Below are positions 1 through 64,000 of a stretch of DNA of 64,000 nt, piece after piece. Every line of letters begins with the position of its first letter. The stretch's first letter is position 1. Source of the DNA: Campylobacter sp. CNRCH_2014_0184h (GTDB taxonomy: Bacteria > Campylobacterota > Campylobacteria > Campylobacterales > Campylobacteraceae); assembly GCF_025772985.1 (NCBI RefSeq), contig NZ_JAKMTB010000006.1, positions 1 to 64,000 of the forward strand, read 5' to 3'. A model generated the notes under the pieces. The model was given only the letters and a program-made list of their open reading frames with translations. It ran no database searches and was not told the DNA's origin. The translations under genes and the position numbers were made by a program.

Positions 1-178
1 GATTGTAGATGTGGGAAAGTTATTTTAGGGAAATAACAGAAGGAATGTAGAATAATATAGAATAGAAGATGTAAGAGGATAAAAAACTCCAAAAATTTTA
101 GTAAGGCTTTTAATTTTTGCATAAAACATATTTAACTATAAAGTTAAAACGCTTGTTTTGCCAAAATAATATATGATT

Positions 179-262
179 TTAACCAAATAATTCCATAGCG
201 TCTTTGTATGCACTGACCAACGAAGCTAAAGTAACAAAACCACCGATAATTAAAAAAATCAT
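179..262 (-). CDS. 27-residue single-helix membrane peptide
   Basis: A short ORF too small for ordinary gene callers. It starts with ATG at 262 and ends with TAA at 179. It begins MIFLIIGGFVTLASLVSAY and has one clear hydrophobic helix (about residues 2-17) followed by a short charged and polar tail. Its ATG overlaps the TGA of the upstream 230-residue gene in an ATGA arrangement, the usual geometry of translational coupling, which argues that it is really translated. No family is recognised. It could be a small inner-membrane effector or a partner of the larger protein. Existence is fairly likely; function is unknown. Confidence 0.6.
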   Translation of the reverse strand: MIFLIIGGFVTLASLVSAYKDAMELFG

Positions 263-951
263 TTCGATTTTTTTCTTTTATTCTCTTTTATTTTTTCCTT
301 TTTATCTTCCTCTTGATTTTGTTCAATATGCAAAATATCAACAAGATTTTCTATCTGGATTTTAAGCTCTTGATGTTGTTCTAAAATATCGTAATATTGA
401 AATATAATTTTCCATATTGCATGTTTTTGTTGGTAGTTATAGTGCACTGGATTACTAAAAAAATACTTTAGATTAAAAACATAAAAATCTTTTTTAATAT
501 CAATAACATCATGATAATTTTCTTCATCTATAATACTTGAAGTTAAATTCAAATAATACTCCATTTTCTCACGATAAGCCAAAGAAAGCGCAAACATAGT
601 CATTGTATCATTAAATTTACTTTCACAATTATTAAATCTAGCCTGAAATAAAAAGCCTTTTTCTGAAAACACAACTTTAATATCTGGATTATCATAACAA
701 TTTGATTTATCTATTTTTAATGTAGAACTACCTCTTAATAGTTGCGATATTTTACCATCATTCATATTTTCATCGGTATATACAACTATATGATCTATCA
801 CACCTTTTTTAAATTGACAATACTCTTGACTTACCGAGACTCCATCTTTTATACATATAATACATATATCAAAAATTTTATATATTAATATTGTATCTTT
901 GGCATACTTTTGATCTTCTATATTGGTGTAAATTTCTAAATTTTGAGCCAA
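259..951 (-). CDS. Hypothetical protein, highly charged C-terminus
   Basis: The conservative reading starts at TTG 951 and gives 230 residues. I do not recognise a family. The protein is AT-biased in composition, has no signal peptide or membrane helix, and ends in a Lys/Glu-rich tail (about residues 205-230). The frame stays open upstream to TAG just before 1050, with coding-like residues. There is no ATG, but AGGAAG at 1051-1056 sits five bases before an ATT codon at 1044-1042, so the real start may be that near-cognate codon, adding 31 residues. The TTG at 951 has no visible ribosome site. The gene is translationally coupled to the 27-residue membrane peptide downstream. It lies outside the island's left repeat but looks accessory. 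Confidence 0.75.
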   Translation of the reverse strand: MAQNLEIYTNIEDQKYAKDTILIYKIFDICIICIKDGVSVSQEYCQFKKGVIDHIVVYTDENMNDGKISQLLRGSSTLKIDKSNCYDNPDIKVVFSEKGFLFQARFNNCESKFNDTMTMFALSLAYREKMEYYLNLTSSIIDEENYHDVIDIKKDFYVFNLKYFFSNPVHYNYQQKHAIWKIIFQYYDILEQHQELKIQIENLVDILHIEQNQEEDKKEKIKENKRKKSK

Positions 952-1144
952 AAAGGTATGAAAAAAATCTTTTGTTCTTGTATCTTCTTTAAATTTATCC
1001 TTGCAAAAATTTTCAATAATTTTAACTTGATATATATTTGCAATAGTATCTTCCTAATTTTGTAGTATTATAAATTTAATTTATTGTTATAAATATGATT
1101 AAGATGAATCGCTAAACCTAAATACTTAAAAGAATTTTAAATTA

Positions 1145-1198
1145 GTGGTGCGGATGAAAGGACTTGAACCTTCACGCATTGCTGCACCAGATCCTAAG
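1145..1198. repeat. Left attachment site: 54-bp copy of tRNA-Leu 3' half
   Basis: Positions 1145-1198 are identical to 22998-23051, the 3' half of tRNA-Leu(TAG) from the anticodon loop through the encoded CCA. Identity stops at 1199 (C against T at 23052) and before 1145 (A against G). A tyrosine integrase lies 230 bp inside. This is the classical signature of an integrative element inserted at a tRNA 3' end, with the displaced original 3' half left at the far boundary. Confidence 0.93.
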
Positions 1199-1429
1199 CC
1201 TAATGCGTTTTGTTATCATTTTTTATCAAAGTATTGAAAAATAGGTGTTTTATTGTTTAAGTTTATCTTAAAAATAGTATTATTTTATACCATTTTGAGA
1301 AAAAAACCGCTACCAAAACCGCTACCACTAAAATCCATTTGAGATACTATTTTTAGTATATTTTTAATTTTATATTATGTAAAAAATAATAAAATTTTCT
1401 GCGTAAATTAAAAGCAAAAAAGGAATATC
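1199..1429. promoter_or_regulatory. Integrase leader with arm-type repeat pair
   Basis: This segment between the attachment site and the integrase contains two copies of AAACCGCTACC 12 bp apart (about 1305-1327). The 31-bp stretch 1293-1323 recurs exactly at 22924-22954 near the other island end, in the same orientation. Repeats placed at both ends of an element next to the crossover site are typical of integrase arm-binding sites. Binding is inferred, not shown. Confidence 0.55.
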
Positions 1430-2560
1430 TTGAAAAATCTAGTAAAAATAAAAGAATATAAGGGTATATATTTTATAGACAAAGATAAGAAATTAGAGGA
1501 TATAAAAGAAATTAGCTTAGTAGAATTACAAAGAAGATTAACTATACCATACGAATTAGCTATAAGATATTATGAAGGAAAAAAATCAAGCTATGAGATA
1601 TTTCCTATTTTAAATAACACCCAGACCCTTAAAAAGAATTGTGAGTTAATTGCCTTGCAAAGAATTAATGGAAAATTTGCAAAGAAATTTAAAGTTAAAG
1701 AACCTAAACTAAATGAAGTGTTTGAAGAATGGATTAGTATGCGAAAAAATACTATTTCTAAAAAACATTACGAGGTAACCATATTTTCATATAATGCACA
1801 TATAAAAGATGTTATAGGAAACATCAAAATAAAACAAGTCAAATTAAAAGATATGCAAAATATTGTCAATAAAATGATTGATCAAGGCAAATCTCCAAGA
1901 ACAACAAAAACAATAAAAGATATACTTTCTCCAGTATTTGAATTTGCTATTAAAAATGATTATATAGAAAAAAATATAGCAAGAGAAATAGAGATACAAA
2001 AATTTGATAACAAAAGATATTTTACTATTGATGATGAGGATAGAAATGCTCTTTATAAAGCTATTATAAATTATGAAAATTTAATGATAAGAGCTATGTT
2101 TATATTTCTTTTACATGGAAGAAGAAAAAGTGAAGTTCTTACATTAAAATGGGACAATATTGACTTTGCTAATAAAATTTATTTTTTACCTTCAAGCCAA
2201 AACAAATCAAGGAAAAACTTACAATTTCCATTAAGTTCTTTACAAATAGAAGCTTTAAAAAGCATTGGAGTAAAAAATAAAGGATATATTTTTATTAAAG
2301 AAGATGGAAACCCCTATAAAGATATAAGATGGCATTGGGATAAAATAAATCAAAAATTAAAAACTCCTATTAGATTACATGACTTAAGACATTTAATAGG
2401 ATATATAGGTATTAATATGGGTATATCTTTAGAAGCTATTGGAGAAGCATTAGGACATTCAAGCATAGGAGTTACAAAAAGATATGCAAATATTAAAAAT
2501 GAAACTATTAATAATACTCTAAATGCTATTTTTAGTAATTTTAAAACTGAAAAACACTAA
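1430..2560 (+). CDS. int: Tyrosine-type site-specific integrase
   Basis: A 376-residue phage-type integrase. It starts at TTG 1430 behind AAAAAGGA. The N-terminal part (about 1-90) would be the arm-binding region, residues 95-180 form the SAM-like core-binding domain, and the catalytic domain follows. The expected active-site residues are visible: Arg232 in HGRRKSE, His317 and Arg320 in LHDLRH, His343 in LGHSS and the nucleophile Tyr352 in TKRYAN; Lys259 is a plausible hairpin lysine. It should recombine the 54-bp tRNA-Leu repeats to insert and excise the island. It lies at the end distal to the intact tRNA. It appears full length and unbroken. Confidence 0.95.
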   Translation: MKNLVKIKEYKGIYFIDKDKKLEDIKEISLVELQRRLTIPYELAIRYYEGKKSSYEIFPILNNTQTLKKNCELIALQRINGKFAKKFKVKEPKLNEVFEEWISMRKNTISKKHYEVTIFSYNAHIKDVIGNIKIKQVKLKDMQNIVNKMIDQGKSPRTTKTIKDILSPVFEFAIKNDYIEKNIAREIEIQKFDNKRYFTIDDEDRNALYKAIINYENLMIRAMFIFLLHGRRKSEVLTLKWDNIDFANKIYFLPSSQNKSRKNLQFPLSSLQIEALKSIGVKNKGYIFIKEDGNPYKDIRWHWDKINQKLKTPIRLHDLRHLIGYIGINMGISLEAIGEALGHSSIGVTKRYANIKNETINNTLNAIFSNFKTEKH

Positions 2561-2605
2561 TTTACAATGGTTTTTTAGGTTTTTCGGTTTTTTAGTTAAG
2601 TGTGA

Positions 2606-2884
2606 TTAAAATTTTAAACTATTTTTAGAGCTATTAAGTTTTAAATATTCATCAAGATCATCTTTTTTAAAAACAAGTTTTTTACCAATTTTACAAAAAG
2701 GAACTTTTCCTAAATTACAATCCTTGTAAAGTTTTGAAGTGCTTATTTTTAAATAATTTGAAGCCTGTTGTACATTTAAATTTTCATCAGTTTTATTCTT
2801 GATTAATTCATTTTCTTTTAAAATCTTTTTAAAAATATCTTCAAGATCACTAGCTTTGCAAATTACTATATTATCCATATCCAT
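2606..2884 (-). CDS. AlpA/excisionase-family helix-turn-helix protein
   Basis: A 92-residue protein. An acidic N-terminal segment is followed by a MerR-like (HTH_17 type) DNA-binding domain at about residues 38-85. The signature is LNVQQASNYLKISTSKLYKD, then the wing VPFCKIGKKLVFKKDDLDEYL. Such proteins act as excision factors or as activators of integrase genes in islands. Its ATG overlaps the stop of the upstream ATPase gene by one base, so the two are probably cotranscribed and coupled. It converges on the integrase gene. An alternative role is loading the ATPase at an origin. Confidence 0.85.
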   Translation of the reverse strand: MDMDNIVICKASDLEDIFKKILKENELIKNKTDENLNVQQASNYLKISTSKLYKDCNLGKVPFCKIGKKLVFKKDDLDEYLKLNSSKNSLKF

Positions 2885-3816
2885 TATTTTTCCTCATTTT
2901 TATTTTTTCTAAGATAGTAATAAATAGAATTATTGTCACAAGGTTCTTGTTTCATACACCATTTTCCATTAGGATTTTTAGCATGCTTTTGTAATAGAAT
3001 TCTAATTCTATTTTTTCCAAAACGGGTTCTTCTATCTCTATAAACAATATCTATTAGTTCATTTTGTTTTATAGTTCCTATTTTTAAAATTTCAAAAACC
3101 AAATCAATAAATTTACTTTCAAATTCACTCAATATCATCTCTTCGACTTCTGTTGTTCCAATAATTTTTAATCCATCAAAGAGAAAAGCTTTGTCTTTTA
3201 ATGATTCATATCTGCTTGATTTCTTTGGTACCAATAAAATAGATTTTTTTTCTAAATTTGAAAAACATTGAAAAGTATAATCAGCATAATCTACTATTTG
3301 TTGAGAATCGCCAAAAATTCCCTTTTTGTTTGTATGATGTATAAATAAAAATGTAGCTCCTCTGCTTCTAAGTTTTTGTTCTATTTTATATAGAACATTT
3401 AAATTTAGCAAATTACCTATTTTTGGATAAATAGAGTTAAAAGAATCGACTATAAAAATATTATTCAAGTTAGTTTTTGAAAAACTTTCTAGATAATCCT
3501 TATAGATTTGATATTTATTGTCACATCCAACTATATTTAAGCATTCGAATTTTTCTTTAAAATTATTCTTTAATTCATCAATACCATAATTTTTTAAATT
3601 TAAAAGATCCATGTCCGCATTGATATATGAAATTTTAATATTATGATCTTTTAATATATTTTTTATTAAATAAATGGCTATTAGTGTTTTTCCAGAACCA
3701 CTAGAGCCATATAGAACACCCAAAGAACGCTTGGGTATTAAATTTTTGATAAACCATTCCTGAGGATTTAAAGTTTGAAAATCTATTGATTTTACAATAT
3801 ATTTTTCAAATTCCAT
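2884..3816 (-). CDS. RepA-like RecA-fold ATPase
   Basis: A 310-residue AAA_25/RepA-type P-loop ATPase. Walker A is GSSGSGKT at residues 37-44, the Walker B strand IFIVDS ends at Asp125, and FLFIHHTNKKG is a sensor-like segment as in hexameric plasmid helicases. A winged-helix-like C-terminus is plausible. The family includes plasmid RepA helicases and island replication ATPases. Here it probably supports replication of the excised element, perhaps from the iteron-like repeats at 5344-5538. It is transcribed divergently from the XRE repressor and coupled to the downstream HTH gene. Helicase activity is inferred from the family. Confidence 0.85.
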   Translation of the reverse strand: MEFEKYIVKSIDFQTLNPQEWFIKNLIPKRSLGVLYGSSGSGKTLIAIYLIKNILKDHNIKISYINADMDLLNLKNYGIDELKNNFKEKFECLNIVGCDNKYQIYKDYLESFSKTNLNNIFIVDSFNSIYPKIGNLLNLNVLYKIEQKLRSRGATFLFIHHTNKKGIFGDSQQIVDYADYTFQCFSNLEKKSILLVPKKSSRYESLKDKAFLFDGLKIIGTTEVEEMILSEFESKFIDLVFEILKIGTIKQNELIDIVYRDRRTRFGKNRIRILLQKHAKNPNGKWCMKQEPCDNNSIYYYLRKNKNEEK

Positions 3817-3841
3817 TTTTATCCTTATATTTTTTTTTGAT

Positions 3842-3875
3842 ATTATACATTATTTTTTAATTTTTATGTTATAAT
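3842..3875. promoter_or_regulatory. Overlapping divergent promoters, repressor versus RepA operon
   Basis: TATAAT occurs on the minus strand at 3847-3842, facing the RepA-like operon, and on the plus strand at 3870-3875, facing the XRE gene. Only 22 bp separate the two -10 boxes, so each promoter's upstream region overlaps the other. This is the layout of a phage-like genetic switch controlled by the adjacent XRE protein. Operator sequences were not identified. Confidence 0.5.
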
Positions 3876-3900
3876 TTTGTAATATTTAAAAGGAGTGCTG

Positions 3901-4572
3901 ATGTTTGGAGAAAATCTAAAATCTCTTAGAAAAGAAAATAATATTACGCAAAAAGACTTAGCTGAAATTTTAAATGTACAACAATCAACCATTAGTCTTT
4001 GGGAAACAAATGCCTCAAAACCTAGTATAGATATTATTGAAATATTGTGTAAGAAATTTGGATTTAGTTCAGATGAATTAATATTTGGAGCGCAAGATTA
4101 TAAAGAAAATGAATGCAAAAAACATATCAATAGATTGTGTTTGGAGCTAGGCTATGAAGAATCTATGCAAGAAATTTTAAAAAATTTAAGAATTAAAAAA
4201 ATAACTTCTCTTGTTAGGACAGTAAAAGGAAAAACTTTTATTCAGAAATTTTCAGAAGCTTGGAATGGAAATGGAGAAAGAATGTTAGTTCTTCTATATT
4301 ATTTTATTTTGTATATTAATAAAATAGAAAACACTCCAAAAAATAAACAAGATTTTATAGACATAATATCAGATTTTACCTTGCCTAAAAAAATAGAAAT
4401 AAAGCATTTATTAGCACTTAAAAAAGATGATATGGATAGACTTGTGTCTTGGGTATTGAGTAATTTAGATGATTTAGAAATTCAAATTTTATTTAATGAT
4501 TTAAAGGAAAAAGTGTTAAAAATTATTGAAGAAGAGTTGAATATCATCAATAGAAATTTGGTTAAAATATAA
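3901..4572 (+). CDS. XRE-family repressor
   Basis: A 223-residue regulator. I choose ATG 3901 (MFGENLKSLRKEN), which has AAAAGGAG 5-6 bases upstream; the GTG at 3895 lies inside that ribosome site. Residues 1-60 are a Cro/CI-type HTH: LKSLRKENNITQKDLAEIL, then QQSTISLWETNASKPS. The rest is a helical C-terminal region with no visible peptidase (LexA/CI) Ser-Lys motif, so self-cleavage is unlikely. It is divergent from the RepA-like operon with overlapping promoters and probably represses excision and replication. Confidence 0.88.
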   Translation: MFGENLKSLRKENNITQKDLAEILNVQQSTISLWETNASKPSIDIIEILCKKFGFSSDELIFGAQDYKENECKKHINRLCLELGYEESMQEILKNLRIKKITSLVRTVKGKTFIQKFSEAWNGNGERMLVLLYYFILYINKIENTPKNKQDFIDIISDFTLPKKIEIKHLLALKKDDMDRLVSWVLSNLDDLEIQILFNDLKEKVLKIIEEELNIINRNLVKI

Positions 4573-4892
4573 TATATAAGATATTATAAAATTTGCAGTA
4601 GTAGTAAAAATTGATACTTATAGTTTCTATTAATTTATATTTTGTATAACAAAGAATATACATGTTAATATAATTGAGTGCTTATTGAGCTTACTATTTT
4701 ATTATCTATATTAATTAAATAAATTAAAATATAAAATAATTTTTGAATTATCTGGCGATTATTGTTTGGTTATTATTTAGTGTTTATGATAAATAATATA
4801 GAATGAGTAATCTACTAAAATGAAATTTTGCATTTCTTTTTTATATCTTTTGGATACAATATCAGAAAATAAGGAGGGTTAAAAGGTTAAAT
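4573..4892. other. Intergenic, 320 bp, no gene seen
   Basis: Very AT-rich sequence between the repressor and the DarT-like remnant. I see no convincing ORF, RNA gene or repeat here; the only clear element is AAGGAGGG at 4871-4878 near the start of the next gene. Confidence 0.5.
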
Positions 4893-5197
4893 GTGAATAA
4901 TATACCGGAAAAAATTAAAAGAGTAAATATTAAAGATGGGAAGCTTTTATATCATCTAACACCATTAGAAAATTTAGAAAGTATGATTAGAAATGGTTTA
5001 AAACCAAGAAGTAACCTTGATAAAGAAAAATTTATAGATACAGCAAATTCTGATATTATTAACAAAAGAAGTAAAATGAAACTTACTGATTATGTTCCTT
5101 TTCTTTTATATCCAATGGACCCTATGATGGAAGTGTAAGAAAAGCTTATCCCGATAAAGACTTTGCATATATTTGTGTTAGTAGAGAAGCCATATAA
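4893..5197 (+). pseudogene. DarT-like DNA ADP-ribosyltransferase toxin, frameshifted fragment
   Basis: From GTG 4893 the first 79 or so codons read LLYHLTPLENLESMIRNGL and later DYVPFLLYPMDPMM. These match the start of the DarT (DUF4433) fold: a substrate-loop start of the Y-H/R-T type and a VPFyf-P-sPM motif. After 5129 the frame hits TAA. A -1 shift continues with GSVRKAYPDKDFAYICVSRE up to TAA at 5195-5197, which also fits this family. About half of a full toxin is missing and no DarG antitoxin is seen. I read it as a decayed toxin. The family call rests on motif memory. Confidence 0.6.
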
Positions 5198-5343
5198 GAG
5201 TTTTAGTATTTCATTTTTGCTTATAAATAAAATACCTATATTAATAAAATTATACCAAAATTCACAATAAAAATCAAGTTTTTTAATGCTTTTAAATGCC
5301 TATTTTATAGTATTTTGCAAGGGTTTTTATATTTTACATTTTT

Positions 5344-5538
5344 GTCCTTTATAAAGTTTATTTCAAGTGCTTTTTAAGCGTATTTTTACACATAAAAGTC
5401 CTTTATATATCTCCTAAATGTCCTTTATAAAGTCCATTTTTTCTTTTTTTGTTATTTTTTGCTTAAAATATATCAAAAAAGTGCTTTATTTCGCCCCTAA
5501 AGGTGCTTTATATATCCCACAAAAGTCCTTTATAAAGT
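5344..5538. repeat. Iteron-like repeat array, seven copies
   Basis: Seven 14-bp units with consensus GTSCTTTATAWAKY start at 5344, 5367, 5398, 5420, 5481, 5503 and 5525. Three (5344, 5420, 5525) are exactly GTCCTTTATAAAGT, with a palindromic core CTTTATAAAG. Several spacings are 22-23 bp, two helical turns, as in plasmid iterons. The flanks are extremely AT-rich. A replication origin or partition or operator array for the island is the likely role. Confidence 0.65.
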
Positions 5539-5751
5539 CTTTTTTATAAGCATTAAATATTGATATATTAGTATTTATTCTGTTTTATAATTTAATTTGT
5601 TAATTTTAACTTTAAAATTAATATTGGTAAGTTAAATCCTGATTTTTACTTGACAATTGTTAAAACATTTATAAAAAATTGTGTATAACAAATAACATAA
5701 TTTACTTGTTGTGAGTTAGTGCTATTTTATAGCAAGAAAGGGGTAAGGCAA
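5539..5751. other. AT-rich segment beside the repeat array
   Basis: No ORF is convincing. The segment is nearly free of G and C for long stretches, which would suit a DNA-unwinding element next to the repeat array. It ends in the ribosome site of the 61-residue ORF. Confidence 0.35.
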
Positions 5752-5937
5752 ATGTCAAACATAAATGCTTTTTTATTTGGCTTTACAAATATGTTTAATG
5801 CAGATATTCTTAATGCTATATCATTAAAAGATAGAAAGACAATGGTGGATAATTTTTACAAAAAGTCAGAAGAATTAAGAAAAGGTAGCAATGAACAATA
5901 TAAAACCGAAATCAAAAAAATCACAAAACAAAAATAA
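5752..5937 (+). CDS. Small hypothetical protein, 61 residues
   Basis: I choose ATG 5752 (MSNINAFLFGFTNMFNADIL) because the ribosome-site-like GGGGTAAGG lies just upstream; the earlier in-frame start at 5719 has none. It is a soluble, helical-looking protein with a basic C-terminus. I recognise no family. Its last 47 bases overlap the start of the DUF2335 gene in another frame, so the two are likely coupled. Confidence 0.6.
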   Translation: MSNINAFLFGFTNMFNADILNAISLKDRKTMVDNFYKKSEELRKGSNEQYKTEIKKITKQK

Positions 5938-6322
5938 TATTACTCTTAATCAGCAAAATAATACTTTCATTAATGTTAATTCTTCTTTTGATTGTTTGCC
6001 TAGACTATCAAAAGAAATGCAAGAAAAATGTATTGCTTTAATGGAAAAACAAACAGATCATATTATAGATATTGAAAGAAAACTAATTAATGAAGATAGT
6101 AAAAATCAAGAAGTTATGAGAAATCTAGCTCCAGAGCAAATTAAATATGTAAAAAAAGGACAGATATTTGCTTTTATAATAATTTTAATAGGATTTATAT
6201 TTGGTTTTGCCCTCGCGTATCTTAAATATCCTTGGTTAAGTTTTGTAGGATTTGTTACTTCAATTGGAGTTGTAGCTTCTCAGTTTTTATGGCAAAAGCA
6301 AGAAAAAAATAATAACAAATAA
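5891..6322 (+). CDS. DUF2335-family membrane protein
   Basis: A 143-residue protein starting at ATG 5891 behind AAAGG. It has a low-complexity Asn/Lys/Gln N-terminus (1-30), then a helical region (LPRLSKEMQEKCIALMEKQ) and a basic stretch (YVKKGQ). Two hydrophobic helices follow at about 92-112 and 115-132, with a short charged end. The KKGQIFAFIII start of the first helix and the helix-loop-helix layout match the DUF2335 family. These are small predicted membrane proteins of unknown role, frequent in mobile elements. Confidence 0.75.
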   Translation: MNNIKPKSKKSQNKNNITLNQQNNTFINVNSSFDCLPRLSKEMQEKCIALMEKQTDHIIDIERKLINEDSKNQEVMRNLAPEQIKYVKKGQIFAFIIILIGFIFGFALAYLKYPWLSFVGFVTSIGVVASQFLWQKQEKNNNK

Positions 6323-6546
6323 AAAGTAGTTAATATTAATAGTTTTGCAATTTTATAGTATATACTCTTTATATAGTTTATTGGTTCTTTTATAAAATAT
6401 TTTAAAAATAAATTTCTCAACTATACATTAAATTATTTATATCATAATAGTTAGATATTGAAGGGTTTGAAAAATATATGATGGAAGAATTAGGCTATTT
6501 AAAAATACTCCATAGTAAAACTTTTTAAAATACCAAAGGAGTAATC
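6323..6546. other. Intergenic with a possible gene tail
   Basis: AT-rich. At 6451-6529 an open stretch after TAG encodes a coding-like tail that includes GFEKYMMEELGYLKIL before TAA. It may be the end of a lost gene, because no upstream body remains. AAAGGAG at 6536-6542 precedes the next ORF. Confidence 0.3.
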
Positions 6547-6576
6547 ATAGAAAATCGTTTCGAAATAAAAAGAGAA

Positions 6577-6792
6577 GTGGATAATGCCTTTGATAAAGTT
6601 TTTAATGGTAATGACAGAATCAATGAAGGTTACACTGATAATCATTACAATAAGGTTACGCTTGATTATTTTGTTGGGTTGTTTGATCAAGATAAAAAAT
6701 CACTAGAAAGACAAGAGAAAATTTTGAAAAAAATAGAAGAAGAAGATTTTAGTGATATTGAAAAAAACATTGAGAGCATTTTAAATGGCTGA
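6577..6792 (+). CDS. Small acidic hypothetical protein
   Basis: The conservative start is GTG 6577, giving 71 residues with a charged, probably helical C-terminus (KKSLERQEKILKKIEEED). The frame is open upstream, and ATA at 6547 lies five bases after AAAGGAG (6536-6542). The original start may therefore have been an ATG at 6547, now ATA, adding ten residues. No family is recognised. Its last bases overlap the ATG (6786) of the broken gene downstream, suggesting a former two-gene operon. Confidence 0.45.
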   Translation: MDNAFDKVFNGNDRINEGYTDNHYNKVTLDYFVGLFDQDKKSLERQEKILKKIEEEDFSDIEKNIESILNG

Positions 6793-7243
6793 TAATATTA
6801 GTAAAATTAAAGAAGTGGCGAATACTGAATATAACAAAAAGCTATTGCTGGTATGATGCTTGAATTTCATAATGTTTGTGCAAAAAAAAGGGTGTATCGA
6901 TTCCTAGTGATTATAGGCAGCAATGTATACAAGTATTTAGAAACTCATAAACAAAGACTTTTGGATATTGATTATTATAAAATTATTTCTTGGTACGCTG
7001 TAATTGTTGCTAAAAAAAATGCTTAATTTTTACAAAGCAAAAGAAATTAAAAATAATAGTTGGTTTAAGGTTATTGATTTTGCTGTTTGGAGAATGCTTG
7101 AAGAATTAGAAGATAGTGAAAAACGAACAATAGATAAAGCTTATAAAAATAAAATTATTGCAATGACTGCTTGTGAATTAACAAATCAAGGGGAGTTTGA
7201 TATAGGAAAAAAATGGATTATATATACTAATGCTTATAGCTAG
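6786..7243 (+). pseudogene. Multiply frameshifted hypothetical gene
   Basis: A coding-like series of segments in shifting frames. ATG 6786 reads MADNISKIKEVANTEYNKK to a stop at 6857. Another frame then gives AGMMLEFHNVCAKK, another gives GVSIPSDYRQQCIQVF, and then YLETHKQRLLDIDYYK up to TAA at about 7026. A last frame, opening near 7004, gives FKVIDFAVWRMLEELEDSE up to the stop at 7243. Several breaks lie in poly-A runs. The sum would be a protein of about 150 residues of unknown function. It is coupled to the preceding small gene. Confidence 0.55.
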
Positions 7244-7457
7244 AATAGTTCAACCTATCAACTCATAATCTAATCAAAATTGTAAAAAACTAAAAAAATA
7301 TTCTAAAATTCGTAAATTTATATAAATTCAATAAACTTGTACAAAATTAATCTATCGAAAACTTTCTTGATAAAAGCTACTAATTCTATTTGAATAATAA
7401 GAAAAAAATAATTGCATAGATAGATTATATAAAAAACAATAAAGGATAGATTAATTT

Positions 7458-10400
7458 TTATGCAAGCTGTATAATTTTTTTATATTCATCTTCAAAAATG
7501 GCTTTTCTTGTGCATTGATTAGACTTTTTCAAGAAACATTCGAAAAGATTGATAAAAAAATTATCACGAAAAAATATTGCATATTTATTATACTTTTCTG
7601 CTTCTTGTTTTTCTTTTTCACCTCTTTCGTCTATTTTTTCACATGTTATTTTCGGAAGTCCCAATCCTTCTTGAATAAATCCATCTTTAATTTGAGAATC
7701 CTCAAGATACTCATCAATAATTTTCAGAATTTTTGATGATAACGAAGTGGCTTCGTGACTGTTAATAAATTGCCAAAGTAAATCTCCTATAATATATTTC
7801 AAATATAAAATCTTATCATCTGGTTGTGTTTTGGTGGCATAGTTAATTACCTCTTCAATCCATTTTTTCATTTCATCTGTATTCAATATAGGCTGATTTG
7901 TTATTGGATTTAAAAAAGAAAAAAATTTTAAAAAATAAAAGAGATTTTCCCCGTAAGCTTTTTTTGATTTGCTATCAAGTTTTTGCATATCATTATTATT
8001 TGGAAAAATCAAATCGATAAATGAGTGTGGATTTTGAAGCATATATCTTAAAGAAAATATGCAATTAAAATTTCTTAGCTGTAAAAATTTCCATTCTATG
8101 TTAAACATAATAAATAGGTTTAAATCTACTTCTTGTAATTTTTTGATTATTTCTCCATAGTAATATCTTTCTTCATCTCCATTACATTTTTTTGGATCAA
8201 CTTGCAACATTGCATTAGTTATATCTTCTATGTTGATTTTTATTTTATCAAAAGAAATCCATATTGATAATGAGACTCCTAAAAATAACAAAGCCTTTTC
8301 TGGCATATTAAAAGATAATAATGTATAAAAAATTGAGGAAATTAAATTAGAATCTTGTTCAACATATATAGTAAAATTTTCCCAATAATGTTTTTGTTCA
8401 TCGAGATTTTGTTCTTTTAAAATTTTTAATTTTGTATTGTCGGGTTTGCTAATTTTAAATAACTCTATTCTTTGTTGTGCTGTGATAGATTTTAGTTTAA
8501 TATTGTCTTGTAAAATCTTATCAATATTACGTAAAAAGAAGCCTCTTGCGCATAATTGTTTATTTTTTGTATTAGAAACAAGCCATTTAAACATTGTAGA
8601 CTCAAATTTCAAATAATTAATTTCATATATAATTTCACCAATTTTTCCACATACTATAGAACTTGATTCTCTAATTAAAATAAATATATATCTTACCCCT
8701 GCTTGCTGACATATATTTTTTATTGCTTGTAAACGTTGAGTGTGCAAGTGCTCTGAATTCTCTTTTCCATGATATTGAAAAAGATGTAGATTTTCATAAA
8801 GTGGATTGTTAAAACAAATACTTTCCACAAGCTTTTGCATTTTAGTTGTACACTCACGGGATACCGGCCAATTATAATTTTTAATATTTTCAATTTGCTC
8901 AGTAATTTTCTGTTTGATTTCAAATTTCTTTTTGTTATTCGCATTTTTTAAAAAGGTTTCTAATTTATCCACAAAATCCGATTGATATTTAGTGTTAATT
9001 TTTGTTAATATGGATATGCAATAAAAACTTTTTTCAAGATTATTGGTATTTTTCAATATAAGTTGAGTTGCTGCTTCTATGTATTCTGAATATTCATTTG
9101 AAATATTTTTGGAATTAAATTCAAATCCATTGTGCCAATTACGGTGTTTAGGATATGAATGTCCTATTTGTACTTCATAGTTCGACGGCAGGATTCCACA
9201 AAGTATATTCCATATAACTTCACTATTGTTTGTATAAAAATTTTCTAGCAAAGCAATTCTTTTATTATGCGGAGTATTGGTATTATGAATCCATCCGGCA
9301 AATAAAGTTTGAAGTGTGATTAAGCATTCTTTCTTGCAAAAATCATTTTTTTCTAATTCAAATAGCACTTTTACAACTTCTGTAAAATAATTATGATCCC
9401 AAGCAATAATTTTAAGTGTGTAAAAAAGATATTGCGAATCATCAAACAAAAAAGTATCTTTTTCAAAAAACCGCTTTAATAATTCTCGCTCTTTTTTATT
9501 TTTTACCAAAAGTTTAAATTGGTTAATAATTCCTCTTGGACTAGCTTCTGCTAATAAACCTAAAACATCTTTTAAGTTAAAAATAGACTCTACTATATTA
9601 TTTTTATCAATAATATCTTCTATTGTTTTATCTATTTTATGTTGATTATTTGGATTATCCACGGCAAGAATAACCAAAGTATCAGCAAGTTCTTTTCGTA
9701 AAAAACGTGAATGTGTAAAAGTAAAATTGGAAATAAACGCTTGTTTTTCTTTGAATGTTTTATCTTTTTCCAAAAAAACATTTTTTATATTTTCTAGAAA
9801 TAAATCATCAATTGTGTAATTATAAAAATAATTTATGATTAATTTTTTCAAAAGAATTTTATGATAGTGTAAACCTGCTATTTCCAAGAGATTAGTATTT
9901 TTTATATTTTCAATATGTTTTTTTAAATCTATATATTTTTTTTCAGAAATTGCTTCTAAAAAATTCACATCTCCTTTGTACGAAGTATCCCAAGAACCAG
10001 CTAAAAATAAGGGAAGATATGAGTGTAAATCATTTTTTATTATTTTTTCAAGTTTAATCAGGATATTGTTGTCAATGGGTTTTAATTTTGGATGTATGGC
10101 TATAAAATCGAGATTTCCAAAAGTATCTTTATTAATTTTATTTGCCTCCAATATTGAAAATCCCATTTTTTCTAAAACTTGTGTTTTATCTTGCTTGGTA
10201 AGATATATATCATTGTGTTCTTTTGTTATTTCTTTGTTATTTCTTGAAATGCGAACTACAAGATGTTTGCTTGTGGCATATCCAATATTATTTGGCTCAA
10301 ATCCCTCATAAAATAAAATCAATCCGTTATAAACTTCCACAATGTTATCCCAAACATCTTGTGATTGAATAATTAGGGTTCTATCTGTATAATCGGTATT

Positions 10401-11090
10401 TTTTTCTATTATACTTAAAGAAAAAATTAATCCCTCTGATTCTACAGGCGTAATAATATTTATAAGCCCATTTTTATTTTTAAGAGAATTTATAAATGCA
10501 AATTGTTCGTTTTCTCTATTACACAAAACCAACTCATCTTTTAGTTCGACTTGTGTTTGCTTTCTCCAATCTTCTAACCTTGCTGAAATAAGTTTAATGT
10601 TTTGTGGTGGTAACTTACCGATTTCTTGTGCTAAATGTAGAGCAATACTTGGATAGTCTTCTAGCCAAGATTCATAGTCAACAGAATTTAGTGCTTTAAC
10701 TTCTTTCCATTTATGTTCATCTGTATATTTTTTACAAAAAATATCTTTTTTTGTCCATGCTCTAAAAGTGCCAAATATAAAAGTAATATCTGGGTCTGAA
10801 TTATGTAGCCGTTTTTTATAGTCTTTTTCTGCTTTTGAGCCAATCTTTTGATCTGTACCAAATTCCCAAATAGATTTTCCAATGGGGATTATTCTATGAC
10901 GATCTTTGGTTTTTATAAATCCATCATATCCAGGGTTGCTAATACTGTTTCCTTTGGGAAGATAAAATTGTTCTAATTCTACACTTGCCTTAATTAGTCT
11001 ATAAGTAAGATTTGGTAGTAGTTCTTGAGCTCTTCTAGGATTTGTATTACAAAAATTCTCCAAATCTTTAGCGGTAATATTCCATTTCAA
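7458..11090 (-). CDS. Giant putative defence protein with nuclease-like N-terminus
   Basis: A 1210-residue single-gene unit. It starts at TTG 11090; AAGG lies about ten bases upstream and TATAAT at 11112-11107. Residues 25-150 resemble a PD-(D/E)XK-type nuclease module: Asp56 in NPGYDG, Glu76 in SIWEFGTD, and Lys86/Lys89 in KAEKDYKKR. This is followed by FIFGTFRAWTKK and WKEVKALNSVDYESWLEDYP. Residues 190-350 sit where STAND-type proteins have their NTPase, but the expected P-loop reads ITPVESEGLIF, so it is absent or degenerate. The remaining 800 or so residues look like a long helical, probably repeat-type sensor. Large single-gene proteins of this plan are often antiphage proteins, and the neighbours fit. 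The nuclease and defence roles are inference. Confidence 0.7.
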   Translation of the reverse strand: MKWNITAKDLENFCNTNPRRAQELLPNLTYRLIKASVELEQFYLPKGNSISNPGYDGFIKTKDRHRIIPIGKSIWEFGTDQKIGSKAEKDYKKRLHNSDPDITFIFGTFRAWTKKDIFCKKYTDEHKWKEVKALNSVDYESWLEDYPSIALHLAQEIGKLPPQNIKLISARLEDWRKQTQVELKDELVLCNRENEQFAFINSLKNKNGLINIITPVESEGLIFSLSIIEKNTDYTDRTLIIQSQDVWDNIVEVYNGLILFYEGFEPNNIGYATSKHLVVRISRNNKEITKEHNDIYLTKQDKTQVLEKMGFSILEANKINKDTFGNLDFIAIHPKLKPIDNNILIKLEKIIKNDLHSYLPLFLAGSWDTSYKGDVNFLEAISEKKYIDLKKHIENIKNTNLLEIAGLHYHKILLKKLIINYFYNYTIDDLFLENIKNVFLEKDKTFKEKQAFISNFTFTHSRFLRKELADTLVILAVDNPNNQHKIDKTIEDIIDKNNIVESIFNLKDVLGLLAEASPRGIINQFKLLVKNKKERELLKRFFEKDTFLFDDSQYLFYTLKIIAWDHNYFTEVVKVLFELEKNDFCKKECLITLQTLFAGWIHNTNTPHNKRIALLENFYTNNSEVIWNILCGILPSNYEVQIGHSYPKHRNWHNGFEFNSKNISNEYSEYIEAATQLILKNTNNLEKSFYCISILTKINTKYQSDFVDKLETFLKNANNKKKFEIKQKITEQIENIKNYNWPVSRECTTKMQKLVESICFNNPLYENLHLFQYHGKENSEHLHTQRLQAIKNICQQAGVRYIFILIRESSSIVCGKIGEIIYEINYLKFESTMFKWLVSNTKNKQLCARGFFLRNIDKILQDNIKLKSITAQQRIELFKISKPDNTKLKILKEQNLDEQKHYWENFTIYVEQDSNLISSIFYTLLSFNMPEKALLFLGVSLSIWISFDKIKINIEDITNAMLQVDPKKCNGDEERYYYGEIIKKLQEVDLNLFIMFNIEWKFLQLRNFNCIFSLRYMLQNPHSFIDLIFPNNNDMQKLDSKSKKAYGENLFYFLKFFSFLNPITNQPILNTDEMKKWIEEVINYATKTQPDDKILYLKYIIGDLLWQFINSHEATSLSSKILKIIDEYLEDSQIKDGFIQEGLGLPKITCEKIDERGEKEKQEAEKYNKYAIFFRDNFFINLFECFLKKSNQCTRKAIFEDEYKKIIQLA

Positions 11091-11469
11091 ATTTCAACCT
11101 TATTTTATTATAGATTTATGCAAAAAATATAAATTTATAATAAGTTGTTTCTTAAAAAGTAACTTATTTCTAGTCTATTATATTTTATTATTGTTTATTG
11201 TAATAAATACTTAGATAATTATAACTTTAAATAATGTAAAGTCTTAAATATTTATCTATTTTTATAAAATATTTATATTATAATTAGATTATAAAATGTA
11301 ATTAGAATTTTTTATACAGATTAAAGAATAAAAAGATAAGTAATCATCAATTTGAGTGGTAATATTATAGATTCTTATGAAAAAAGTCCAAAGAAGTGCA
11401 CCTTATCAAATTTTAATTAAAATATTGTAATTGCTTAGTAAAATTAAATAATAAAAAAAGGAAAACACT
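11091..11469. other. Intergenic, 379 bp
   Basis: AT-rich. It contains the minus-strand -10 box TATAAT (11112-11107) for the giant gene. At 11377-11430 a 17-codon peptide ORF (MKKVQRSAPYQILIKIL) has no ribosome site and may be a remnant. AGTAAAATTAAATAATAAAA at 11437-11456 is repeated exactly at 13961-13980 before another small gene. Confidence 0.45.
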
Positions 11470-11805
11470 ATGGAAAAATTATCCCAAGAAGAAATACAAA
11501 AAGCTATGAGAGAATGTGTAGTTAGTTCTTATACTTATGATCCAGCTAATCCTAATGGTTATTCTCAAGATTTATTTGATGTAGAAAATGAAGTTTTTGC
11601 TAAAGATTATGAGTTTATAGAAAAATGTGGTTTAGATGATATGGTAAAACACAAAGAAAGTGGTTGTGTTTTTAAAGTTTTTTACAAACAAGATCACAAA
11701 GTTAGACTTCTTAGAGTTAGCAATATGCAAGCAATGAATAGTTTTGAAAGCTATAGGGGTATAATGGCAAAAATAATAGGTTTTAAGCCAGAAGATCAAG
11801 AGTGA
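11470..11805 (+). CDS. Hypothetical protein, 111 residues
   Basis: It starts at ATG 11470 behind AAAAAGGA. It is acidic and soluble, with no signal peptide or membrane helix: an N-terminal helix (MEKLSQEEIQKAMREC), a middle region with SYTYDPANPNGYSQDLFD, and a basic, beta-like C-terminal half (CVFKVFYKQDHKVRLLRV). No family is recognised. Its TGA overlaps GTG 11802 of the HNH-like remnant. It shares a 20-bp leader with the 67-residue gene at 13994. Confidence 0.7.
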   Translation: MEKLSQEEIQKAMRECVVSSYTYDPANPNGYSQDLFDVENEVFAKDYEFIEKCGLDDMVKHKESGCVFKVFYKQDHKVRLLRVSNMQAMNSFESYRGIMAKIIGFKPEDQE

Positions 11806-12168
11806 TAAGGCAAACGGTTTTTAAGAAGTTTAGTGAATTTTTAGAAGAACATCATATTTTTCCTATAAATTCTAATATAGGAAAAGAGATATCTAAAAAT
11901 TTATCTCATCTAATGATAATATAATTAATAATATAGCACTTATTACAAAAGAATCTAATAATAAAATCAATAATAAAAATCCAAGCACATATATAAAAGA
12001 GTTGCTAAATAAAAAAATACAAGATAATCAACAAGAACAATTTTTTAAAGATTTAGAAACACATTTTATAACAAAAGATATGGTTGAATATTTGTTAAAT
12101 GATGATTTTGAGAATTTTATTATTAGTCGAACAGCTTTAATTTATGATTATATGAAAAACATTGCTTA
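11802..12168 (+). pseudogene. HNH-type endonuclease C-terminal remnant
   Basis: Starting at GTG 11802, which overlaps the previous stop, the frame reads FLEEHHIFPINSNIGKEI and ends at TAA 11922-11924. A shift at about 11912 restores NDNIINNIALITKESNNKIN, then NKNPSTYIKELL, up to TAA at 12166-12168. The HHIFP and N-IT-ESN-KI-NK-PS-Y pattern is that of the HNH portion of DUF262/DUF1524-type (GmrSD-like) endonucleases. The N-terminal body is missing. This looks like a decayed restriction-type gene, called from motifs only. Confidence 0.5.
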
Positions 12169-12244
12169 AATTCATAGGATAACTATGTTATCCTAACTAT
12201 AAAATTGTATTTCAACAAGATATAGTAAAAACTTTAAGTAATTT

Positions 12245-12682
12245 TTATTTTAAGCTTTCTAGCATAAAATTCATCATAGCCCAAATGCTTGAAAGTATAG
12301 TTACTGTAGTTGCTACTGCAGTGCCTAAAAGCCAATAAAGTGCTTTTTGCTTAGCGCTAGAAATTTGTTCTGAGAATTCAGTTTTAACTTCAGCTATTTT
12401 GGTGTTAATAATTCCTTCTAGTCTTGCAACTTCAGAATAAATTAAACTTTCCAATCTTTTAATCTCTGATTGAAATAAATCTTTACTTACAAGCTCTTAT
12501 CTTATTTCTTCTGTAGTTTGATTTTTAAGATTTTCAAAATCCAATCTTGGAGTAGCTGCTCTACCATTAACAAGTTCTTCAAAAGCTTTAATTAATTTTT
12601 GTGATTGTTCAGGATTAGAAAAAATACTTTCTAATAAAGCTTTAAAACTTTCATTAAGTATATACTCTTTTTGCTGAGCCAT
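12245..12682 (-). pseudogene. Coiled-coil membrane protein split by one in-frame stop
   Basis: ATG 12682 (MAQQKEYILNESFKALLESI) has GGAA seven bases upstream. The frame runs to TAA at 12499-12497, after NQTTEEIR. The same frame continues directly with ELVSKDLFQSEIKRLE, a coiled coil, and then a membrane helix (LLGTAVATTVTILSSIWAMM) to TAA at 12245. Read through, it is a protein of about 145 residues with a C-terminal anchor, like DUF1640-type coiled-coil membrane proteins. The stop would be a CAA-to-TAA change (Gln to stop). The downstream part lacks a good start codon. Confidence 0.7.
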
Positions 12683-12749
12683 AATATTTCCTTGCATATT
12701 TAATCTTTTGTTATTATAACACAATTTGTGATAGGTTATTTATTTTATA

Positions 12750-13133
12750 CTAGATTGTAGGCATTTTCAATGTTTTTTGCGCATATTCACTATATGCAAC
12801 TTCAACTATAAAAGGCTTATTTGTATCAGTTCTATAAACCTCACAAATTGCAACCAAATCTTGAGTGTATTGCCATTGATTATTCACTAATTTTGGATAG
12901 TTTTTAATCTCACTATAAGAACGAATACCACCAAATTTTCCGCTTTTGTGAGCAATAGCCAAAAAGCCATCTCTACCCACTAAAGGTTCTATTTTTTCAA
13001 CCCACACATCTTTACCATTTTTTGTAACTTTTGCCCTATGAGGAACAAAAAATACTTGGCGTAAGAAAGGATCTAGATCATATTTAGTTACAACACTAAG
13101 GTAATATTTTATTTCTGTTTTATTGCTCCCAAC
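12750..13133 (-). pseudogene. Bet/RecT-type annealing protein fragment
   Basis: The open frame begins after a stop at about 13134, with no start codon. It reads YYLSVVTKYDLDPFLRQVFF, then GRDGFLAIAHKSGKFGG, then WQYTQDLVAICEVYRTD, and ends AYSEYAQKTLKMPTI at 12750. LDPF-RQ, the DGF--IA--SGK-GG element and the Y-EY-QKT-...-MP ending are diagnostic of phage Bet/RecT single-strand annealing proteins. The N-terminus is gone, the residues usually present between AQKT and MP are deleted, and the C-terminus is lost. It is a remnant of a phage recombination module. Confidence 0.75.
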
Positions 13134-13159
13134 TTATAGGGTGTGTTAAAAGCTAAAGA

Positions 13160-13273
13160 CTAGCTTTTTCTTTCATTAATGTATTTATCGTTAAAATAAT
13201 GAGCTACTAAAACCAATGTGCCAAAAATAAGAGTGATAGCACCGATTAAAATAGCTATATTATAACCATCCAT
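13160..13273 (-). CDS. 37-residue single-helix membrane peptide
   Basis: It starts at ATG 13273 and ends at TAG 13160. The sequence begins MDGYNIAILIGAITLIFGTL; a helix spans about residues 5-25, followed by a charged tail (NDKYINERKS). A purine-rich AGAGAG lies just upstream. The layout (short polar start, one helix, charged end) resembles the 33-residue peptide at 13530. No family is recognised. Its persistence beside remnants may mean a real small membrane protein. Confidence 0.5.
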   Translation of the reverse strand: MDGYNIAILIGAITLIFGTLVLVAHYFNDKYINERKS

Positions 13274-13529
13274 TCTCTCTTATTTTCTTTCAAAAAAAGA
13301 TCAATCTTTAAGAAAGATCGATGATAGTGCAACTATCGCTCATTTGCAAACCATAAAGACTATTTACAAATAATCCTACGCCAATAGATTCCGTGAATCT
13401 TAAGATTGCTTTTACAGGTATTTTTATAAATAATACTTTTTAAAATTTTTATTTTATATATTATCTAGTAATAAAAAATAAAAGCTAAAAGATATAAACA
13501 TGCTTCCAATAATAAAATATCAAAATCAA
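13274..13529. other. Segment with a possible gene tail
   Basis: On the minus strand, about 13310-13440, an open stretch with no start codon encodes KIPVKAILRFTESIGVGLF and continues to a stop near 13310. It is hydrophobic and coding-like, and could be another small membrane protein or a remnant. Nothing else is supported here. Confidence 0.3.
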
Positions 13530-13631
13530 TTATTTTTTATTATTATCGATTTTTTTATCTTTATCAAAGTCATAAAATGTCACAAATATGGCAACTGCTA
13601 TTGCAAAGGCTAATACAATATATTGTCCCAT
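13530..13631 (-). CDS. 33-residue single-helix membrane peptide
   Basis: It starts at ATG 13631, with GGAAAT upstream, and ends at TAA 13530. It begins MGQYIVLAFAIAVAIFVTFY and continues with a strongly charged tail of Asp and Lys. One clear transmembrane helix spans about residues 3-19. It is similar in plan, not in sequence, to the peptides at 179-262 and 13160-13273. Function unknown. Confidence 0.55.
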   Translation of the reverse strand: MGQYIVLAFAIAVAIFVTFYDFDKDKKIDNNKK

Positions 13632-13993
13632 TTTATTTCCTTTTTTTGTTATAAAAATTATTAAATTAATATATTATCTAATCAATTTTAAAAATACAAT
13701 ATTATTTTTTTAATTATAATATTTCCAAAGATCTAGCTTTTATCAACTTTGTGTTATATCCATAGTTGCTTTGTTGATATTTTTGGTATTTGCGAAATCT
13801 ACAAATTTCTACTAAGAATAGTTTAAATAATATGTTTACAAAAAAAATTATTTATAAGTTATAAAGTCTATTTTTGATATATTCTTTATATTATTAGCTT
13901 AGGATTTTTAATGGGTGCAAACAAAACTACTTTTGAAATTATCTTAGAAAAATTAAAATAAGTAAAATTAAATAATAAAACAAAAGGATAGAT
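13632..13993. other. Intergenic with remnants and a shared leader
   Basis: On the minus strand near 13740-13812, a short open stretch (KFVDFANTKNINKATMDITQ) looks like the end of a lost gene. On the plus strand, ATG 13911 opens a 16-codon peptide (MGANKTTFEIILEKLK). Its 3' part recurs, unbroken by the stop, at 14461-14535. The 20-mer at 13961-13980 equals 11437-11456. Confidence 0.4.
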
Positions 13994-14197
13994 ATGTTTA
14001 AAAACGAAGAATATATAAAGCAGAGAAAAGCCTTATGGATAAAAAGTTTTGAAGCTTTTAAAGATGATGAAGAATTTCACAAAGAACAGTTAGAACTTGC
14101 CAAAGCAGGAATAAATGATGGATTTGAGGAAGATCAATTATATAAATTAAACCAAAATTGTAAAAAAAGACAAAAAAACTTACTCATAAATATTTAA
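13994..14197 (+). CDS. Small charged hypothetical protein, 67 residues
   Basis: It starts at ATG 13994 with AAAAGGA eight bases upstream. It is a helical, highly charged soluble protein: MFKNEEYIKQRKALWIKSFE, then FHKEQLELAKAGIN. It has no recognised family. It is preceded by the leader shared with the gene at 11470. Confidence 0.6.
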   Translation: MFKNEEYIKQRKALWIKSFEAFKDDEEFHKEQLELAKAGINDGFEEDQLYKLNQNCKKRQKNLLINI

Positions 14198-14546
14198 ATT
14201 GTTTTAGCTAAAAAAACCAATTTCAGATATTATTGATTAATCTGTATATAATCACAATATAAAAAAAGAAGTAGAGTTTTTATAATATTGTTTTAAACAC
14301 TATTATATTGTCTAATAGCTATATCATTAAAGTAAAAATTACAAAAAGACAATACTATTCTAAGAAAACACTGTTGATTTTATACTCTTTCTAACTAACG
14401 ATAAATAAAATCACACTCATGATTTCCTTGGTACAATATAATTATAAGTTGTAAGATCTATTTCAAATTATCTCGGAAAAATTAAAACAAGCAAATTTAA
14501 ACAATAGAATAAAAATTCTAATGTTTAAATTTTAAAAACAGTGACT
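14198..14546. other. Intergenic, 349 bp, with degenerate duplicated segment
   Basis: 14461-14535 reads FQIISEKLKQANLNNRIK in frame and is a diverged copy of 13929-13981. No start codon or ribosome site is present, so it is probably a remnant. Nothing else is seen. Confidence 0.4.
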
Positions 14547-17078
14547 TTATGTATTCAAAAATTCATCAAAACTACTAACAAATTTATCATTCATCTTTAA
14601 ATCTTTGTTTATAAAAAACGGCAAGGATTGAAGGGTTAATTTCTTGCCATCTTTAGTGGTAATTATTTTTCCCTTTAAAGCCTCTAAAAATTCTTCCTTC
14701 CAAGTATCTTTTGCTATTGCTAAATGCTCCCCTTTTGTTTCTATAAAACATTGTATACTTAAAAAATTATCATCATCTTTATTTTTCTTACCAAAGAAAA
14801 TAAAATCAGGTTCAAATCCCATAGCATAAGTTACTTCATCTTTTCTATTGTCATAAATTTTAAATTCTTCAAATCCTTCATTTCTTATAACAAACCAGTC
14901 GGAAAAAACATTATCAATTTCATCTTTGTATTCTTCTATGAAAATTAAAAAATCTTTTTCTAATTTACTGTCAAAACAAAAAGTTTTGTGATAAAGCCAC
15001 TCAAAATTCATTTCCTCAAAATTCTCTTTATTTTTAAATACTACCTTATTACCTATATTAAATTCATGAGTTATAAACTCACTTACTTCGTATTCTTGCT
15101 TTATGCCTTGCTTTAGCGATTTAAAATTTTCTAAAATATATTTGGCTATTTCAAGATTGTTTATTTGATTAAACTCTTGTCGTTTTGAAAAACAAACAAC
15201 TATATCTTTCAAACAATTTTCTATAAAATCTTTTTTACTTTTAAAAGCAAAATTTTCATTGATTTTATTAAAATCAAGTCCTAATATATTCATCGCCTTT
15301 AAAAAGTATATGCTATCTATATGATTAAGAGCAGATGGTTTTTGAAGATCATATTCTTCTTTGATTTCTTCAAATTTCTCCTCACTTTCTTTTATAGAAT
15401 TTGAAAAATAAGGAATTTGCAAACCTTTTATTTTTTGCTCCATCTCTATTCTTGTAATGTAAAAATTTTTCAAATCACGTTTTTTGATTCTTTTATTATT
15501 AGCGTAATATATTTTGTTATTTTTAATAATCTCTTTTATTTTTTCATTGACTATTAAATCTATGCGTGTTTTTTCCTCCTCAAATAATAATCCTTCTTTA
15601 TTCATACTTTCATTGAGTTGCTTAATAAACTCAACATCATTTCTAGTATGATAAGTTAATTTCTCTAAAGCATTTAACTCATTTTCAAGATCACTATCAT
15701 ACTTTCTTTTAAATTTAAGCTCATCATCAAAATCAAATAAATCGCTTTTGAAAGGATAATATCTAGCACCTCTTCCTATAAGTTGTGCTTCCTTCGTGGT
15801 TATTGTTTTACTTGCCTTTTTATTTCCAAGTCTAACTATATCAAAAAGATTTAAAACATCCCATCCTTCATTAAGTTTATCAACGCAAAAAATAACTCTT
15901 ATTTGATTGTCTTTTTCCTCTAAGCTATTAAGTAAAATTTGATTTTTTTCTAGATCTTTATCATCATTTGTGTTTAACATATAAAGCGTTTTAAAATTAT
16001 TTTTCAAAAAATTTACAATAGTTTTTGCATAAGTATTTTGATATTCTCTTTTAAAAAACTCTAAGCTTTTGTTTAAAAGATCACTTTCTTTGTTTATATT
16101 TTTATAAAAATCTTCTATATGCAAGCTTTCTAAATTATCTATAAAATCTATAAATTTTTCTTGATTTTGCATAGATTCTTTTATAGATTCACTCTTAAAT
16201 AAAACAACAGGTTTTAAAACAATGTTATATTTTTGAGCCAACAACTCTCTATAAAGACTACAAAGCACAGCTCCTAAAAATCTATGTTCTAAACTATCAT
16301 TATCATATTTCACTAAAAATATACGCTTAGAATATCCATCTTTACAAAATTCTCTTAAGGTGTATTCATAAATGATTTTATCTTGATATTTTTCCAAAAC
16401 ATTGAATTCTTGCGGAATAGTAGCACTAAATTCAAATAATAAATTTTCATTATTACTTTCATAAGCTCTTTTTATAATAGCTTCCCAACCTTCTTTAAGT
16501 TCATTTTCATTTTTAGTATCACTATTTAAATGATGAGCTTCATCAGCTAAAAATACAAGCTTTTTATCTTTTAAATCTTCAAAACTTAAAGAATTTTCCC
16601 TTTCATTTTTAAAAAGAGAAAACAAGGCTTGTATGGTGGTAAAATATATATTTATACAATTATCTTTACTTTCAAAAAGATTATTGATAATGTTAATTTC
16701 TATATTTTTAGAATCTATATTTATATTTTCTTTAAAAAGATATTTACTTGAGTATTTGTTGGCAAAATTTGCTTTTGTTTTTTCTAAAATCGAAGTAGAA
16801 TTTACAAAAAAGATAAAATTTCTATATCCTTTTTTATAACAATCTAACATTAAAGCAGCCATTATAAGTGTTTTTCCACTTCCTGTTGCCATGTTAAACA
16901 TTAAATGTCTTTGTTTTATGCTATCAAAATTTGCATAATAATACTTTAGAGCTTTTTCTTGATAAATTCTTAATTCTTTTGATAAATTCTCTTTTACATA
17001 AAAAGGAATTTCTATTTGTTCTATACCTCTTTTTCCAAATTCATCCTGTAAAAGCTCATGTAATTTTTTATTAAACAT
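14547..17078 (-). CDS. res: Type III restriction enzyme, Res subunit
   Basis: I choose ATG 17078 ([10 protein letters not shown]), giving 843 residues, because GGTGA lies eight bases upstream and the mod stop is overlapped by eight bases; the frame is open to 17102. The protein is a superfamily 2 helicase-nuclease. Walker A is ATGSGKT at residues 64-70, and the DEAH box is at 179-182 (ADEAHHLN). A late helicase motif reads [11 protein letters not shown]. The C-terminal PD-(D/E)XK nuclease shows EPDFIFF and IETKG near residues 785-810. With Mod it should cleave DNA after ATP-dependent one-dimensional translocation or diffusion between head-to-head unmodified sites. It appears intact. Confidence 0.93.
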
Positions 17079-18798
17079 TTTCATCACCATAAAGTATTTC
17101 ATTAAGTTTTATTGTTTCTTTAGATATAGCATAATCTTCATCTTTTATATCACCATATAAAACATAATCCATATTAGAATCTAAAACAAGTTTTAAAATT
17201 TCTTTTTTGCTTTCTAAGTCTAAATTTTCAAATTCTTTATCTTTTAAAATTTCATTTATATCTACTCTATAATCTAAAAAAGCTTTAGTTTTTAACTCTT
17301 GATAAATACCATCTAGCTCTTTTTCATCATTTAAATTTTGTATTTTTTCTTTATAAATTGCATTAAGTGGCATAAGCTCAGCATAAACAAAATTTCCACC
17401 ACCTTGCCAATTTACTGCTTTGCTGATACCACCTTGTTCACCTTCTATTACTTTTTTGAGTCTTTCTTTTGTGATGGTTTCTATATAATCCATTTGTTCT
17501 ATGCCTATCCATTTTCGTTTCATTTTATGAGCAACGGCTAAAGTGGTGCCACTTCCTGCAAAAAAGTCCATTACTATGTCGTTTTCGTTTGTGCTTGCTT
17601 CTATAATTCTTTGTAATAATGCTTCGGGTTTTTGTCCTTTAAAATTGTCATTATAGTAAATCACGGTTTCTTCTAATCTTGAAGTAGAATTATCTATTGC
17701 AAGTGAATTTAATTTATCCCATTTATTACAGTTCCATGTATCTTCAATAGCATATTTATCATTTCTCATTTCATGATTTACGTAATTATAAAAACTTTCT
17801 TGTAAATTCATATCAAACTTAAAATTTTTAAAAATATTATTAATTTCACCTTTATTTAATATAGGTGCAAAATCTTTATTCTGTATATATCTTTTATTAA
17901 ATAAATAGTTATTTTCTTGTTTAGAATAAAATAAAATACAATCATAATTTCTAATATATTTATTAGCAATAGTTTTATATCCACTTACAAATCCCATTCT
18001 CCATATTATTTGCGTAACAAAATTATCTCTACCAAAAATTTCATCCATTAATACCTTTAAATAATGTACTTCATTGTAATCGATATTGATATATATACTT
18101 CCATCATCACTTAAAAATTCTCTAGCGATTTCTAAACGATTTTTCATAAAAGTAAGCCAAGTAGAATGATTAAATTTATCATTATAATTAAAACTATCGT
18201 TGCCAGTATTATAAGGTGGGTCAATGTAGATTAGTTTTACCTTGCTGCGATATTTTTTCTTAAGAGAATGAAGTGCTAAAAGATTATTGCCTTTTATAAG
18301 TAAATTCGGCTCTTCTTTCATCGTTTTTTCTAAATTATTATCGCCAATAATTTCGAAATTTTGAAGTGCTTTTGGAGCAAATAAAGCATCTATTTCATCA
18401 CGAGCTAGTATTTCATTGAAAAATATTTCATTTTGAGTTTCATCATCTTTGCTTTGTCCACCTTTTATAACACCATCTTTAAAAGCAAAATTTAACACCA
18501 CTTCGTTATTTGTTTTTAAAAGAGATTTTGTTTTATTTGCAAGTCCTATTTTGTTAGCATAGCTTGTAAAACTACCACCTAAGCTTCTAAGATCTAAAAA
18601 ATTTAAAAAATCATTAAGCTTAAAAACCAAAGTTTTTTTGCTGAAAATAAAAAATCTACTTTTAAATTCTTCTTTATGTTTACTTTCTTCTAAAAGATAA
18701 TCAAATAATTTCTCATCGTAATTTTGTGCTAAATTTCTAACTTGTCCTAAAGTTTCAAAATATTCTTCTAAATCCTGCAATAATTTATCTTTTAGCAT
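17071..18798 (-). CDS. mod: Type III DNA adenine methyltransferase, Mod subunit
   Basis: A 575-residue beta-class N6-adenine methyltransferase: motif IV DPPYNT at 193-198 precedes motif I FAGSGT at 413-418. The region between (about 240-400) is the target recognition domain and sets the site specificity, which cannot be read from sequence. It starts at ATG 18798 behind AGGAAATAA, with TATAAT at 18832-18827. Unlike many phase-variable mod genes, I see no long homopolymer or tandem repeat in it. It forms an operon with res. It is slightly short for the family but has all core motifs. Confidence 0.94.
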
Positions 18799-19131
18799 TT
18801 ATTTCCTTTTTAATTATTTATAGTTTATTATATAACATTGTGCTTAAAAACAAATATAATTAGCATGGATTACACATATCATAAAAAATCAGAAATTTTA
18901 TAATTTTCATATATTTTAAATTTTTATAAAAATAATATAATTTTAGCAAAAATCCAAAGATTAAATACTTTTGAGACTTGTAAAAAAACTTTTTAACTTT
19001 TTTAATACTTAAAATATCCAAAAACTATTAAACACTGTTAAAAGATATGTAAATATGAATTTTGATTTTAATTTAATATTTAAAAAATATTTTTGTAAAA
19101 TTATATAAATAATATTTTATAGGAATACACA
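18799..19131. promoter_or_regulatory. Divergent promoter region between mod and the KAP gene
   Basis: 333 bp of AT-rich sequence. TATAAT on the minus strand at 18832-18827 is a good -10 box for mod. On the plus side, a TATAAATAAT-like stretch and AGGAA lie just before ATG 19132. No ORF or repeat is seen. Confidence 0.45.
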
Positions 19132-20892
19132 ATGAATAAGATTGATAATATTGCAAATTTTTTAGATAGCAACTCTAAAAAATGTTTAGCTATAAATGGG
19201 TCTTGGGGCATAGGTAAAACTTATTTATGGAAACAAGTTGAAAATAAACTTTCTGAAATAAATGCAGATAAAAAGATTGTTTATATAGATCTTTTTGGCA
19301 AAGAAAGTTATAAGCAGATATTAGAAGAAATAGTTTTTAAAATTCATGGAAACTACAATAAAATAATGAATACTTTTTCACAAATTGCAACCAAAATTGC
19401 AAAAATAAAATCTGCCGGAACAATTAACATTAACCCTGATGCTATTTTCTCATTTTTAAAAAAAGAAGATTTTAAAAAAGTTATTGTGTGTTTTGATAAC
19501 ATAGAAAGAAGAACTGATAATCTTTCTTTGAAAGAAATTTTAGGACTTGTAAATTTACTTAAAGAAGAAAAAGAATGTAATGTTGTTGTGATTTTTCACG
19601 AGAAAGAACTAAAAGAACAAGATGATAATTTGACTGAAAATAATAAAGAAGAAGAGACTGAACAAGATTTTAATAGTTGGTATCAAAAAGCTAAAGAAGA
19701 ACAAACCAAACAATATAATAGTAAAAACTGGTATCAAATATACAAAGAAAAGGTTATTGATTGTGAAATAACGATAAAAAACAATGATGAAATAGCAAAG
19801 GCAATCATAAAAGATAGAATAAATAAATATACTAAAATTACAGATGAGATAAGAAATATTATTGAAAATATTATTTTCGAAAGATATAAAGAACAATGCA
19901 ATGGAAATCTAAGATTGCTATATCATGTGTTAGAGCATATAGATTATTTTAACAAGCATTGTTTTTTATTGTTTTGCAAGTATGAAAATAAAAAAACATT
20001 TTCAGATGCTCTAAAATTAAGTTATAAATCATTAATATCTAAAACTAAAAAATATCTTTCTATTAAAATAGAAGAAAATGATTTATCTTCAAGCTACCAT
20101 CTTTACGAAAAATACCTAAAAAATATGTTTTATTTAAGTAAAGAAGAAAAATACCAACTAAGACGCGATTTTTATCAAACTTTAAAAATTGATCTTTATT
20201 ATAAACTTCAAAACTGCAAGATAGAATATTTGGTAGGTAATTTAAGTGATAAACAATTTGTAAAAGATATTGAAAATTCACTCCTAAAAATAGATTTTTA
20301 TTCAAAAAATGGAATGACACACTATCCTTATGGTTTTTATCAAAACTTACTTTCAACTTACACACAAATTACAAAGAAAAAATTAAGCAACATAGAAGAA
20401 AAAATCAATCAGCACTATATAGAAGCTCTTGTTATGGAAGAATTAGAATTTGATTTTCGCGATGATTATAAATCAGATAAAGATTTTTTAAAATTATTAA
20501 AAGATGAAAAATGGAAGCGTTGTTATGAAGATACCAAAGAAAAATATAAAATAAGCAAGTATGAAAGTATTAATGCTTTTATTAATAGCTATGAGAATAT
20601 AGAAAGTAGTTTTTATCCCGAAGCGATCAAGCAATATAATTTTTTTAAAAAAGAAGAATTAGTACAGCTATTTAAAAATAATAACAATTTTTGTAGGAAA
20701 TTTTTTAATCATTTTTCTATGAATATGGTTGCAAGTCATAAATTTGATGATGATTTAAATAATAATTTATTTCAAGCTTATTTAGATTTTTTAGATTTAG
20801 ATGAAAATAAAATAAAAAAAAGTGTTGTTTTAGAATATATAAATTCACAAAATAGTGTATTAAGAAAGCTACTAATAGAAAATAATCACTAG
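19132..20892 (+). CDS. KAP-type P-loop NTPase
   Basis: A 586-residue protein. Walker A is GSWGIGKT at residues 23-30. A hydrophobic strand, KKVIVCFDNIERR, ends in a Walker B-like Asp122 at about 115-127. The rest is long, helical and charged (about 200-586), with no predicted membrane helix. The GSWG-GKT P-loop close to the N-terminus and the FDxIER motif are features of KAP-family NTPases, many of which occur in mobile islands and some in antiphage systems. It lies next to the type III R-M pair but is divergently transcribed, so it is probably an independent unit. The defence role is inferred from context. Confidence 0.8.
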   Translation: MNKIDNIANFLDSNSKKCLAINGSWGIGKTYLWKQVENKLSEINADKKIVYIDLFGKESYKQILEEIVFKIHGNYNKIMNTFSQIATKIAKIKSAGTININPDAIFSFLKKEDFKKVIVCFDNIERRTDNLSLKEILGLVNLLKEEKECNVVVIFHEKELKEQDDNLTENNKEEETEQDFNSWYQKAKEEQTKQYNSKNWYQIYKEKVIDCEITIKNNDEIAKAIIKDRINKYTKITDEIRNIIENIIFERYKEQCNGNLRLLYHVLEHIDYFNKHCFLLFCKYENKKTFSDALKLSYKSLISKTKKYLSIKIEENDLSSSYHLYEKYLKNMFYLSKEEKYQLRRDFYQTLKIDLYYKLQNCKIEYLVGNLSDKQFVKDIENSLLKIDFYSKNGMTHYPYGFYQNLLSTYTQITKKKLSNIEEKINQHYIEALVMEELEFDFRDDYKSDKDFLKLLKDEKWKRCYEDTKEKYKISKYESINAFINSYENIESSFYPEAIKQYNFFKKEELVQLFKNNNNFCRKFFNHFSMNMVASHKFDDDLNNNLFQAYLDFLDLDENKIKKSVVLEYINSQNSVLRKLLIENNH

Positions 20893-21244
20893 CTTTAAAA
20901 ATAAAATCTTTTCATTGCTTTATACAGTTTTTTGTTAAATTCTTAAAATTAGATTATTTTAATCAAAGTACTATTTAAATTTAAGTTTTCGCAAAAAGCT
21001 TACAAAGCTTACAAAATTCAAACATTCATAGTCAGAAGACCAATAAAACTTGATGTAGATTTTTAAAAATAAAATTGCTATAATACGCGATCGTCACGGC
21101 AAGTAAAATCCGTTCGAGCTTGCCAAAATTACACAAATAATAACTAAACACCACTTCCTTAACATAACCTAACAAAACAAGCTCATAAATCGATTTTAAT
21201 TATTTAATGCTAGGTTGATATTACTTTATAGTAGATTTTTGATT
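20893..21244. other. Intergenic with a promoter and short hairpin
   Basis: 352 bp. TATAAT at 21079-21084 is followed by GGCAAG (21098-21103) and CTTGCC (21119-21124), a possible 6-bp stem. It may be a small RNA start or a scar of a deleted RNA gene. No ORF is convincing. Confidence 0.3.
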
Positions 21245-21787
21245 TTAGGCTTGTTTTTGTTTGTTTTTAGTGGTATTTAATTGCAATAAAATCTTTATAA
21301 TATTTTCAAAGTCTTTAACATCTTCATTTAATAAAGCACATTTATTACTTAATATGGCATATTTATAAGCATTGATAATATCTAAATCAGGATATTTTTC
21401 TTGTAAGCTTTTTATTTTACTTGATTGCTTTACTCTAGCAAGTTTTGATTTATAGAGATTTTTATATTTATCATAAAGTGAAGAGCTAATGCCAATTAAA
21501 GCACCTTCATTTTTAGCTTCTTTAAAGACTCTTAAGACAAATTTGATACAGCCATTTTTTCTGTTAATGCGTCTTGTATCATAAGGATTTTTTAAAGAAT
21601 ATTTAGTGCAATTTACTACCCAAGTGTGAATTATTTTTTCTAATCTATCACTTTTGTTTTGCGAAGGAGTTTCATCTAGTTTTATCTCATCTTTAGGATT
21701 ATCAGCAGATACAGTTTTTTTGAAAAATATATTTTTAAACACAGAATAACTTGCCTTTTTTAACAAAAATTTATAATATTTTATCAT
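21245..21787 (-). CDS. Hypothetical protein, 180 residues
   Basis: A basic, soluble protein (MIKYYKFLLKKASYSVFKNI at the start) with no signal peptide. A central region reads IIHTWVVNCTKYSLKNPYDT, then NGCIKFVLRVFKEAK, and the C-terminal half is helical. I do not recognise a family. It sits beside the tandem repeats at 21864-22159, and a DNA-binding role is possible because it is basic, but no known DNA-binding motif is visible. Confidence 0.6.
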   Translation of the reverse strand: MIKYYKFLLKKASYSVFKNIFFKKTVSADNPKDEIKLDETPSQNKSDRLEKIIHTWVVNCTKYSLKNPYDTRRINRKNGCIKFVLRVFKEAKNEGALIGISSSLYDKYKNLYKSKLARVKQSSKIKSLQEKYPDLDIINAYKYAILSNKCALLNEDVKDFENIIKILLQLNTTKNKQKQA

Positions 21788-21863
21788 ACAAAAATTACAA
21801 AATCATAACATTTTTATTTTTTAAAAAAACACAGCAAATCTCAAAAAAATCTCAAAAAAACAC

Positions 21864-22159
21864 TAAAGGTAACGAAAACATATAATCTAATACTTACGAA
21901 GTAATGTATTGCAAAAACGATTATTTTTAACAAAAATGACAAATTTTATAAAAATCTATAAAAAATACACCAAAAATTTATCAAAATATACGAAATATAT
22001 ACTTTTTAGGCTAAAGGTAACGAAAACGACATATCTGCTTAGCATGGTGTAGTGATTATTTTAAAAATTAGAGTATTTTATACGAAATATATACTTTTTT
22101 ACATTAAAGGTAACGAAAATGGTATATCTGCTTAGCATGGAGTAGTGATTGTTTTAAAA
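21864..22159. repeat. Tandem direct repeats, three copies of a TAAAGGTAACGAAAA unit
   Basis: TAAAGGTAACGAAAA occurs at 21864-21878, 22012-22026 and 22105-22119. The last two sit in near-identical units of about 80 bp (21989-22066 and 22081-22159) at 93-bp periodicity. They share ATACGAAATATATACTTTTT upstream, and ATATCTGCTTAGCATGG plus GTAGTGATT downstream. On the minus strand each unit encodes a short peptide starting MLSRY and containing FVTF. On the plus strand AAAGGT precedes a tiny ORF ending LLSM. A family of small RNAs, type I toxins or binding sites is possible. Confidence 0.6.
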
Positions 22160-22354
22160 TGGGCTATTTTTGATAAATTTTAACCTATAAAACTCCAAAA
22201 AGAAAGCTTTAAAATACAGCTTAAAATTTCCATTTTACTAAACTTTTTATCAAAACAAAAAAAGGTAAGATTTTTTGAAAAAATTAACTTGTATTTTTTT
22301 GGATATTTTTTTATAACTTTAATAAAATGAAGATATATTTTAAGAAAAAATGAG
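22160..22354. other. AT-rich spacer, nothing assigned
   Basis: No ORF or repeat is convincing between the tandem repeats and the inverted-repeat unit. Confidence 0.35.
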
Positions 22355-22513
22355 AGTATTTTTAAGCTAGCGATCCAACTAAAATAGATTTCATTTGTAT
22401 AAAAAATAAAAAAGATAAAATCAGATTAATTTTTATTTTAATATCAATCATGATCACCTCCTTATAATTTAATAAAATATAAAAAGGATCGCAGCTCCAG
22501 CTTTAAAAATACT
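22355..22513. repeat. Inverted repeat pair enclosing a small hydrophobic ORF
   Basis: 22355-22376 (AGTATTTTTAAGCTAGCGAT then CC) is nearly the reverse complement of 22486-22513. The right arm differs mainly by a six-base insertion. The arms flank and partly overlap the 29-codon ORF. In RNA they could pair across the whole message, as in AapA-type toxin messages; as DNA they could be the ends of a 159-bp miniature transposable element. Sequence alone cannot decide. Confidence 0.65.
22362..22451 (-). CDS. 29-residue hydrophobic peptide, candidate type I toxin
   Basis: ATG 22451 to TAA 22362. The peptide begins MIDIKIKINLILSFLFFIQ: two charged residues, a hydrophobic helix, then one Lys and an apolar end. 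The 12 bases immediately before the ATG are AAGGAGGTGATC, a full complement of the conserved 16S rRNA 3' end, far stronger than other sites in this window. Small size, one helix, extreme ribosome site and paired message ends are features of Helicobacter/Campylobacter-type type I toxins. An antisense RNA has not been identified. Toxicity is inference. Confidence 0.55.
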   Translation of the reverse strand: MIDIKIKINLILSFLFFIQMKSILVGSLA

Positions 22514-22923
22514 AAGTGATATAATTTTATAATAATTTTAAATTAAAATAATTTTTTTATATTTTTGATAAAAAGATTAAGATGTATATAAAATAATATT
22601 TGCTTAATCCTAAAAGCAAAAAACCGAAAAAGCCGAGAAACCATTATTTTACCAATGCTAATAATTATAAAATTTCATATGTTTTAATGGTTTAACTAAT
22701 TTTAAAGCCTTATGAATAAAATAAATAAATTATAATGTATTTAGTTTATACTGTCTTCTTTTAATAAAAAAAAGAAATAGAGAATGAATTAGCAATTGAA
22801 TATAAAAAAGTAAAATGTATTTTTTATTTTATTCTTTTTTTAAATATTTTTATAAAAGTCAATTTCTTTTTTAGATTATAATGATAAATTATATTATTTT
22901 AATATGGAGTATTAAAAATTAAT
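22514..22923. other. AT-rich island end, 410 bp
   Basis: No convincing gene. 22617-22652 (AAAACCGAAAAAGCCGAGAA core) resembles, in inverted orientation, 2563-2596 beside the integrase. Both may be further protein-binding sites at the element ends. Confidence 0.35.
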
Positions 22924-22954
22924 TTTTGAGAAAAAAACCGCTACCAAAACCGCT
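22924..22954. repeat. Right-end copy of the arm-type repeat
   Basis: These 31 bp are identical to 1293-1323 and contain ACCGCTACC and ACCGCT elements 12 bp apart. They lie 44 bp inside the right attachment site. Probable integrase arm-binding site, by position. Confidence 0.6.
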
Positions 22955-22997
22955 CCCTGAGTTTTTTAAAAATTTTAGAAAGTAGCTTCAAAGCATG

Positions 22998-23051
22998 GTG
23001 GTGCGGATGAAAGGACTTGAACCTTCACGCATTGCTGCACCAGATCCTAAG
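22998..23051. repeat. Right attachment site within tRNA-Leu
   Basis: 54 bp identical to 1145-1198. It covers the tRNA-Leu 3' half from the anticodon loop to the CCA end plus one base. Confidence 0.93.
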
Positions 23052-23083
23052 TCTGGCGTGTCTGCCAATTTCACCACATCCGC
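22999..23083 (-). tRNA. tRNA-Leu (anticodon TAG)
   Basis: 85 nt with encoded CCA. The acceptor stem GCGGATG pairs with CATCCGC, a long variable arm is present as expected for Leu, and the anticodon loop is CTTAGGA. It is intact and serves as the island's integration site. Confidence 0.96.
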
Positions 23084-23088
23084 AAAAG

Positions 23089-23165
23089 TGGTACGCTCAA
23101 GAGGATTCGAACCTCTGACCTACGGCTTAGAAGGCCGTTGCTCTATCCAGCTGAGCTATGAGCGC
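23089..23165 (-). tRNA. tRNA-Arg (anticodon TCT)
   Basis: 77 nt with encoded CCA; anticodon loop CTTCTAA within the stem ACGGC/GCCGT; T-loop GGTTCGAATCC. Five bases from tRNA-Leu, probably cotranscribed. Confidence 0.96.
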
Positions 23166-23192
23166 ATAAAAATAAAAGTAACAATAGGCTTA

Positions 23193-23269
23193 TGGTGCGC
23201 CCGATAGGAATCGAACCCATAACCTACAGATCCGAAGTCTGTTGCTCTATCCAGTTGAGCTACGAGCGC
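23193..23269 (-). tRNA. tRNA-Arg (anticodon TCG)
   Basis: 77 nt with encoded CCA; anticodon loop CTTCGGA within ACAGA/TCTGT; T-loop GGTTCGATTCC. Member of the five-tRNA cluster. Confidence 0.95.
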
Positions 23270-23272
23270 TGA

Positions 23273-23349
23273 TGGGGTGAGTGATGGGAATCGAACCCAC
23301 GACCCTCAGGACCACAATCTGATGCTCTAACCGACTGAGCTACACTCAC
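23273..23349 (-). tRNA. tRNA-His (anticodon GTG)
   Basis: 77 nt with encoded CCA; anticodon loop TTGTGGT; discriminator C. The base at 23350 would supply the G-1 typical of tRNA-His. Confidence 0.95.
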
Positions 23350-23361
23350 CATTTATAAAAA

Positions 23362-23439
23362 TGGTCGGGGTGAAAGGATTCGAACCTTCGGCCCCTTGGT
23401 CCCAAACCAAGTGCGCTAACCAGACTGCGCTACACCCCG
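23362..23439 (-). tRNA. tRNA-Pro (anticodon TGG)
   Basis: 78 nt with encoded CCA; acceptor CGGGGTG/CACCCCG; anticodon loop TTTGGGA. First gene of the tRNA cluster in its direction of transcription. Confidence 0.95.
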
Positions 23440-23486
23440 ATGTACAAAAATAAAGCGTTATTCTACATAAAAAAATATTAAAAGTC

Positions 23487-23527
23487 AAGATAAAAAAATA
23501 TTTAGCATAAAAAATGCTAAATATTTT
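23487..23527 (-). terminator. Intrinsic terminator after terC
   Basis: A perfect 14-bp stem (23495-23508 with 23514-23527) and a five-base loop, followed on the minus strand by a T run. It ends leftward transcription from the terC block before the tRNA cluster. Confidence 0.8.
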
Positions 23528-23532
23528 AAGAA

Positions 23533-24252
23533 TTATTTGTTTGTTTGTTTGTTTTGTGAAATGATGTTTAAAATTTCTACTATCAAAGAAAAAGCCATAG
23601 CTGTATAAATATATGCTTTATCTATATGGATATCAAAACTTTCACATACTAAAACAAAGCCTATCATTACTAAAAATACCAAAGCTAAGATTTTAATACT
23701 TGGATATTTTTCCACAAAATCTGCAATTGGTTTAGAAGCAAAAAGCATAACTAAAACTGCAACAATAACAGCAATAATCATAATCTCTATATCTTGAGCA
23801 ATGCCCACAGCAGTAATAACACTATCAAGAGAAAATACTATGTCTATCACAGCTATTTCAGCAACTACAACCCAAAGCTTATTACTAATTTTTATATTAC
23901 TTTGACTTTCCTCTTGGTGCATTATACTTTCTTTAATTTCCTTAATAGACTTAACTATTAAAAACAGCCCTCCAAGTAAAAGCACTAAATCCCTACCTGA
24001 AATTTCATTGCCTAATATACTAAATAAAGGTGTGACAAGTTTCATCACCCAAAATAAAGACAATAACAATAAAATTCTAGTAATCATCGCAAAAGCAAGA
24101 CCTAGAATTCTACCCTTATCTCTATGTTCTGGTGGTAATTTAGAAACTAAAATCGCTAGAAAAATGATATTATCAATACCTAGTACAATCTCCAAAGCTG
24201 TAAGAGTAAGCAATACCACCCAAGCATCTACACTAAAAATCCATTCAAACAT
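23533..24252 (-). CDS. TerC/Alx-family integral membrane protein
   Basis: A 239-residue membrane protein with about seven helices. Family motifs are visible: ALEIVLGIDNIIFLAIL near residues 18-34 and AVIDIVFSLDSVITAVG near 133-149, each with the acidic residue pair that lies inside the membrane and binds metal. Relatives export Mn2+ or support metal loading of exoenzymes. The C-terminal end (NKQTNK) is encoded by a run of TTTG repeats. It is separated from purN by 41 bases and is the last gene of the leftward block. Confidence 0.9.
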   Translation of the reverse strand: MFEWIFSVDAWVVLLTLTALEIVLGIDNIIFLAILVSKLPPEHRDKGRILGLAFAMITRILLLLSLFWVMKLVTPLFSILGNEISGRDLVLLLGGLFLIVKSIKEIKESIMHQEESQSNIKISNKLWVVVAEIAVIDIVFSLDSVITAVGIAQDIEIMIIAVIVAVLVMLFASKPIADFVEKYPSIKILALVFLVMIGFVLVCESFDIHIDKAYIYTAMAFSLIVEILNIISQNKQTNK

Positions 24253-24293
24253 TTACTTTCCTTAAACAAAAGCGTAATTATAATGATGAAAAA

Positions 24294-24866
24294 TTAATCA
24301 TTTTCAAAAATTTTTACAATGGCTTCAGGCAAAAGTGTATGTTCGAGCTGGTGAATTTTATCTTCAAACTCTTCAAAGCTTAGCTTAGCTTTTTCAAACG
24401 CCTTTTGTGCAATGATTTTACCACCATCAAGCTCTTCATTAACCCAATGCACACTAATGCCTGCTACTTTCATATCACTTTCATAGCTTTCTTTGATAGC
24501 ATGAGCACCTTTGAATAAAGGAAGCAAAGAAGGATGAAGATTAATAGCTTTTATATTTTGAGTAAAAACAGGACTTAAAATTCGCATAAATCCTGCTAGG
24601 ATAGTCAAATCTACTTGACTTTCTTTTATAATTTTTACTAATTCTGCGTCAAATTCTTCTCTTGAAGTAAATTTTTCATGTTCTATGATTTTAGTTTCAA
24701 GACCATATTTTAAAGCTCTTTGTATGCCATAAGCTTCTTTTTTATTGCATACGCACAAAACCACTTCAAAGGTATTTTTACCAAAAGTTTTTTTATGTAA
24801 TTTTTCTAAAATATTTTCCAAATTACTTCCATTACCACTAAATAAAACTGCTAGTTTTATAAGCAT
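24294..24866 (-). CDS. purN: Phosphoribosylglycinamide formyltransferase
   Basis: A 190-residue enzyme transferring a formyl group from 10-formyl-THF to GAR, step three of purine synthesis. Visible: the N-terminal LAVLFSGNGSNLENIL phosphate-binding segment; the catalytic block INLHPSLLPLFKGAHAIKES, with the conserved His-Pro-Ser-Leu; and GISVHWVNEELDGGKII, with the catalytic Asp. The ATG overlaps the end of nnr by ten bases, with GGGG as ribosome site, so the two are coupled. Confidence 0.94.
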   Translation of the reverse strand: MLIKLAVLFSGNGSNLENILEKLHKKTFGKNTFEVVLCVCNKKEAYGIQRALKYGLETKIIEHEKFTSREEFDAELVKIIKESQVDLTILAGFMRILSPVFTQNIKAINLHPSLLPLFKGAHAIKESYESDMKVAGISVHWVNEELDGGKIIAQKAFEKAKLSFEEFEDKIHQLEHTLLPEAIVKIFEND

Positions 24867-26203
24867 TTTAACCCCTTTATTAATTTTAAAGCATCAAAAC
24901 TAATTTTATTTTTCTTATAATTTTTAGCTACTAAAGCATGAGCTAATACTGCATTTTTAGCAGCTTCTAAAGCATTAAATTTAGCTCCAAGTAAAGCTGC
25001 TATCATGCCACTTAGCACATCCCCACTTCCACCTTTTGCCAAAGCCTCATTGCCACAGTTTACTACAAAAAGTTTTTCTTTTTGAACGATGATGGGATTA
25101 GCCCCTTTTAACACCAAAGCACATTGGAATTTAGAACTAAATTTTCTTGCACAAAAAAAGCGTTTGTTTTGAATTTCTTCTACACTTACATCCTCATTAA
25201 AACAAAGTTTTAAAAGCATAGAAAACTCTTTAGGATGAGGGGTTAAAACAACATCTTCTCTATTAAGATATGAAAGCAAATTTTCACTTTGAAAGCAATT
25301 TGCATCTAAGACTAAAGGAATGTTTTTTAATCTTTCGTCTTTTAAAATACTTAAATCATCAAGCCCCATGCCTATAGCAGCTGCATTTATTTTACCTTCA
25401 ATATCATCTTTTAGCATAATCAAAGGCGAAAAGCTTTCTTTGGCCACTAAAGATACAAGCCCCGCTCCAAACTCTAAAGCACCAAGTCCAGCTAGAGTAC
25501 CTGCGCTTTTATTGGCAAAAATATAAACATGACCAAAATCGCCTTTATTTGAGTTGGCCTTTTTATCAATACATCTTAAATCTTTTTTTTCTAGTAAAAA
25601 ATTTTGTAAATTTTTGTTTTTTAGCTTTAAACCAAGATTGGCAAGTTTTATTTTACCAACATAATCTTTTGCAAAATCTTCTAACAAAATTTCTTTTAAA
25701 ACGCCCATACAAAGTGTGTAATCAGCCTTAAAACATAGCTCTTGTCCAAGCCCGCTAGGAATATCACAAGCTATTTTTAAAGCTTTGCTTTTAGTAATTT
25801 TTTTAAAAATTCTTTGTAAATTTTCATCTAAAGCTTTATTTAAACCACTTCCAAAAACACAATCAACTATAATGTCAAAATCTTTAAATTTAGGTTCTTT
25901 TTTTAAAAAATTAAAACCTACATTTTTTAAAATTTGCTCTTGCTTGATAAACATTGTATTTTTTTTATATGGCATAACATAGGCAAAAGCTTTTTTTAAG
26001 TGTCTAATGGCCACAAGTCCATCAGCTCCATTTCCACCAGTACCAAGCAAAAATAAAATTTTAGCATTTTTTATGTTTTTACTTTTTTTCTTAATCAAAT
26101 TTGCAAGTTCTATGCCTGCATTTTCCATCATTAAAAACTCATCCAAACCTTTTTCAATAAGCTCTTTTTCATAAGAAATATTATCTTTAAATACTACTTT
26201 CAT
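24857..26203 (-). CDS. nnr: Bifunctional NAD(P)H-hydrate repair enzyme
   Basis: A 448-residue fusion. The N-terminal domain (about 1-200) is the epimerase, with LLGTGGNGADGLVAIRHL and MENAG. The C-terminal ADP-dependent dehydratase (about 210-448) has SNKGDFGHVYIF, VLTPHPKEFSML and NEALAKGGSGDVLSGMIAAL, the nucleotide-binding GGSGD. Together they repair hydrated NADH and NADPH. It is short for the fusion family but has both sets of motifs. It overlaps rmuC by 17 bases. Confidence 0.93.
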   Translation of the reverse strand: MKVVFKDNISYEKELIEKGLDEFLMMENAGIELANLIKKKSKNIKNAKILFLLGTGGNGADGLVAIRHLKKAFAYVMPYKKNTMFIKQEQILKNVGFNFLKKEPKFKDFDIIVDCVFGSGLNKALDENLQRIFKKITKSKALKIACDIPSGLGQELCFKADYTLCMGVLKEILLEDFAKDYVGKIKLANLGLKLKNKNLQNFLLEKKDLRCIDKKANSNKGDFGHVYIFANKSAGTLAGLGALEFGAGLVSLVAKESFSPLIMLKDDIEGKINAAAIGMGLDDLSILKDERLKNIPLVLDANCFQSENLLSYLNREDVVLTPHPKEFSMLLKLCFNEDVSVEEIQNKRFFCARKFSSKFQCALVLKGANPIIVQKEKLFVVNCGNEALAKGGSGDVLSGMIAALLGAKFNALEAAKNAVLAHALVAKNYKKNKISFDALKLIKGLKCL

Positions 26204-27527
26204 CGCTCATCTCACATTTTATAAGCTTTTGGGTTTTAGCGCCTAGCTCTTTAAGTTTTATCACTCTTGAAGCGATATTTCCACTTCCATGAGTAAGCTT
26301 TGTTTGCATATTATCTACATTTGTGTTTAATCTTTTGATGTTTTCTTTGATTTTTTCAAAATCATCTAAAACACCTGCAAATTTATCATGAAATTTGCCA
26401 AGCTCATCAAAAGCTTTTAGGATATTTTCATTACTTTGTATATTTTTCCATGAAATATTTATCGTATTTAGTGCCATAAAAAGAGTGTTTGGTGTGGTTA
26501 AATAAACCTTTTTTTTGTAAGCGTATTGATAAATTTCAAGATCTACATTTAAAATCAAATCTAAGATATTTTGATAAGGTATAAAAAGCAAAACAAACTC
26601 ATAAGTGTGTTTATCATACTGCATATAAGGCTTTTTGGCTAACTCATCAATCCTTGATTTTAGATTATAAGCTAAATCAAGGCAAGTGTTTTGACTAACA
26701 TCTTCAAAAGCAAAATCACTTGGCAAAGAAAATTTTGCATCTATGATTATACTTTTTTGTTTATCTAAAAATACTACCGCATCAGGAATATAGGTTTTAC
26801 CCTCATCTTGAAATCTCTCTTGCAATTTATACTGCACGCCCTCTACCAAACCACTATTTTCTAAAACAGATTTTAGTTGCAATTCTGCAAAATTACCACG
26901 AATTTTTTTATCACCCTTTAAAATTTTAGCTAGCTTATCTGCATTTTCTGTCATATTTTGACTAAATTTAAACATATTATCAATATGAGTTTTAAGACTA
27001 ACTTCATTTGAATTTAGTCTTTCATTGTATTCTTTAACGCTTTTTTTCACAGGCAAGAAAATTTCTTCTAAGATTTTTTTTGTATCCTCATTAAGCATAA
27101 GTTTGTTTTGGTTTAAAATATTAGCATTTTGTTTTTGTAAATTTTGTTCTAATTCTTGTTTTAATTCTACTAAGCTTTGCTTGTATTTTTCTTCTAGTTT
27201 TATTAAAGTTTGGGTATATTCTTCTTTTAAATTCGCACGCTCTTTTAAATGTATATTTAAAAGTTCTTGCTGGGTTTGTTCTTTTTGAGCTAATTTTGCT
27301 TCTAAAGCCTCATTTTTAGACAAATATAATATTTTTTCATCTAAAAGTTTGGAATTTTTTTCTATGAGTGTAGTTTTTTCAAACTCTAAATTAGCAAGTT
27401 GATTTTGCAAGGCTATATTGCTTTGGTTTAAAAACTCTAATTTTGCTTTTTCTTTTTGACTTTTAAACGCATACCATATAAAAGCTAAAACTACAATAGC
27501 TAAAAAGGCTATCAAGATATTTTCCAT
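26187..27527 (-). CDS. rmuC: DNA recombination protein RmuC homologue
   Basis: A 446-residue protein. An N-terminal membrane helix (IAFLAIVVLAFIWYAF, residues 5-20) is followed by a long coiled coil (about 25-150). The RmuC nuclease-like domain contains KIRGNFAELQLKSVLE, YIPDAVVF, IIDAKFSLPSDF and FVLLFIPYQ. RmuC proteins limit DNA inversion and rearrangement at repeats. Coupled to nnr and three bases from the NYN gene. Confidence 0.92.
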   Translation of the reverse strand: MENILIAFLAIVVLAFIWYAFKSQKEKAKLEFLNQSNIALQNQLANLEFEKTTLIEKNSKLLDEKILYLSKNEALEAKLAQKEQTQQELLNIHLKERANLKEEYTQTLIKLEEKYKQSLVELKQELEQNLQKQNANILNQNKLMLNEDTKKILEEIFLPVKKSVKEYNERLNSNEVSLKTHIDNMFKFSQNMTENADKLAKILKGDKKIRGNFAELQLKSVLENSGLVEGVQYKLQERFQDEGKTYIPDAVVFLDKQKSIIIDAKFSLPSDFAFEDVSQNTCLDLAYNLKSRIDELAKKPYMQYDKHTYEFVLLFIPYQNILDLILNVDLEIYQYAYKKKVYLTTPNTLFMALNTINISWKNIQSNENILKAFDELGKFHDKFAGVLDDFEKIKENIKRLNTNVDNMQTKLTHGSGNIASRVIKLKELGAKTQKLIKCEMSDESSI

Positions 27528-27529
27528 TT

Positions 27530-28219
27530 TTAAGCCTTTGTTTTTTCAATAAGAAAATAAATATTTTTTTCATTACCTTCTTTAAATTGTTTCATTTGTG
27601 GTAAAAACTCTTTTACCAATGCTCTAAAATTTTTAAAACCAAAATTTTGAGGGATAAAATTTGCGTGTTTTCTATTCATATTGGTGCGAATTTGAGCATA
27701 TTCAGCACGACCTTTTTCTTCTATTAAGGCTTCTGTGATATTGATTAAATCTTTGATATATTCTTTAGTGCTTAATATTTTTTCTTTAGATTCATCTTGA
27801 TCTAAATAAAAAAATTCACTAAAAGAATTCACATAAGATTTTACAGCTTGTTTTAAACCCATACCTATAACTTGCTTTTTACCCTCTTTAAGCCTTTGGA
27901 TTAAACTAGTATAATCACTATCGCTTGAAACAATGACAAAAATATCAATATCTTTTTCATAAAAAAAACTCATAATCTCAGTGATTAAGTACATATCACT
28001 TGAGTTTTTATTAGCTATAAAATTAAATTGCTGCATAGCGATAATAGAATATTGTGCGATTTGTTCTTTCCAATTTTGTATATTTTTTTGTGTCCAATCT
28101 CCATAAATTCGTTTTATAACAATTTCTCCATAATCAGAAGCGATATCAAAAATAGATTTTGCATATTTTGAAGGAATATTTTCTGCATCAATAAAGATCG
28201 CCACGCTTTTGTTATCCAT
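27530..28219 (-). CDS. NYN-domain protein with C-terminal OST-HTH-like region
   Basis: 229 residues. The N-terminal NYN/LabA-type PIN-fold domain (1-150) has SVAIFIDAENIPSKYAK with the first catalytic Asp, and IFVIVSSDSDYTSLIQRL with the SSDSDY acidic cluster. The C-terminal 70 residues resemble an OST-HTH (LOTUS) RNA-binding domain: YAQIRTNMNRKHANFIPQNF. A role as a Mg-dependent ribonuclease is likely from the family. Its substrate is unknown. Confidence 0.87.
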   Translation of the reverse strand: MDNKSVAIFIDAENIPSKYAKSIFDIASDYGEIVIKRIYGDWTQKNIQNWKEQIAQYSIIAMQQFNFIANKNSSDMYLITEIMSFFYEKDIDIFVIVSSDSDYTSLIQRLKEGKKQVIGMGLKQAVKSYVNSFSEFFYLDQDESKEKILSTKEYIKDLINITEALIEEKGRAEYAQIRTNMNRKHANFIPQNFGFKNFRALVKEFLPQMKQFKEGNEKNIYFLIEKTKA

Positions 28220-28227
28220 TTTTTCTC

Positions 28228-29736
28228 CTATGTAGTTCTCATTCTAAAACTTAATGCTTTTAAAATATGAGTTTTTAAAATCAACTCGCTTTGCTCTAAA
28301 TCTGCAATAGTTCTTGCTACTTTTATGGTTTTATTTACCCCTCTTTGAGAAAGATTATATGAATTTATAGCCTTTTGTAAAATTTCATTCGCAGTAGAAT
28401 CTAAAATACAAAATTGCTTCAGTTGTTCATCATTTAATTTAGCATTAAATTCTTCTTGTTTTCTTTGCTTTTGAAATAAAAATCCTTTAAAAACCATTTC
28501 ACTCATCTGTTTAGAGCTTAAACTTGTTTTATCTTCATGCGAAATCTCATCCATAGCTACATAAAGATCAATTCTATCTAAAATAGGAGATGAAATTTTA
28601 TTTTTATATTTTTTAATTTCCATCTCTTGGCAACGACATGCAAGACTTTTAGAAAATAAATTTCCACAAGGACAGGGATTTTGCGCACAAGCAAATAAAA
28701 ATTTAGTTTCATAAATTACTTTGGTATTAACTCTTGAAATAAGAATTTTAAAATCCTCTAGCGGCTCTCTTAAACTTTCTATGATTTGTTTTGAAAAATG
28801 GGGAAACTCATCAAAAAACAAAACCCCTCCATTTGCAAGCGCTATTTCTCCTATCTTGGCATTTTTGGTTCCTCCACCAAAAATACTAGCCCTAGTACTT
28901 GTATGATGAGGACTTCTAAAAACCCTACTAGCACTAAAATCATCGTCTAAAGAATTTAATGACTTATAGGCATTTTGAGCTAAAATTTCCTTCAAACTTT
29001 GCGGTGGCATGATGAAAGGAAGTCTTTTAGCACACATACTTTTACCACTACCTGGACTACCTTCAAATAAAATATTATGCATACCCAAAGCTGCTATTAT
29101 ACAAGCAAATTTAGCATTTTCTTGACCCTTAACTTCTTTAAAATCATAAGGGTAAATAGAATTTTTTATATATTTTTGATTATTAATTTCTATGGCATTT
29201 TCAAATAAAGGATGGGCATTATTTATATGATAATTCTCATAATTTTTTTCTTTAAAAAAATCCATAGCTTGAGCTAAATTTTCCAAAGCATAGATTGTTA
29301 AGTTGGGTATCATCGAAGCTTTTTGTGCAATAGCTTTTGGTACTACTACTTTGGCATTTTGTACTTTTGCACTTAAAAAAAGCAAGATAGAAAATAAACT
29401 AGCAGTACTTTTAATACTACCATCTAAACCAAGTTCTCCAAAAACAAAAAAGTCATCTAAATTTTCTTTTTGAAATAAAATCAAAATCGCAATAGCCAAA
29501 TCAAAATGAGAGCCATTTTTAGGGATATCTGATGGACTAAGATTGATAGTGATTTTTTGAGCTGGGAAATTGAAATTTTGACTTAGTAAAGTTGCCTTAA
29601 CTCTTTCTGTGCTTTCTTTGATGGTAGAATTTGCAAGACCCACTATACTAAAACCTGGCAAACCTCTTGTGAAAGTTGATTCTACATCGATAATATCAAG
29701 CTCTGTAGAAAAACTTGCACATTTTAGTTTTTTCAT
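28228..29736 (-). CDS. comM: YifB/ComM-family AAA+ ATPase
   Basis: A 502-residue Mg-chelatase-like protein. The N-terminal ChlI domain (KITINLSPSDIPKNGSHFDL) leads to Walker A EGSPGSGKS, Walker B GGVLFFDEFPHF and the Arg-rich C-terminal helicase-type region. In naturally transformable bacteria ComM drives branch migration during DNA integration. It contains a Cys-rich insertion (CAQNPCPCG, CRC) as usual. Overlaps def by four bases. Confidence 0.9.
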   Translation of the reverse strand: MKKLKCASFSTELDIIDVESTFTRGLPGFSIVGLANSTIKESTERVKATLLSQNFNFPAQKITINLSPSDIPKNGSHFDLAIAILILFQKENLDDFFVFGELGLDGSIKSTASLFSILLFLSAKVQNAKVVVPKAIAQKASMIPNLTIYALENLAQAMDFFKEKNYENYHINNAHPLFENAIEINNQKYIKNSIYPYDFKEVKGQENAKFACIIAALGMHNILFEGSPGSGKSMCAKRLPFIMPPQSLKEILAQNAYKSLNSLDDDFSASRVFRSPHHTSTRASIFGGGTKNAKIGEIALANGGVLFFDEFPHFSKQIIESLREPLEDFKILISRVNTKVIYETKFLFACAQNPCPCGNLFSKSLACRCQEMEIKKYKNKISSPILDRIDLYVAMDEISHEDKTSLSSKQMSEMVFKGFLFQKQRKQEEFNAKLNDEQLKQFCILDSTANEILQKAINSYNLSQRGVNKTIKVARTIADLEQSELILKTHILKALSFRMRTT

Positions 29737-30257
29737 TTGTTCTTTTTGGATTTTTTCTTAAAGTCTTTATCAAATTTTTGGCGTTTTAAAAAAGAAAGTT
29801 TTTCTATAAACAAATGCCCATCAAGATGATCAACTTCATGTTGAATAGCCACTGCTAAAAAATCATGCGCTTGCAAACTTTGTGGCTTTCCAAACCTATC
29901 TTGATAATCAAGTTGTATATTTTTATAACGCATTACATCTTCATAAAAACCTGGTATACTTAAACAACCTTCATTGCAAGAAATTTTTTCATCATCCAAA
30001 GGTGTTATAATAGGATTAATAATTTCTAAAAGAGTTTGCTTATCCTCTTTTTGCTCACCTTCTTCATCACCAATATCTACAAGCAAAGCTCTAATTGGCA
30101 CATCAATTTGAATAGCAGCCAAGCCTACGCCCTTATTAGCTATCATTGTTTCATACATATCATCTAAAAGTATATGTAAATCTTTATCAAAATTTTCTAC
30201 TTTTTTTGACTCTAAAAATAATCTTGGATTAGGATAGGTAATTATTTTTCTTATCAT
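29733..30257 (-). CDS. def: Peptide deformylase
   Basis: A 174-residue metalloenzyme removing the formyl group from nascent N-termini. All three motifs are visible: GVGLAAIQ, EGCLSIPG with the metal-binding Cys, and HEVDHLDG with the two His ligands and the catalytic Glu. The C-terminus is Lys-rich. Overlaps both neighbours by four bases, so it is part of one leftward operon. Confidence 0.96.
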   Translation of the reverse strand: MIRKIITYPNPRLFLESKKVENFDKDLHILLDDMYETMIANKGVGLAAIQIDVPIRALLVDIGDEEGEQKEDKQTLLEIINPIITPLDDEKISCNEGCLSIPGFYEDVMRYKNIQLDYQDRFGKPQSLQAHDFLAVAIQHEVDHLDGHLFIEKLSFLKRQKFDKDFKKKSKKNK

Positions 30258-31294
30258 TTTTCTTTTTCCACTATTATAAAGGGTTCTAAATTTTTTCCTG
30301 AATCTTTTAAAGCTTCAATGCATTTTTCTATTAATTCTTCACCCTTACTATCTTGATTAACAGCACTTATAGCCACTTCAACATCTACTTCTATTTCTTT
30401 ATCTGCTAGGAAAAAATTTGAATTTTCTAAAGATTCTAAAATTTTATTACATATTTCTTGTGCTTTTTCTAAATTTGTATGAGAAATCATCATAGCAAAA
30501 ATATTGTTTCCACAATGGGCTACTATATCGCTTGAAGAGACATTTTTACTAAAAATTCTACACACACCTTTTAAAAAAGCATTTTTTTCTTTTTGAGTAT
30601 AAGTTTGCTCAAGAATTTCTTCTTTTACTCTAAAAAATATTAAGGAAGTATGATAATTATATTTTGCATTACTTTCAATGCTTTTTTCTAAATTTTCTAA
30701 AAAATATTTTTTATTATAAACTCCAAATTTAGAATCAAAATCACTTTGCTCTTCTATATGTTTATAAGTTTGTCTAACCTCATCAAAACTTTCTTTAATC
30801 TCATCTGAATATTTATCTAAAATACTAGAAAATCTTGAAAGATCTGCTTCAAGAGCGTGAATTACATTAGATACTGCTAAATTTCCTGTGCTAATAGCAA
30901 GTTCTGAATTACGTCTTCTTAACATATCTTTAACTGTTTCAAGATGTCTATAAATCATAGCAATGTATTGCAATAATGCCGAAGTAGAACTAAAACTTTT
31001 TTTGATTTCTTGTTCTATATTTGCACGTTTGATACCATCATCGTTTTGCTCAAATTCCATAATCTCGCTAACTTTTTTCTTAAAAGCTACCGGACGTTCT
31101 TCAAGCATTTTTTGAAAATAAACTCCATAATTAGTTGGTGTTGGAGGTACATTATCTTTTACAAGCTCAGTCAAAATAGACTTTGCAAATTTTTCAAATT
31201 CACCTCCACTAATTTTTTGAATTTTTGGAGCTTCTTTGGCTGGAGTTGGATCACTACTTAAATTTAAATCAGCAAATAAATCATCATCTAACAT
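30254..31294 (-). CDS. Degenerate GGDEF-domain protein
   Basis: A 346-residue protein. A long helical N-terminal region is followed by a GGDEF-fold domain (about 205-345; FGVYNKKYFLENLEKSIESN opens it). The catalytic GGDEF motif is replaced by CGNNIF in SDIVAHCGNNIFAMMIS, so cyclic-di-GMP synthesis is unlikely. A role as a scaffold or regulator is more plausible. It lies between clpP and def in the leftward operon, overlapping def by four bases. Confidence 0.85.
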   Translation of the reverse strand: MLDDDLFADLNLSSDPTPAKEAPKIQKISGGEFEKFAKSILTELVKDNVPPTPTNYGVYFQKMLEERPVAFKKKVSEIMEFEQNDDGIKRANIEQEIKKSFSSTSALLQYIAMIYRHLETVKDMLRRRNSELAISTGNLAVSNVIHALEADLSRFSSILDKYSDEIKESFDEVRQTYKHIEEQSDFDSKFGVYNKKYFLENLEKSIESNAKYNYHTSLIFFRVKEEILEQTYTQKEKNAFLKGVCRIFSKNVSSSDIVAHCGNNIFAMMISHTNLEKAQEICNKILESLENSNFFLADKEIEVDVEVAISAVNQDSKGEELIEKCIEALKDSGKNLEPFIIVEKEK

Positions 31295-31308
31295 TGCTAT
31301 GCTTTTCC

Positions 31309-31899
31309 TTATTTAAAACTTTTTTCCAAAACCTTATCGATTAAGCCATATTCTTTAGCTTCTACAGCACTCATAAAAAAGTCTCTATCAGTGTCTTTTT
31401 CTATTTTAGAGAGTTTTTGTTTGGTGTTTTTAGCCAAAATATCATTTAAAATCGCTTTTAATCTTAGAATTTCTTTTGCTTGAATTTCTATATCAGTTGC
31501 TTGCCCTCTTGCTCCACCTAATGGCTGATGGATCATAATTCTTGAATTTGGCAGAGCAAATCTTTTCCCTGGAGCACCACAACTAAGCAAAAATGCACCC
31601 ATTGAAGCAGCTTGACCAATACAAATAGTACTTACATCAGCTTTAATATAATTCATCGTATCATAAATACTAAATCCACTGGTTACAACCCCACCTGGTG
31701 AGTTAATATAAAGATAAATATCTTTTTGAGGATCTTCAGCCTCTAAAAACAAAAGCTGAGCTACAATAGAAGCAGCAAGATCATCATTGATCTCGCCACT
31801 TAGCATGATAATTCTATCTTTTAAAAGTCTTGAATAAATATCATAACTTCTTTCGCCCCTGCTTGTTTTTTCAACCACATAAGGTATGTATGAGCTCAT
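31309..31899 (-). CDS. clpP: ATP-dependent Clp protease proteolytic subunit
   Basis: A 196-residue serine peptidase that forms the 14-mer barrel with ClpX/ClpA. The triad is visible: Ser99 in GQAASMGA, His124 in MIHQPLGG and Asp173 in DTDRDFFM. Its ATG overlaps the tig stop by one base. The pairing tig-clpP is common in bacteria and links nascent-chain folding with proteolysis. Confidence 0.97.
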
Positions 31900-33218
31900 T
31901 ATTTTTCACTTTCTTTTTCAGTTTTCTTTTTGTCATTTTTTTTGAAAATATCAGCAAAAAGTTTTTCTTCGATTAAAGACATTTTAATAGCAGGCAATGC
32001 ACCTTGTTTTTTGTAATTATCTAAATGTTCTTGCGGGTTAAAACCATATCTATAAGCTTCAAAATAAATCGCTTGGATTAATTCTTGATCGCTTACTGTA
32101 ATATTTCTAAGTTTTGCTAGCTCGTCTATAATGAAAGTTAATTTTACGCTTTTTTGTGCATCTTCTTTAAAACTTTCTCTTTTTTCTTTATATTTAGCCT
32201 CATCTTTAAATTCTTTTAATTCTTCTTCGCTTAAAGTTCTCAAAGAGCTTCTAAATTGCATATCTGTTTCTTGCTCTACTATATTTCTTGGTAAAACAAA
32301 GTCAAACTTAGCTACCAAAGCTTCTGCAAATTGATTTTTAAGCTCATCATTGATAAGTTTAAAGATTTTTTCATTTTTTAGTTGTTCTTTTAATTTTGCA
32401 TCTAATTTTTCAACACTTGGTTCTTTTTCTTCAGGTAACAAGCTTTTTAAAAGCTCTTCATTTAACTCAGGTAATTTAAGTTCTTGAATTTCATGAATTT
32501 TTACTTTAAATACCGCATCTTTTCCTGCTAAATGCGCTGCACCATATTCTTTTGGAAAAGTTACATTAATATCTTTTTCCTCACCTGCTTTTAAACCAAT
32601 CATACCTTCTTCAAATCCTGGTATGAATTGTTTTGAACCAATTTCTAAAACATAATTTTGAGCTTTTCCACCATCAAAAGCTTTACCATCAACAAAACCT
32701 TCAAAATCAAATTTAGCAAAATCGCCTTCTTTTAAAGCTCTCGCTTCTTTAATCGCTTCAGGAGTAGCAAATCTTTTTAATAATTCTTCTTTTTTTGCAT
32801 CAATTTCTTTTTGAGTTACTTTTGGTGTATTATAAGTTGGAATTAGTTCTTCATATCCATCTAATTTTACTTCTGGTCTAAAAGATAATACCATTTGAGC
32901 CTCAATAGCGCCATCTTTTCTATCAAATTTTTCAAAATATGGCTCACCTACTAAATCTTTAGCCTCTTTTTTAACTTCTTTTAAAGCACCATCTACAGCA
33001 TTTCTTAAAAGATCTTGCTCCGCATCTCTTGTAAGCTCTTTTTCATATCTTTTAAGTATAGCAGCAACAGGAACTTTTCCTGCTCTAAAACCATCCATTT
33101 TCATAGTTTTAGATGCTTTTTTAGCTAATTTTTCAACTTCTGCTTTAATAGCTCCTTGAGCAATTTTCACAGTAGCATTTGCATTTGCAAAATCAATTAG
33201 TTTTGCTGTAACTTCCAT
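31899..33218 (-). CDS. tig: Trigger factor
   Basis: A 439-residue ribosome-associated chaperone and peptidyl-prolyl isomerase. The N-terminal ribosome-binding domain carries GFRAGKVP (signature GFRxGKxP, near residue 44). The FKBP-like PPIase domain has [20 protein letters not shown] and later [13 protein letters not shown]. The C-terminal half is the helical chaperone body with a Lys/Glu tail. First gene of the leftward block; divergent from folE. Confidence 0.96.
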
Positions 33219-33327
33219 AATATTTTCCCTTTTTAAATAAAATTTTTTGATAATATACCAAAATTTTCCTTATCACTTTATATAAAAATAAAAATATGTT
33301 AAAATTTTAATTTTTGATGGAGAAAAA

Positions 33328-33900
33328 ATGCAAGAAAAATTTGAACAATCAGTAAAAAATATGTTAGAGATTATTGGGGAAAATCCACAAAGAGAAGGGC
33401 TTTTAAAAACTCCTACTAGAGTTTTTAAGGCTTTTGAATTTTTAAATAGCGGTTATAAACAAGATCCAAAACAAATACTAAATGATGCCTTATTTGAAAG
33501 CTCAAACAATGAAATGGTTTTAGTAAGAGATATAGAATTTTACAGTCTTTGCGAACATCATCTTTTGCCTTTTTTTGGGCGCGTGCATGTTGCGTATATA
33601 CCAGATAAAAAAGTCGTAGGACTTAGTAAAATTCCACGCCTTGTAGAAGTTTTTGCAAGACGCTTACAAATTCAAGAACAACTCACAGAGCAAATCGCAG
33701 AAGCACTAATGGAACATGTAGGTGCAAAAGGCGTTGGGGTGGTTATTGAAGCAAGACATATGTGTGTTGAAATGCGTGGGGTACAAAAGGCAAATTCTAC
33801 TACTAGCACTTCAGCATTAAGAGGTAGTTTTTTAAAAAGTGAAAAAACAAGAAAAGAATTTTTTACCTTAATTAACTCAGCAAAACAGGTTAGATTTTAA
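33328..33900 (+). CDS. folE: GTP cyclohydrolase I
   Basis: A 190-residue enzyme converting GTP to 7,8-dihydroneopterin triphosphate for folate synthesis (and deazapurine precursors). Zinc ligands are visible in [12 protein letters not shown] and in [11 protein letters not shown]. The motif [20 protein letters not shown] is characteristic. The stop overlaps the fliI start by one base. Confidence 0.97.
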
Positions 33901-35210
33901 TGGGTTTAGAAAAACTTCGTAGCAAAATTGCTTCACAAAATCTTGCCAGTGTTTTTGGACAAATTACTAAAATTTCAAGCACTAGTATAGAAATAAATGG
34001 CTTAAAAACTAGCATAGGTGATATTATTAAAATAGTTTCTAGTGAAGATGAGAGTAAAGAAGCTATGGCTATGGTAGTAGAAGTAGATGAGAATTTAAGT
34101 TATTTAAGTCCTTTTGGTTTTGTGGAAGGTTTTAAAATAGGTGATCGTGCTTTTATTAACGATGCAGGTATGCAAATAGGTGTTAGTGATGAACTTTTAG
34201 GAAGAGTAGTTGATCCTTTTATGCGACCAAAAGATGGTAAAGGACCTATTGAGGCAAGTAAATTTATGCCTATTATGCGTGCACCTATTGATGCAATGAA
34301 ACGAGGTTTGATAGAGGAAGTCTTTCCAGTAGGAGTTAAAACAATAGATGCGCTTTTAACTTGTGGGGTAGGACAAAAGCTTGGGATTTTTGCAGGAAGT
34401 GGGGTTGGTAAATCAACCCTTATGGGCATGATAGTAAAAAATTCCAAAGCTCCGATTAAAGTCATAGCTTTAATCGGTGAGCGCGGTAGAGAAATTCCTG
34501 AATTTATACAAAAAAATCTTGGTGGTAAACTTGATGATACTGTCATCATCGTTGCAACAAGTGATGATAGTGCGCTGATGAGAAAATACGGAGCATTTTG
34601 CGCTATGAGTGTGGCAGAGTATTTTAAAGAACAAGGCAAAGATGTGTTATTTATCATGGATAGTGTAACGCGTTTTGCTATGGCTCAAAGAGAAATAGGC
34701 CTAGCTCTAGGTGAACCACCTACGACAAAAGGCTATCCGCCAAGCGTTTTAAGTCTTTTACCTCAGCTTATGGAGCGCGCAGGAAAAGAAGAAGGTAAAG
34801 GCACTATAACAGCATTTTTTACCGTGTTGGTTGATGGAGATGATATGAGTGATCCAATAGCTGATCAAAGCAGATCAATACTTGATGGGCATATAGTGCT
34901 TAGTCGCGAACTTACTGACTTTGGAATTTATCCACCTATAAATATACAAAATTCAGCCTCAAGGGTTATGGGTGATATTATTAGTGATGAACACAAACTA
35001 GCTGCTAGAAAATTTAAACGTTTAAATTCTTTGCTTAAAGAAAATGAGGTTTTACTTAGAATTGGTGCTTATCAAAAAGGCACTGATAAAGAACTTGATC
35101 AGGCTATCGCTAAAAAAGACTTTATGCAACAATTTCTTAGTCAAAATCCTGAAGAAAGTTTTGAATTTGAAGATACTATCAATATGCTAAAAATGATTGA
35201 TACACAATAA
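33900..35210 (+). CDS. fliI: Flagellar type III secretion ATPase
   Basis: A 436-residue F1-beta-like ATPase of the flagellar export apparatus. Walker A is GSGVGKST in LGIFAGSGVGKSTLMG, Walker B is VLFIMDSVTRFAMAQ, and ALGEPPTTKGYPPSVLSLLP is the family signature. It couples ATP hydrolysis to unfolding and loading of flagellar substrates at the inner membrane. Coupled to folE. Confidence 0.97.
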   Translation: MGLEKLRSKIASQNLASVFGQITKISSTSIEINGLKTSIGDIIKIVSSEDESKEAMAMVVEVDENLSYLSPFGFVEGFKIGDRAFINDAGMQIGVSDELLGRVVDPFMRPKDGKGPIEASKFMPIMRAPIDAMKRGLIEEVFPVGVKTIDALLTCGVGQKLGIFAGSGVGKSTLMGMIVKNSKAPIKVIALIGERGREIPEFIQKNLGGKLDDTVIIVATSDDSALMRKYGAFCAMSVAEYFKEQGKDVLFIMDSVTRFAMAQREIGLALGEPPTTKGYPPSVLSLLPQLMERAGKEEGKGTITAFFTVLVDGDDMSDPIADQSRSILDGHIVLSRELTDFGIYPPINIQNSASRVMGDIISDEHKLAARKFKRLNSLLKENEVLLRIGAYQKGTDKELDQAIAKKDFMQQFLSQNPEESFEFEDTINMLKMIDTQ

Positions 35211-35226
35211 TTGGAATGATTTTTGC

Positions 35227-35253
35227 TTTTTCATGATAAAAAGTCATGAAAAA
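35227..35253 (+). promoter_or_regulatory. Inverted repeat between fliI and the next gene
   Basis: TTTTTCATGA (35227-35236) and TCATGAAAAA (35244-35253) form a 10-bp stem that ends next to the AAAGGA ribosome site of the gene at 35264. It may be a terminator of fliI or a translational control hairpin. Confidence 0.45.
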
Positions 35254-35263
35254 AGGATGGATC

Positions 35264-35752
35264 ATGTCAAATATAGCTTTTTTAGATCATCAACAAAGCT
35301 TGGGTTTAAAATACACCGATATTTGTCAAAATATCTTTGAAAGAGAAATTTTTACACATATGTTTTTAGAGTGTATAAGCTATCTTTTATTAGAAAATAA
35401 AGCTAAATTAAAATACTTAAAAATTATTAATTCAAAAGAAGAATTTATCGTTGAATTTAAAATCAACAATCAAAAAAAATCATTTATTATCAATGATAAA
35501 AAAATACTAAATGCAGAATTTAGTGCAAAAAGAATAACTCAAGATGAGTATGAAAGAGAAATCGCTAGAATTTATCAAATAGAAAGATATTTAAAAACAC
35601 AAAGCAATCTTCAAAATTTTTCTAGCGAAATTAACACTACCATGAAAAATCTTTTTAAAGATATGGATGAGTTTAAAAACTATATCGATATGCTTGAAGC
35701 AAAAGAAAACACTCACAATCACTACTTATCAAAAATTTATAATATAGCTTAA
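35264..35752 (+). CDS. Hypothetical protein near flagellar genes
   Basis: 162 residues from ATG 35264 (MSNIAFLDHQQSLGLKYTD), chosen because AAAAGGA precedes it; the frame is open to 35246, where the ATG lies inside a hairpin. It is a soluble, helical protein with no signal peptide; no family is recognised. It lies between fliI and the YjfB-like gene, so a motility link is possible but only by position. Confidence 0.75.
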   Translation: MSNIAFLDHQQSLGLKYTDICQNIFEREIFTHMFLECISYLLLENKAKLKYLKIINSKEEFIVEFKINNQKKSFIINDKKILNAEFSAKRITQDEYEREIARIYQIERYLKTQSNLQNFSSEINTTMKNLFKDMDEFKNYIDMLEAKENTHNHYLSKIYNIA

Positions 35753-35805
35753 TATTAACCAAACTTTGCCGATAATACTACTAATCCAAACAAAAGGAGT
35801 ATGTT

Positions 35806-35985
35806 ATGGGCGAAGTTACTAACAACCAAGCAAGTTTAATGCTTAACATTGCAACTACTATGATGAAAAAAACCATAGAAGCCAATGAAAATGCAGTAAT
35901 GCAAGTACTTGAAGGCGTAAATGCAAACCCTGCTCCAACTACTACTCCTAGCACTAGTTCAGGATTGCTTGACATTTACGCTTAA
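35806..35985 (+). CDS. YjfB-like putative motility protein
   Basis: A 59-residue protein starting at ATG 35806, with AAAAGGAG six bases upstream. It begins MGEVTNNQASLMLNIATTM, with a helix through MKKTIEANENAVMQVLEGVN and a Pro/Thr/Ser-rich end. Size, helix and the K-x-IEANE-AV-QVL pattern match the YjfB family of putative motility proteins. It is easily missed because a longer antisense ORF covers it. Its location near fliI supports the flagellar link. Confidence 0.7.
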   Translation: MGEVTNNQASLMLNIATTMMKKTIEANENAVMQVLEGVNANPAPTTTPSTSSGLLDIYA

Positions 35986-36062
35986 TTTTTCTCTTCGATT
36001 CAAAAATTTTGGCATAGCTTTTGCTTTTTTAAGGCTAAGCAATATTTTTGAAGAGAAGAGTT

Positions 36063-37208
36063 ATGTTTGTAAATTCTAATGTCAATCCGTATCAGAATTT
36101 TGCAAATTATCCTTTTGCAAAGACTGGACACGCGGAAGAAAAAAAAGAAAATACCAATATTAAAAGTGATTTACTTGATATAAAAGGTTCTAATTTAGAT
36201 TATGAAGTAAGCTATGCAAGCGAGTTTGGTTTTAGAATCAATGAGCAAGGTTTTTTTGAAAAAGATCTTAATAAAACGGCTGCTTTGCCTCTTGATTATG
36301 ATATTAATATAAAAAGCATAAGAGAAATTTCAAAACAACTTATAAAGCTTGATGAAAATTTAAACTATAACAAAATAGACTTACCAAGACTTTTAAACAC
36401 TTATCATAATACACTAAAAACCATCAATCATGAATTTCAAAAAAATGATAATAGTTTTTTAAGTAAAGCACAAATTTCAGAATTAAATCAAGGTTATAGC
36501 TATACTTATGAAGGAAAAATTTTAAAAGTTTATGAAAATGCCAAAAGTTTACAAAATGCAAAAGAAGCAAATAAAAATCTAAATACCTTAATGCTTGATA
36601 ACAAAATAGGAGACTTTGCATTCAATGCGAGCATTGAAAACACGGCTAGTAATCCTATCATAAGACCTTATCTAAACCGACAAGGCGAAGTTTCTAAAAG
36701 TGGATTATTGCTTAATTATATTTATCATGATTTAAAAGAACAAAATAATCAAAAGGCTAATTTCTTTTTAACTCCTATTGAGTTAGATATGTCTTCTAAT
36801 GTAAATTTTCAAAAACTCATGAGAGGTCAAATGAGTATGCAAGATTATCTAAGTGAAAGCAATAAAGAAAAAATGAGTTTTGATTTATATTTATATATCA
36901 ATGGAGTAGATAAAAACAACACCACAGAAGATAAACTTTCAGTTTTCTTTCAACAATACATCAACTATCAACACAGTATCAACATGCAAGAATTTGCTAA
37001 TTCAAGTTCTATTTATAGTCTTTATAGTGAGCAAATTAGCAAAGATTTTGAAGCTTTAAAAAAAGAGTTTAATCAAAATGATTCTAATATCGATCTTGAA
37101 AAAATTAATACTCAAAAAGAACTTTTAGATACCCAATTTTTAGAAAATCGCAAAAGACAAGCAAGCATTAATAAAATTTTACACTCATATTTAAATGCAA
37201 TGGCTTAA
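36063..37208 (+). CDS. Hypothetical protein, 381 residues
   Basis: I take ATG 36063 (MFVNSNVNPYQNFANYPFAK) with GAAGAGA upstream; the in-frame TTG at 36048 is less likely. It is Asn/Lys-rich with no signal peptide or membrane helix and a helical C-terminal half. The N-terminal part resembles the extended, disordered starts of flagellar accessory proteins, but I recognise no domain. It follows the YjfB-like gene closely and ends at an inverted repeat. Confidence 0.75.
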   Translation: MFVNSNVNPYQNFANYPFAKTGHAEEKKENTNIKSDLLDIKGSNLDYEVSYASEFGFRINEQGFFEKDLNKTAALPLDYDINIKSIREISKQLIKLDENLNYNKIDLPRLLNTYHNTLKTINHEFQKNDNSFLSKAQISELNQGYSYTYEGKILKVYENAKSLQNAKEANKNLNTLMLDNKIGDFAFNASIENTASNPIIRPYLNRQGEVSKSGLLLNYIYHDLKEQNNQKANFFLTPIELDMSSNVNFQKLMRGQMSMQDYLSESNKEKMSFDLYLYINGVDKNNTTEDKLSVFFQQYINYQHSINMQEFANSSSIYSLYSEQISKDFEALKKEFNQNDSNIDLEKINTQKELLDTQFLENRKRQASINKILHSYLNAMA

Positions 37209-37245
37209 CTTGTGCTAAAATAATAAAAAATTTTACACAAGTTAA
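37205..37245 (+). terminator. Inverted repeat after the 381-residue gene
   Basis: TTAACTTGTG (37205-37214) pairs with CACAAGTTAA (37236-37245), a 10-bp stem with a 21-base loop. The T run after it is weak, so termination is only probable. Confidence 0.45.
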
Positions 37246-37258
37246 ATCCATTTAGTTT

Positions 37259-37276
37259 AATGTTAAATTTAACATT
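37259..37276. promoter_or_regulatory. 18-bp perfect palindrome upstream of nifS
   Basis: AATGTTAAATTTAACATT is perfectly palindromic. It lies about 56 bp before nifS and just upstream of a TATATT -10-like box (about 37283-37288), so a bound dimer would cover the -35 region. It is a candidate operator for control of iron-sulfur biogenesis. The regulator is not known. Confidence 0.5.
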
Positions 37277-37318
37277 TTAGTGTATATTAACAAAAAAGAT
37301 AAAAATTATCCTAATTAA

Positions 37319-38509
<1,191 letters not shown>

Positions 38510-38519
38510 AGGATAAAAA

Positions 38520-39491
38520 ATGGCAAAGAATAATTTAATTGGCGGATCAATTTGGGATGAGTATTCTCAAAAAGTACAAGATAGAATGAATAACCCTCAA
38601 CATATGGGCGAATTCACACAAGAAGATGCACAAAAAGCAAATGCAAAACTTATTGTTGCAGATTTTGGAGCTGAAAGCTGTGGTGATGCAGTTAGACTTT
38701 ATTGGTTGGTAGATGAAAAAACTGATAAAATCATTGATGCTAAATTTAAAAGTTTTGGCTGTGGTACAGCAATAGCAAGTAGTGATACTATGGTTGATCT
38801 TTGTATAGGTAAAACCGTAGATGAGGCTGTAAAAATTACAAATTTAGATGTTGAATTTGCTATGAGAGATAACCCTGAAACTCCTGCAGTTCCACCGCAA
38901 AAAATGCACTGCTCAGTTATGGCTTATGATGTTATCAAACAAGCTGCGGCGCATTATAAAGGTGTTAATCCTGAGGATTTTGAAGATCAAATCATAGTTT
39001 GTGAGTGTGCTAGAGTAAGCCTTGGAACCATTAAAGAAGTAATTAAACTAAATGATTTACATACAGTAGAAGAAATAACGCAATTTACCAAAGCAGGTGC
39101 TTTTTGTAAATCTTGTGTTAAGCCTGGAGGACATGAGAAAAAAGATTATTATCTTGTAGATATTTTAGCTGAAACTAGGGCTGAAATGGAAAGAGAAAAG
39201 CTAAAAGATCAAAGTAAAACAGATATTGCTTTTGATGATATGACCATGGTTAAACAACTAAAAGCAGTAGAGGCTGTTTTAGATAGCGATGTGCGTCCTA
39301 TGCTACATGGTGATGGTGGAGATTTAGAAGTAATTGATATCCAAAAAAGTGACAATAAAAATATAGATATATATATACGTTATCTTGGAGCATGTAGCGG
39401 CTGTTCAAGTGGGAGTGGTGCAACCTTATATGCTATAGAAAATATCTTACAAGAAGAACTTAGTCCAAATATACGCGTTATACCTGTTTAA
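38520..39491 (+). CDS. nifU: Fe-S cluster scaffold NifU
   Basis: A 323-residue three-domain scaffold. An IscU-like domain (1-130; LIVADFGAESCGDAVRLYWL, KSFGCGTAIASSDTM, MHCSVMAYDVI) is followed by a central Cys-rich BFD-type domain (about 155-205; VCECARVSLGTIKEVI, CKSCVKPGG). The C-terminal NifU domain (about 245-323) has the ACSGCSS CxxC motif. It receives sulfur from NifS and passes clusters on. It is followed by a 10-bp hairpin. Confidence 0.97.
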   Translation: MAKNNLIGGSIWDEYSQKVQDRMNNPQHMGEFTQEDAQKANAKLIVADFGAESCGDAVRLYWLVDEKTDKIIDAKFKSFGCGTAIASSDTMVDLCIGKTVDEAVKITNLDVEFAMRDNPETPAVPPQKMHCSVMAYDVIKQAAAHYKGVNPEDFEDQIIVCECARVSLGTIKEVIKLNDLHTVEEITQFTKAGAFCKSCVKPGGHEKKDYYLVDILAETRAEMEREKLKDQSKTDIAFDDMTMVKQLKAVEAVLDSDVRPMLHGDGGDLEVIDIQKSDNKNIDIYIRYLGACSGCSSGSGATLYAIENILQEELSPNIRVIPV

Positions 39492-39510
39492 GCAGTTTTT
39501 CTGCTTAAAC
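39486..39510 (+). terminator. Terminator-like hairpin after nifU
   Basis: GTTTAAGCAG and CTGCTTAAAC form a perfect 10-bp stem with a five-T loop, overlapping the end of nifU, followed by TTTAAATTT. Confidence 0.6.
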
Positions 39511-39572
39511 TTTAAATTTCAAGCCTTTTTATGTTAAAATAACACGTTAATAAAAATTTAAAAAGGCTATTT

Positions 39573-40733
39573 ATGCAAAGACTTCAAACCTTTGTTAAAA
39601 GTGAAACTTTTCCTGGTGTTTTACTAATATTTTTTACCGTACTTGCACTCATTTTACAAAATAGTTCTTTAACGGATCAATATACTAACTTTTTAAATAT
39701 TCCTTTTGGCTTTCAAGCTGGAAGTTTAGAAATTTTCAAACCTTTACTTTTATGGATTAATGATGGACTTATTGCAATCTTTTTCTTTGCCATAGGACTT
39801 GAATTAAAATATGAAGTAACAAGAGGGCAACTCAATAGTATAAAGGCTATGTCTTTACCTGTATTTGCTGCACTTGGCGGTATGATAGTGCCTGCTTTGA
39901 TTTTTGCGTTTTTTAACTATAAGGATCCTTTTGCTTTGCAAGGTTGGGCTATACCAACGGCTACTGATGTAGCTTTTGCGGTTGGTATTTTAATGCTTTT
40001 AGGCAAAAGAGTACCTACTTCTTTAAAATTATTCTTACTTTCTTTAGCTATTTTTGATGATTTAGGCGCGATTATTGTGATTGCTTTATTTTATACAAGT
40101 GAGCTTTCAGTTTTTGCTATGATTGCTGCTTTGGTGTGTATTTTAGCACTTTATTTGCTAAATCATTTCCACGTTACCAAAAAATCTTTTTATATCATCA
40201 TAGCTATAGTATTTTGGATAAGCATGTTAAAAAGTGGGGTGCATGCAACTTTGGCAGGTGTGATTACTGCTTTATTTATACCACTTCAAACAAAAAGCGG
40301 TGAGTCTTTCTTAAAAGAAATAGAACATGATTTAGCACCCTGGGTAAGTTATTTCATCTTACCTATTTTTGCTTTTGCAAATGCGGGAGTTGATTTAAAA
40401 GATATGGATCCAAGTTTTATGTTTTCTTCGGTTAGCTTAGGTATTATTTTAGGATTATTTTTAGGAAAACAAATTGGAGTATTTTTATTTTCATATATTA
40501 GTATAAAACTAGGGCTAGCAAAACTTCCACAAAATGTTAATTTCAAACAACTTTACGGGGTTTGTATACTCACAGGTATAGGTTTTACTATGAGCTTTTT
40601 TATAGATGGCCTAGCTTATCAAAATAGTGATATTTTTGCATATTCAGACAAACTTGCAATTTTAGTAGCTTCATTATTAAGCGCTATAGTTGGATATGTT
40701 TACTTAAAACTTATTTATAGTTTTAAAAAATGA
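39573..40733 (+). CDS. nhaA: Na+/H+ antiporter NhaA, first copy
   Basis: A 386-residue membrane antiporter with about 12 helices. Family motifs: [17 protein letters not shown] (residues 63-79), the helix break [15 protein letters not shown], and the ion-binding Asp pair in [13 protein letters not shown]. It expels Na+ in exchange for H+ and protects against salt and high pH. The ATG of the second copy overlaps its end (ATGA), so the two are coupled. Confidence 0.96.
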
Positions 40734-41884
40734 AATTAAGAAGCTTCCAAAACTTTTTATCACTTGAAATTTTAGGAGGATTGTTGCTTTTATTAGCAAC
40801 GATCTTTGCCTTGCTACTTAAAAATAGTCCTTATGGACAACACTATATGGATTTTTTAAGTGTAGAAATGGGTGTAAAAGTAGGTGCTTGGGAACTTTTT
40901 AAGCCTTCTTTATTGTGGATTAATGATGGTCTTATTGCAATCTTTTTCTTTGCCATAGGACTTGAATTAAAAAAAGAATTTGTTCAAGGAGAGTTTAAAA
41001 CTCTTAGTAATATTACCCTACCCTTAATGGCTGCTATAGGCGGTATAGTTGCGCCTGCTTTGATATTTTGTGCTATCAATTTTAACGATGCTTATGTTTT
41101 AAAAGGTTGGGCTATACCAACGGCAACTGATACTGCATTTGCTCTAGTTATACTTACAATGCTAAAACAACGCATACCAAGTTCTTTAAAAATATTCTTA
41201 GTATCTTTAGCGATTTTTGATGATGTAGGAGCTATTTTAATCATTGCTATTTTTTATACAGGAGAGCTTTCAACTTTAGCCTTTTTTGTTGCCTTTTGCT
41301 GTATTGTGGGTCTATTTTTACTTAATCGCTTGGGTAATGAAAGAAAATCATTTTATTATATACTTGGAGCATTACTTTGGCTTAGTGTATTAAAAAGTGG
41401 AGTGCATGCAACTTTAGCAGGTATTATCACAGCTTTATTTATACCTGTATATACAAAAAACAACCATGCTTTATTAGAAGAAATCGAGCATGGTTTAAAA
41501 TTTTGGATAGCTTTTATAATACTACCACTTTTTGCTTTTGCCAATGCAGGGGTTGATCTTTCAAAAATTGAAGCTCATATGCTATTTAGCGGTGTAAGTG
41601 TAGGGATTTTCTTGGGCTTATTTGTTGGAAAACAACTAGGTGTATTTGGCTTTGCTTATATGGCAATTAAACTTAAACTTGCAAAACTACCAAAAGATGC
41701 TAATTTTAAACAACTCTATGGAGTTTGTATACTCACAGGCATAGGTTTTACCATGAGCTTTTTTATAGACGCCCTTGCCTATGAAGTAAGTGATATATTT
41801 AATTTTGTGGATAATTTTGCTATTTTACTAGCTTCCTTAGCTTCAGGTGTATTTGGCTATTTTTATCTGCGCTTTGTAAAATAA
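40730..41884 (+). CDS. nhaA: Na+/H+ antiporter NhaA, second copy
   Basis: A 384-residue paralogue of the gene before it. Shared motifs are nearly identical ([48 protein letters not shown]), consistent with a tandem duplication. Tandem copies may differ in pH range or ion preference or may work together. Ends just before tRNA-Glu. Confidence 0.96.
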
Positions 41885-41937
41885 TTAAGTTTTTTTTAAA
41901 TTAAATAAGATATAATTTCATTTCTTATTTAATATTT

Positions 41938-42012
41938 GGCCCATTCGTCTAGCGGTTAGGACATCGCCCTTTCACGGCGGTAACACGAGTTCGAGTCTCG
42001 TATGGGTCACCA
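41938..42012 (+). tRNA. tRNA-Glu (anticodon TTC)
   Basis: 75 nt with encoded CCA; acceptor GGCCCAT/ATGGGTC with one G-T pair; anticodon loop CTTTCAC. A solo gene after nhaA. TATAAT at 41911-41916 is its probable -10 box. Confidence 0.96.
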
Positions 42013-42123
42013 CTTTTAACTTCTAATTACAAAAATATTAAAAATAGTAATTTTCCATAACTAAGCTTAATTTATAATCAATACATCAAATAAATATTCT
42101 AAAAGTAAAAAATATAAATAAAT

Positions 42124-42210
42124 TTACCTACTGACAAGCTTGTAAGATTTTATGAAAATACTATGGATAATAAGGCTTATCCTTTAAGAATTTATAAGAT
42201 AGAATTTTAA
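42124..42210 (+). pseudogene. C-terminal gene remnant after tRNA-Glu
   Basis: An open stretch with no start codon reads LPTDKLVRFYENTMDNKAYP and ends KIEF plus TAA at 42210. Composition is coding-like, but no gene body precedes it. It may be the tail of a gene lost in an earlier insertion or deletion beside the tRNA. Family not recognised. Confidence 0.4.
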
Positions 42211-42833
42211 CTTTCTTTATTTTCTCCATCTTTAAAAGAAAATATAGGCAAACTTAAACCATAATATATAGCCAAAAGTCTTGCTATGGTTCCTACAATC
42301 AATGAAGCAAGAATTACCCATAACTCATCTACGCCCAAAATATACAATATATAATACAAAGCCCCTGTTAATATAGCAACACCCGCATAAATTTCTTTTT
42401 GAAATACAAGTGGTATCCTAGCACACAATATATCTCTTAATATCCCACCAAATACACCAGTAATTACAGCTGAACTCACAGCCACTATAAAACCATACCC
42501 CATTTGTATTGCAATTTGTGCACCTAAAACACTAAAAACAACCAAACCTATAGCATCTAAAATCAAAAAAAGTTTTTCAAGCCTTATAACATATTTGGCA
42601 ATTTTTGTTGTAATCATAGCTGCAACACAAATTAAAATCACATACTCAGGAGTTTTAATCCAAGTTAGCGGATGATGATCAAGCAAAATATCTCTAATAG
42701 AACCTCCGCCAATAGCTGTTACCAAAGCTATAAATATCACTCCAAAAAGATCCATTTTATGTCTTCCCGCAGCAATAGCTCCTGTCATTGCATCAACAGT
42801 AATTCCGATAATATAAAGTATAGTTAAAAGCAT
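42207..42833 (-). CDS. TRIC/UPF0126-family membrane protein
   Basis: A 208-residue protein with about seven membrane helices in two similar halves. Repeated motifs [10 protein letters not shown] near residue 43 and [16 protein letters not shown] near 129, with GA-A-GR-K near 21, are those of prokaryotic trimeric intracellular cation (TRIC) channels (YicG-like). A role in K+ or osmotic balance is inferred from the family. Confidence 0.88.
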
Positions 42834-42849
42834 AAATGAGTTTTCAAAA

Positions 42850-42871
42850 AACCCTTGTTAAAACAAGGGTT
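42850..42871 (-). terminator. Intrinsic terminator after the Cj0069-family gene
   Basis: AACCCTTGTT (42850-42859) pairs with AACAAGGGTT (42862-42871) over 10 bp, followed on the minus strand by TTTTTTG. It overlaps the end of the gene it terminates. Confidence 0.75.
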
Positions 42872-43913
42872 AATTTTTACTTACAATATCAATGATATTT
42901 TGAGCTACTTTTTTAGCAATAGGATCAACAAATTCAGCAGGAGAGGTAAATCCTACACAAGAGCAGTTAATCTCACCTAAAACATATTTATCTTTACCAT
43001 TTTCATCTGTATCTAAGATAAAATCAGCAGTCCAAATCAAAGGAATATCGTAATTTCCAAGTTTTGAGCGAATTTCCGGCAATGTTGCTAAAAACCAATC
43101 TACTAATTCTTGCCAATCTTTTGGCTCATCATATCTATATTTTGCACCTGAAAAAAGTGTAGCAGAGAATGCATCAGCACCTTCTGCAGGCTTTTTATGC
43201 ACTACATAAATTGGAGTATGATAAAGCATTAAAATTCTAATTTCACCTTCTTTAATACGCGGTAAGAAAGTCATATCTACAAGCATACCATTATCACCTA
43301 TAATGTATTGCTCACAAAAGTCCATAAACTCACCAAGTTCTCTTTCTTCTGTGTGATTATCTTTTGCTTCTGTGCATTTGATTTTTGCATTTAATGGCAC
43401 GCTCACAGCCCCTGCTGGCAACTCATCTATCAATCTCACACGCCAAATTCCCTCACCCGTTGAACCACGATTTTGTTTTAAAACCCTCTCACCCTTTGCT
43501 AAAGTTTTTGGGAAACTTTCTTTAAAAGTTTTGATATCATAATACGCATAAGTATCTTCAGGTACTAAAGCCGTTTTATTAAGCTTGGTAAGCGCATCTT
43601 TAGCGCCATATCCTATCATCGCATCAGGATGAGGCATACCTATAACACCATTTGCACAAAGTTTTCTAAGCATATCAAAATACTCGTTTTCTTCTTTTAA
43701 ATTTCCAGGATTAATTCTAGAAACATAAGCATCAGCATTGTTTTTTACATATTCATAAATTTCATCTTTCTTTTCAACTTCAAAAAAGATAACCTCAGCA
43801 TTCCAACCTTGTTCTTTTAAGGCGTTTACCATAGGCATAGTATCTTTTCTGTGGCCATCTTCACCTTTATCGCTACCACCTCTAACTTCAAAAAACACAA
43901 TATTTTTTTTCAT
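42870..43913 (-). CDS. Cj0069-family protein, ATP-grasp-like
   Basis: 347 residues, conserved in campylobacters as the Cj0069 family. The N-terminus (NIVFFEVRGGSDKGEDGHRK) is followed by an ATP-grasp-like core: KGERVLKQNRGSTGEGIW resembles the phosphate loop and YVLGEINCSCVGF the metal-binding end (E-x-N). A carboxylate-amine ligase-type reaction is plausible; substrate unknown. Single-gene unit with its own terminator. Confidence 0.88.
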   Translation of the reverse strand: MKKNIVFFEVRGGSDKGEDGHRKDTMPMVNALKEQGWNAEVIFFEVEKKDEIYEYVKNNADAYVSRINPGNLKEENEYFDMLRKLCANGVIGMPHPDAMIGYGAKDALTKLNKTALVPEDTYAYYDIKTFKESFPKTLAKGERVLKQNRGSTGEGIWRVRLIDELPAGAVSVPLNAKIKCTEAKDNHTEERELGEFMDFCEQYIIGDNGMLVDMTFLPRIKEGEIRILMLYHTPIYVVHKKPAEGADAFSATLFSGAKYRYDEPKDWQELVDWFLATLPEIRSKLGNYDIPLIWTADFILDTDENGKDKYVLGEINCSCVGFTSPAEFVDPIAKKVAQNIIDIVSKN

Positions 43914-43967
43914 ATTTCTCCCTTTTTAAAGATATTTTATCATCATATCTAAATAAGTATTAAATTT

Positions 43968-45056
43968 TTATTTATTTTTTACATAAACTCGTTGTAAATT
44001 TTGCAAATTTGAGCTTGCATTTAAAAGCAAAGTATCAGCCATGCAAATTGCCACCATAGCATTTACCACAACACTACCCCTTATACCCACACAAGGATCA
44101 TGTCTGCCTTTTAACTCGTGTATAATATTTTCTCCTTGAATATTTTGCGTTTGTTGGGGTAAAAATATAGAAGGAGTTGGCTTAAAATATGTTTTTATAT
44201 CAATAAAATCCCCATTAGAAATTCCACCTAAGATCCCACCGCTATGATTGCTTAAAAACACCCCATCTTTTAGCTCATCATTATTTTGACTTCCATACAT
44301 ATAGCTACTTTGAATGCCACTTCCTATTTCTATAGCTTTAACCGCATTAACTCCCATAATTGCATGAGCAAGTTTAGAATCAAGCTTATCATACAAAGGC
44401 TCACCCAAGCCTTTTATAGGGTTTCTCACTCTAGTAAAAACTCTAGCACCTATGCTATTTTTTGCCTTTTTAGCTTTTAAAATTTCATCTTTAAAACTTT
44501 GCTCTAAATTTTTATCTAAAGCATAAACTTCACTATTTTTAGCATAATCAAAATCAAACTCATCATTACTAAGTTTGCTATCAATACTTCCTACTCCAAA
44601 AACCCCACTCATTATCTCTATATCAAATTCTTTTAAAAGCATTTGTGCTACAGCTCCTGCTGCTACTCTTGCTACACTTTCTCTAGCACTAGCTCTTCCA
44701 CCACCTCTATAATCTCTAATGCCATATTTATGATAATAAGTAAAATCAGCATGCGCAGGACGAAATACATCTTTTTCATAATCTTTTGAGCGTGTATTTT
44801 CATTATACACCAAAACACTTATAGGAGTTCCTGTTGTATAACCCTCAAAAACCCCACTTAAAACTTGAGCTTTATCTTCTTCTTTTCTAGGGGTACTAAA
44901 TTTATTTTGACCAGGTTTTCTTTTATCTAGCATTTCTTGTAAAAAATCAAAATCAAACTTCACCCCTGCTGGCATACCATCTATTATACAACCTATAGCT
45001 TGACCATGGGATTCACCAAAGCTTGTAAATTTAAATCTTACTCCAAAGCTATTCAT
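43968..45056 (-). CDS. aroC: Chorismate synthase
   Basis: A 362-residue FMN-dependent enzyme that converts EPSP to chorismate, the last shikimate step. Signatures: [20 protein letters not shown] near the start, [20 protein letters not shown] in the middle and [14 protein letters not shown] near the end. The ATG overlaps rnc by four bases. Confidence 0.97.
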
Positions 45057-45721
45057 AGTTTTCCTAATTTCTCAAGTGCGATTTTAGCACATTGTTGTTG
45101 GGCTTCTTTTTTACTACCTGCTGTAGATCTTGCTACTTCTATGCCTTGAATTTTCACTGCGATTTCAAATTGCTTTTTATGATCAGGCCCAAAAGCCTTT
45201 ACTACAATATACTCAGGTGTGCCTGCCATATTTGCCTGCGTAATTTCTTGTAATCTTGTTTTATAGTCTTTAAACAAACTTTGTGTGTCAATATGCGGAT
45301 AAACTTCATTAAGTAAGTTTAATGCTATATTTTTAGTTTTTTCAAAACCTATTTCTAAATACAAAGCCCCCATTAGTGCTTCAAAAGCATCAGAAAGTAT
45401 GGAAGGTTTATTGCGTCCATCGTTATTTTCTTCTGCGATAGACATAAAAATACATGCTCCAAGATCAAGTTTTTGCGCTAAAGTTGCAAAAGATTTTTCA
45501 TTCACCAAAGCTGCTCTAAGTTTAGAAAGATTTCCTTCTGAGTCTTTTTGAAATTTAAAAAACAAAAACTCCCCTACCACTAAATCCATCACAGCATCAC
45601 CTAAAAACTCTAATCTTTCGTTATTATAAGGCTTTTTATAGCTTTTATGCGTCAAAGCTTCGATAAGCAATTGCTCATTTTTAAAATGATAATTTAATCT
45701 TTCTTGGAGTTTTTTAAGCAT
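45053..45721 (-). CDS. rnc: Ribonuclease III
   Basis: A 222-residue dsRNA endonuclease. The RNase III domain (1-145) contains the signature [16 protein letters not shown] and the second acidic site [14 protein letters not shown]. The dsRNA-binding domain (about 150-222) ends [19 protein letters not shown]. It processes rRNA and other duplex RNAs. Overlaps rnhA by eight bases and aroC by four. Confidence 0.97.
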
Positions 45722-46154
45722 TTATTGACCTTTCTTCTTGGAGCTTTAAGGCTGCATTTCTTGCTAGCTCATCACAACGCTCATTTAATTCATGGCCATT
45801 GTGTGCTTTGATCCAAAAAGCAGTTATTTTATGATCTTTAGCTACATTTAAATACTCTTTCCAAAGATCAATATTTTTTTTACCCTTAAAATCTTTTTTT
45901 ACCCAACCTTCAAGCCATTCATTAATACTTTGTACCATTAAATTTGAATCTGTGTATAACTTTACCTCACATGGTTCTTTTAAAGCTTTTAAAGCCTCTA
46001 TAATAGCCATTAATTCCATACGGTTGTTTGTTGTATTCTCACACGCCCCACTTTGTTCTTTTTGATGATTTTTATAAGTTAAAACATAAGCCCACCCTCC
46101 AAAGCCAGGGTTGTTTAAACACGAGCCGTCTGTATAAATTTCAATATTTTTCAA
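45714..46154 (-). CDS. rnhA: Ribonuclease HI
   Basis: A 146-residue enzyme degrading RNA in RNA-DNA hybrids. Catalytic residues: Asp in [12 protein letters not shown], Glu in [10 protein letters not shown], Asp in [12 protein letters not shown] and the C-terminal Asp in [21 protein letters not shown] carries the His loop. Four-base overlap with the upstream TPR gene. Confidence 0.96.
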
Positions 46155-47113
46155 GCTTTTACCTCATAATAAATCTCGCATTTTCCAAATTCATAACAAA
46201 ATGGACAATGATAAAAAAACAAAGGACTTTGATTTTTACAATTATTACACACATAAGTAAAGCTAAGATTTGCACTTAGCTTATTATCGTTTAAAATTTT
46301 TAAAATTTTTAGTTTATGATTTTTGATAGGAATAGCTTTTGTGATTAATTTTTTTGCATAAAAAAACTCATGGTATTTTTCATCTTCAAGATTAAGCGGA
46401 CTTTTGCATTCATTAAGCAAATCAATGACATTTTCAAATTGAGGCATTTGAGTAAGTTTATCTTTATAATGCAAAAAGCAAAGTCTTAAAATATACTCAT
46501 TATCCTTACTCAAAGCTAAAATTTCTTTTAGTTTTTGTTCTTGCTCTTTAGAACTTGCTTGAATTTTTAAAGCTTTTATCAAGGCTTTTTCTGCATATAT
46601 ATTTTCTCCTAGCTCAAACAAACACTCTAAAACATCTAAAACCTTGTCATAATCTTTGAGTTTTAAATAAACAATTTTTAAAAGTTTTAAGCTTTCTTTA
46701 TTGCGTGCTTTAATTTTTAAGGCATTTAACAAAGCTTCTACACTACGCTCTAAAAATCCTGCTTTTAGATAAACTTGTGCTAGTGAAAAAAAGATAAATT
46801 CTTTTTGGCTTGCTTCATTTGCTTTTTGCAAAGCTATGAGATAAATCCCCACAGCTTTTTCAAATTCACCACTTTTGGTAAAAATTTGAGCTAAGAAATT
46901 TAAATTTTCTATGCTTAAATTGGCATTTTTTAAAATTTGTTGGTGTGTGGAATTAATTTCAAATTTTTTTACAAAACGATCAAGTTTGCTTTTTTGGTCT
47001 TTACTTGCAACAATACGCCATATATAATGTGAGCTAGCTATGATAAAAACCAAAGCAGTTAAAACAATAAGACCAAATAAAGGATCGCGGTATTCTACAA
47101 AGAAAAAATCCAT
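46151..47113 (-). CDS. Membrane-anchored TPR protein, LapB-like
   Basis: 320 residues. An N-terminal membrane helix (LFGLIVLTALVFIIASSHYI) is followed by TPR-like helical repeats (about 60-250) and a C-terminal metal-binding pair, CNNCKN then CPFC (about 297-312), like a rubredoxin-type knuckle. This order (helix, TPR, rubredoxin-like) is that of LapB/YciM, which controls LPS synthesis through LpxC turnover. The functional match is an inference. First gene of the leftward cluster; divergent from dnaG. Confidence 0.75.
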   Translation of the reverse strand: MDFFFVEYRDPLFGLIVLTALVFIIASSHYIWRIVASKDQKSKLDRFVKKFEINSTHQQILKNANLSIENLNFLAQIFTKSGEFEKAVGIYLIALQKANEASQKEFIFFSLAQVYLKAGFLERSVEALLNALKIKARNKESLKLLKIVYLKLKDYDKVLDVLECLFELGENIYAEKALIKALKIQASSKEQEQKLKEILALSKDNEYILRLCFLHYKDKLTQMPQFENVIDLLNECKSPLNLEDEKYHEFFYAKKLITKAIPIKNHKLKILKILNDNKLSANLSFTYVCNNCKNQSPLFFYHCPFCYEFGKCEIYYEVKA

Positions 47114-47187
47114 AACCTTACAACTTAATTTTCAAATTTATAACAATTATAGCTAAATGCTTATATAATTTTCTTTAAGGTTTAAAG

Positions 47188-48972
47188 ATGATAGAACAAG
47201 CAAGTATAGAACAACTTTTACAAAAAACAGATATTGTTGATATCATAGCTCATTATGTTGAAGTAAAAAAACAAGGCTCAAGCTATGTTTGCGTTTGTCC
47301 TTTTCATGATGATAAAAATCCTAGTATGCATATTAATTCTATTAAAGGGTTTTATCATTGTTTTGCATGCAAGGCTGGGGGTAATGTTTTTAAATTTGTA
47401 ATGGATTATGAGAAATTAAACTTCGTTGAAGCGGTGGAAAAAGTTGCTTCATGGAGTAATTTTTCACTTACTTATATCTCGCAAAAACAAGATAATAAAA
47501 AATCCATCATTCATATCTTGCCTACTCTTAATGCTTTTTACAAACAAAACCTAGCTAAAAACAAAGAAGCTTTAGCTTATCTTTATAAAAGAGGCTTAAA
47601 TGATGAGGATATCAGAACCTTTGAACTAGGCTTTGCGCCAAGTTCCAATGAAACACTAAGACTGCTACAAAATGAGCAAATCACTCAAGAAGAAGCTTTA
47701 GAGGTAGGTGCGATAAAACAAAATGAAAATGGCGCTTATGCAAGTTTTATCAACCGCATTACTTTTAGTATTTATGATCATAAAAATTTGCTTATAGGCT
47801 TTGGTGGTAGAACTTTAGATGAAACAAATATGGCAAAATATGTTAATTCTCCCCAAAGCAAACTTTTTGATAAATCACGCGTTTTTTATGCACTCAATTT
47901 AGCAAAAGATGCCATTTATAAACAAAAAGAAATGATAATTTGCGAGGGCTATATGGATGCTATAGCCTTTCATAAAGCAGGATTTAAAAATGCTGTGGCA
48001 GTTTTAGGAACAGCTTTGGGTGAAAATCACATACCCTTGATAAAAAGATTAGAAGCAAGGGTGATTTTGTGTTTTGATAATGATAATGCAGGGTTTAATG
48101 CTGCTGTGCGTTCAGCACATTTGCTAAGTTTAGCAAAAATTGATGGAAAAGTAGTCTTAATAGAAGGTGGAAAAGATCCGGCTGAACTTGTAGCAAGCCA
48201 TCAAGAAAAATTACTTTTTAATATTTTAGAAAAAGGCATAGAGCTTGGAGAATTTTATATAAGAAGTTTGATTGCAAGTTGTGATTTAAGCTCAGCACTT
48301 AGTAAACAAAAGGCTTTAGAAGAGGCGCAAAAATACACTTTTAATCTTGAGCCTTTAGTAGCAAATTCTTACACTACCTTAGTAGCAAATCTTTTGGGTG
48401 TAAATATTAATGATATTAAACTTTCTAAAAATACAAGAAAAATAAGCTTCATTAATCCCATCAAACAAAGTAAAATCAATAATATAAGCGAGTTAGAGCT
48501 TTTGAAATTTTTATATGAAAATAATGAAACCATAGGGCTTTTTAAGCTTTTAAGTACAAAAGAATATTTTTTACACCAAGACATTACTAAAGCTATTTTA
48601 GAGCAAAAAAACTTTGAAGATCCTAGTATAAGAGAGCTTTATGAATTTGAAAATATCAAAAACTTAAGCAATTTAGAAGAATTTTTATATGCTATTTGTA
48701 AGATCAACCTTGCATATTTTAATAAATTAAAAAGTTTAAATTTAAAACAAGCCTTTAAAAAACAAATTTATAATTTGCTCAATCAAAATTTAGAAAAAAT
48801 CAAAAAAAGCTATCAAAATGATGAAGTTTTTTTAAACCATTTAATAGAAGTTTTAAAAAGCGTGCATTTTTTAGATGATGAGGAAAGTTTGGAATTATTT
48901 TTAAATAGACTACAAAAAAACATCAAAGATAAAAAAGCAATTCATTATAACTTTGAAGAAGAAGTTTTTTAA
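47188..48972 (+). CDS. dnaG: DNA primase
   Basis: A 594-residue replicative primase. An N-terminal zinc-binding CHC2 domain (VCPFHDDKNPSMHINS, then FYHCFACKAGG) is followed by the catalytic core with the Toprim motif IICEGYMDAIAFHKAG and the acidic ILCFDNDNAGFNAA. The C-terminal helicase-binding region is helical. It makes RNA primers at the fork with DnaB. Start ATG 47188 behind AAGG. Confidence 0.96.
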   Translation: MIEQASIEQLLQKTDIVDIIAHYVEVKKQGSSYVCVCPFHDDKNPSMHINSIKGFYHCFACKAGGNVFKFVMDYEKLNFVEAVEKVASWSNFSLTYISQKQDNKKSIIHILPTLNAFYKQNLAKNKEALAYLYKRGLNDEDIRTFELGFAPSSNETLRLLQNEQITQEEALEVGAIKQNENGAYASFINRITFSIYDHKNLLIGFGGRTLDETNMAKYVNSPQSKLFDKSRVFYALNLAKDAIYKQKEMIICEGYMDAIAFHKAGFKNAVAVLGTALGENHIPLIKRLEARVILCFDNDNAGFNAAVRSAHLLSLAKIDGKVVLIEGGKDPAELVASHQEKLLFNILEKGIELGEFYIRSLIASCDLSSALSKQKALEEAQKYTFNLEPLVANSYTTLVANLLGVNINDIKLSKNTRKISFINPIKQSKINNISELELLKFLYENNETIGLFKLLSTKEYFLHQDITKAILEQKNFEDPSIRELYEFENIKNLSNLEEFLYAICKINLAYFNKLKSLNLKQAFKKQIYNLLNQNLEKIKKSYQNDEVFLNHLIEVLKSVHFLDDEESLELFLNRLQKNIKDKKAIHYNFEEEVF

Positions 48973-49037
48973 ATAAAAACTTGCACAAAAATTAAAAAAT
49001 ATTCATTACAATATGCCAAAAATTTCGAAAGGAAAAA

Positions 49038-50021
49038 ATGAAAGCATTAGCACTTTTTAGTGGCGGGCTTGATTCTATGCTTGCTATAAAACTCATAAGC
49101 TCTCAAGGTATAGAAGTAAAAGCTTTAAATATAAACATAGGCTTTGGTGGCACAAGCGACAAAAGCGAACTCATGGCAAAACGCGCTGCTATGGCAGGGG
49201 CTAGTTTTGAAATGATAGATGTAAGAAATGCTTATTTACAAGAAGTTTTATTTAACCCTCAATATGGATATGGAAAGCATTTTAATCCTTGTATAGATTG
49301 TCATGCTTTTATGTTTAAAACTGCTCTTTCAATGTTAAAAGATGAAAATGCAAGTTTTATCATCACAGGAGAAGTAGTTGGTCAACGCCCAATGAGCCAA
49401 AGAAATGATGCTATGGCCAAGGTTAAAAAACTAGCACTTGATGAAGAAGATTTAATCTTGCGTCCAATGTGTGCTAAAAATTTACCTTTAACCAAACCTG
49501 AGCGTGAAGGTTGGGTTGATAGAGAAAAGTTAGAAAATATAAGTGGAAGAAGCAGAAAAAGACAACTTGAACTAGCTGCCAAATTTGGTTTTGAAGATTT
49601 TGAAAGTCCAGGCGGTGGATGTTTGCTTACACTTGAGAGCTTTTCTAATAAAATCAAAGATTTCATTAAATTTGATAAAAATATGCAAGTTAATGACGCT
49701 CAACTTTTAAAATACGGACGCCACTTAAGACTTCCAAATGGCTCTAAAATGATAGTAGGTAGAAATGAGCTAGAAAATCAATTTTTAAAAGAATTAAAAA
49801 CTCAAAAATACGAAGAATTAAAACTTTTTGATTTAATAGGTGCTTATTCTTTGGTGGATGAAAATATCAATCCACAAGATCTTGAACTTGCTCTAAGCAT
49901 AGCACTAACTTATGCTAAAACTCAAAATAATACAAAATACAAAATAGGCTTTAAAGATAAAATTTTCCAAAGTATGGCTTTTGAAGATAAAAATAAAATT
50001 CAAGAATATTTTATAAATTAA
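49038..50021 (+). CDS. PP-loop ATPase, MnmA/ThiI-related
   Basis: A 327-residue protein. The PP-loop LFSGGLDSMLAIKLI at residues 6-20 binds ATP and adenylates a substrate. Conserved Cys in FNPCIDCHAFMF and the motif ITGEVVGQRPMSQRNDAM are like those of tRNA thiolation enzymes. A C-terminal domain (about 210-327) includes GGGCLLTLESFSNKIKDFI. Substrate is not certain; tRNA sulfur modification is the best guess. Ends at a bidirectional terminator. Confidence 0.85.
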   Translation: MKALALFSGGLDSMLAIKLISSQGIEVKALNINIGFGGTSDKSELMAKRAAMAGASFEMIDVRNAYLQEVLFNPQYGYGKHFNPCIDCHAFMFKTALSMLKDENASFIITGEVVGQRPMSQRNDAMAKVKKLALDEEDLILRPMCAKNLPLTKPEREGWVDREKLENISGRSRKRQLELAAKFGFEDFESPGGGCLLTLESFSNKIKDFIKFDKNMQVNDAQLLKYGRHLRLPNGSKMIVGRNELENQFLKELKTQKYEELKLFDLIGAYSLVDENINPQDLELALSIALTYAKTQNNTKYKIGFKDKIFQSMAFEDKNKIQEYFIN

Positions 50022-50046
50022 ACTACCCTTTAAAGGGTAGTTTTTT
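50020..50046. terminator. Bidirectional terminator between convergent genes
   Basis: AAACTACCC and GGGTAGTTT form a perfect 9-bp stem with a TTTAAA loop, with T runs on both strands. It serves the PP-loop gene and the chemoreceptor gene. Confidence 0.8.
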
Positions 50047-52126
50047 AGAATTTCTTTCTTCTAACCTCTGCTACAATATCAGCTGACATAGAATCAACTT
50101 CATTAGCTACAGAATTAGTCGCATGAGCAATTTGTGAGTTTTCTTTAGTTAAACCATCAATTACTGAAACAGATTGATTAATTTGTGAAATTCCTAAAGC
50201 TTGCTCCTTAATACTCTCACCCATTTCATTAATAGATTGAACTAAGATATTAGTATTAGCTTCAATCTCACCTAAAGACTTTTGAGTTCTTTCGGCTAGA
50301 TTTCTAACTTCATCAGCAACAACAGCAAAGCCACGTCCATGTTCACCAGCACGTGCAGCTTCAATAGCTGCATTTAATGCAAGTAGGTTAATTTGATCTG
50401 CAATATCTCTAATAACATCGGTTACATCTTTAATATCACTACTTTGCTTAATAACCTCTTCAGTTCTTGCTGCTACTGCATTCATAGAAGCACTCATCTC
50501 TTCAACTGCAGCGGCACTTTCTTGTAAAGAATCGGCTTGTTTTTGCGCACCATCATTAAGTTTTAAAACACTCTCTTTTAAAGCATCAGCTTTAGTTTGA
50601 AGCATTTCACCTTGACTTAGTGAAGCTTGAAGCATTTTTCTAATCTCTGCACCTACTGCATTAAGTGATTTTTCTATCTCACCTTCTGCATTTTCAAGCT
50701 TATCGGAAAAATCAAGATTTTTAAAACTTGCAAAAACTCTTTCTATTTCATTTAAATCCCTACCTATTTTTAATTCCATATCCTCAAGCATTTTGTTTAA
50801 CACTTCTTTTAATTCTACAAGTTTTGGATTTACAGGATTTGCCTCTATTCTTTGAGTGAAATATCCTTTTTCTATTTCACAAGAAACTTCTAAAATATTT
50901 TGCACAGTAATGTCATCTTTTTCTAAGCAAGTTTGAATATACTGAACATTATCATTAATCACACCAGCCATTTTGCCTATTTCATCATTATATCTAGGTT
51001 TTAAAACTTCTACTGTTGCAACCTCATGATTTAGGTATCTAAAAAATTTCATTAAATGACTTTGAAGTCTTTGTACTCTAACAGAAACAATTCTTTTTAC
51101 AGAAACACTGATTGCAATCACGATAAAAATAACCGCTATAACAGAACTTACCAAGATGATATTTCTAAGATCTACGATTGGTGCATACACAGATTCATTA
51201 GGCACAACAGCCAACATAGCCCAATGAATTCCAGTATTTGGCCACACTTCAAACACCCTTATAGCTCCATGATATTCACTGCCATCATCTGCTATATAAT
51301 CAATAGCTCCTGCATGGATAGTTTTTTGAGCTTCTATCACATGAGCTGCATTTTTATTAACATCCGTAATTTTCTTAGTAACAAAATCTGCATTTGGATG
51401 TGTAGCTATGACACCGTTGCTTGCTATTAAAATCCTTCTTGCTCCTTGATAAATTGATCTTGATGGATCATTTAAAAAATCTGCAATAGGTTTAAGATCA
51501 TAAAGCATACCAACAACACCTATTGCCTTGCCTTCTTTATTTACAATAGGTGCAGCTACATTAAGTCCTAAAAATTTATTACCTTGGATGTTATACCATC
51601 TTGGTTCACCAAAATAAAGCTTATCACCACCCATTAAATTTTTAATAGCTTGTGTTGAAGCTATTTCTTCACTCGCTGCTATAGTTTGCATACCGCCAGC
51701 ATTGTTTGCGTCATTATCTTTCATCAAAACCATAAATTCATTATTATTTGTAAAGTATTTTGTATCAACACCTAAATTTTTATATACAGAACCATCTTGC
51801 AAATAATAATAACCATAAGATACATCATGGTTTGCATCAATAGCTTCCCCTAGAATATTTTCTATCCTTTTTGGGTTTATAGCACCTTCTGAAATAAGAT
51901 TGTTTAATGTTCTTTGAGTACCAATAGCACTTACAAATAAAGACTTGATACTTGCTTCAGCTTGATTTCCATAGCGATGTACAGAAGCTGTAAGTGTATT
52001 TTCTATCTGCGTGTTTAAAATAGCAGTAGATCTGTTAATAATAAGCAAAGACAAAGCACTCAAAATTAAAATAACAGTAATAATTGCCACGAAGACAATT
52101 TTTGCACCAAGACTCCAATTTCGCAT
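50045..52126 (-). CDS. Methyl-accepting chemotaxis protein with dCache sensor
   Basis: A 693-residue transmembrane chemoreceptor. N-terminal membrane helix at about 9-29; periplasmic double-Cache domain about 30-315 ([39 protein letters not shown]); second membrane helix about 325-345; HAMP-like and signalling coiled coil with the hairpin tip [21 protein letters not shown]-like motif ([20 protein letters not shown]). The ligand is not predictable; Cache domains bind small acids or amino acids. A G10 tract lies about 150 bp upstream. Confidence 0.95.
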
Positions 52127-52273
52127 TTTCTCTCCTTAGATATTAAGTGGTAAAATATTCTTGTTATTATAAATAATTTTTATTAAAAAAATATAAAAAA
52201 TTATTTTATTTTTATTTATTTTATAAGAATTATAATTACTTTTATTTTTTATCGCTTAAAATACTATAAAATA

Positions 52274-52283
52274 GGGGGGGGGG
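52274..52283. repeat. G10 homopolymer tract in the chemoreceptor upstream region
   Basis: Ten consecutive G on the plus strand, directly after TATAAAAT, in the 194-bp gap between pbpC and the chemoreceptor. Tracts of this length are slipping, phase-variable sites in Campylobacter. On the receptor message it would appear as a C run if transcription starts that far upstream. Confidence 0.8.
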
Positions 52284-52320
52284 TAATGGATTTTTAGTTA
52301 GTATTTTTTACTATTTATAT

Positions 52321-54525
52321 TTAAAATATATTAAAAGTTACAAAATCACTTTGTCCATTTTCGCTAATAATATTAAGAGTATATTTACCTTTTTTTAAAT
52401 TTAAGGCCAAAGATTCTTCCTTACCTTCGAAAATTAGCTCTTGATTTAAATACCAAAAAAGCTTTTCTTTTCTAGGATTTGTAAGCTTTATTAATAATTT
52501 TTGTGAACCTTTTAAATCTTTTGGTAAAATGATATTAAGATTATTTAATGGATAAATAATTTTTAAATTTTGATTATAATTTTGCAAATTTTGCCTTTCT
52601 TTTGCAAAAAACGCTTGTGCATTAGAAGGTAAATTTAATATAATCTTTTTCTTTGCATGGATGAAATTTTCATCTAAAGAATCAACTTCTTTGTTTTTAT
52701 ACATAAAAACTTCTTTTAAAAATGGCGAAGTCCTTAAAACATTTGCACTTTGTGGGTAAAGTACCTCTTTAAAATCAAATTTATAATCATATCTATACCC
52801 TGTTTGATTTTCTATCTTTATAGTAACCAAATCACTAGATTTTTCAAATTCTAAATTAACTCCCTCAAGTAAAGCTAAAAGCTCAAAAAACAATTCTCCT
52901 GCTATACTCACACCATATAAATTTGCATTTGCTTCGCCATTAAAATTTCCAACCCATACTCCTAAAGTGTATTTTGGAGAAGTTCCTATAGCCCAGGCAT
53001 CTTTTCTACCATAACTTGTACCTGTTTTCCAAGAGATGATAGTATTAAAATCATATTGTCTTAAACCTGCTCTATCTAAATCCTTTAAGGTTTGTAAGGT
53101 TAAAAAGCTTGCTCCATCACTAATAAGTTTTTTATCTTTTTTAGTAAATGTATTTTCTTCATACAAAAGCTCTTTAAAATTTCCATAATTTCCAAGCCCT
53201 AGATAAATTTTTACCATATCTTCTAAACTCAATTCTTTTGTACCTAAAATCAAAGAAAGTCCGTATTTTTTAAAATTTTCATCTTCAAAATCTAAAATAT
53301 CTTTGAGTTTATAAAAAAACTTCTCATACCCATATTCTGCAAGCAAGCTTACAAAAGGGATATTAAGTGATTTTTGCAAAGATTCTTTTGCGCTAATAAG
53401 GCCATGATATTTTTTATTTGCATTTTGCGGAGCAAAATTAGAAAAATATGTAGGCACATCAAGCATTAAAGATTCAGGCACTATAAACCCCTCATCTATA
53501 GCAAAAGCAAAAAGCAAAGGTTTTAAGGTTGAACCCACACTACGCTTTGCAATAACCCCATCAACTTGACCAAAACTTGCAAAATCATAAAAATCATTAG
53601 ATCCTACATAAGCTAAAACTTTATTTGTTTTGGTATCTGCTAATAATATGGCTAAATTTTTTATACCCTTTTGCTCTAATTTATAAGAATATTCCTTAGC
53701 TTTTTCTTCAAATTTGATTTGAATTTTTTTATCTATACTAGAAACAATTTTTTCTTTATCAGTTAAAAGTCTACGCGCTAAATGTGGAGCCAAGTTTTTC
53801 CTTGTTTTAAAACTAGGAAGTTTTTCAGCCTTTGCAAGAGTTAAAATATCTTTAGAAAAATATCCCTTTTCAAAAAGCCTATCAAGCAAAACATTGCGTT
53901 TTTTTAAAAGCTTATCTTTGTTTTTTTCAAGATTAATCAAACCTGGATTATTAGGAAGCACAGAAAGCAAGGCTGCTTCACTCCAAGTAAGATCTTTTAA
54001 ATCTTTTTCAAAATAAAACAAACCCGCACTTGCAACACCTACTAAATTTCCTCCATAAGGGGCATTGTTTAAATAAAGCTTTAGAATTTCATCTTTTTCA
54101 TAAGCACTTTCTAAAGCAAAAGCTTTGATGATTTCGTTAAATTTATTAAAATATGTACGTTTATTTTGCTCTAGAAGTTTGATTGTTTGCATAGAAATTG
54201 TACTTGCACCACTTCTTTTACTTGAAAAAAGATTATTTTTAAAAGCTCTTATAAGTGCTAAAAAATCTACTCCATAATGAGAATAAAAATTTTTATCTTC
54301 ATATAAAATAACTGCACTTTTTAATTTTTGTGGTATAAAATCACTCTCTAAGTGCCATTGTTCATTAGCATCTAAAAATACACTAAGAATTTCTTTGTTT
54401 TTATCAAGTAAAACCTTGCTATAAGTGCCTTTAAATAAATCCTTGCTATCAAAACTAAAATAAACTAAGCCTATGTAAAAACATAGGCTTAAAAAGCATA
54501 TTGCAAGGCTTATTTTGATTTTCAC
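52321..54525 (-). CDS. pbpC: Penicillin-binding protein 1C
   Basis: A 734-residue class A PBP. N-terminal membrane anchor (ISLAICFLSLCFYIGLVYFS); glycosyltransferase domain with YEDKNFYSHYGVDFLAL and GASTISMQTIKLL; transpeptidase domain with the catalytic Ser in KRSVGSTLKPLLFAFAID, an SLN motif and KTGTSYGRKDAW. A C-terminal PBP1C-specific domain follows. It polymerises and cross-links peptidoglycan. Coupled (four-base overlap) to the alpha-2-macroglobulin gene. Confidence 0.95.
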   Translation of the reverse strand: MKIKISLAICFLSLCFYIGLVYFSFDSKDLFKGTYSKVLLDKNKEILSVFLDANEQWHLESDFIPQKLKSAVILYEDKNFYSHYGVDFLALIRAFKNNLFSSKRSGASTISMQTIKLLEQNKRTYFNKFNEIIKAFALESAYEKDEILKLYLNNAPYGGNLVGVASAGLFYFEKDLKDLTWSEAALLSVLPNNPGLINLEKNKDKLLKKRNVLLDRLFEKGYFSKDILTLAKAEKLPSFKTRKNLAPHLARRLLTDKEKIVSSIDKKIQIKFEEKAKEYSYKLEQKGIKNLAILLADTKTNKVLAYVGSNDFYDFASFGQVDGVIAKRSVGSTLKPLLFAFAIDEGFIVPESLMLDVPTYFSNFAPQNANKKYHGLISAKESLQKSLNIPFVSLLAEYGYEKFFYKLKDILDFEDENFKKYGLSLILGTKELSLEDMVKIYLGLGNYGNFKELLYEENTFTKKDKKLISDGASFLTLQTLKDLDRAGLRQYDFNTIISWKTGTSYGRKDAWAIGTSPKYTLGVWVGNFNGEANANLYGVSIAGELFFELLALLEGVNLEFEKSSDLVTIKIENQTGYRYDYKFDFKEVLYPQSANVLRTSPFLKEVFMYKNKEVDSLDENFIHAKKKIILNLPSNAQAFFAKERQNLQNYNQNLKIIYPLNNLNIILPKDLKGSQKLLIKLTNPRKEKLFWYLNQELIFEGKEESLALNLKKGKYTLNIISENGQSDFVTFNIF

Positions 54526-57500
54526 TGCACTACTTTGACTCTTTTACTCTCACTTAAAGCTTTATAAGCATTATCATACATTGCTTCAGCATAAGCTCCA
54601 CTCAAAGTATAAACACCCGGAGTAACAGCACTTAATTTCACAAAAAATTCTCTTGATTCATCAGAATACAAAGGAAAGAAATACATGATTTTATCATCTC
54701 TTATATCGACAAAATCATAATAAGAATTTTTCACAAAATCAGGAGTTTCATCATCTAAAAGATCATGCACTATCTCCCATCCACTTGGTAAAATTTGAGT
54801 TAAAACTATATTAGAAGCGCCTGGATAATTTTTATTTGATATTTTTAATTTCATATAAAAAATTTGAGAACTTTTTATAGCACTTTCATCTATTTCATTT
54901 CCATTTTCATCATAAAAACTTCTTTCTATATACATACGCTGCGCAAAAGGCTCGGCAATACCTTTTTTAATACCCTCTACTCCAAAATGTACATAAGTAT
55001 CTTCTTTAGCTTCTATCAAAGCGCTGCCTTGATTAAACTCAAATTTAGAAAAACTCGTATTGAGCTTTTTATCCTCACCATTAATTTTTACTCTTGCATT
55101 GATAGTTTTAGAGTTTTCATCACTAAAACTATTTGCCAAAGCATATAAAGCATAACCTGTGCTTTGAGTACTAAGCCAAGCTTGGCTTTCTAAAGTTTTT
55201 TTAATATCATCTAATAATTCATCATTATCTTTACCATAGATTATTTTATACGCATTTGCAATAATAGCTTCATCTCTTAGAAAAGATCCATAGGTGTGAG
55301 TATAATTAGCTTTTTCATCAGGCTTTGTGCTTAAATTTTTAGCTATATTTAAAGCTACCTCATCAAAACCTGCTAATTTATAAGCTGCACTAAGTTGCCA
55401 AAGACTTACATTATTTAGGCTTTGCAAATAAGTACTATCTTCATAAATGGCATTCATTATGCTTAAATTTGGCTCTTTAGCTAAAGCTAAAAGATATAAA
55501 GAATTTATTCTAATTTCTTTATTTATTTGAGTTTTTAAAACATAACGTTTTTGATAATCAAGCCATGCTTTAAACATTCCCTCACTCACATAATAGCCTC
55601 TTTCTTTAGCCAAAATCATAAACATACCCGCATAATTACTTCCCCAAGCATCAGAATCTTTAAGTCCTTGCCAATAAGCAAAGCCACCATTAGCAGTTTG
55701 GAAATTTGCGTATTTACTTAACAATGCATTGATATTGTTAATATTTTTTTGCTCATTTGCTCCTTGATCAAGTTTTTGTAAAAAAAGTTGTGGTAAAACT
55801 GCTGAAGTGCTTTGCTCTATACATCCATAAGGATAATTTTGCAAGTATTTTAATCTATGATTTATATTTAAAATAGGCTTAGAACTCACACTTAAAAACG
55901 CCACTGGATTAATATAATCTTGTGTGATTTTAAACTCCATAGAGGTATTTGCAGGAATTTTAAAAGATTTACCCTCATAAGTAATGGTATTTAGCGCTTT
56001 TATGTCAATTTGAGTATTTTGAGTATAGGTGTAATCTTTTGCATTTAAACTTAACTCTATTTCTTCTACTCCAAGCTTGTTTGAATTTACTTTTGCATTA
56101 ACATAAATATCTTTGCTTTTTTCATTACCAAAGTCAATTAAAATTTCATCGTTTTCAAAATTTATGAGTGAATTTTTTGTTTTTAGTTTAAGTTTTGCAT
56201 TTTTTACATCATCATCTACTTTAAATACTTGCACCAAAAGCTTAAACTCATCATCAAGCCTTAAAGCCCTTGGCAAAGTTTCAAGCATTACAGCAGGTGC
56301 GCTAACTTGGATATCTTTAGAAGCACTACCAAAACCTGCTAAGTTGTTTGCCACTACCATAACTCTAACCGAACCTAAGTATGATGGCATATTAAATTTT
56401 AATTTTGCATAACCATTTTCATCACTTTGTACTGGCTCTTGAAACAATACAACAGGTTTAAAGCGTCTTGCTTTTTCATCATTTTTGCTTTTATTTGCTC
56501 TACTTTCTAAGAAAACATCACCGCCCGTAGTTAATACCTTAGAAGCATTAGAAATATTTTTAGCAATGATTTTATCATAGGTATCATATATGCTCATATT
56601 AAAGCGAATTTTTTGATAAAAATATTCCCAAATATCTGGGGTTTTAAAAGCATTCACATCAAGCAAGCCCTCATCTACAATAGCTACAGTATAAGTATAA
56701 CTTTGCTTGTTTTTACTTTGAATTTCTACTTCAAAATCTTGTTTTGGCATGATTTTATCCGGTACTTTTAAATCAAGCTCGATTTTACTTTGCTCATCTA
56801 CTACATTTAAAGGCACCACACCAAAAAGTCTTAAGGCTCTATCGTTAGTGTATTGATCATAATCTTGAAGTAAAATCACGCTCACATAAACATTTGGCAT
56901 ATATTCTTTAAGAATAGGAATTTCAACCTTTGTAATATCTTCATGCGTATCTATCACAAAGCGTTTTAAAACCTTTGCATTATCATTTAAAGTAACAATG
57001 GCTTTTGCACCCTTAACACTTTCAAATTCTATAAAAGCTATTTCATTTGGCTTGTATTCTTTTTTATCACTTTTTATTTTTAAAGAACTCACTATATCAG
57101 CATTACTTGGCGCACCAAAACTACTAATATAAAAAAACTCTCCTGTGCTTGTTTTACTTTGTACATCTTCAAGCTCTATGAACATTTCACCATGATATTC
57201 TTTTGGATCAAATTCTATTTTAACCGGTTTATCCTTACTTAAAATACTTCCTTGAGTAATGATTTGTGTGTTTTTATCTTTTTTGAGTGATTTTAAAAAA
57301 TCATCATAATTATCATAATCCCACCACCAAGAATAATCATTTGCATAAATAGTATATTTAATCTCCCTATTTGCTATCAAATTCTCATCTAAATCACTCA
57401 CAATGGCTTCAAAATTGATAATAGAACCCGAGCTTAAATAGTGATTTTTTAAACGCTTAATACCTACAAAATACTCATGCAATATTACTTGTGAATTTAC

Positions 57501-59807
57501 AAGCGCTTCAACCGATCTTGAGCCTTTTTCAAAAACCCTAGCCCTTATGCTAGCTTCTAAATTATATGGGGTATTTTTTAAAAAGTCATTTAAAGTAAAT
57601 TCTTGCTTTGTAAAGCCATTTTCATCTAACATACCTTTTAAATTATCTTGATATTTTTGTACTAAAACACTAGGATTTGAAAAAATGTATTCTGGGTATT
57701 TTGAATTTTTATATTCTTTTTTACTTACAAATAAATCAGCTTGATATTGCAAATTACTTGCTGGTGCTCCAAAAAGATATTTTGAACTAATATTAAAATC
57801 TAATTTTTCATTTTCTTTTATACTTTTTGGAGCTTGCATGGATACTTTTATACGATTTGGCACTATATTTTGTACTAAAATTTCTTTATCAAAAACCATA
57901 TTTGCAAATTCAACCCTAGCTAAATACACTCCACTTAAAGCTTGTTGATCAAGTGAAATCTTTTTATAAAAAGCTCCATTACTCAAAGGTTCAAGCTTGA
58001 TTTTATCTAAAAGCTTTTTATTACGTGGATCAAAAAAACTTAAAAATATAGGATGATTAACAACTCCTTTATCATTTCTTGCAACCATAGTTAAATGGAT
58101 ATCATCACCTGATCTATAAACCCCTCTTTCTGTGTAAATAAATACTTTATTTTGAGAAGTTAAATCAAAACCATCTACATCAAAACCATCATATAATAAA
58201 GGTGAACTCAAGCGCAAGATAGAAGCTTGTTTATCTTTTGAAGCAATGATAAATAAAGCTTTTGATTCATCAATACCATCAAAAACAGCCAAACCATTAT
58301 CATCACTCATTTTAGAAGCTAAAACTTGGTTGCTTTTGCTAATAACATCAACCTTAACCCCACCTAAAGCCTTTTGCGTGGTAAAATCTCTCACATCTAC
58401 AAAAAGCTTTTTATTTAAATTTTGAGCAATCAAAGCTATATCTGAAAAAATTAAGTTCTTACTTACTTTTGCTTTTTGGTTAAAAAATCTATATTTTTTC
58501 CAACTCTCCATTCCCTCATCAAAAACATAATCAACATCTTCTTCTTTAAAATAAAGCTTGACTATAAACACACCGCTTAAATCTTTTAAACCATCTAATA
58601 CTATTTCATTTTCTTGCCACTGATTTTTGGTATTTTTTATATCAAAATCTTTTTTTAACACTATTTCACTAGTATAATCACTCTCTAAAAAAATATCACT
58701 ATCATAATCGCTTAAATTTTTAGCACCTTGAAGATTTTTATATCTTAAATATTCACTTAAGTTATTTGAAAATACTTGATAAACTTCCAAACGAACCTTT
58801 TTAATATTCATACTCTTAAAAGCTATTTTTTTACTCGCCTTGCTAGATAAAAACACTCCTTGATTTGTAAAACTTATAGCAGGCTCATAGTCTTTTAAAC
58901 TTACTTGAGTTTTATAATTTTCTTTTGTACTAATTCCATCAGCACTTTTAATCCCTTGAGCAAGTTGAATTTCATAAGTTTTATTTGGAGAAAAATCACC
59001 TGTAAGTTTGATTTTATTTCCAAAAGCTAATGCTTTAAAATCTACTTCTGGGGTAATAAAAATCAATTCTTTTAAATTTTGATCTTGCGAAATATTTTGA
59101 GAAAAAAGCAATTCTATGTTTTTATTAACTATATTTGCATTTTGAAAAACAAATTCGCTCTTTGCAAGCAAAATATACTCTAAATCTATATTTTTCTCTA
59201 AACCTAAAATTTCTTTATCAAAAACTACTTTTACATTGGTATTAGTATTTTTGATACTTAGTGCTTTAGAATATATACTTGCTATATCACCTTGGATAAT
59301 GATTTTATCTATTTGAATTTCTTTTTCTTGTGCAGTAATTTTAATAGCTTTTAACAATTCATCTTTATTAAGAATATAAAAACTTTGAATATTTAAAAGC
59401 AATACACTCTCATCATTTGAAATATTTTGAAAATATCCTTTAATATCTAGTTTTTCAAAAGGAGTTTGGACTTTTAATTGCACTTTTTCATTTGCTAAAA
59501 TATCATTTAAGTTTATAAAAATATCATATGCTTGATTTGCTTTTAAAGCTGTAAAAATATTTAATCTTGTGGGTGTTTCAAGCTCATATTTTACTTTTGT
59601 CTTTTGATTATTAACAATAATTTCTCTTTCTTTTATAACGCCTATTTCTTGATTAATAATATTAGTATTAAACTCTATAAAAATACTTTGCGTGTTTTCA
59701 TTAAAACCATAAGCTCTTATAGCAGAGCTTTTATCTTCATTTTTAGAACAAGCAAACAATAAACTTGCAAGCAAAAATGCAAAAAAACAATGTAAAAACC
59801 CTCTCAT
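54522..59807 (-). CDS. Bacterial alpha-2-macroglobulin lipoprotein
   Basis: A 1761-residue YfhM-type protease trap. The signal peptide ends in lipobox LLFAC (Cys20), so it is lipid-anchored in the periplasm. MG-type beta domains fill the first 1200 residues. The thioester motif GCIEQ is present in YPYGCIEQSTSAV, followed by the helical TED domain and a C-terminal receptor-like domain. It is thought to trap invading proteases while PBP1C repairs the wall; the pbpC pairing is the standard context. Confidence 0.95.
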   Translation of the reverse strand: MRGFLHCFFAFLLASLLFACSKNEDKSSAIRAYGFNENTQSIFIEFNTNIINQEIGVIKEREIIVNNQKTKVKYELETPTRLNIFTALKANQAYDIFINLNDILANEKVQLKVQTPFEKLDIKGYFQNISNDESVLLLNIQSFYILNKDELLKAIKITAQEKEIQIDKIIIQGDIASIYSKALSIKNTNTNVKVVFDKEILGLEKNIDLEYILLAKSEFVFQNANIVNKNIELLFSQNISQDQNLKELIFITPEVDFKALAFGNKIKLTGDFSPNKTYEIQLAQGIKSADGISTKENYKTQVSLKDYEPAISFTNQGVFLSSKASKKIAFKSMNIKKVRLEVYQVFSNNLSEYLRYKNLQGAKNLSDYDSDIFLESDYTSEIVLKKDFDIKNTKNQWQENEIVLDGLKDLSGVFIVKLYFKEEDVDYVFDEGMESWKKYRFFNQKAKVSKNLIFSDIALIAQNLNKKLFVDVRDFTTQKALGGVKVDVISKSNQVLASKMSDDNGLAVFDGIDESKALFIIASKDKQASILRLSSPLLYDGFDVDGFDLTSQNKVFIYTERGVYRSGDDIHLTMVARNDKGVVNHPIFLSFFDPRNKKLLDKIKLEPLSNGAFYKKISLDQQALSGVYLARVEFANMVFDKEILVQNIVPNRIKVSMQAPKSIKENEKLDFNISSKYLFGAPASNLQYQADLFVSKKEYKNSKYPEYIFSNPSVLVQKYQDNLKGMLDENGFTKQEFTLNDFLKNTPYNLEASIRARVFEKGSRSVEALVNSQVILHEYFVGIKRLKNHYLSSGSIINFEAIVSDLDENLIANREIKYTIYANDYSWWWDYDNYDDFLKSLKKDKNTQIITQGSILSKDKPVKIEFDPKEYHGEMFIELEDVQSKTSTGEFFYISSFGAPSNADIVSSLKIKSDKKEYKPNEIAFIEFESVKGAKAIVTLNDNAKVLKRFVIDTHEDITKVEIPILKEYMPNVYVSVILLQDYDQYTNDRALRLFGVVPLNVVDEQSKIELDLKVPDKIMPKQDFEVEIQSKNKQSYTYTVAIVDEGLLDVNAFKTPDIWEYFYQKIRFNMSIYDTYDKIIAKNISNASKVLTTGGDVFLESRANKSKNDEKARRFKPVVLFQEPVQSDENGYAKLKFNMPSYLGSVRVMVVANNLAGFGSASKDIQVSAPAVMLETLPRALRLDDEFKLLVQVFKVDDDVKNAKLKLKTKNSLINFENDEILIDFGNEKSKDIYVNAKVNSNKLGVEEIELSLNAKDYTYTQNTQIDIKALNTITYEGKSFKIPANTSMEFKITQDYINPVAFLSVSSKPILNINHRLKYLQNYPYGCIEQSTSAVLPQLFLQKLDQGANEQKNINNINALLSKYANFQTANGGFAYWQGLKDSDAWGSNYAGMFMILAKERGYYVSEGMFKAWLDYQKRYVLKTQINKEIRINSLYLLALAKEPNLSIMNAIYEDSTYLQSLNNVSLWQLSAAYKLAGFDEVALNIAKNLSTKPDEKANYTHTYGSFLRDEAIIANAYKIIYGKDNDELLDDIKKTLESQAWLSTQSTGYALYALANSFSDENSKTINARVKINGEDKKLNTSFSKFEFNQGSALIEAKEDTYVHFGVEGIKKGIAEPFAQRMYIERSFYDENGNEIDESAIKSSQIFYMKLKISNKNYPGASNIVLTQILPSGWEIVHDLLDDETPDFVKNSYYDFVDIRDDKIMYFFPLYSDESREFFVKLSAVTPGVYTLSGAYAEAMYDNAYKALSESKRVKVVQ

Positions 59808-59907
59808 AAATACCTCATTTTAGTAAATTTTTTAAATTATATCTAAATTCACTCTTGCTTCACTCAAAAAATTATATAATTCTTGCATAAAAAATAAAGG
59901 AGAAAAA

Positions 59908-60270
59908 ATGAAAAAGAAAATCGCTACATTATTAACAGTTTTAGGTCTTTCAAGTCTTGCTTATGCAGATGGAATTTATGGAGTGATAGTAGATGTAAAT
60001 GATGGTGCAAAAACTATTTTAATTGACACCACTTACGGTCAAAAAATGAATGTAAAAATTCTACCAAATACTGAAATTGATATGGATGATTGTGGTATTT
60101 TTGGTATGGATAAATACGGCACTTTTAGAGATTTAAAAGTAGGAACTTTTATAGAAGCTGAAGTTTTCCATGGCTATGCTCAAACAACACCAAATCCACA
60201 AACACCAAATCAAGTTCAAAATATAACTGCTAAAGAAATCAAAATCGAATGCAAAAAAAGAGCTTATTAA
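59908..60270 (+). CDS. Small periplasmic protein, first paralogue
   Basis: 120 residues. A Sec signal peptide (KKKIATLLTVLGLSSLAYA) is followed by a beta-rich, OB-fold-like domain: IYGVIVDVNDGAKTILIDTT and MDDCGIFGMDKYGTFRDLKV, ending IECKKRAY. It shares the CGIFG, DLK-G and EC--RAY elements with the next gene. Two Cys may form a disulfide. Family not recognised with certainty (DUF5666-like). Function unknown. Confidence 0.85.
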   Translation: MKKKIATLLTVLGLSSLAYADGIYGVIVDVNDGAKTILIDTTYGQKMNVKILPNTEIDMDDCGIFGMDKYGTFRDLKVGTFIEAEVFHGYAQTTPNPQTPNQVQNITAKEIKIECKKRAY

Positions 60271-60272
60271 GC

Positions 60273-60300
60273 AAAATAACTCCTAAAAAGGAGTTATTTT
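60273..60300 (+). promoter_or_regulatory. 12-bp hairpin containing the ribosome site of the second paralogue
   Basis: AAAATAACTCCT (60273-60284), loop AAAA, and AGGAGTTATTTT (60289-60300) form a perfect stem. The AAGGAG ribosome site (60288-60293) of the ATG at 60302 is inside the stem. It could end transcription after the first gene or hold the second gene off until translation or a factor opens it. Confidence 0.75.
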
Positions 60301-60301
60301 A

Positions 60302-60616
60302 ATGCGTTTTTTTCTTATACTAGTTTGCATTAGCACTTTTGCATTTGCTTATAAAGTTCAAGGCATCTTAAAAAATACCACCGCTCACACAATAAGCATT
60401 CAAACAAGTTTTGATAATAATTTAATCATCACAATTTTACCCCAAACACGTATTGATGTTTATGGTTGTGGAATTTTTGGAAGCAATAAAAAACAAGCTA
60501 ATGTACAAGATTTAAAAAAAGGAAGCCTTGTTAAAATTAAAGGCAGTAAAAATGGAAGTATTATCATCGCTGAAAAAATTATAGTTGAATGCGATGATCA
60601 AAGACGAGCTTATTAA
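60302..60616 (+). CDS. Small periplasmic protein, second paralogue
   Basis: 104 residues. A signal peptide (MRFFLILVCISTFAFA) is followed by a beta-rich domain with KVQGILKNTTAHTISIQTSF and DVYGCGIFGSNKKQ, ending VECDDQRRAY. It is clearly related to the previous gene, with the same two Cys and the same RAY end, so a tandem duplication is likely. Its stop overlaps the convergent mscS gene by four bases. Confidence 0.82.
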   Translation: MRFFLILVCISTFAFAYKVQGILKNTTAHTISIQTSFDNNLIITILPQTRIDVYGCGIFGSNKKQANVQDLKKGSLVKIKGSKNGSIIIAEKIIVECDDQRRAY

Positions 60617-62484
60617 GATAATAGCTCTTCTTTGTCTTCTTTATTGATTTTTTCTATATAAAGACTTTGCGAAGGAAAAGCAAAGCTGAGTTTATTTCTT
60701 TCAACAATTTTCATTAACTCAAGCAAAATACTTTGTCTTGCCTCTCTAAAACCACCTGCATCTACTGCTTTGGTATAAAAATACACTTCTATATCAATAG
60801 AACTTGCGCCAAAACCACTCACAGCCACATAAGTGTTATTTTTATACCCTTCTAAGTCATTTACTGAAACTAAATTTTGTCTGTATCTAGCGCGTGTTCC
60901 GCCATGATTTAACGCACTATCATCAACTTGGGCTATCAAAGGACTAGTAGCTAATAAATATCTTATATCTTCTACACATTGTTCAAGTTGCTCAGGTCTT
61001 GCATCATAAGTGACACCGATAAATAATTTTACATGGCGTCCTATTTTTCTTTTGCTCCAATTTTTTATATTTGTTCCCATGATGGTTGAGTTTGGTAAAA
61101 ATACTAAAGAATTATCAAAAGTTCTAATAGTGGTTTTTCTAAGTCCAATTTCTACTATGGTTCCTTCTATACCTGAAATTTCCACCCAATCGCCTTGATT
61201 AAAACTATTATCAAAAAGCAAAAGCACAGAAGCAAAGAAATTTGCGATAATATCCTTAGCTGCTAATGCCACCGCCAAACCACCAATACCTAAAGACGCA
61301 ATTAATGCTGAAATATTAAATCCTAAATGCGCTAAAACAAATAAAACAGCTATTACTATAATGATAAAATATAAAATTTTAATAATCAAATTAACCACTT
61401 CACGCTTACCACTTTTTTCAGCAAGCTTTGCAACAATCACCATGCCATAACTATCAAAGATATTTATCACAAGCCAAGCAGTTAAAATAACATAAGCAAT
61501 AGATAAAATATTGCTAATTCTTATATCAACAGGTGCAGGATAGTAAAAAATAGTAAAACAAATTCCTATAGCATAAGCAAATAAAAACCAACCCACTGGC
61601 CCTTGAAGTTTTTCTAGAAAATGAGTTTTTATCTCCATATTGGCTGAATTTTTTCCAAACAAACGTATAAGTATAAAATATAAAATCTTTGCTAGATAAA
61701 ACTTCAAAGAATAAAAAAAGACAATTACAGCGATAGAAATGACTATTTTTCCAAGATTTACGCTACTAATAGAAGTTTGTTCATTGATATAATTAATTGC
61801 ATTTTGCAAGCCTAAACCTGTAAATAAAAAATTAGTTTCAAGCAAACTAGCATTGTTTCTTAGATAAACTAAAATTTCATTATAAGATTTAATAGCATTT
61901 CTTAAATTATTTTCATTGATTTCTAAGGTTCTAAGCTGAGTAATATCATTAATTTTTTCTTTATCTAAGGTAAAATTAAAAACCATATCTTCTTTAAGCA
62001 CATCAATACTTTTATCAATAATGCTTCTTATAGTCTGACTTTGTGCTCCTTCGATAAAAACTTTTTCTAATTCAAAGATGCATAGGTAAAAATGTTCTGC
62101 AGAGGTTAAATTTAAAAGTTTAATTTTATTATCCACATAATCATAATATCTTTTCCTAGCTTGAGCATTTTCAACACTTTTTTGCAAAGCATTTTTAGTT
62201 TGTAAAAAGTCTTTTGCCTCTTTATCATCAATTTTTTGAGATACCATTTTTAAAGGTAAAGTAGTTAAAATTGCAGCTTTTTGTTTTTCTATTTCTTTAA
62301 TATTATCTTGAAATTCACTGCTATTTGTATCACTATTTTTAAAACTTTCTAAAAGTAAATTTAGCTCTATGTAATTTTGCACTAGGGCAAAAATACTATT
62401 TTTATCCTCTAAAGCGTTTTTTTCTTGTGCATATAAAGCATTAACAAATAAAAAAAGCAAAATAATGCTAAAAATCTTTTTCAT
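60613..62484 (-). CDS. MscS-family mechanosensitive ion channel
   Basis: A 623-residue large MscS-type channel. Signal peptide (KIFSIILLFLFVNALYA), a long periplasmic coiled region (about 20-240), several membrane helices, and the pore helix and beta domain: LIASLGIGGLAVALAAKDIIANFF, then FDNSFNQGDWVEISGIEGTI. It should release solutes on membrane stretch. Overlaps the carbonic anhydrase gene by four bases. Confidence 0.93.
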   Translation of the reverse strand: MKKIFSIILLFLFVNALYAQEKNALEDKNSIFALVQNYIELNLLLESFKNSDTNSSEFQDNIKEIEKQKAAILTTLPLKMVSQKIDDKEAKDFLQTKNALQKSVENAQARKRYYDYVDNKIKLLNLTSAEHFYLCIFELEKVFIEGAQSQTIRSIIDKSIDVLKEDMVFNFTLDKEKINDITQLRTLEINENNLRNAIKSYNEILVYLRNNASLLETNFLFTGLGLQNAINYINEQTSISSVNLGKIVISIAVIVFFYSLKFYLAKILYFILIRLFGKNSANMEIKTHFLEKLQGPVGWFLFAYAIGICFTIFYYPAPVDIRISNILSIAYVILTAWLVINIFDSYGMVIVAKLAEKSGKREVVNLIIKILYFIIIVIAVLFVLAHLGFNISALIASLGIGGLAVALAAKDIIANFFASVLLLFDNSFNQGDWVEISGIEGTIVEIGLRKTTIRTFDNSLVFLPNSTIMGTNIKNWSKRKIGRHVKLFIGVTYDARPEQLEQCVEDIRYLLATSPLIAQVDDSALNHGGTRARYRQNLVSVNDLEGYKNNTYVAVSGFGASSIDIEVYFYTKAVDAGGFREARQSILLELMKIVERNKLSFAFPSQSLYIEKINKEDKEELLS

Positions 62485-63146
62485 GGTTTTCTCGCTCTCT
62501 CTTGAATTAAAACAAAATTTTCAAAATTAAAATCATACTCATAAATTTCACCCGTTTCTATGATGTAATACCAAGCATGGAGTTCAATTTCTTTTTTATT
62601 TAAAGCTTCTTCAACGCCTGGATAAGTTAATAAATTTTGCAAAGAATTTACCAAATTCATTTTTTCAGTCATCCAAGAACGCATAGCTAAATCACTACCT
62701 GCAATCTTTAAAACCTTATTTTTTATAGGCTCAAGCAAAGTAAGCCATTTTTTGACATTAGGCATATTTTTTAAATCATTTTCGTTTGCATATAAAGCCG
62801 CGCAGCCTCCGCAATTACTATGACCGCAAACTATAATATTTTTTATATGTAAAGAATTAAAAGCATATTCAATAGCTGAAGTAGTTGCTAAAAAATCATC
62901 CCCGACTCTATAAGGTGGAACGATATTGCCTATATTTCTTACAACAAAAAGCTCGCCTGGACCTGTATTAGTGATTAAGTTTGGTATCACTCTTGAATCA
63001 GCACAACCTATAAAAAGCGTATGAGGATTTTGCTTGTTTTTTAAACTTTCAAAAAGCTCTGCGTGCTCTTTAAAATCTTCTTGCATAAATTTTAAAGCAC
63101 CATCGATCAAGTCTTTCAAGAATAGTCCTTTTTTGTATTTTAACAA
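62481..63146 (-). CDS. Beta-class carbonic anhydrase
   Basis: A 221-residue zinc enzyme converting CO2 and bicarbonate, useful to capnophilic campylobacters. Zinc ligands and catalytic dyad are visible: CADSR (Cys, Asp, Arg), and HSNCGGC with His and Cys ligands. ELFVVRNIGN is a family motif. Coupled to the MscS gene; TTG or ATG start choices do not change the domain. Confidence 0.95.
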   Translation of the reverse strand: MLKYKKGLFLKDLIDGALKFMQEDFKEHAELFESLKNKQNPHTLFIGCADSRVIPNLITNTGPGELFVVRNIGNIVPPYRVGDDFLATTSAIEYAFNSLHIKNIIVCGHSNCGGCAALYANENDLKNMPNVKKWLTLLEPIKNKVLKIAGSDLAMRSWMTEKMNLVNSLQNLLTYPGVEEALNKKEIELHAWYYIIETGEIYEYDFNFENFVLIQERARKP

Positions 63147-63279
63147 GACATTATACTAAAATTATTTTTACTTAAACCAAATCAATAAATTTATTTTTTG
63201 TTATATTTTTATGTAGTTTTAATCTTTCATTTATCTTTTTTTTGTAAATTTTGGTTTTAAAAATTATTGGAGGATTTTA

Positions 63280-63981
63280 ATGAGTCTTTATGATAGAGAT
63301 TATTCTAACTCTAAAACTCAAGAATTTGAAGGTTATGCTAGAAGTGATTTAAGCATTTTTATAAAACAAACTTATCAGCTTTTTGCTGCTTCATTATTAG
63401 CTGCAACAGCGGGCGCTTACATAGGAATTTTTGCTCTAGCGCATTTATTTGCACAATCTCAAGCAACTTTTTGGATTTTATTTGTTGTTGAAATTGGTTT
63501 ATTGTTTGCATTACAATGGAAAAAAAGAGAAGCTCCGCTTAATTTAATTTTACTTTTTGCCTTTACTTTTGTTTCAGGGCTTACTTTAACACCACTTTTA
63601 TATTCAGTTTTAGCACTTCCTGCAGGGGCTAGCATCATCGCTCAAGCTTTTGCTTTAACAACAGTAGCTTTTGGTGCTTTAAGTGTATTTGCTATGAATA
63701 CAAAAAGAGATTTTACTATGATGGGAAAAATGCTTTTTATAGCTTTAATCGTTATCGTAGTGGCTTCTTTAATTAATCTATTTTTCCAAAGCTCACTTGT
63801 AAGTTTAGTTATTTCTGGTATTGGTGCGATTTTATTTTCTTTTTACATCCTTTATGATACTCAAAACATCATTAGAGGAAACTATGAAACACCAATCGAA
63901 GGCGCAGTTGCTCTTTATCTTGATTTTATCAACCTTTTCATCTCTCTTCTTAATATTTTAAGAAGCTTTAATAGCAGATAA
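63280..63981 (+). CDS. Bax inhibitor-1/YccA-family membrane protein
   Basis: A 233-residue protein with seven membrane helices and a soluble N-terminal segment (SLYDRDYSNSKTQEFEGYAR). Motifs such as FYILYDTQNIIRGNYETPIE with the two Asp of the pH-sensing pair, and ALYLDFINLFISLL, fit the BI-1 (TMBIM) family. Members are Ca2+ leak channels or modulators of membrane proteases. It ends close to the window edge and is complete. Confidence 0.92.
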   Translation: MSLYDRDYSNSKTQEFEGYARSDLSIFIKQTYQLFAASLLAATAGAYIGIFALAHLFAQSQATFWILFVVEIGLLFALQWKKREAPLNLILLFAFTFVSGLTLTPLLYSVLALPAGASIIAQAFALTTVAFGALSVFAMNTKRDFTMMGKMLFIALIVIVVASLINLFFQSSLVSLVISGIGAILFSFYILYDTQNIIRGNYETPIEGAVALYLDFINLFISLLNILRSFNSR

Positions 63982-64000
63982 AAATTTGCGAGATTTTTTC

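Follow-up and report, generated by a model that had tools for sequence, protein, structure and literature searches.

Gene and genomic island

The window is the whole stretch of DNA that was analysed, 64,000 nucleotides from a Campylobacter genome of approximately 1.55 Mb with low G+C content. An earlier sequence-only reading had placed a 1210-residue frame at positions 7458-11090. The frame fills this interval exactly and is intact, and its strand was corrected to minus (11090 to 7458); the plus strand over the same interval carries many stops. The gene is present in one copy in the genome and begins with a TTG codon at 11090. Its protein starts at the same point as the Helicobacter trogontum homologue (MKWNITAKDLENF / MNWSVTAKELNNF), which is 53% identical to the window protein. 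The features of the gene and of its surroundings are as follows.

7458..11090, minus strand: whole gene, 1210 aa, TTG start, intact frame
11101-11098, minus strand: ribosome-binding site AAGG, 7 bases upstream of the TTG
10611..11090, minus strand: N-terminal nuclease-like domain, aa 1-160 (conserved residues, model topology, weak Foldseek similarity)
10071..10544, minus strand: inactive STAND / AAA+-like domain, aa 183-340 (top Foldseek PDB matches Avs3, ORC and CED-4; colinear with the STAND of PD-lambda-4_A)
10428..10451, minus strand: aa 214-221, TPVESEGL, where the P-loop has been lost (A-[DE]-S-x-x-[DE]-A across the family)
7461..10058, minus strand: winged-helix-like region and helical solenoid, aa 345-1210 (helical model, core profile)
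1145..1198, no strand: distal attachment repeat, 54 bp, identical to 22998-23051
22998..23051, no strand: the 54-bp attachment repeat in the 3' half of tRNA-Leu(TAG)
1430..2560, plus strand: putative tyrosine-type integrase of the island (read from the sequence)
14547..17102, minus strand: type III restriction subunit, Res
17071..18798, minus strand: type III methyltransferase, Mod
19132..20892, plus strand: KAP-family P-loop NTPase (PADLOC PDC-S49, a candidate defence gene)

The perfect 54-bp direct repeat bounds a 21.9-kb island at tRNA-Leu(TAG). The gene had been said to lie among defence genes, which agrees with the type III Mod and Res genes (14547-18798) and the KAP NTPase of the same island. 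An 81-aa fragment on the plus strand (4893-5138) matches the start of DarT (Pfam E 4e-11) and is ended by a stop; it represents the remnant of a DarTG-type system within the island. DarT is a toxin that ADP-ribosylates thymidine in single-stranded DNA. A fragment of a RecT-family recombinase on the minus strand (12753-13007, Pfam E 1e-9) is probably a phage remnant within the island. Just past the 3' end of the 1210-aa gene, on the opposite strand, lies a 143-aa protein with two hydrophobic stretches (5891-6322, plus strand) and no confident family match.

Relatives and their distribution

Searches of Pfam, NCBIfam, PADLOC and PDB sequences with the single window protein gave no family match, and a Pfam hit to PduV-EutP (E 0.034) was attributed to chance. 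A profile search of PDB sequences likewise found no match. The scan of genome contigs with a single sequence found no relatives; with a three-sequence profile, relatives were recovered. Viral-contig scans gave nothing with profiles A3 and A5 and mostly HTH-only matches with profile A6. The window protein matched 20 plasmid records and one phage record by tblastn. When genomes were searched with an alignment, 6 of 298 from the phylum of the window genome gave matches, as did 7 of 369 from the class of a Pandoraea genome and 14 of 400 from the class of a Paenibacillus genome; the figures for the two classes also count weak matches, part of which are to proteins of PD-lambda-4_A type. Family loci (L numbers below) came from Pseudomonadota, Bacillota, Actinomycetota and Bacteroidota and from Latescibacteria and Parachlamydiaceae MAGs. 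Such a wide but sparse spread is as expected for a defence gene that moves horizontally.

PD-lambda-4 is an experimentally antiphage system, whose protein A is PADLOC PDLC03991 (Vassallo et al. 2022, PMC9519451). Aligned with hhalign, the family and PD-lambda-4_A matched with a probability of 99.0 (E 3e-18), colinear over residues 7-794, and the core profile recovered all seven PD-lambda-4_A sequences (E 7e-13 to 1e-7). By profile comparison the family is thus a colinear sister of PD-lambda-4_A. The two have a common domain order, with a nuclease-like head, a STAND and a long helical part, and similar lengths (1272 aa against 1210 aa for the window protein). They differ in that GxSGVGKT is found in 7 of 7 sampled PD-lambda-4_A sequences and is absent from all 33 of the window family, and in that the head motif of PD-lambda-4_A is GGxD...QVK, with QxK in place of the E...K spacing seen here. 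The "A" of the model name suggests that a partner gene exists; none recurs among the 458 neighbours of the window family. The PADLOC model of PD-lambda-4_A did not match the window protein at E<=1 and matched the relative L008 only partially (E 5e-5).

Nuclease-like head

The head carries the motif Gx-D56-G ... P-x-G ... W-E76-F-G ... K86-A-x-x-D90-Y-x-x-R94. The sequence-only reading had named Asp56, Glu76 and Lys86/89 as nuclease-like residues. The first three are identical in all 33 nuclease-bearing homologues, which come from several phyla, with Asp90 in 32 and Arg94 in 31 of them, but Lys89 is not a motif of the family. The AlphaFold2 model of aa 1-460, made from an alignment of only 20 sequences, reached a pLDDT of 80.6 and a pTM of 0.73. 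Its head is composed of H18-36, E39-43, E57-61, E71-77, H83-97 and E102-107. This predicted alpha-beta-beta-beta-alpha-beta topology is the core order of a PD-(D/E)XK fold, with D56 at the edge of the second strand, E76 within the third and K86 opening the next helix. In a viral library, Foldseek matched the head weakly with an endodeoxyribonuclease I and with a restriction endonuclease of a phage. The (D/E)-x-K spacing of PD-(D/E)XK enzymes is absent, as E76-F-G is followed by the invariant K86. Because K86 opens the helix after the strand of E76, we read this lysine as migrated.

Middle domain

The best Foldseek PDB matches of the same model were Avs3-terminase 8dgc (E 7.8e-5 and 2e-4), followed by ORC and CED-4, and RFC clamp loaders were matched in the viral library. 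The TM-scores were low (about 0.2-0.3), and the fold assignments therefore rest on local similarity. Within this limit, the predicted AAA+/STAND-like fold is kept.

The place of the STAND P-loop was set by profile alignment to PD-lambda-4_A, whose GLSGVGKT aligns with T214-L221 and whose Walker lysine aligns with G220. The hhalign alignment is gap-free in this region, with V-R-L-V-GLSGVGKT of PD-lambda-4_A on I-N-I-I-TPVESEGL. The expected P-loop had been described as missing, and this proved to be a property of the family: none of the 33 nuclease-bearing homologues has [AG]x4GK[ST] at this position. Position 220 is Ala, Val, Gly or Ser and never Lys, and position 219, a glycine in the P-loop, is Glu or Asp in 33 of 33. 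No conserved Walker B acid was found in the 33 homologues, the common residues at the Walker B aspartate position not being acidic. Four [AG]x4GK[ST] matches elsewhere in the family are at chance level (4 against approximately 2 expected, at 5.5% per shuffled protein). As an acid is conserved where the phosphate-binding glycine stood, the loss of nucleotide binding appears to be old and fixed, rather than decay in one copy.

An inactive STAND (iSTAND) is defined by a STAND/ORC-like fold in which the Walker A and Walker B motifs are eroded, and the middle domain has this form. Studies have described iSTAND and iSTAND2 domains in ternary MoxR-vWA conflict systems (PMC7159879, PMC8195603) and iSTANDs in the BREX proteins BrxB, BrxF and PglW (PMC12839542), and one proposal is that such domains still bind nucleic acid, as ancestral ORC/STAND domains did (PMC8195603). 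The window family resembles them in its STAND/ORC-Cdc6-type AAA+ fold with degenerate Walker motifs. Known iSTANDs are parts of multi-gene systems, however, whereas here effector, iSTAND and sensor lie in one polypeptide. STANDs without a P-loop have been described before in other defence systems. The absence of an ATP site, which had been called mechanistically unusual, is therefore unusual but not unprecedented.

Solenoid and exchanged heads

The model of aa 330-1210 is almost wholly helical (pLDDT 79), in line with the approximately 800 helical residues reported earlier, and its best PDB similarity is to HEAT-type proteins. Throughout the family, the C-terminal 870 residues or so are the core that stays constant. 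Members with other heads were matched by a profile of aa 345-1210 (E 1e-174 to 1e-253) and not by the profile of the nuclease head. For example, L015, which belongs to the same order as the window genome and is sister to L012 on the core tree, has hydrophobic, TM-like helices as its head and keeps the iSTAND. The head of L056 is SLFN_AlbA_2 (Pfam E 6e-14), and that of L004, L072 and L073 carries GGxxFE...DDLI...QIK, which is QxK nuclease-like. A Cap4-like reading of the latter was not adopted, the sequence pattern being its sole basis. L074 has another head of no assigned type, and L006 is headless. To fit the core tree, the nuclease head must have been lost or gained at least three times.

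In L004, L056 and L006 the solenoid stays and the iSTAND is gone. The iSTAND is often replaced along with the head and therefore travels with the effector side. As in Avs and NLR proteins, in which the constant part is the sensor and the variable part the effector, the solenoid is presumed to be the sensor and the exchangeable heads the effectors. An N-terminal DNA-binding domain of Xre, HigA-like or HTH_17 type is also present in many members.

Genomic neighbourhoods

Repeatedly, homologues have defence genes as neighbours or lie on mobile elements. The PADLOC and Pfam surveys of 84 neighbours serve as description, since no control set was scanned. Loci of relatives hold SIR2, AbiEii and RES/Xre (L005), an Abi gene (L004), and Shedu and SLATT/RT (L002); L025 sits within a type I hsdM-S-R locus, and L031 adjoins one. 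Other members are on plasmids and phage contigs, and some are near regulators and recombinases. In L033 (5507-9286 and 9672-13487; G932:C23), a family member directly adjoins a PD-lambda-4_A gene, so that P-loop-less and P-loop-bearing sisters stand side by side. Among 458 neighbours no partner gene recurred at E<1e-5, and the system is therefore probably a single gene.

Interpretation

The intact gene, the conserved nuclease-like head, the P-loop-less middle, the solenoid with its swapped heads, the homology to PD-lambda-4_A and the mobile island beside restriction genes make it fairly likely, in our view, that the protein is a single-gene, NLR-like antiphage candidate of nuclease-STAND-solenoid type with an iSTAND hub. 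In other words, it is probably a virus alarm on a mobile island. The earlier reading had named three outcomes that would refute it, namely no predicted nuclease fold, an intact P-loop, or homologues consistently in non-defence contexts, and none of them was seen. Against this interpretation we counted that the window protein belongs to no Pfam, NCBIfam, PADLOC or PDB sequence family, that the lysine spacing is non-canonical, that the TM-scores are low and the alignment behind the model is shallow, and that members with HTH fusions might instead be regulators or target DNA.

The effector, STAND and helical repeat arrangement is that of the Avs type, within the limits of low TM-scores and local similarity. 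The top fold match, Avs3 of AVAST (8dgc), likewise joins a nuclease head, a STAND hub and C-terminal helical repeats in one polypeptide. Avs3 has about 2000 aa and an ATP site, and the window family differs from Avs in lacking the Walker A and B motifs of a nucleotide-binding STAND. The PDB sequence search detected no sequence similarity between the window protein and Avs3. STAND/NLR immune proteins, among them Avs and the NLRs of plants and animals, are regarded as switches that depend on ATP/ADP. In Avs5, changing the Walker A Gly or Lys to Ala alone abolishes immunity (PMC12931631); because both residues are essential there, the window family must use another switch.

In the mechanism we propose, a phage-derived trigger would bind the solenoid, and the bound protein would rearrange or oligomerise by way of its iSTAND hub, with no exchange of nucleotide. 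Alternatively, the hub itself may contact nucleic acid, an activity that has been suggested for other iSTANDs. DNA would then be cut by the head, which is of PD-(D/E)XK type and bears D56, E76 and K86, and the infection would be aborted. Such a nucleotide-free switch, in which a conserved acidic motif replaces the P-loop, trigger binding and conformational coupling alone would release the putative effector, and one sensor core serves nuclease, membrane and AlbA-type heads alike, is offered tentatively, at a little under an even chance. With the same layout but lacking an ATP site, this broad bacterial family offers a natural test of whether the architecture requires nucleotide exchange or uses it as one control option, and the ATP-competent sister PD-lambda-4_A, sometimes encoded next door, provides a natural comparison pair. 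The effector-swapping family also joins the single-gene defence candidates that current libraries miss. Among open-licence texts we found no description of a single-protein nuclease-iSTAND-solenoid family. Upx was considered and is not claimed as its identity because no PADLOC single-gene nuclease model matched.

A restriction-type action is a less likely explanation, to which we give roughly one chance in a handful. The solenoid and iSTAND would bind invading DNA directly, through its ends, its replication intermediates or its state of modification, and cleavage by the head would follow without suicide of the cell, the iSTAND serving as a DNA-binding platform rather than an oligomerisation hub. 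The ancestral nucleic-acid binding proposed for iSTANDs (PMC8195603), the HTH-type N-termini of many members and the restriction systems among the neighbours are in keeping with this. However, the same core bears heads that are unable to cut DNA in cis (the TM helices of L015, the SLFN/AlbA_2 of L056), and members that keep the solenoid after loss of the iSTAND fit a protein-triggered sensor better.

It is very improbable that the domain is an ordinary Avs-like switch that binds ATP/ADP through non-canonical residues of a divergent pocket. The AAA+-like fold is retained, and AAA+ proteins with altered motifs can still bind nucleotide. Against this stand the residues at positions 219 and 220, the non-acidic Walker B position and the Avs5 mutants (PMC12931631). 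Equally improbable is a role outside defence, as a regulator or maintenance protein of mobile elements (an HTH-fused large regulator, or plasmid competition or incompatibility), which the HTH fusions, the members on plasmids, islands and phage contigs and the nearby regulators and recombinases would suit, but which the invariant nuclease residues, the swapped effector-type heads, the repeated siting among restriction and Abi genes and the homology to experimentally antiphage PD-lambda-4 oppose; plasmid exclusion would still count as a defence-like use.

Split and headless members

The headless member opens with a short SQNHTGTGHNVAGDLTIYN-type peptide (L006:8866-8970), which may be a motif for signalling or assembly. 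Pfam did not confirm the upstream ORF of L064 (RNEHYH) as HEPN, and this reading is not claimed. Some members are split into two overlapping frames, namely L063/L064 (G421, G554), L016/L017 (G260) and L044. L063 and L064 are split at an identical place within the winged-helix-like region, for which a shared frameshift, a two-gene form and programmed frameshifting are candidates.
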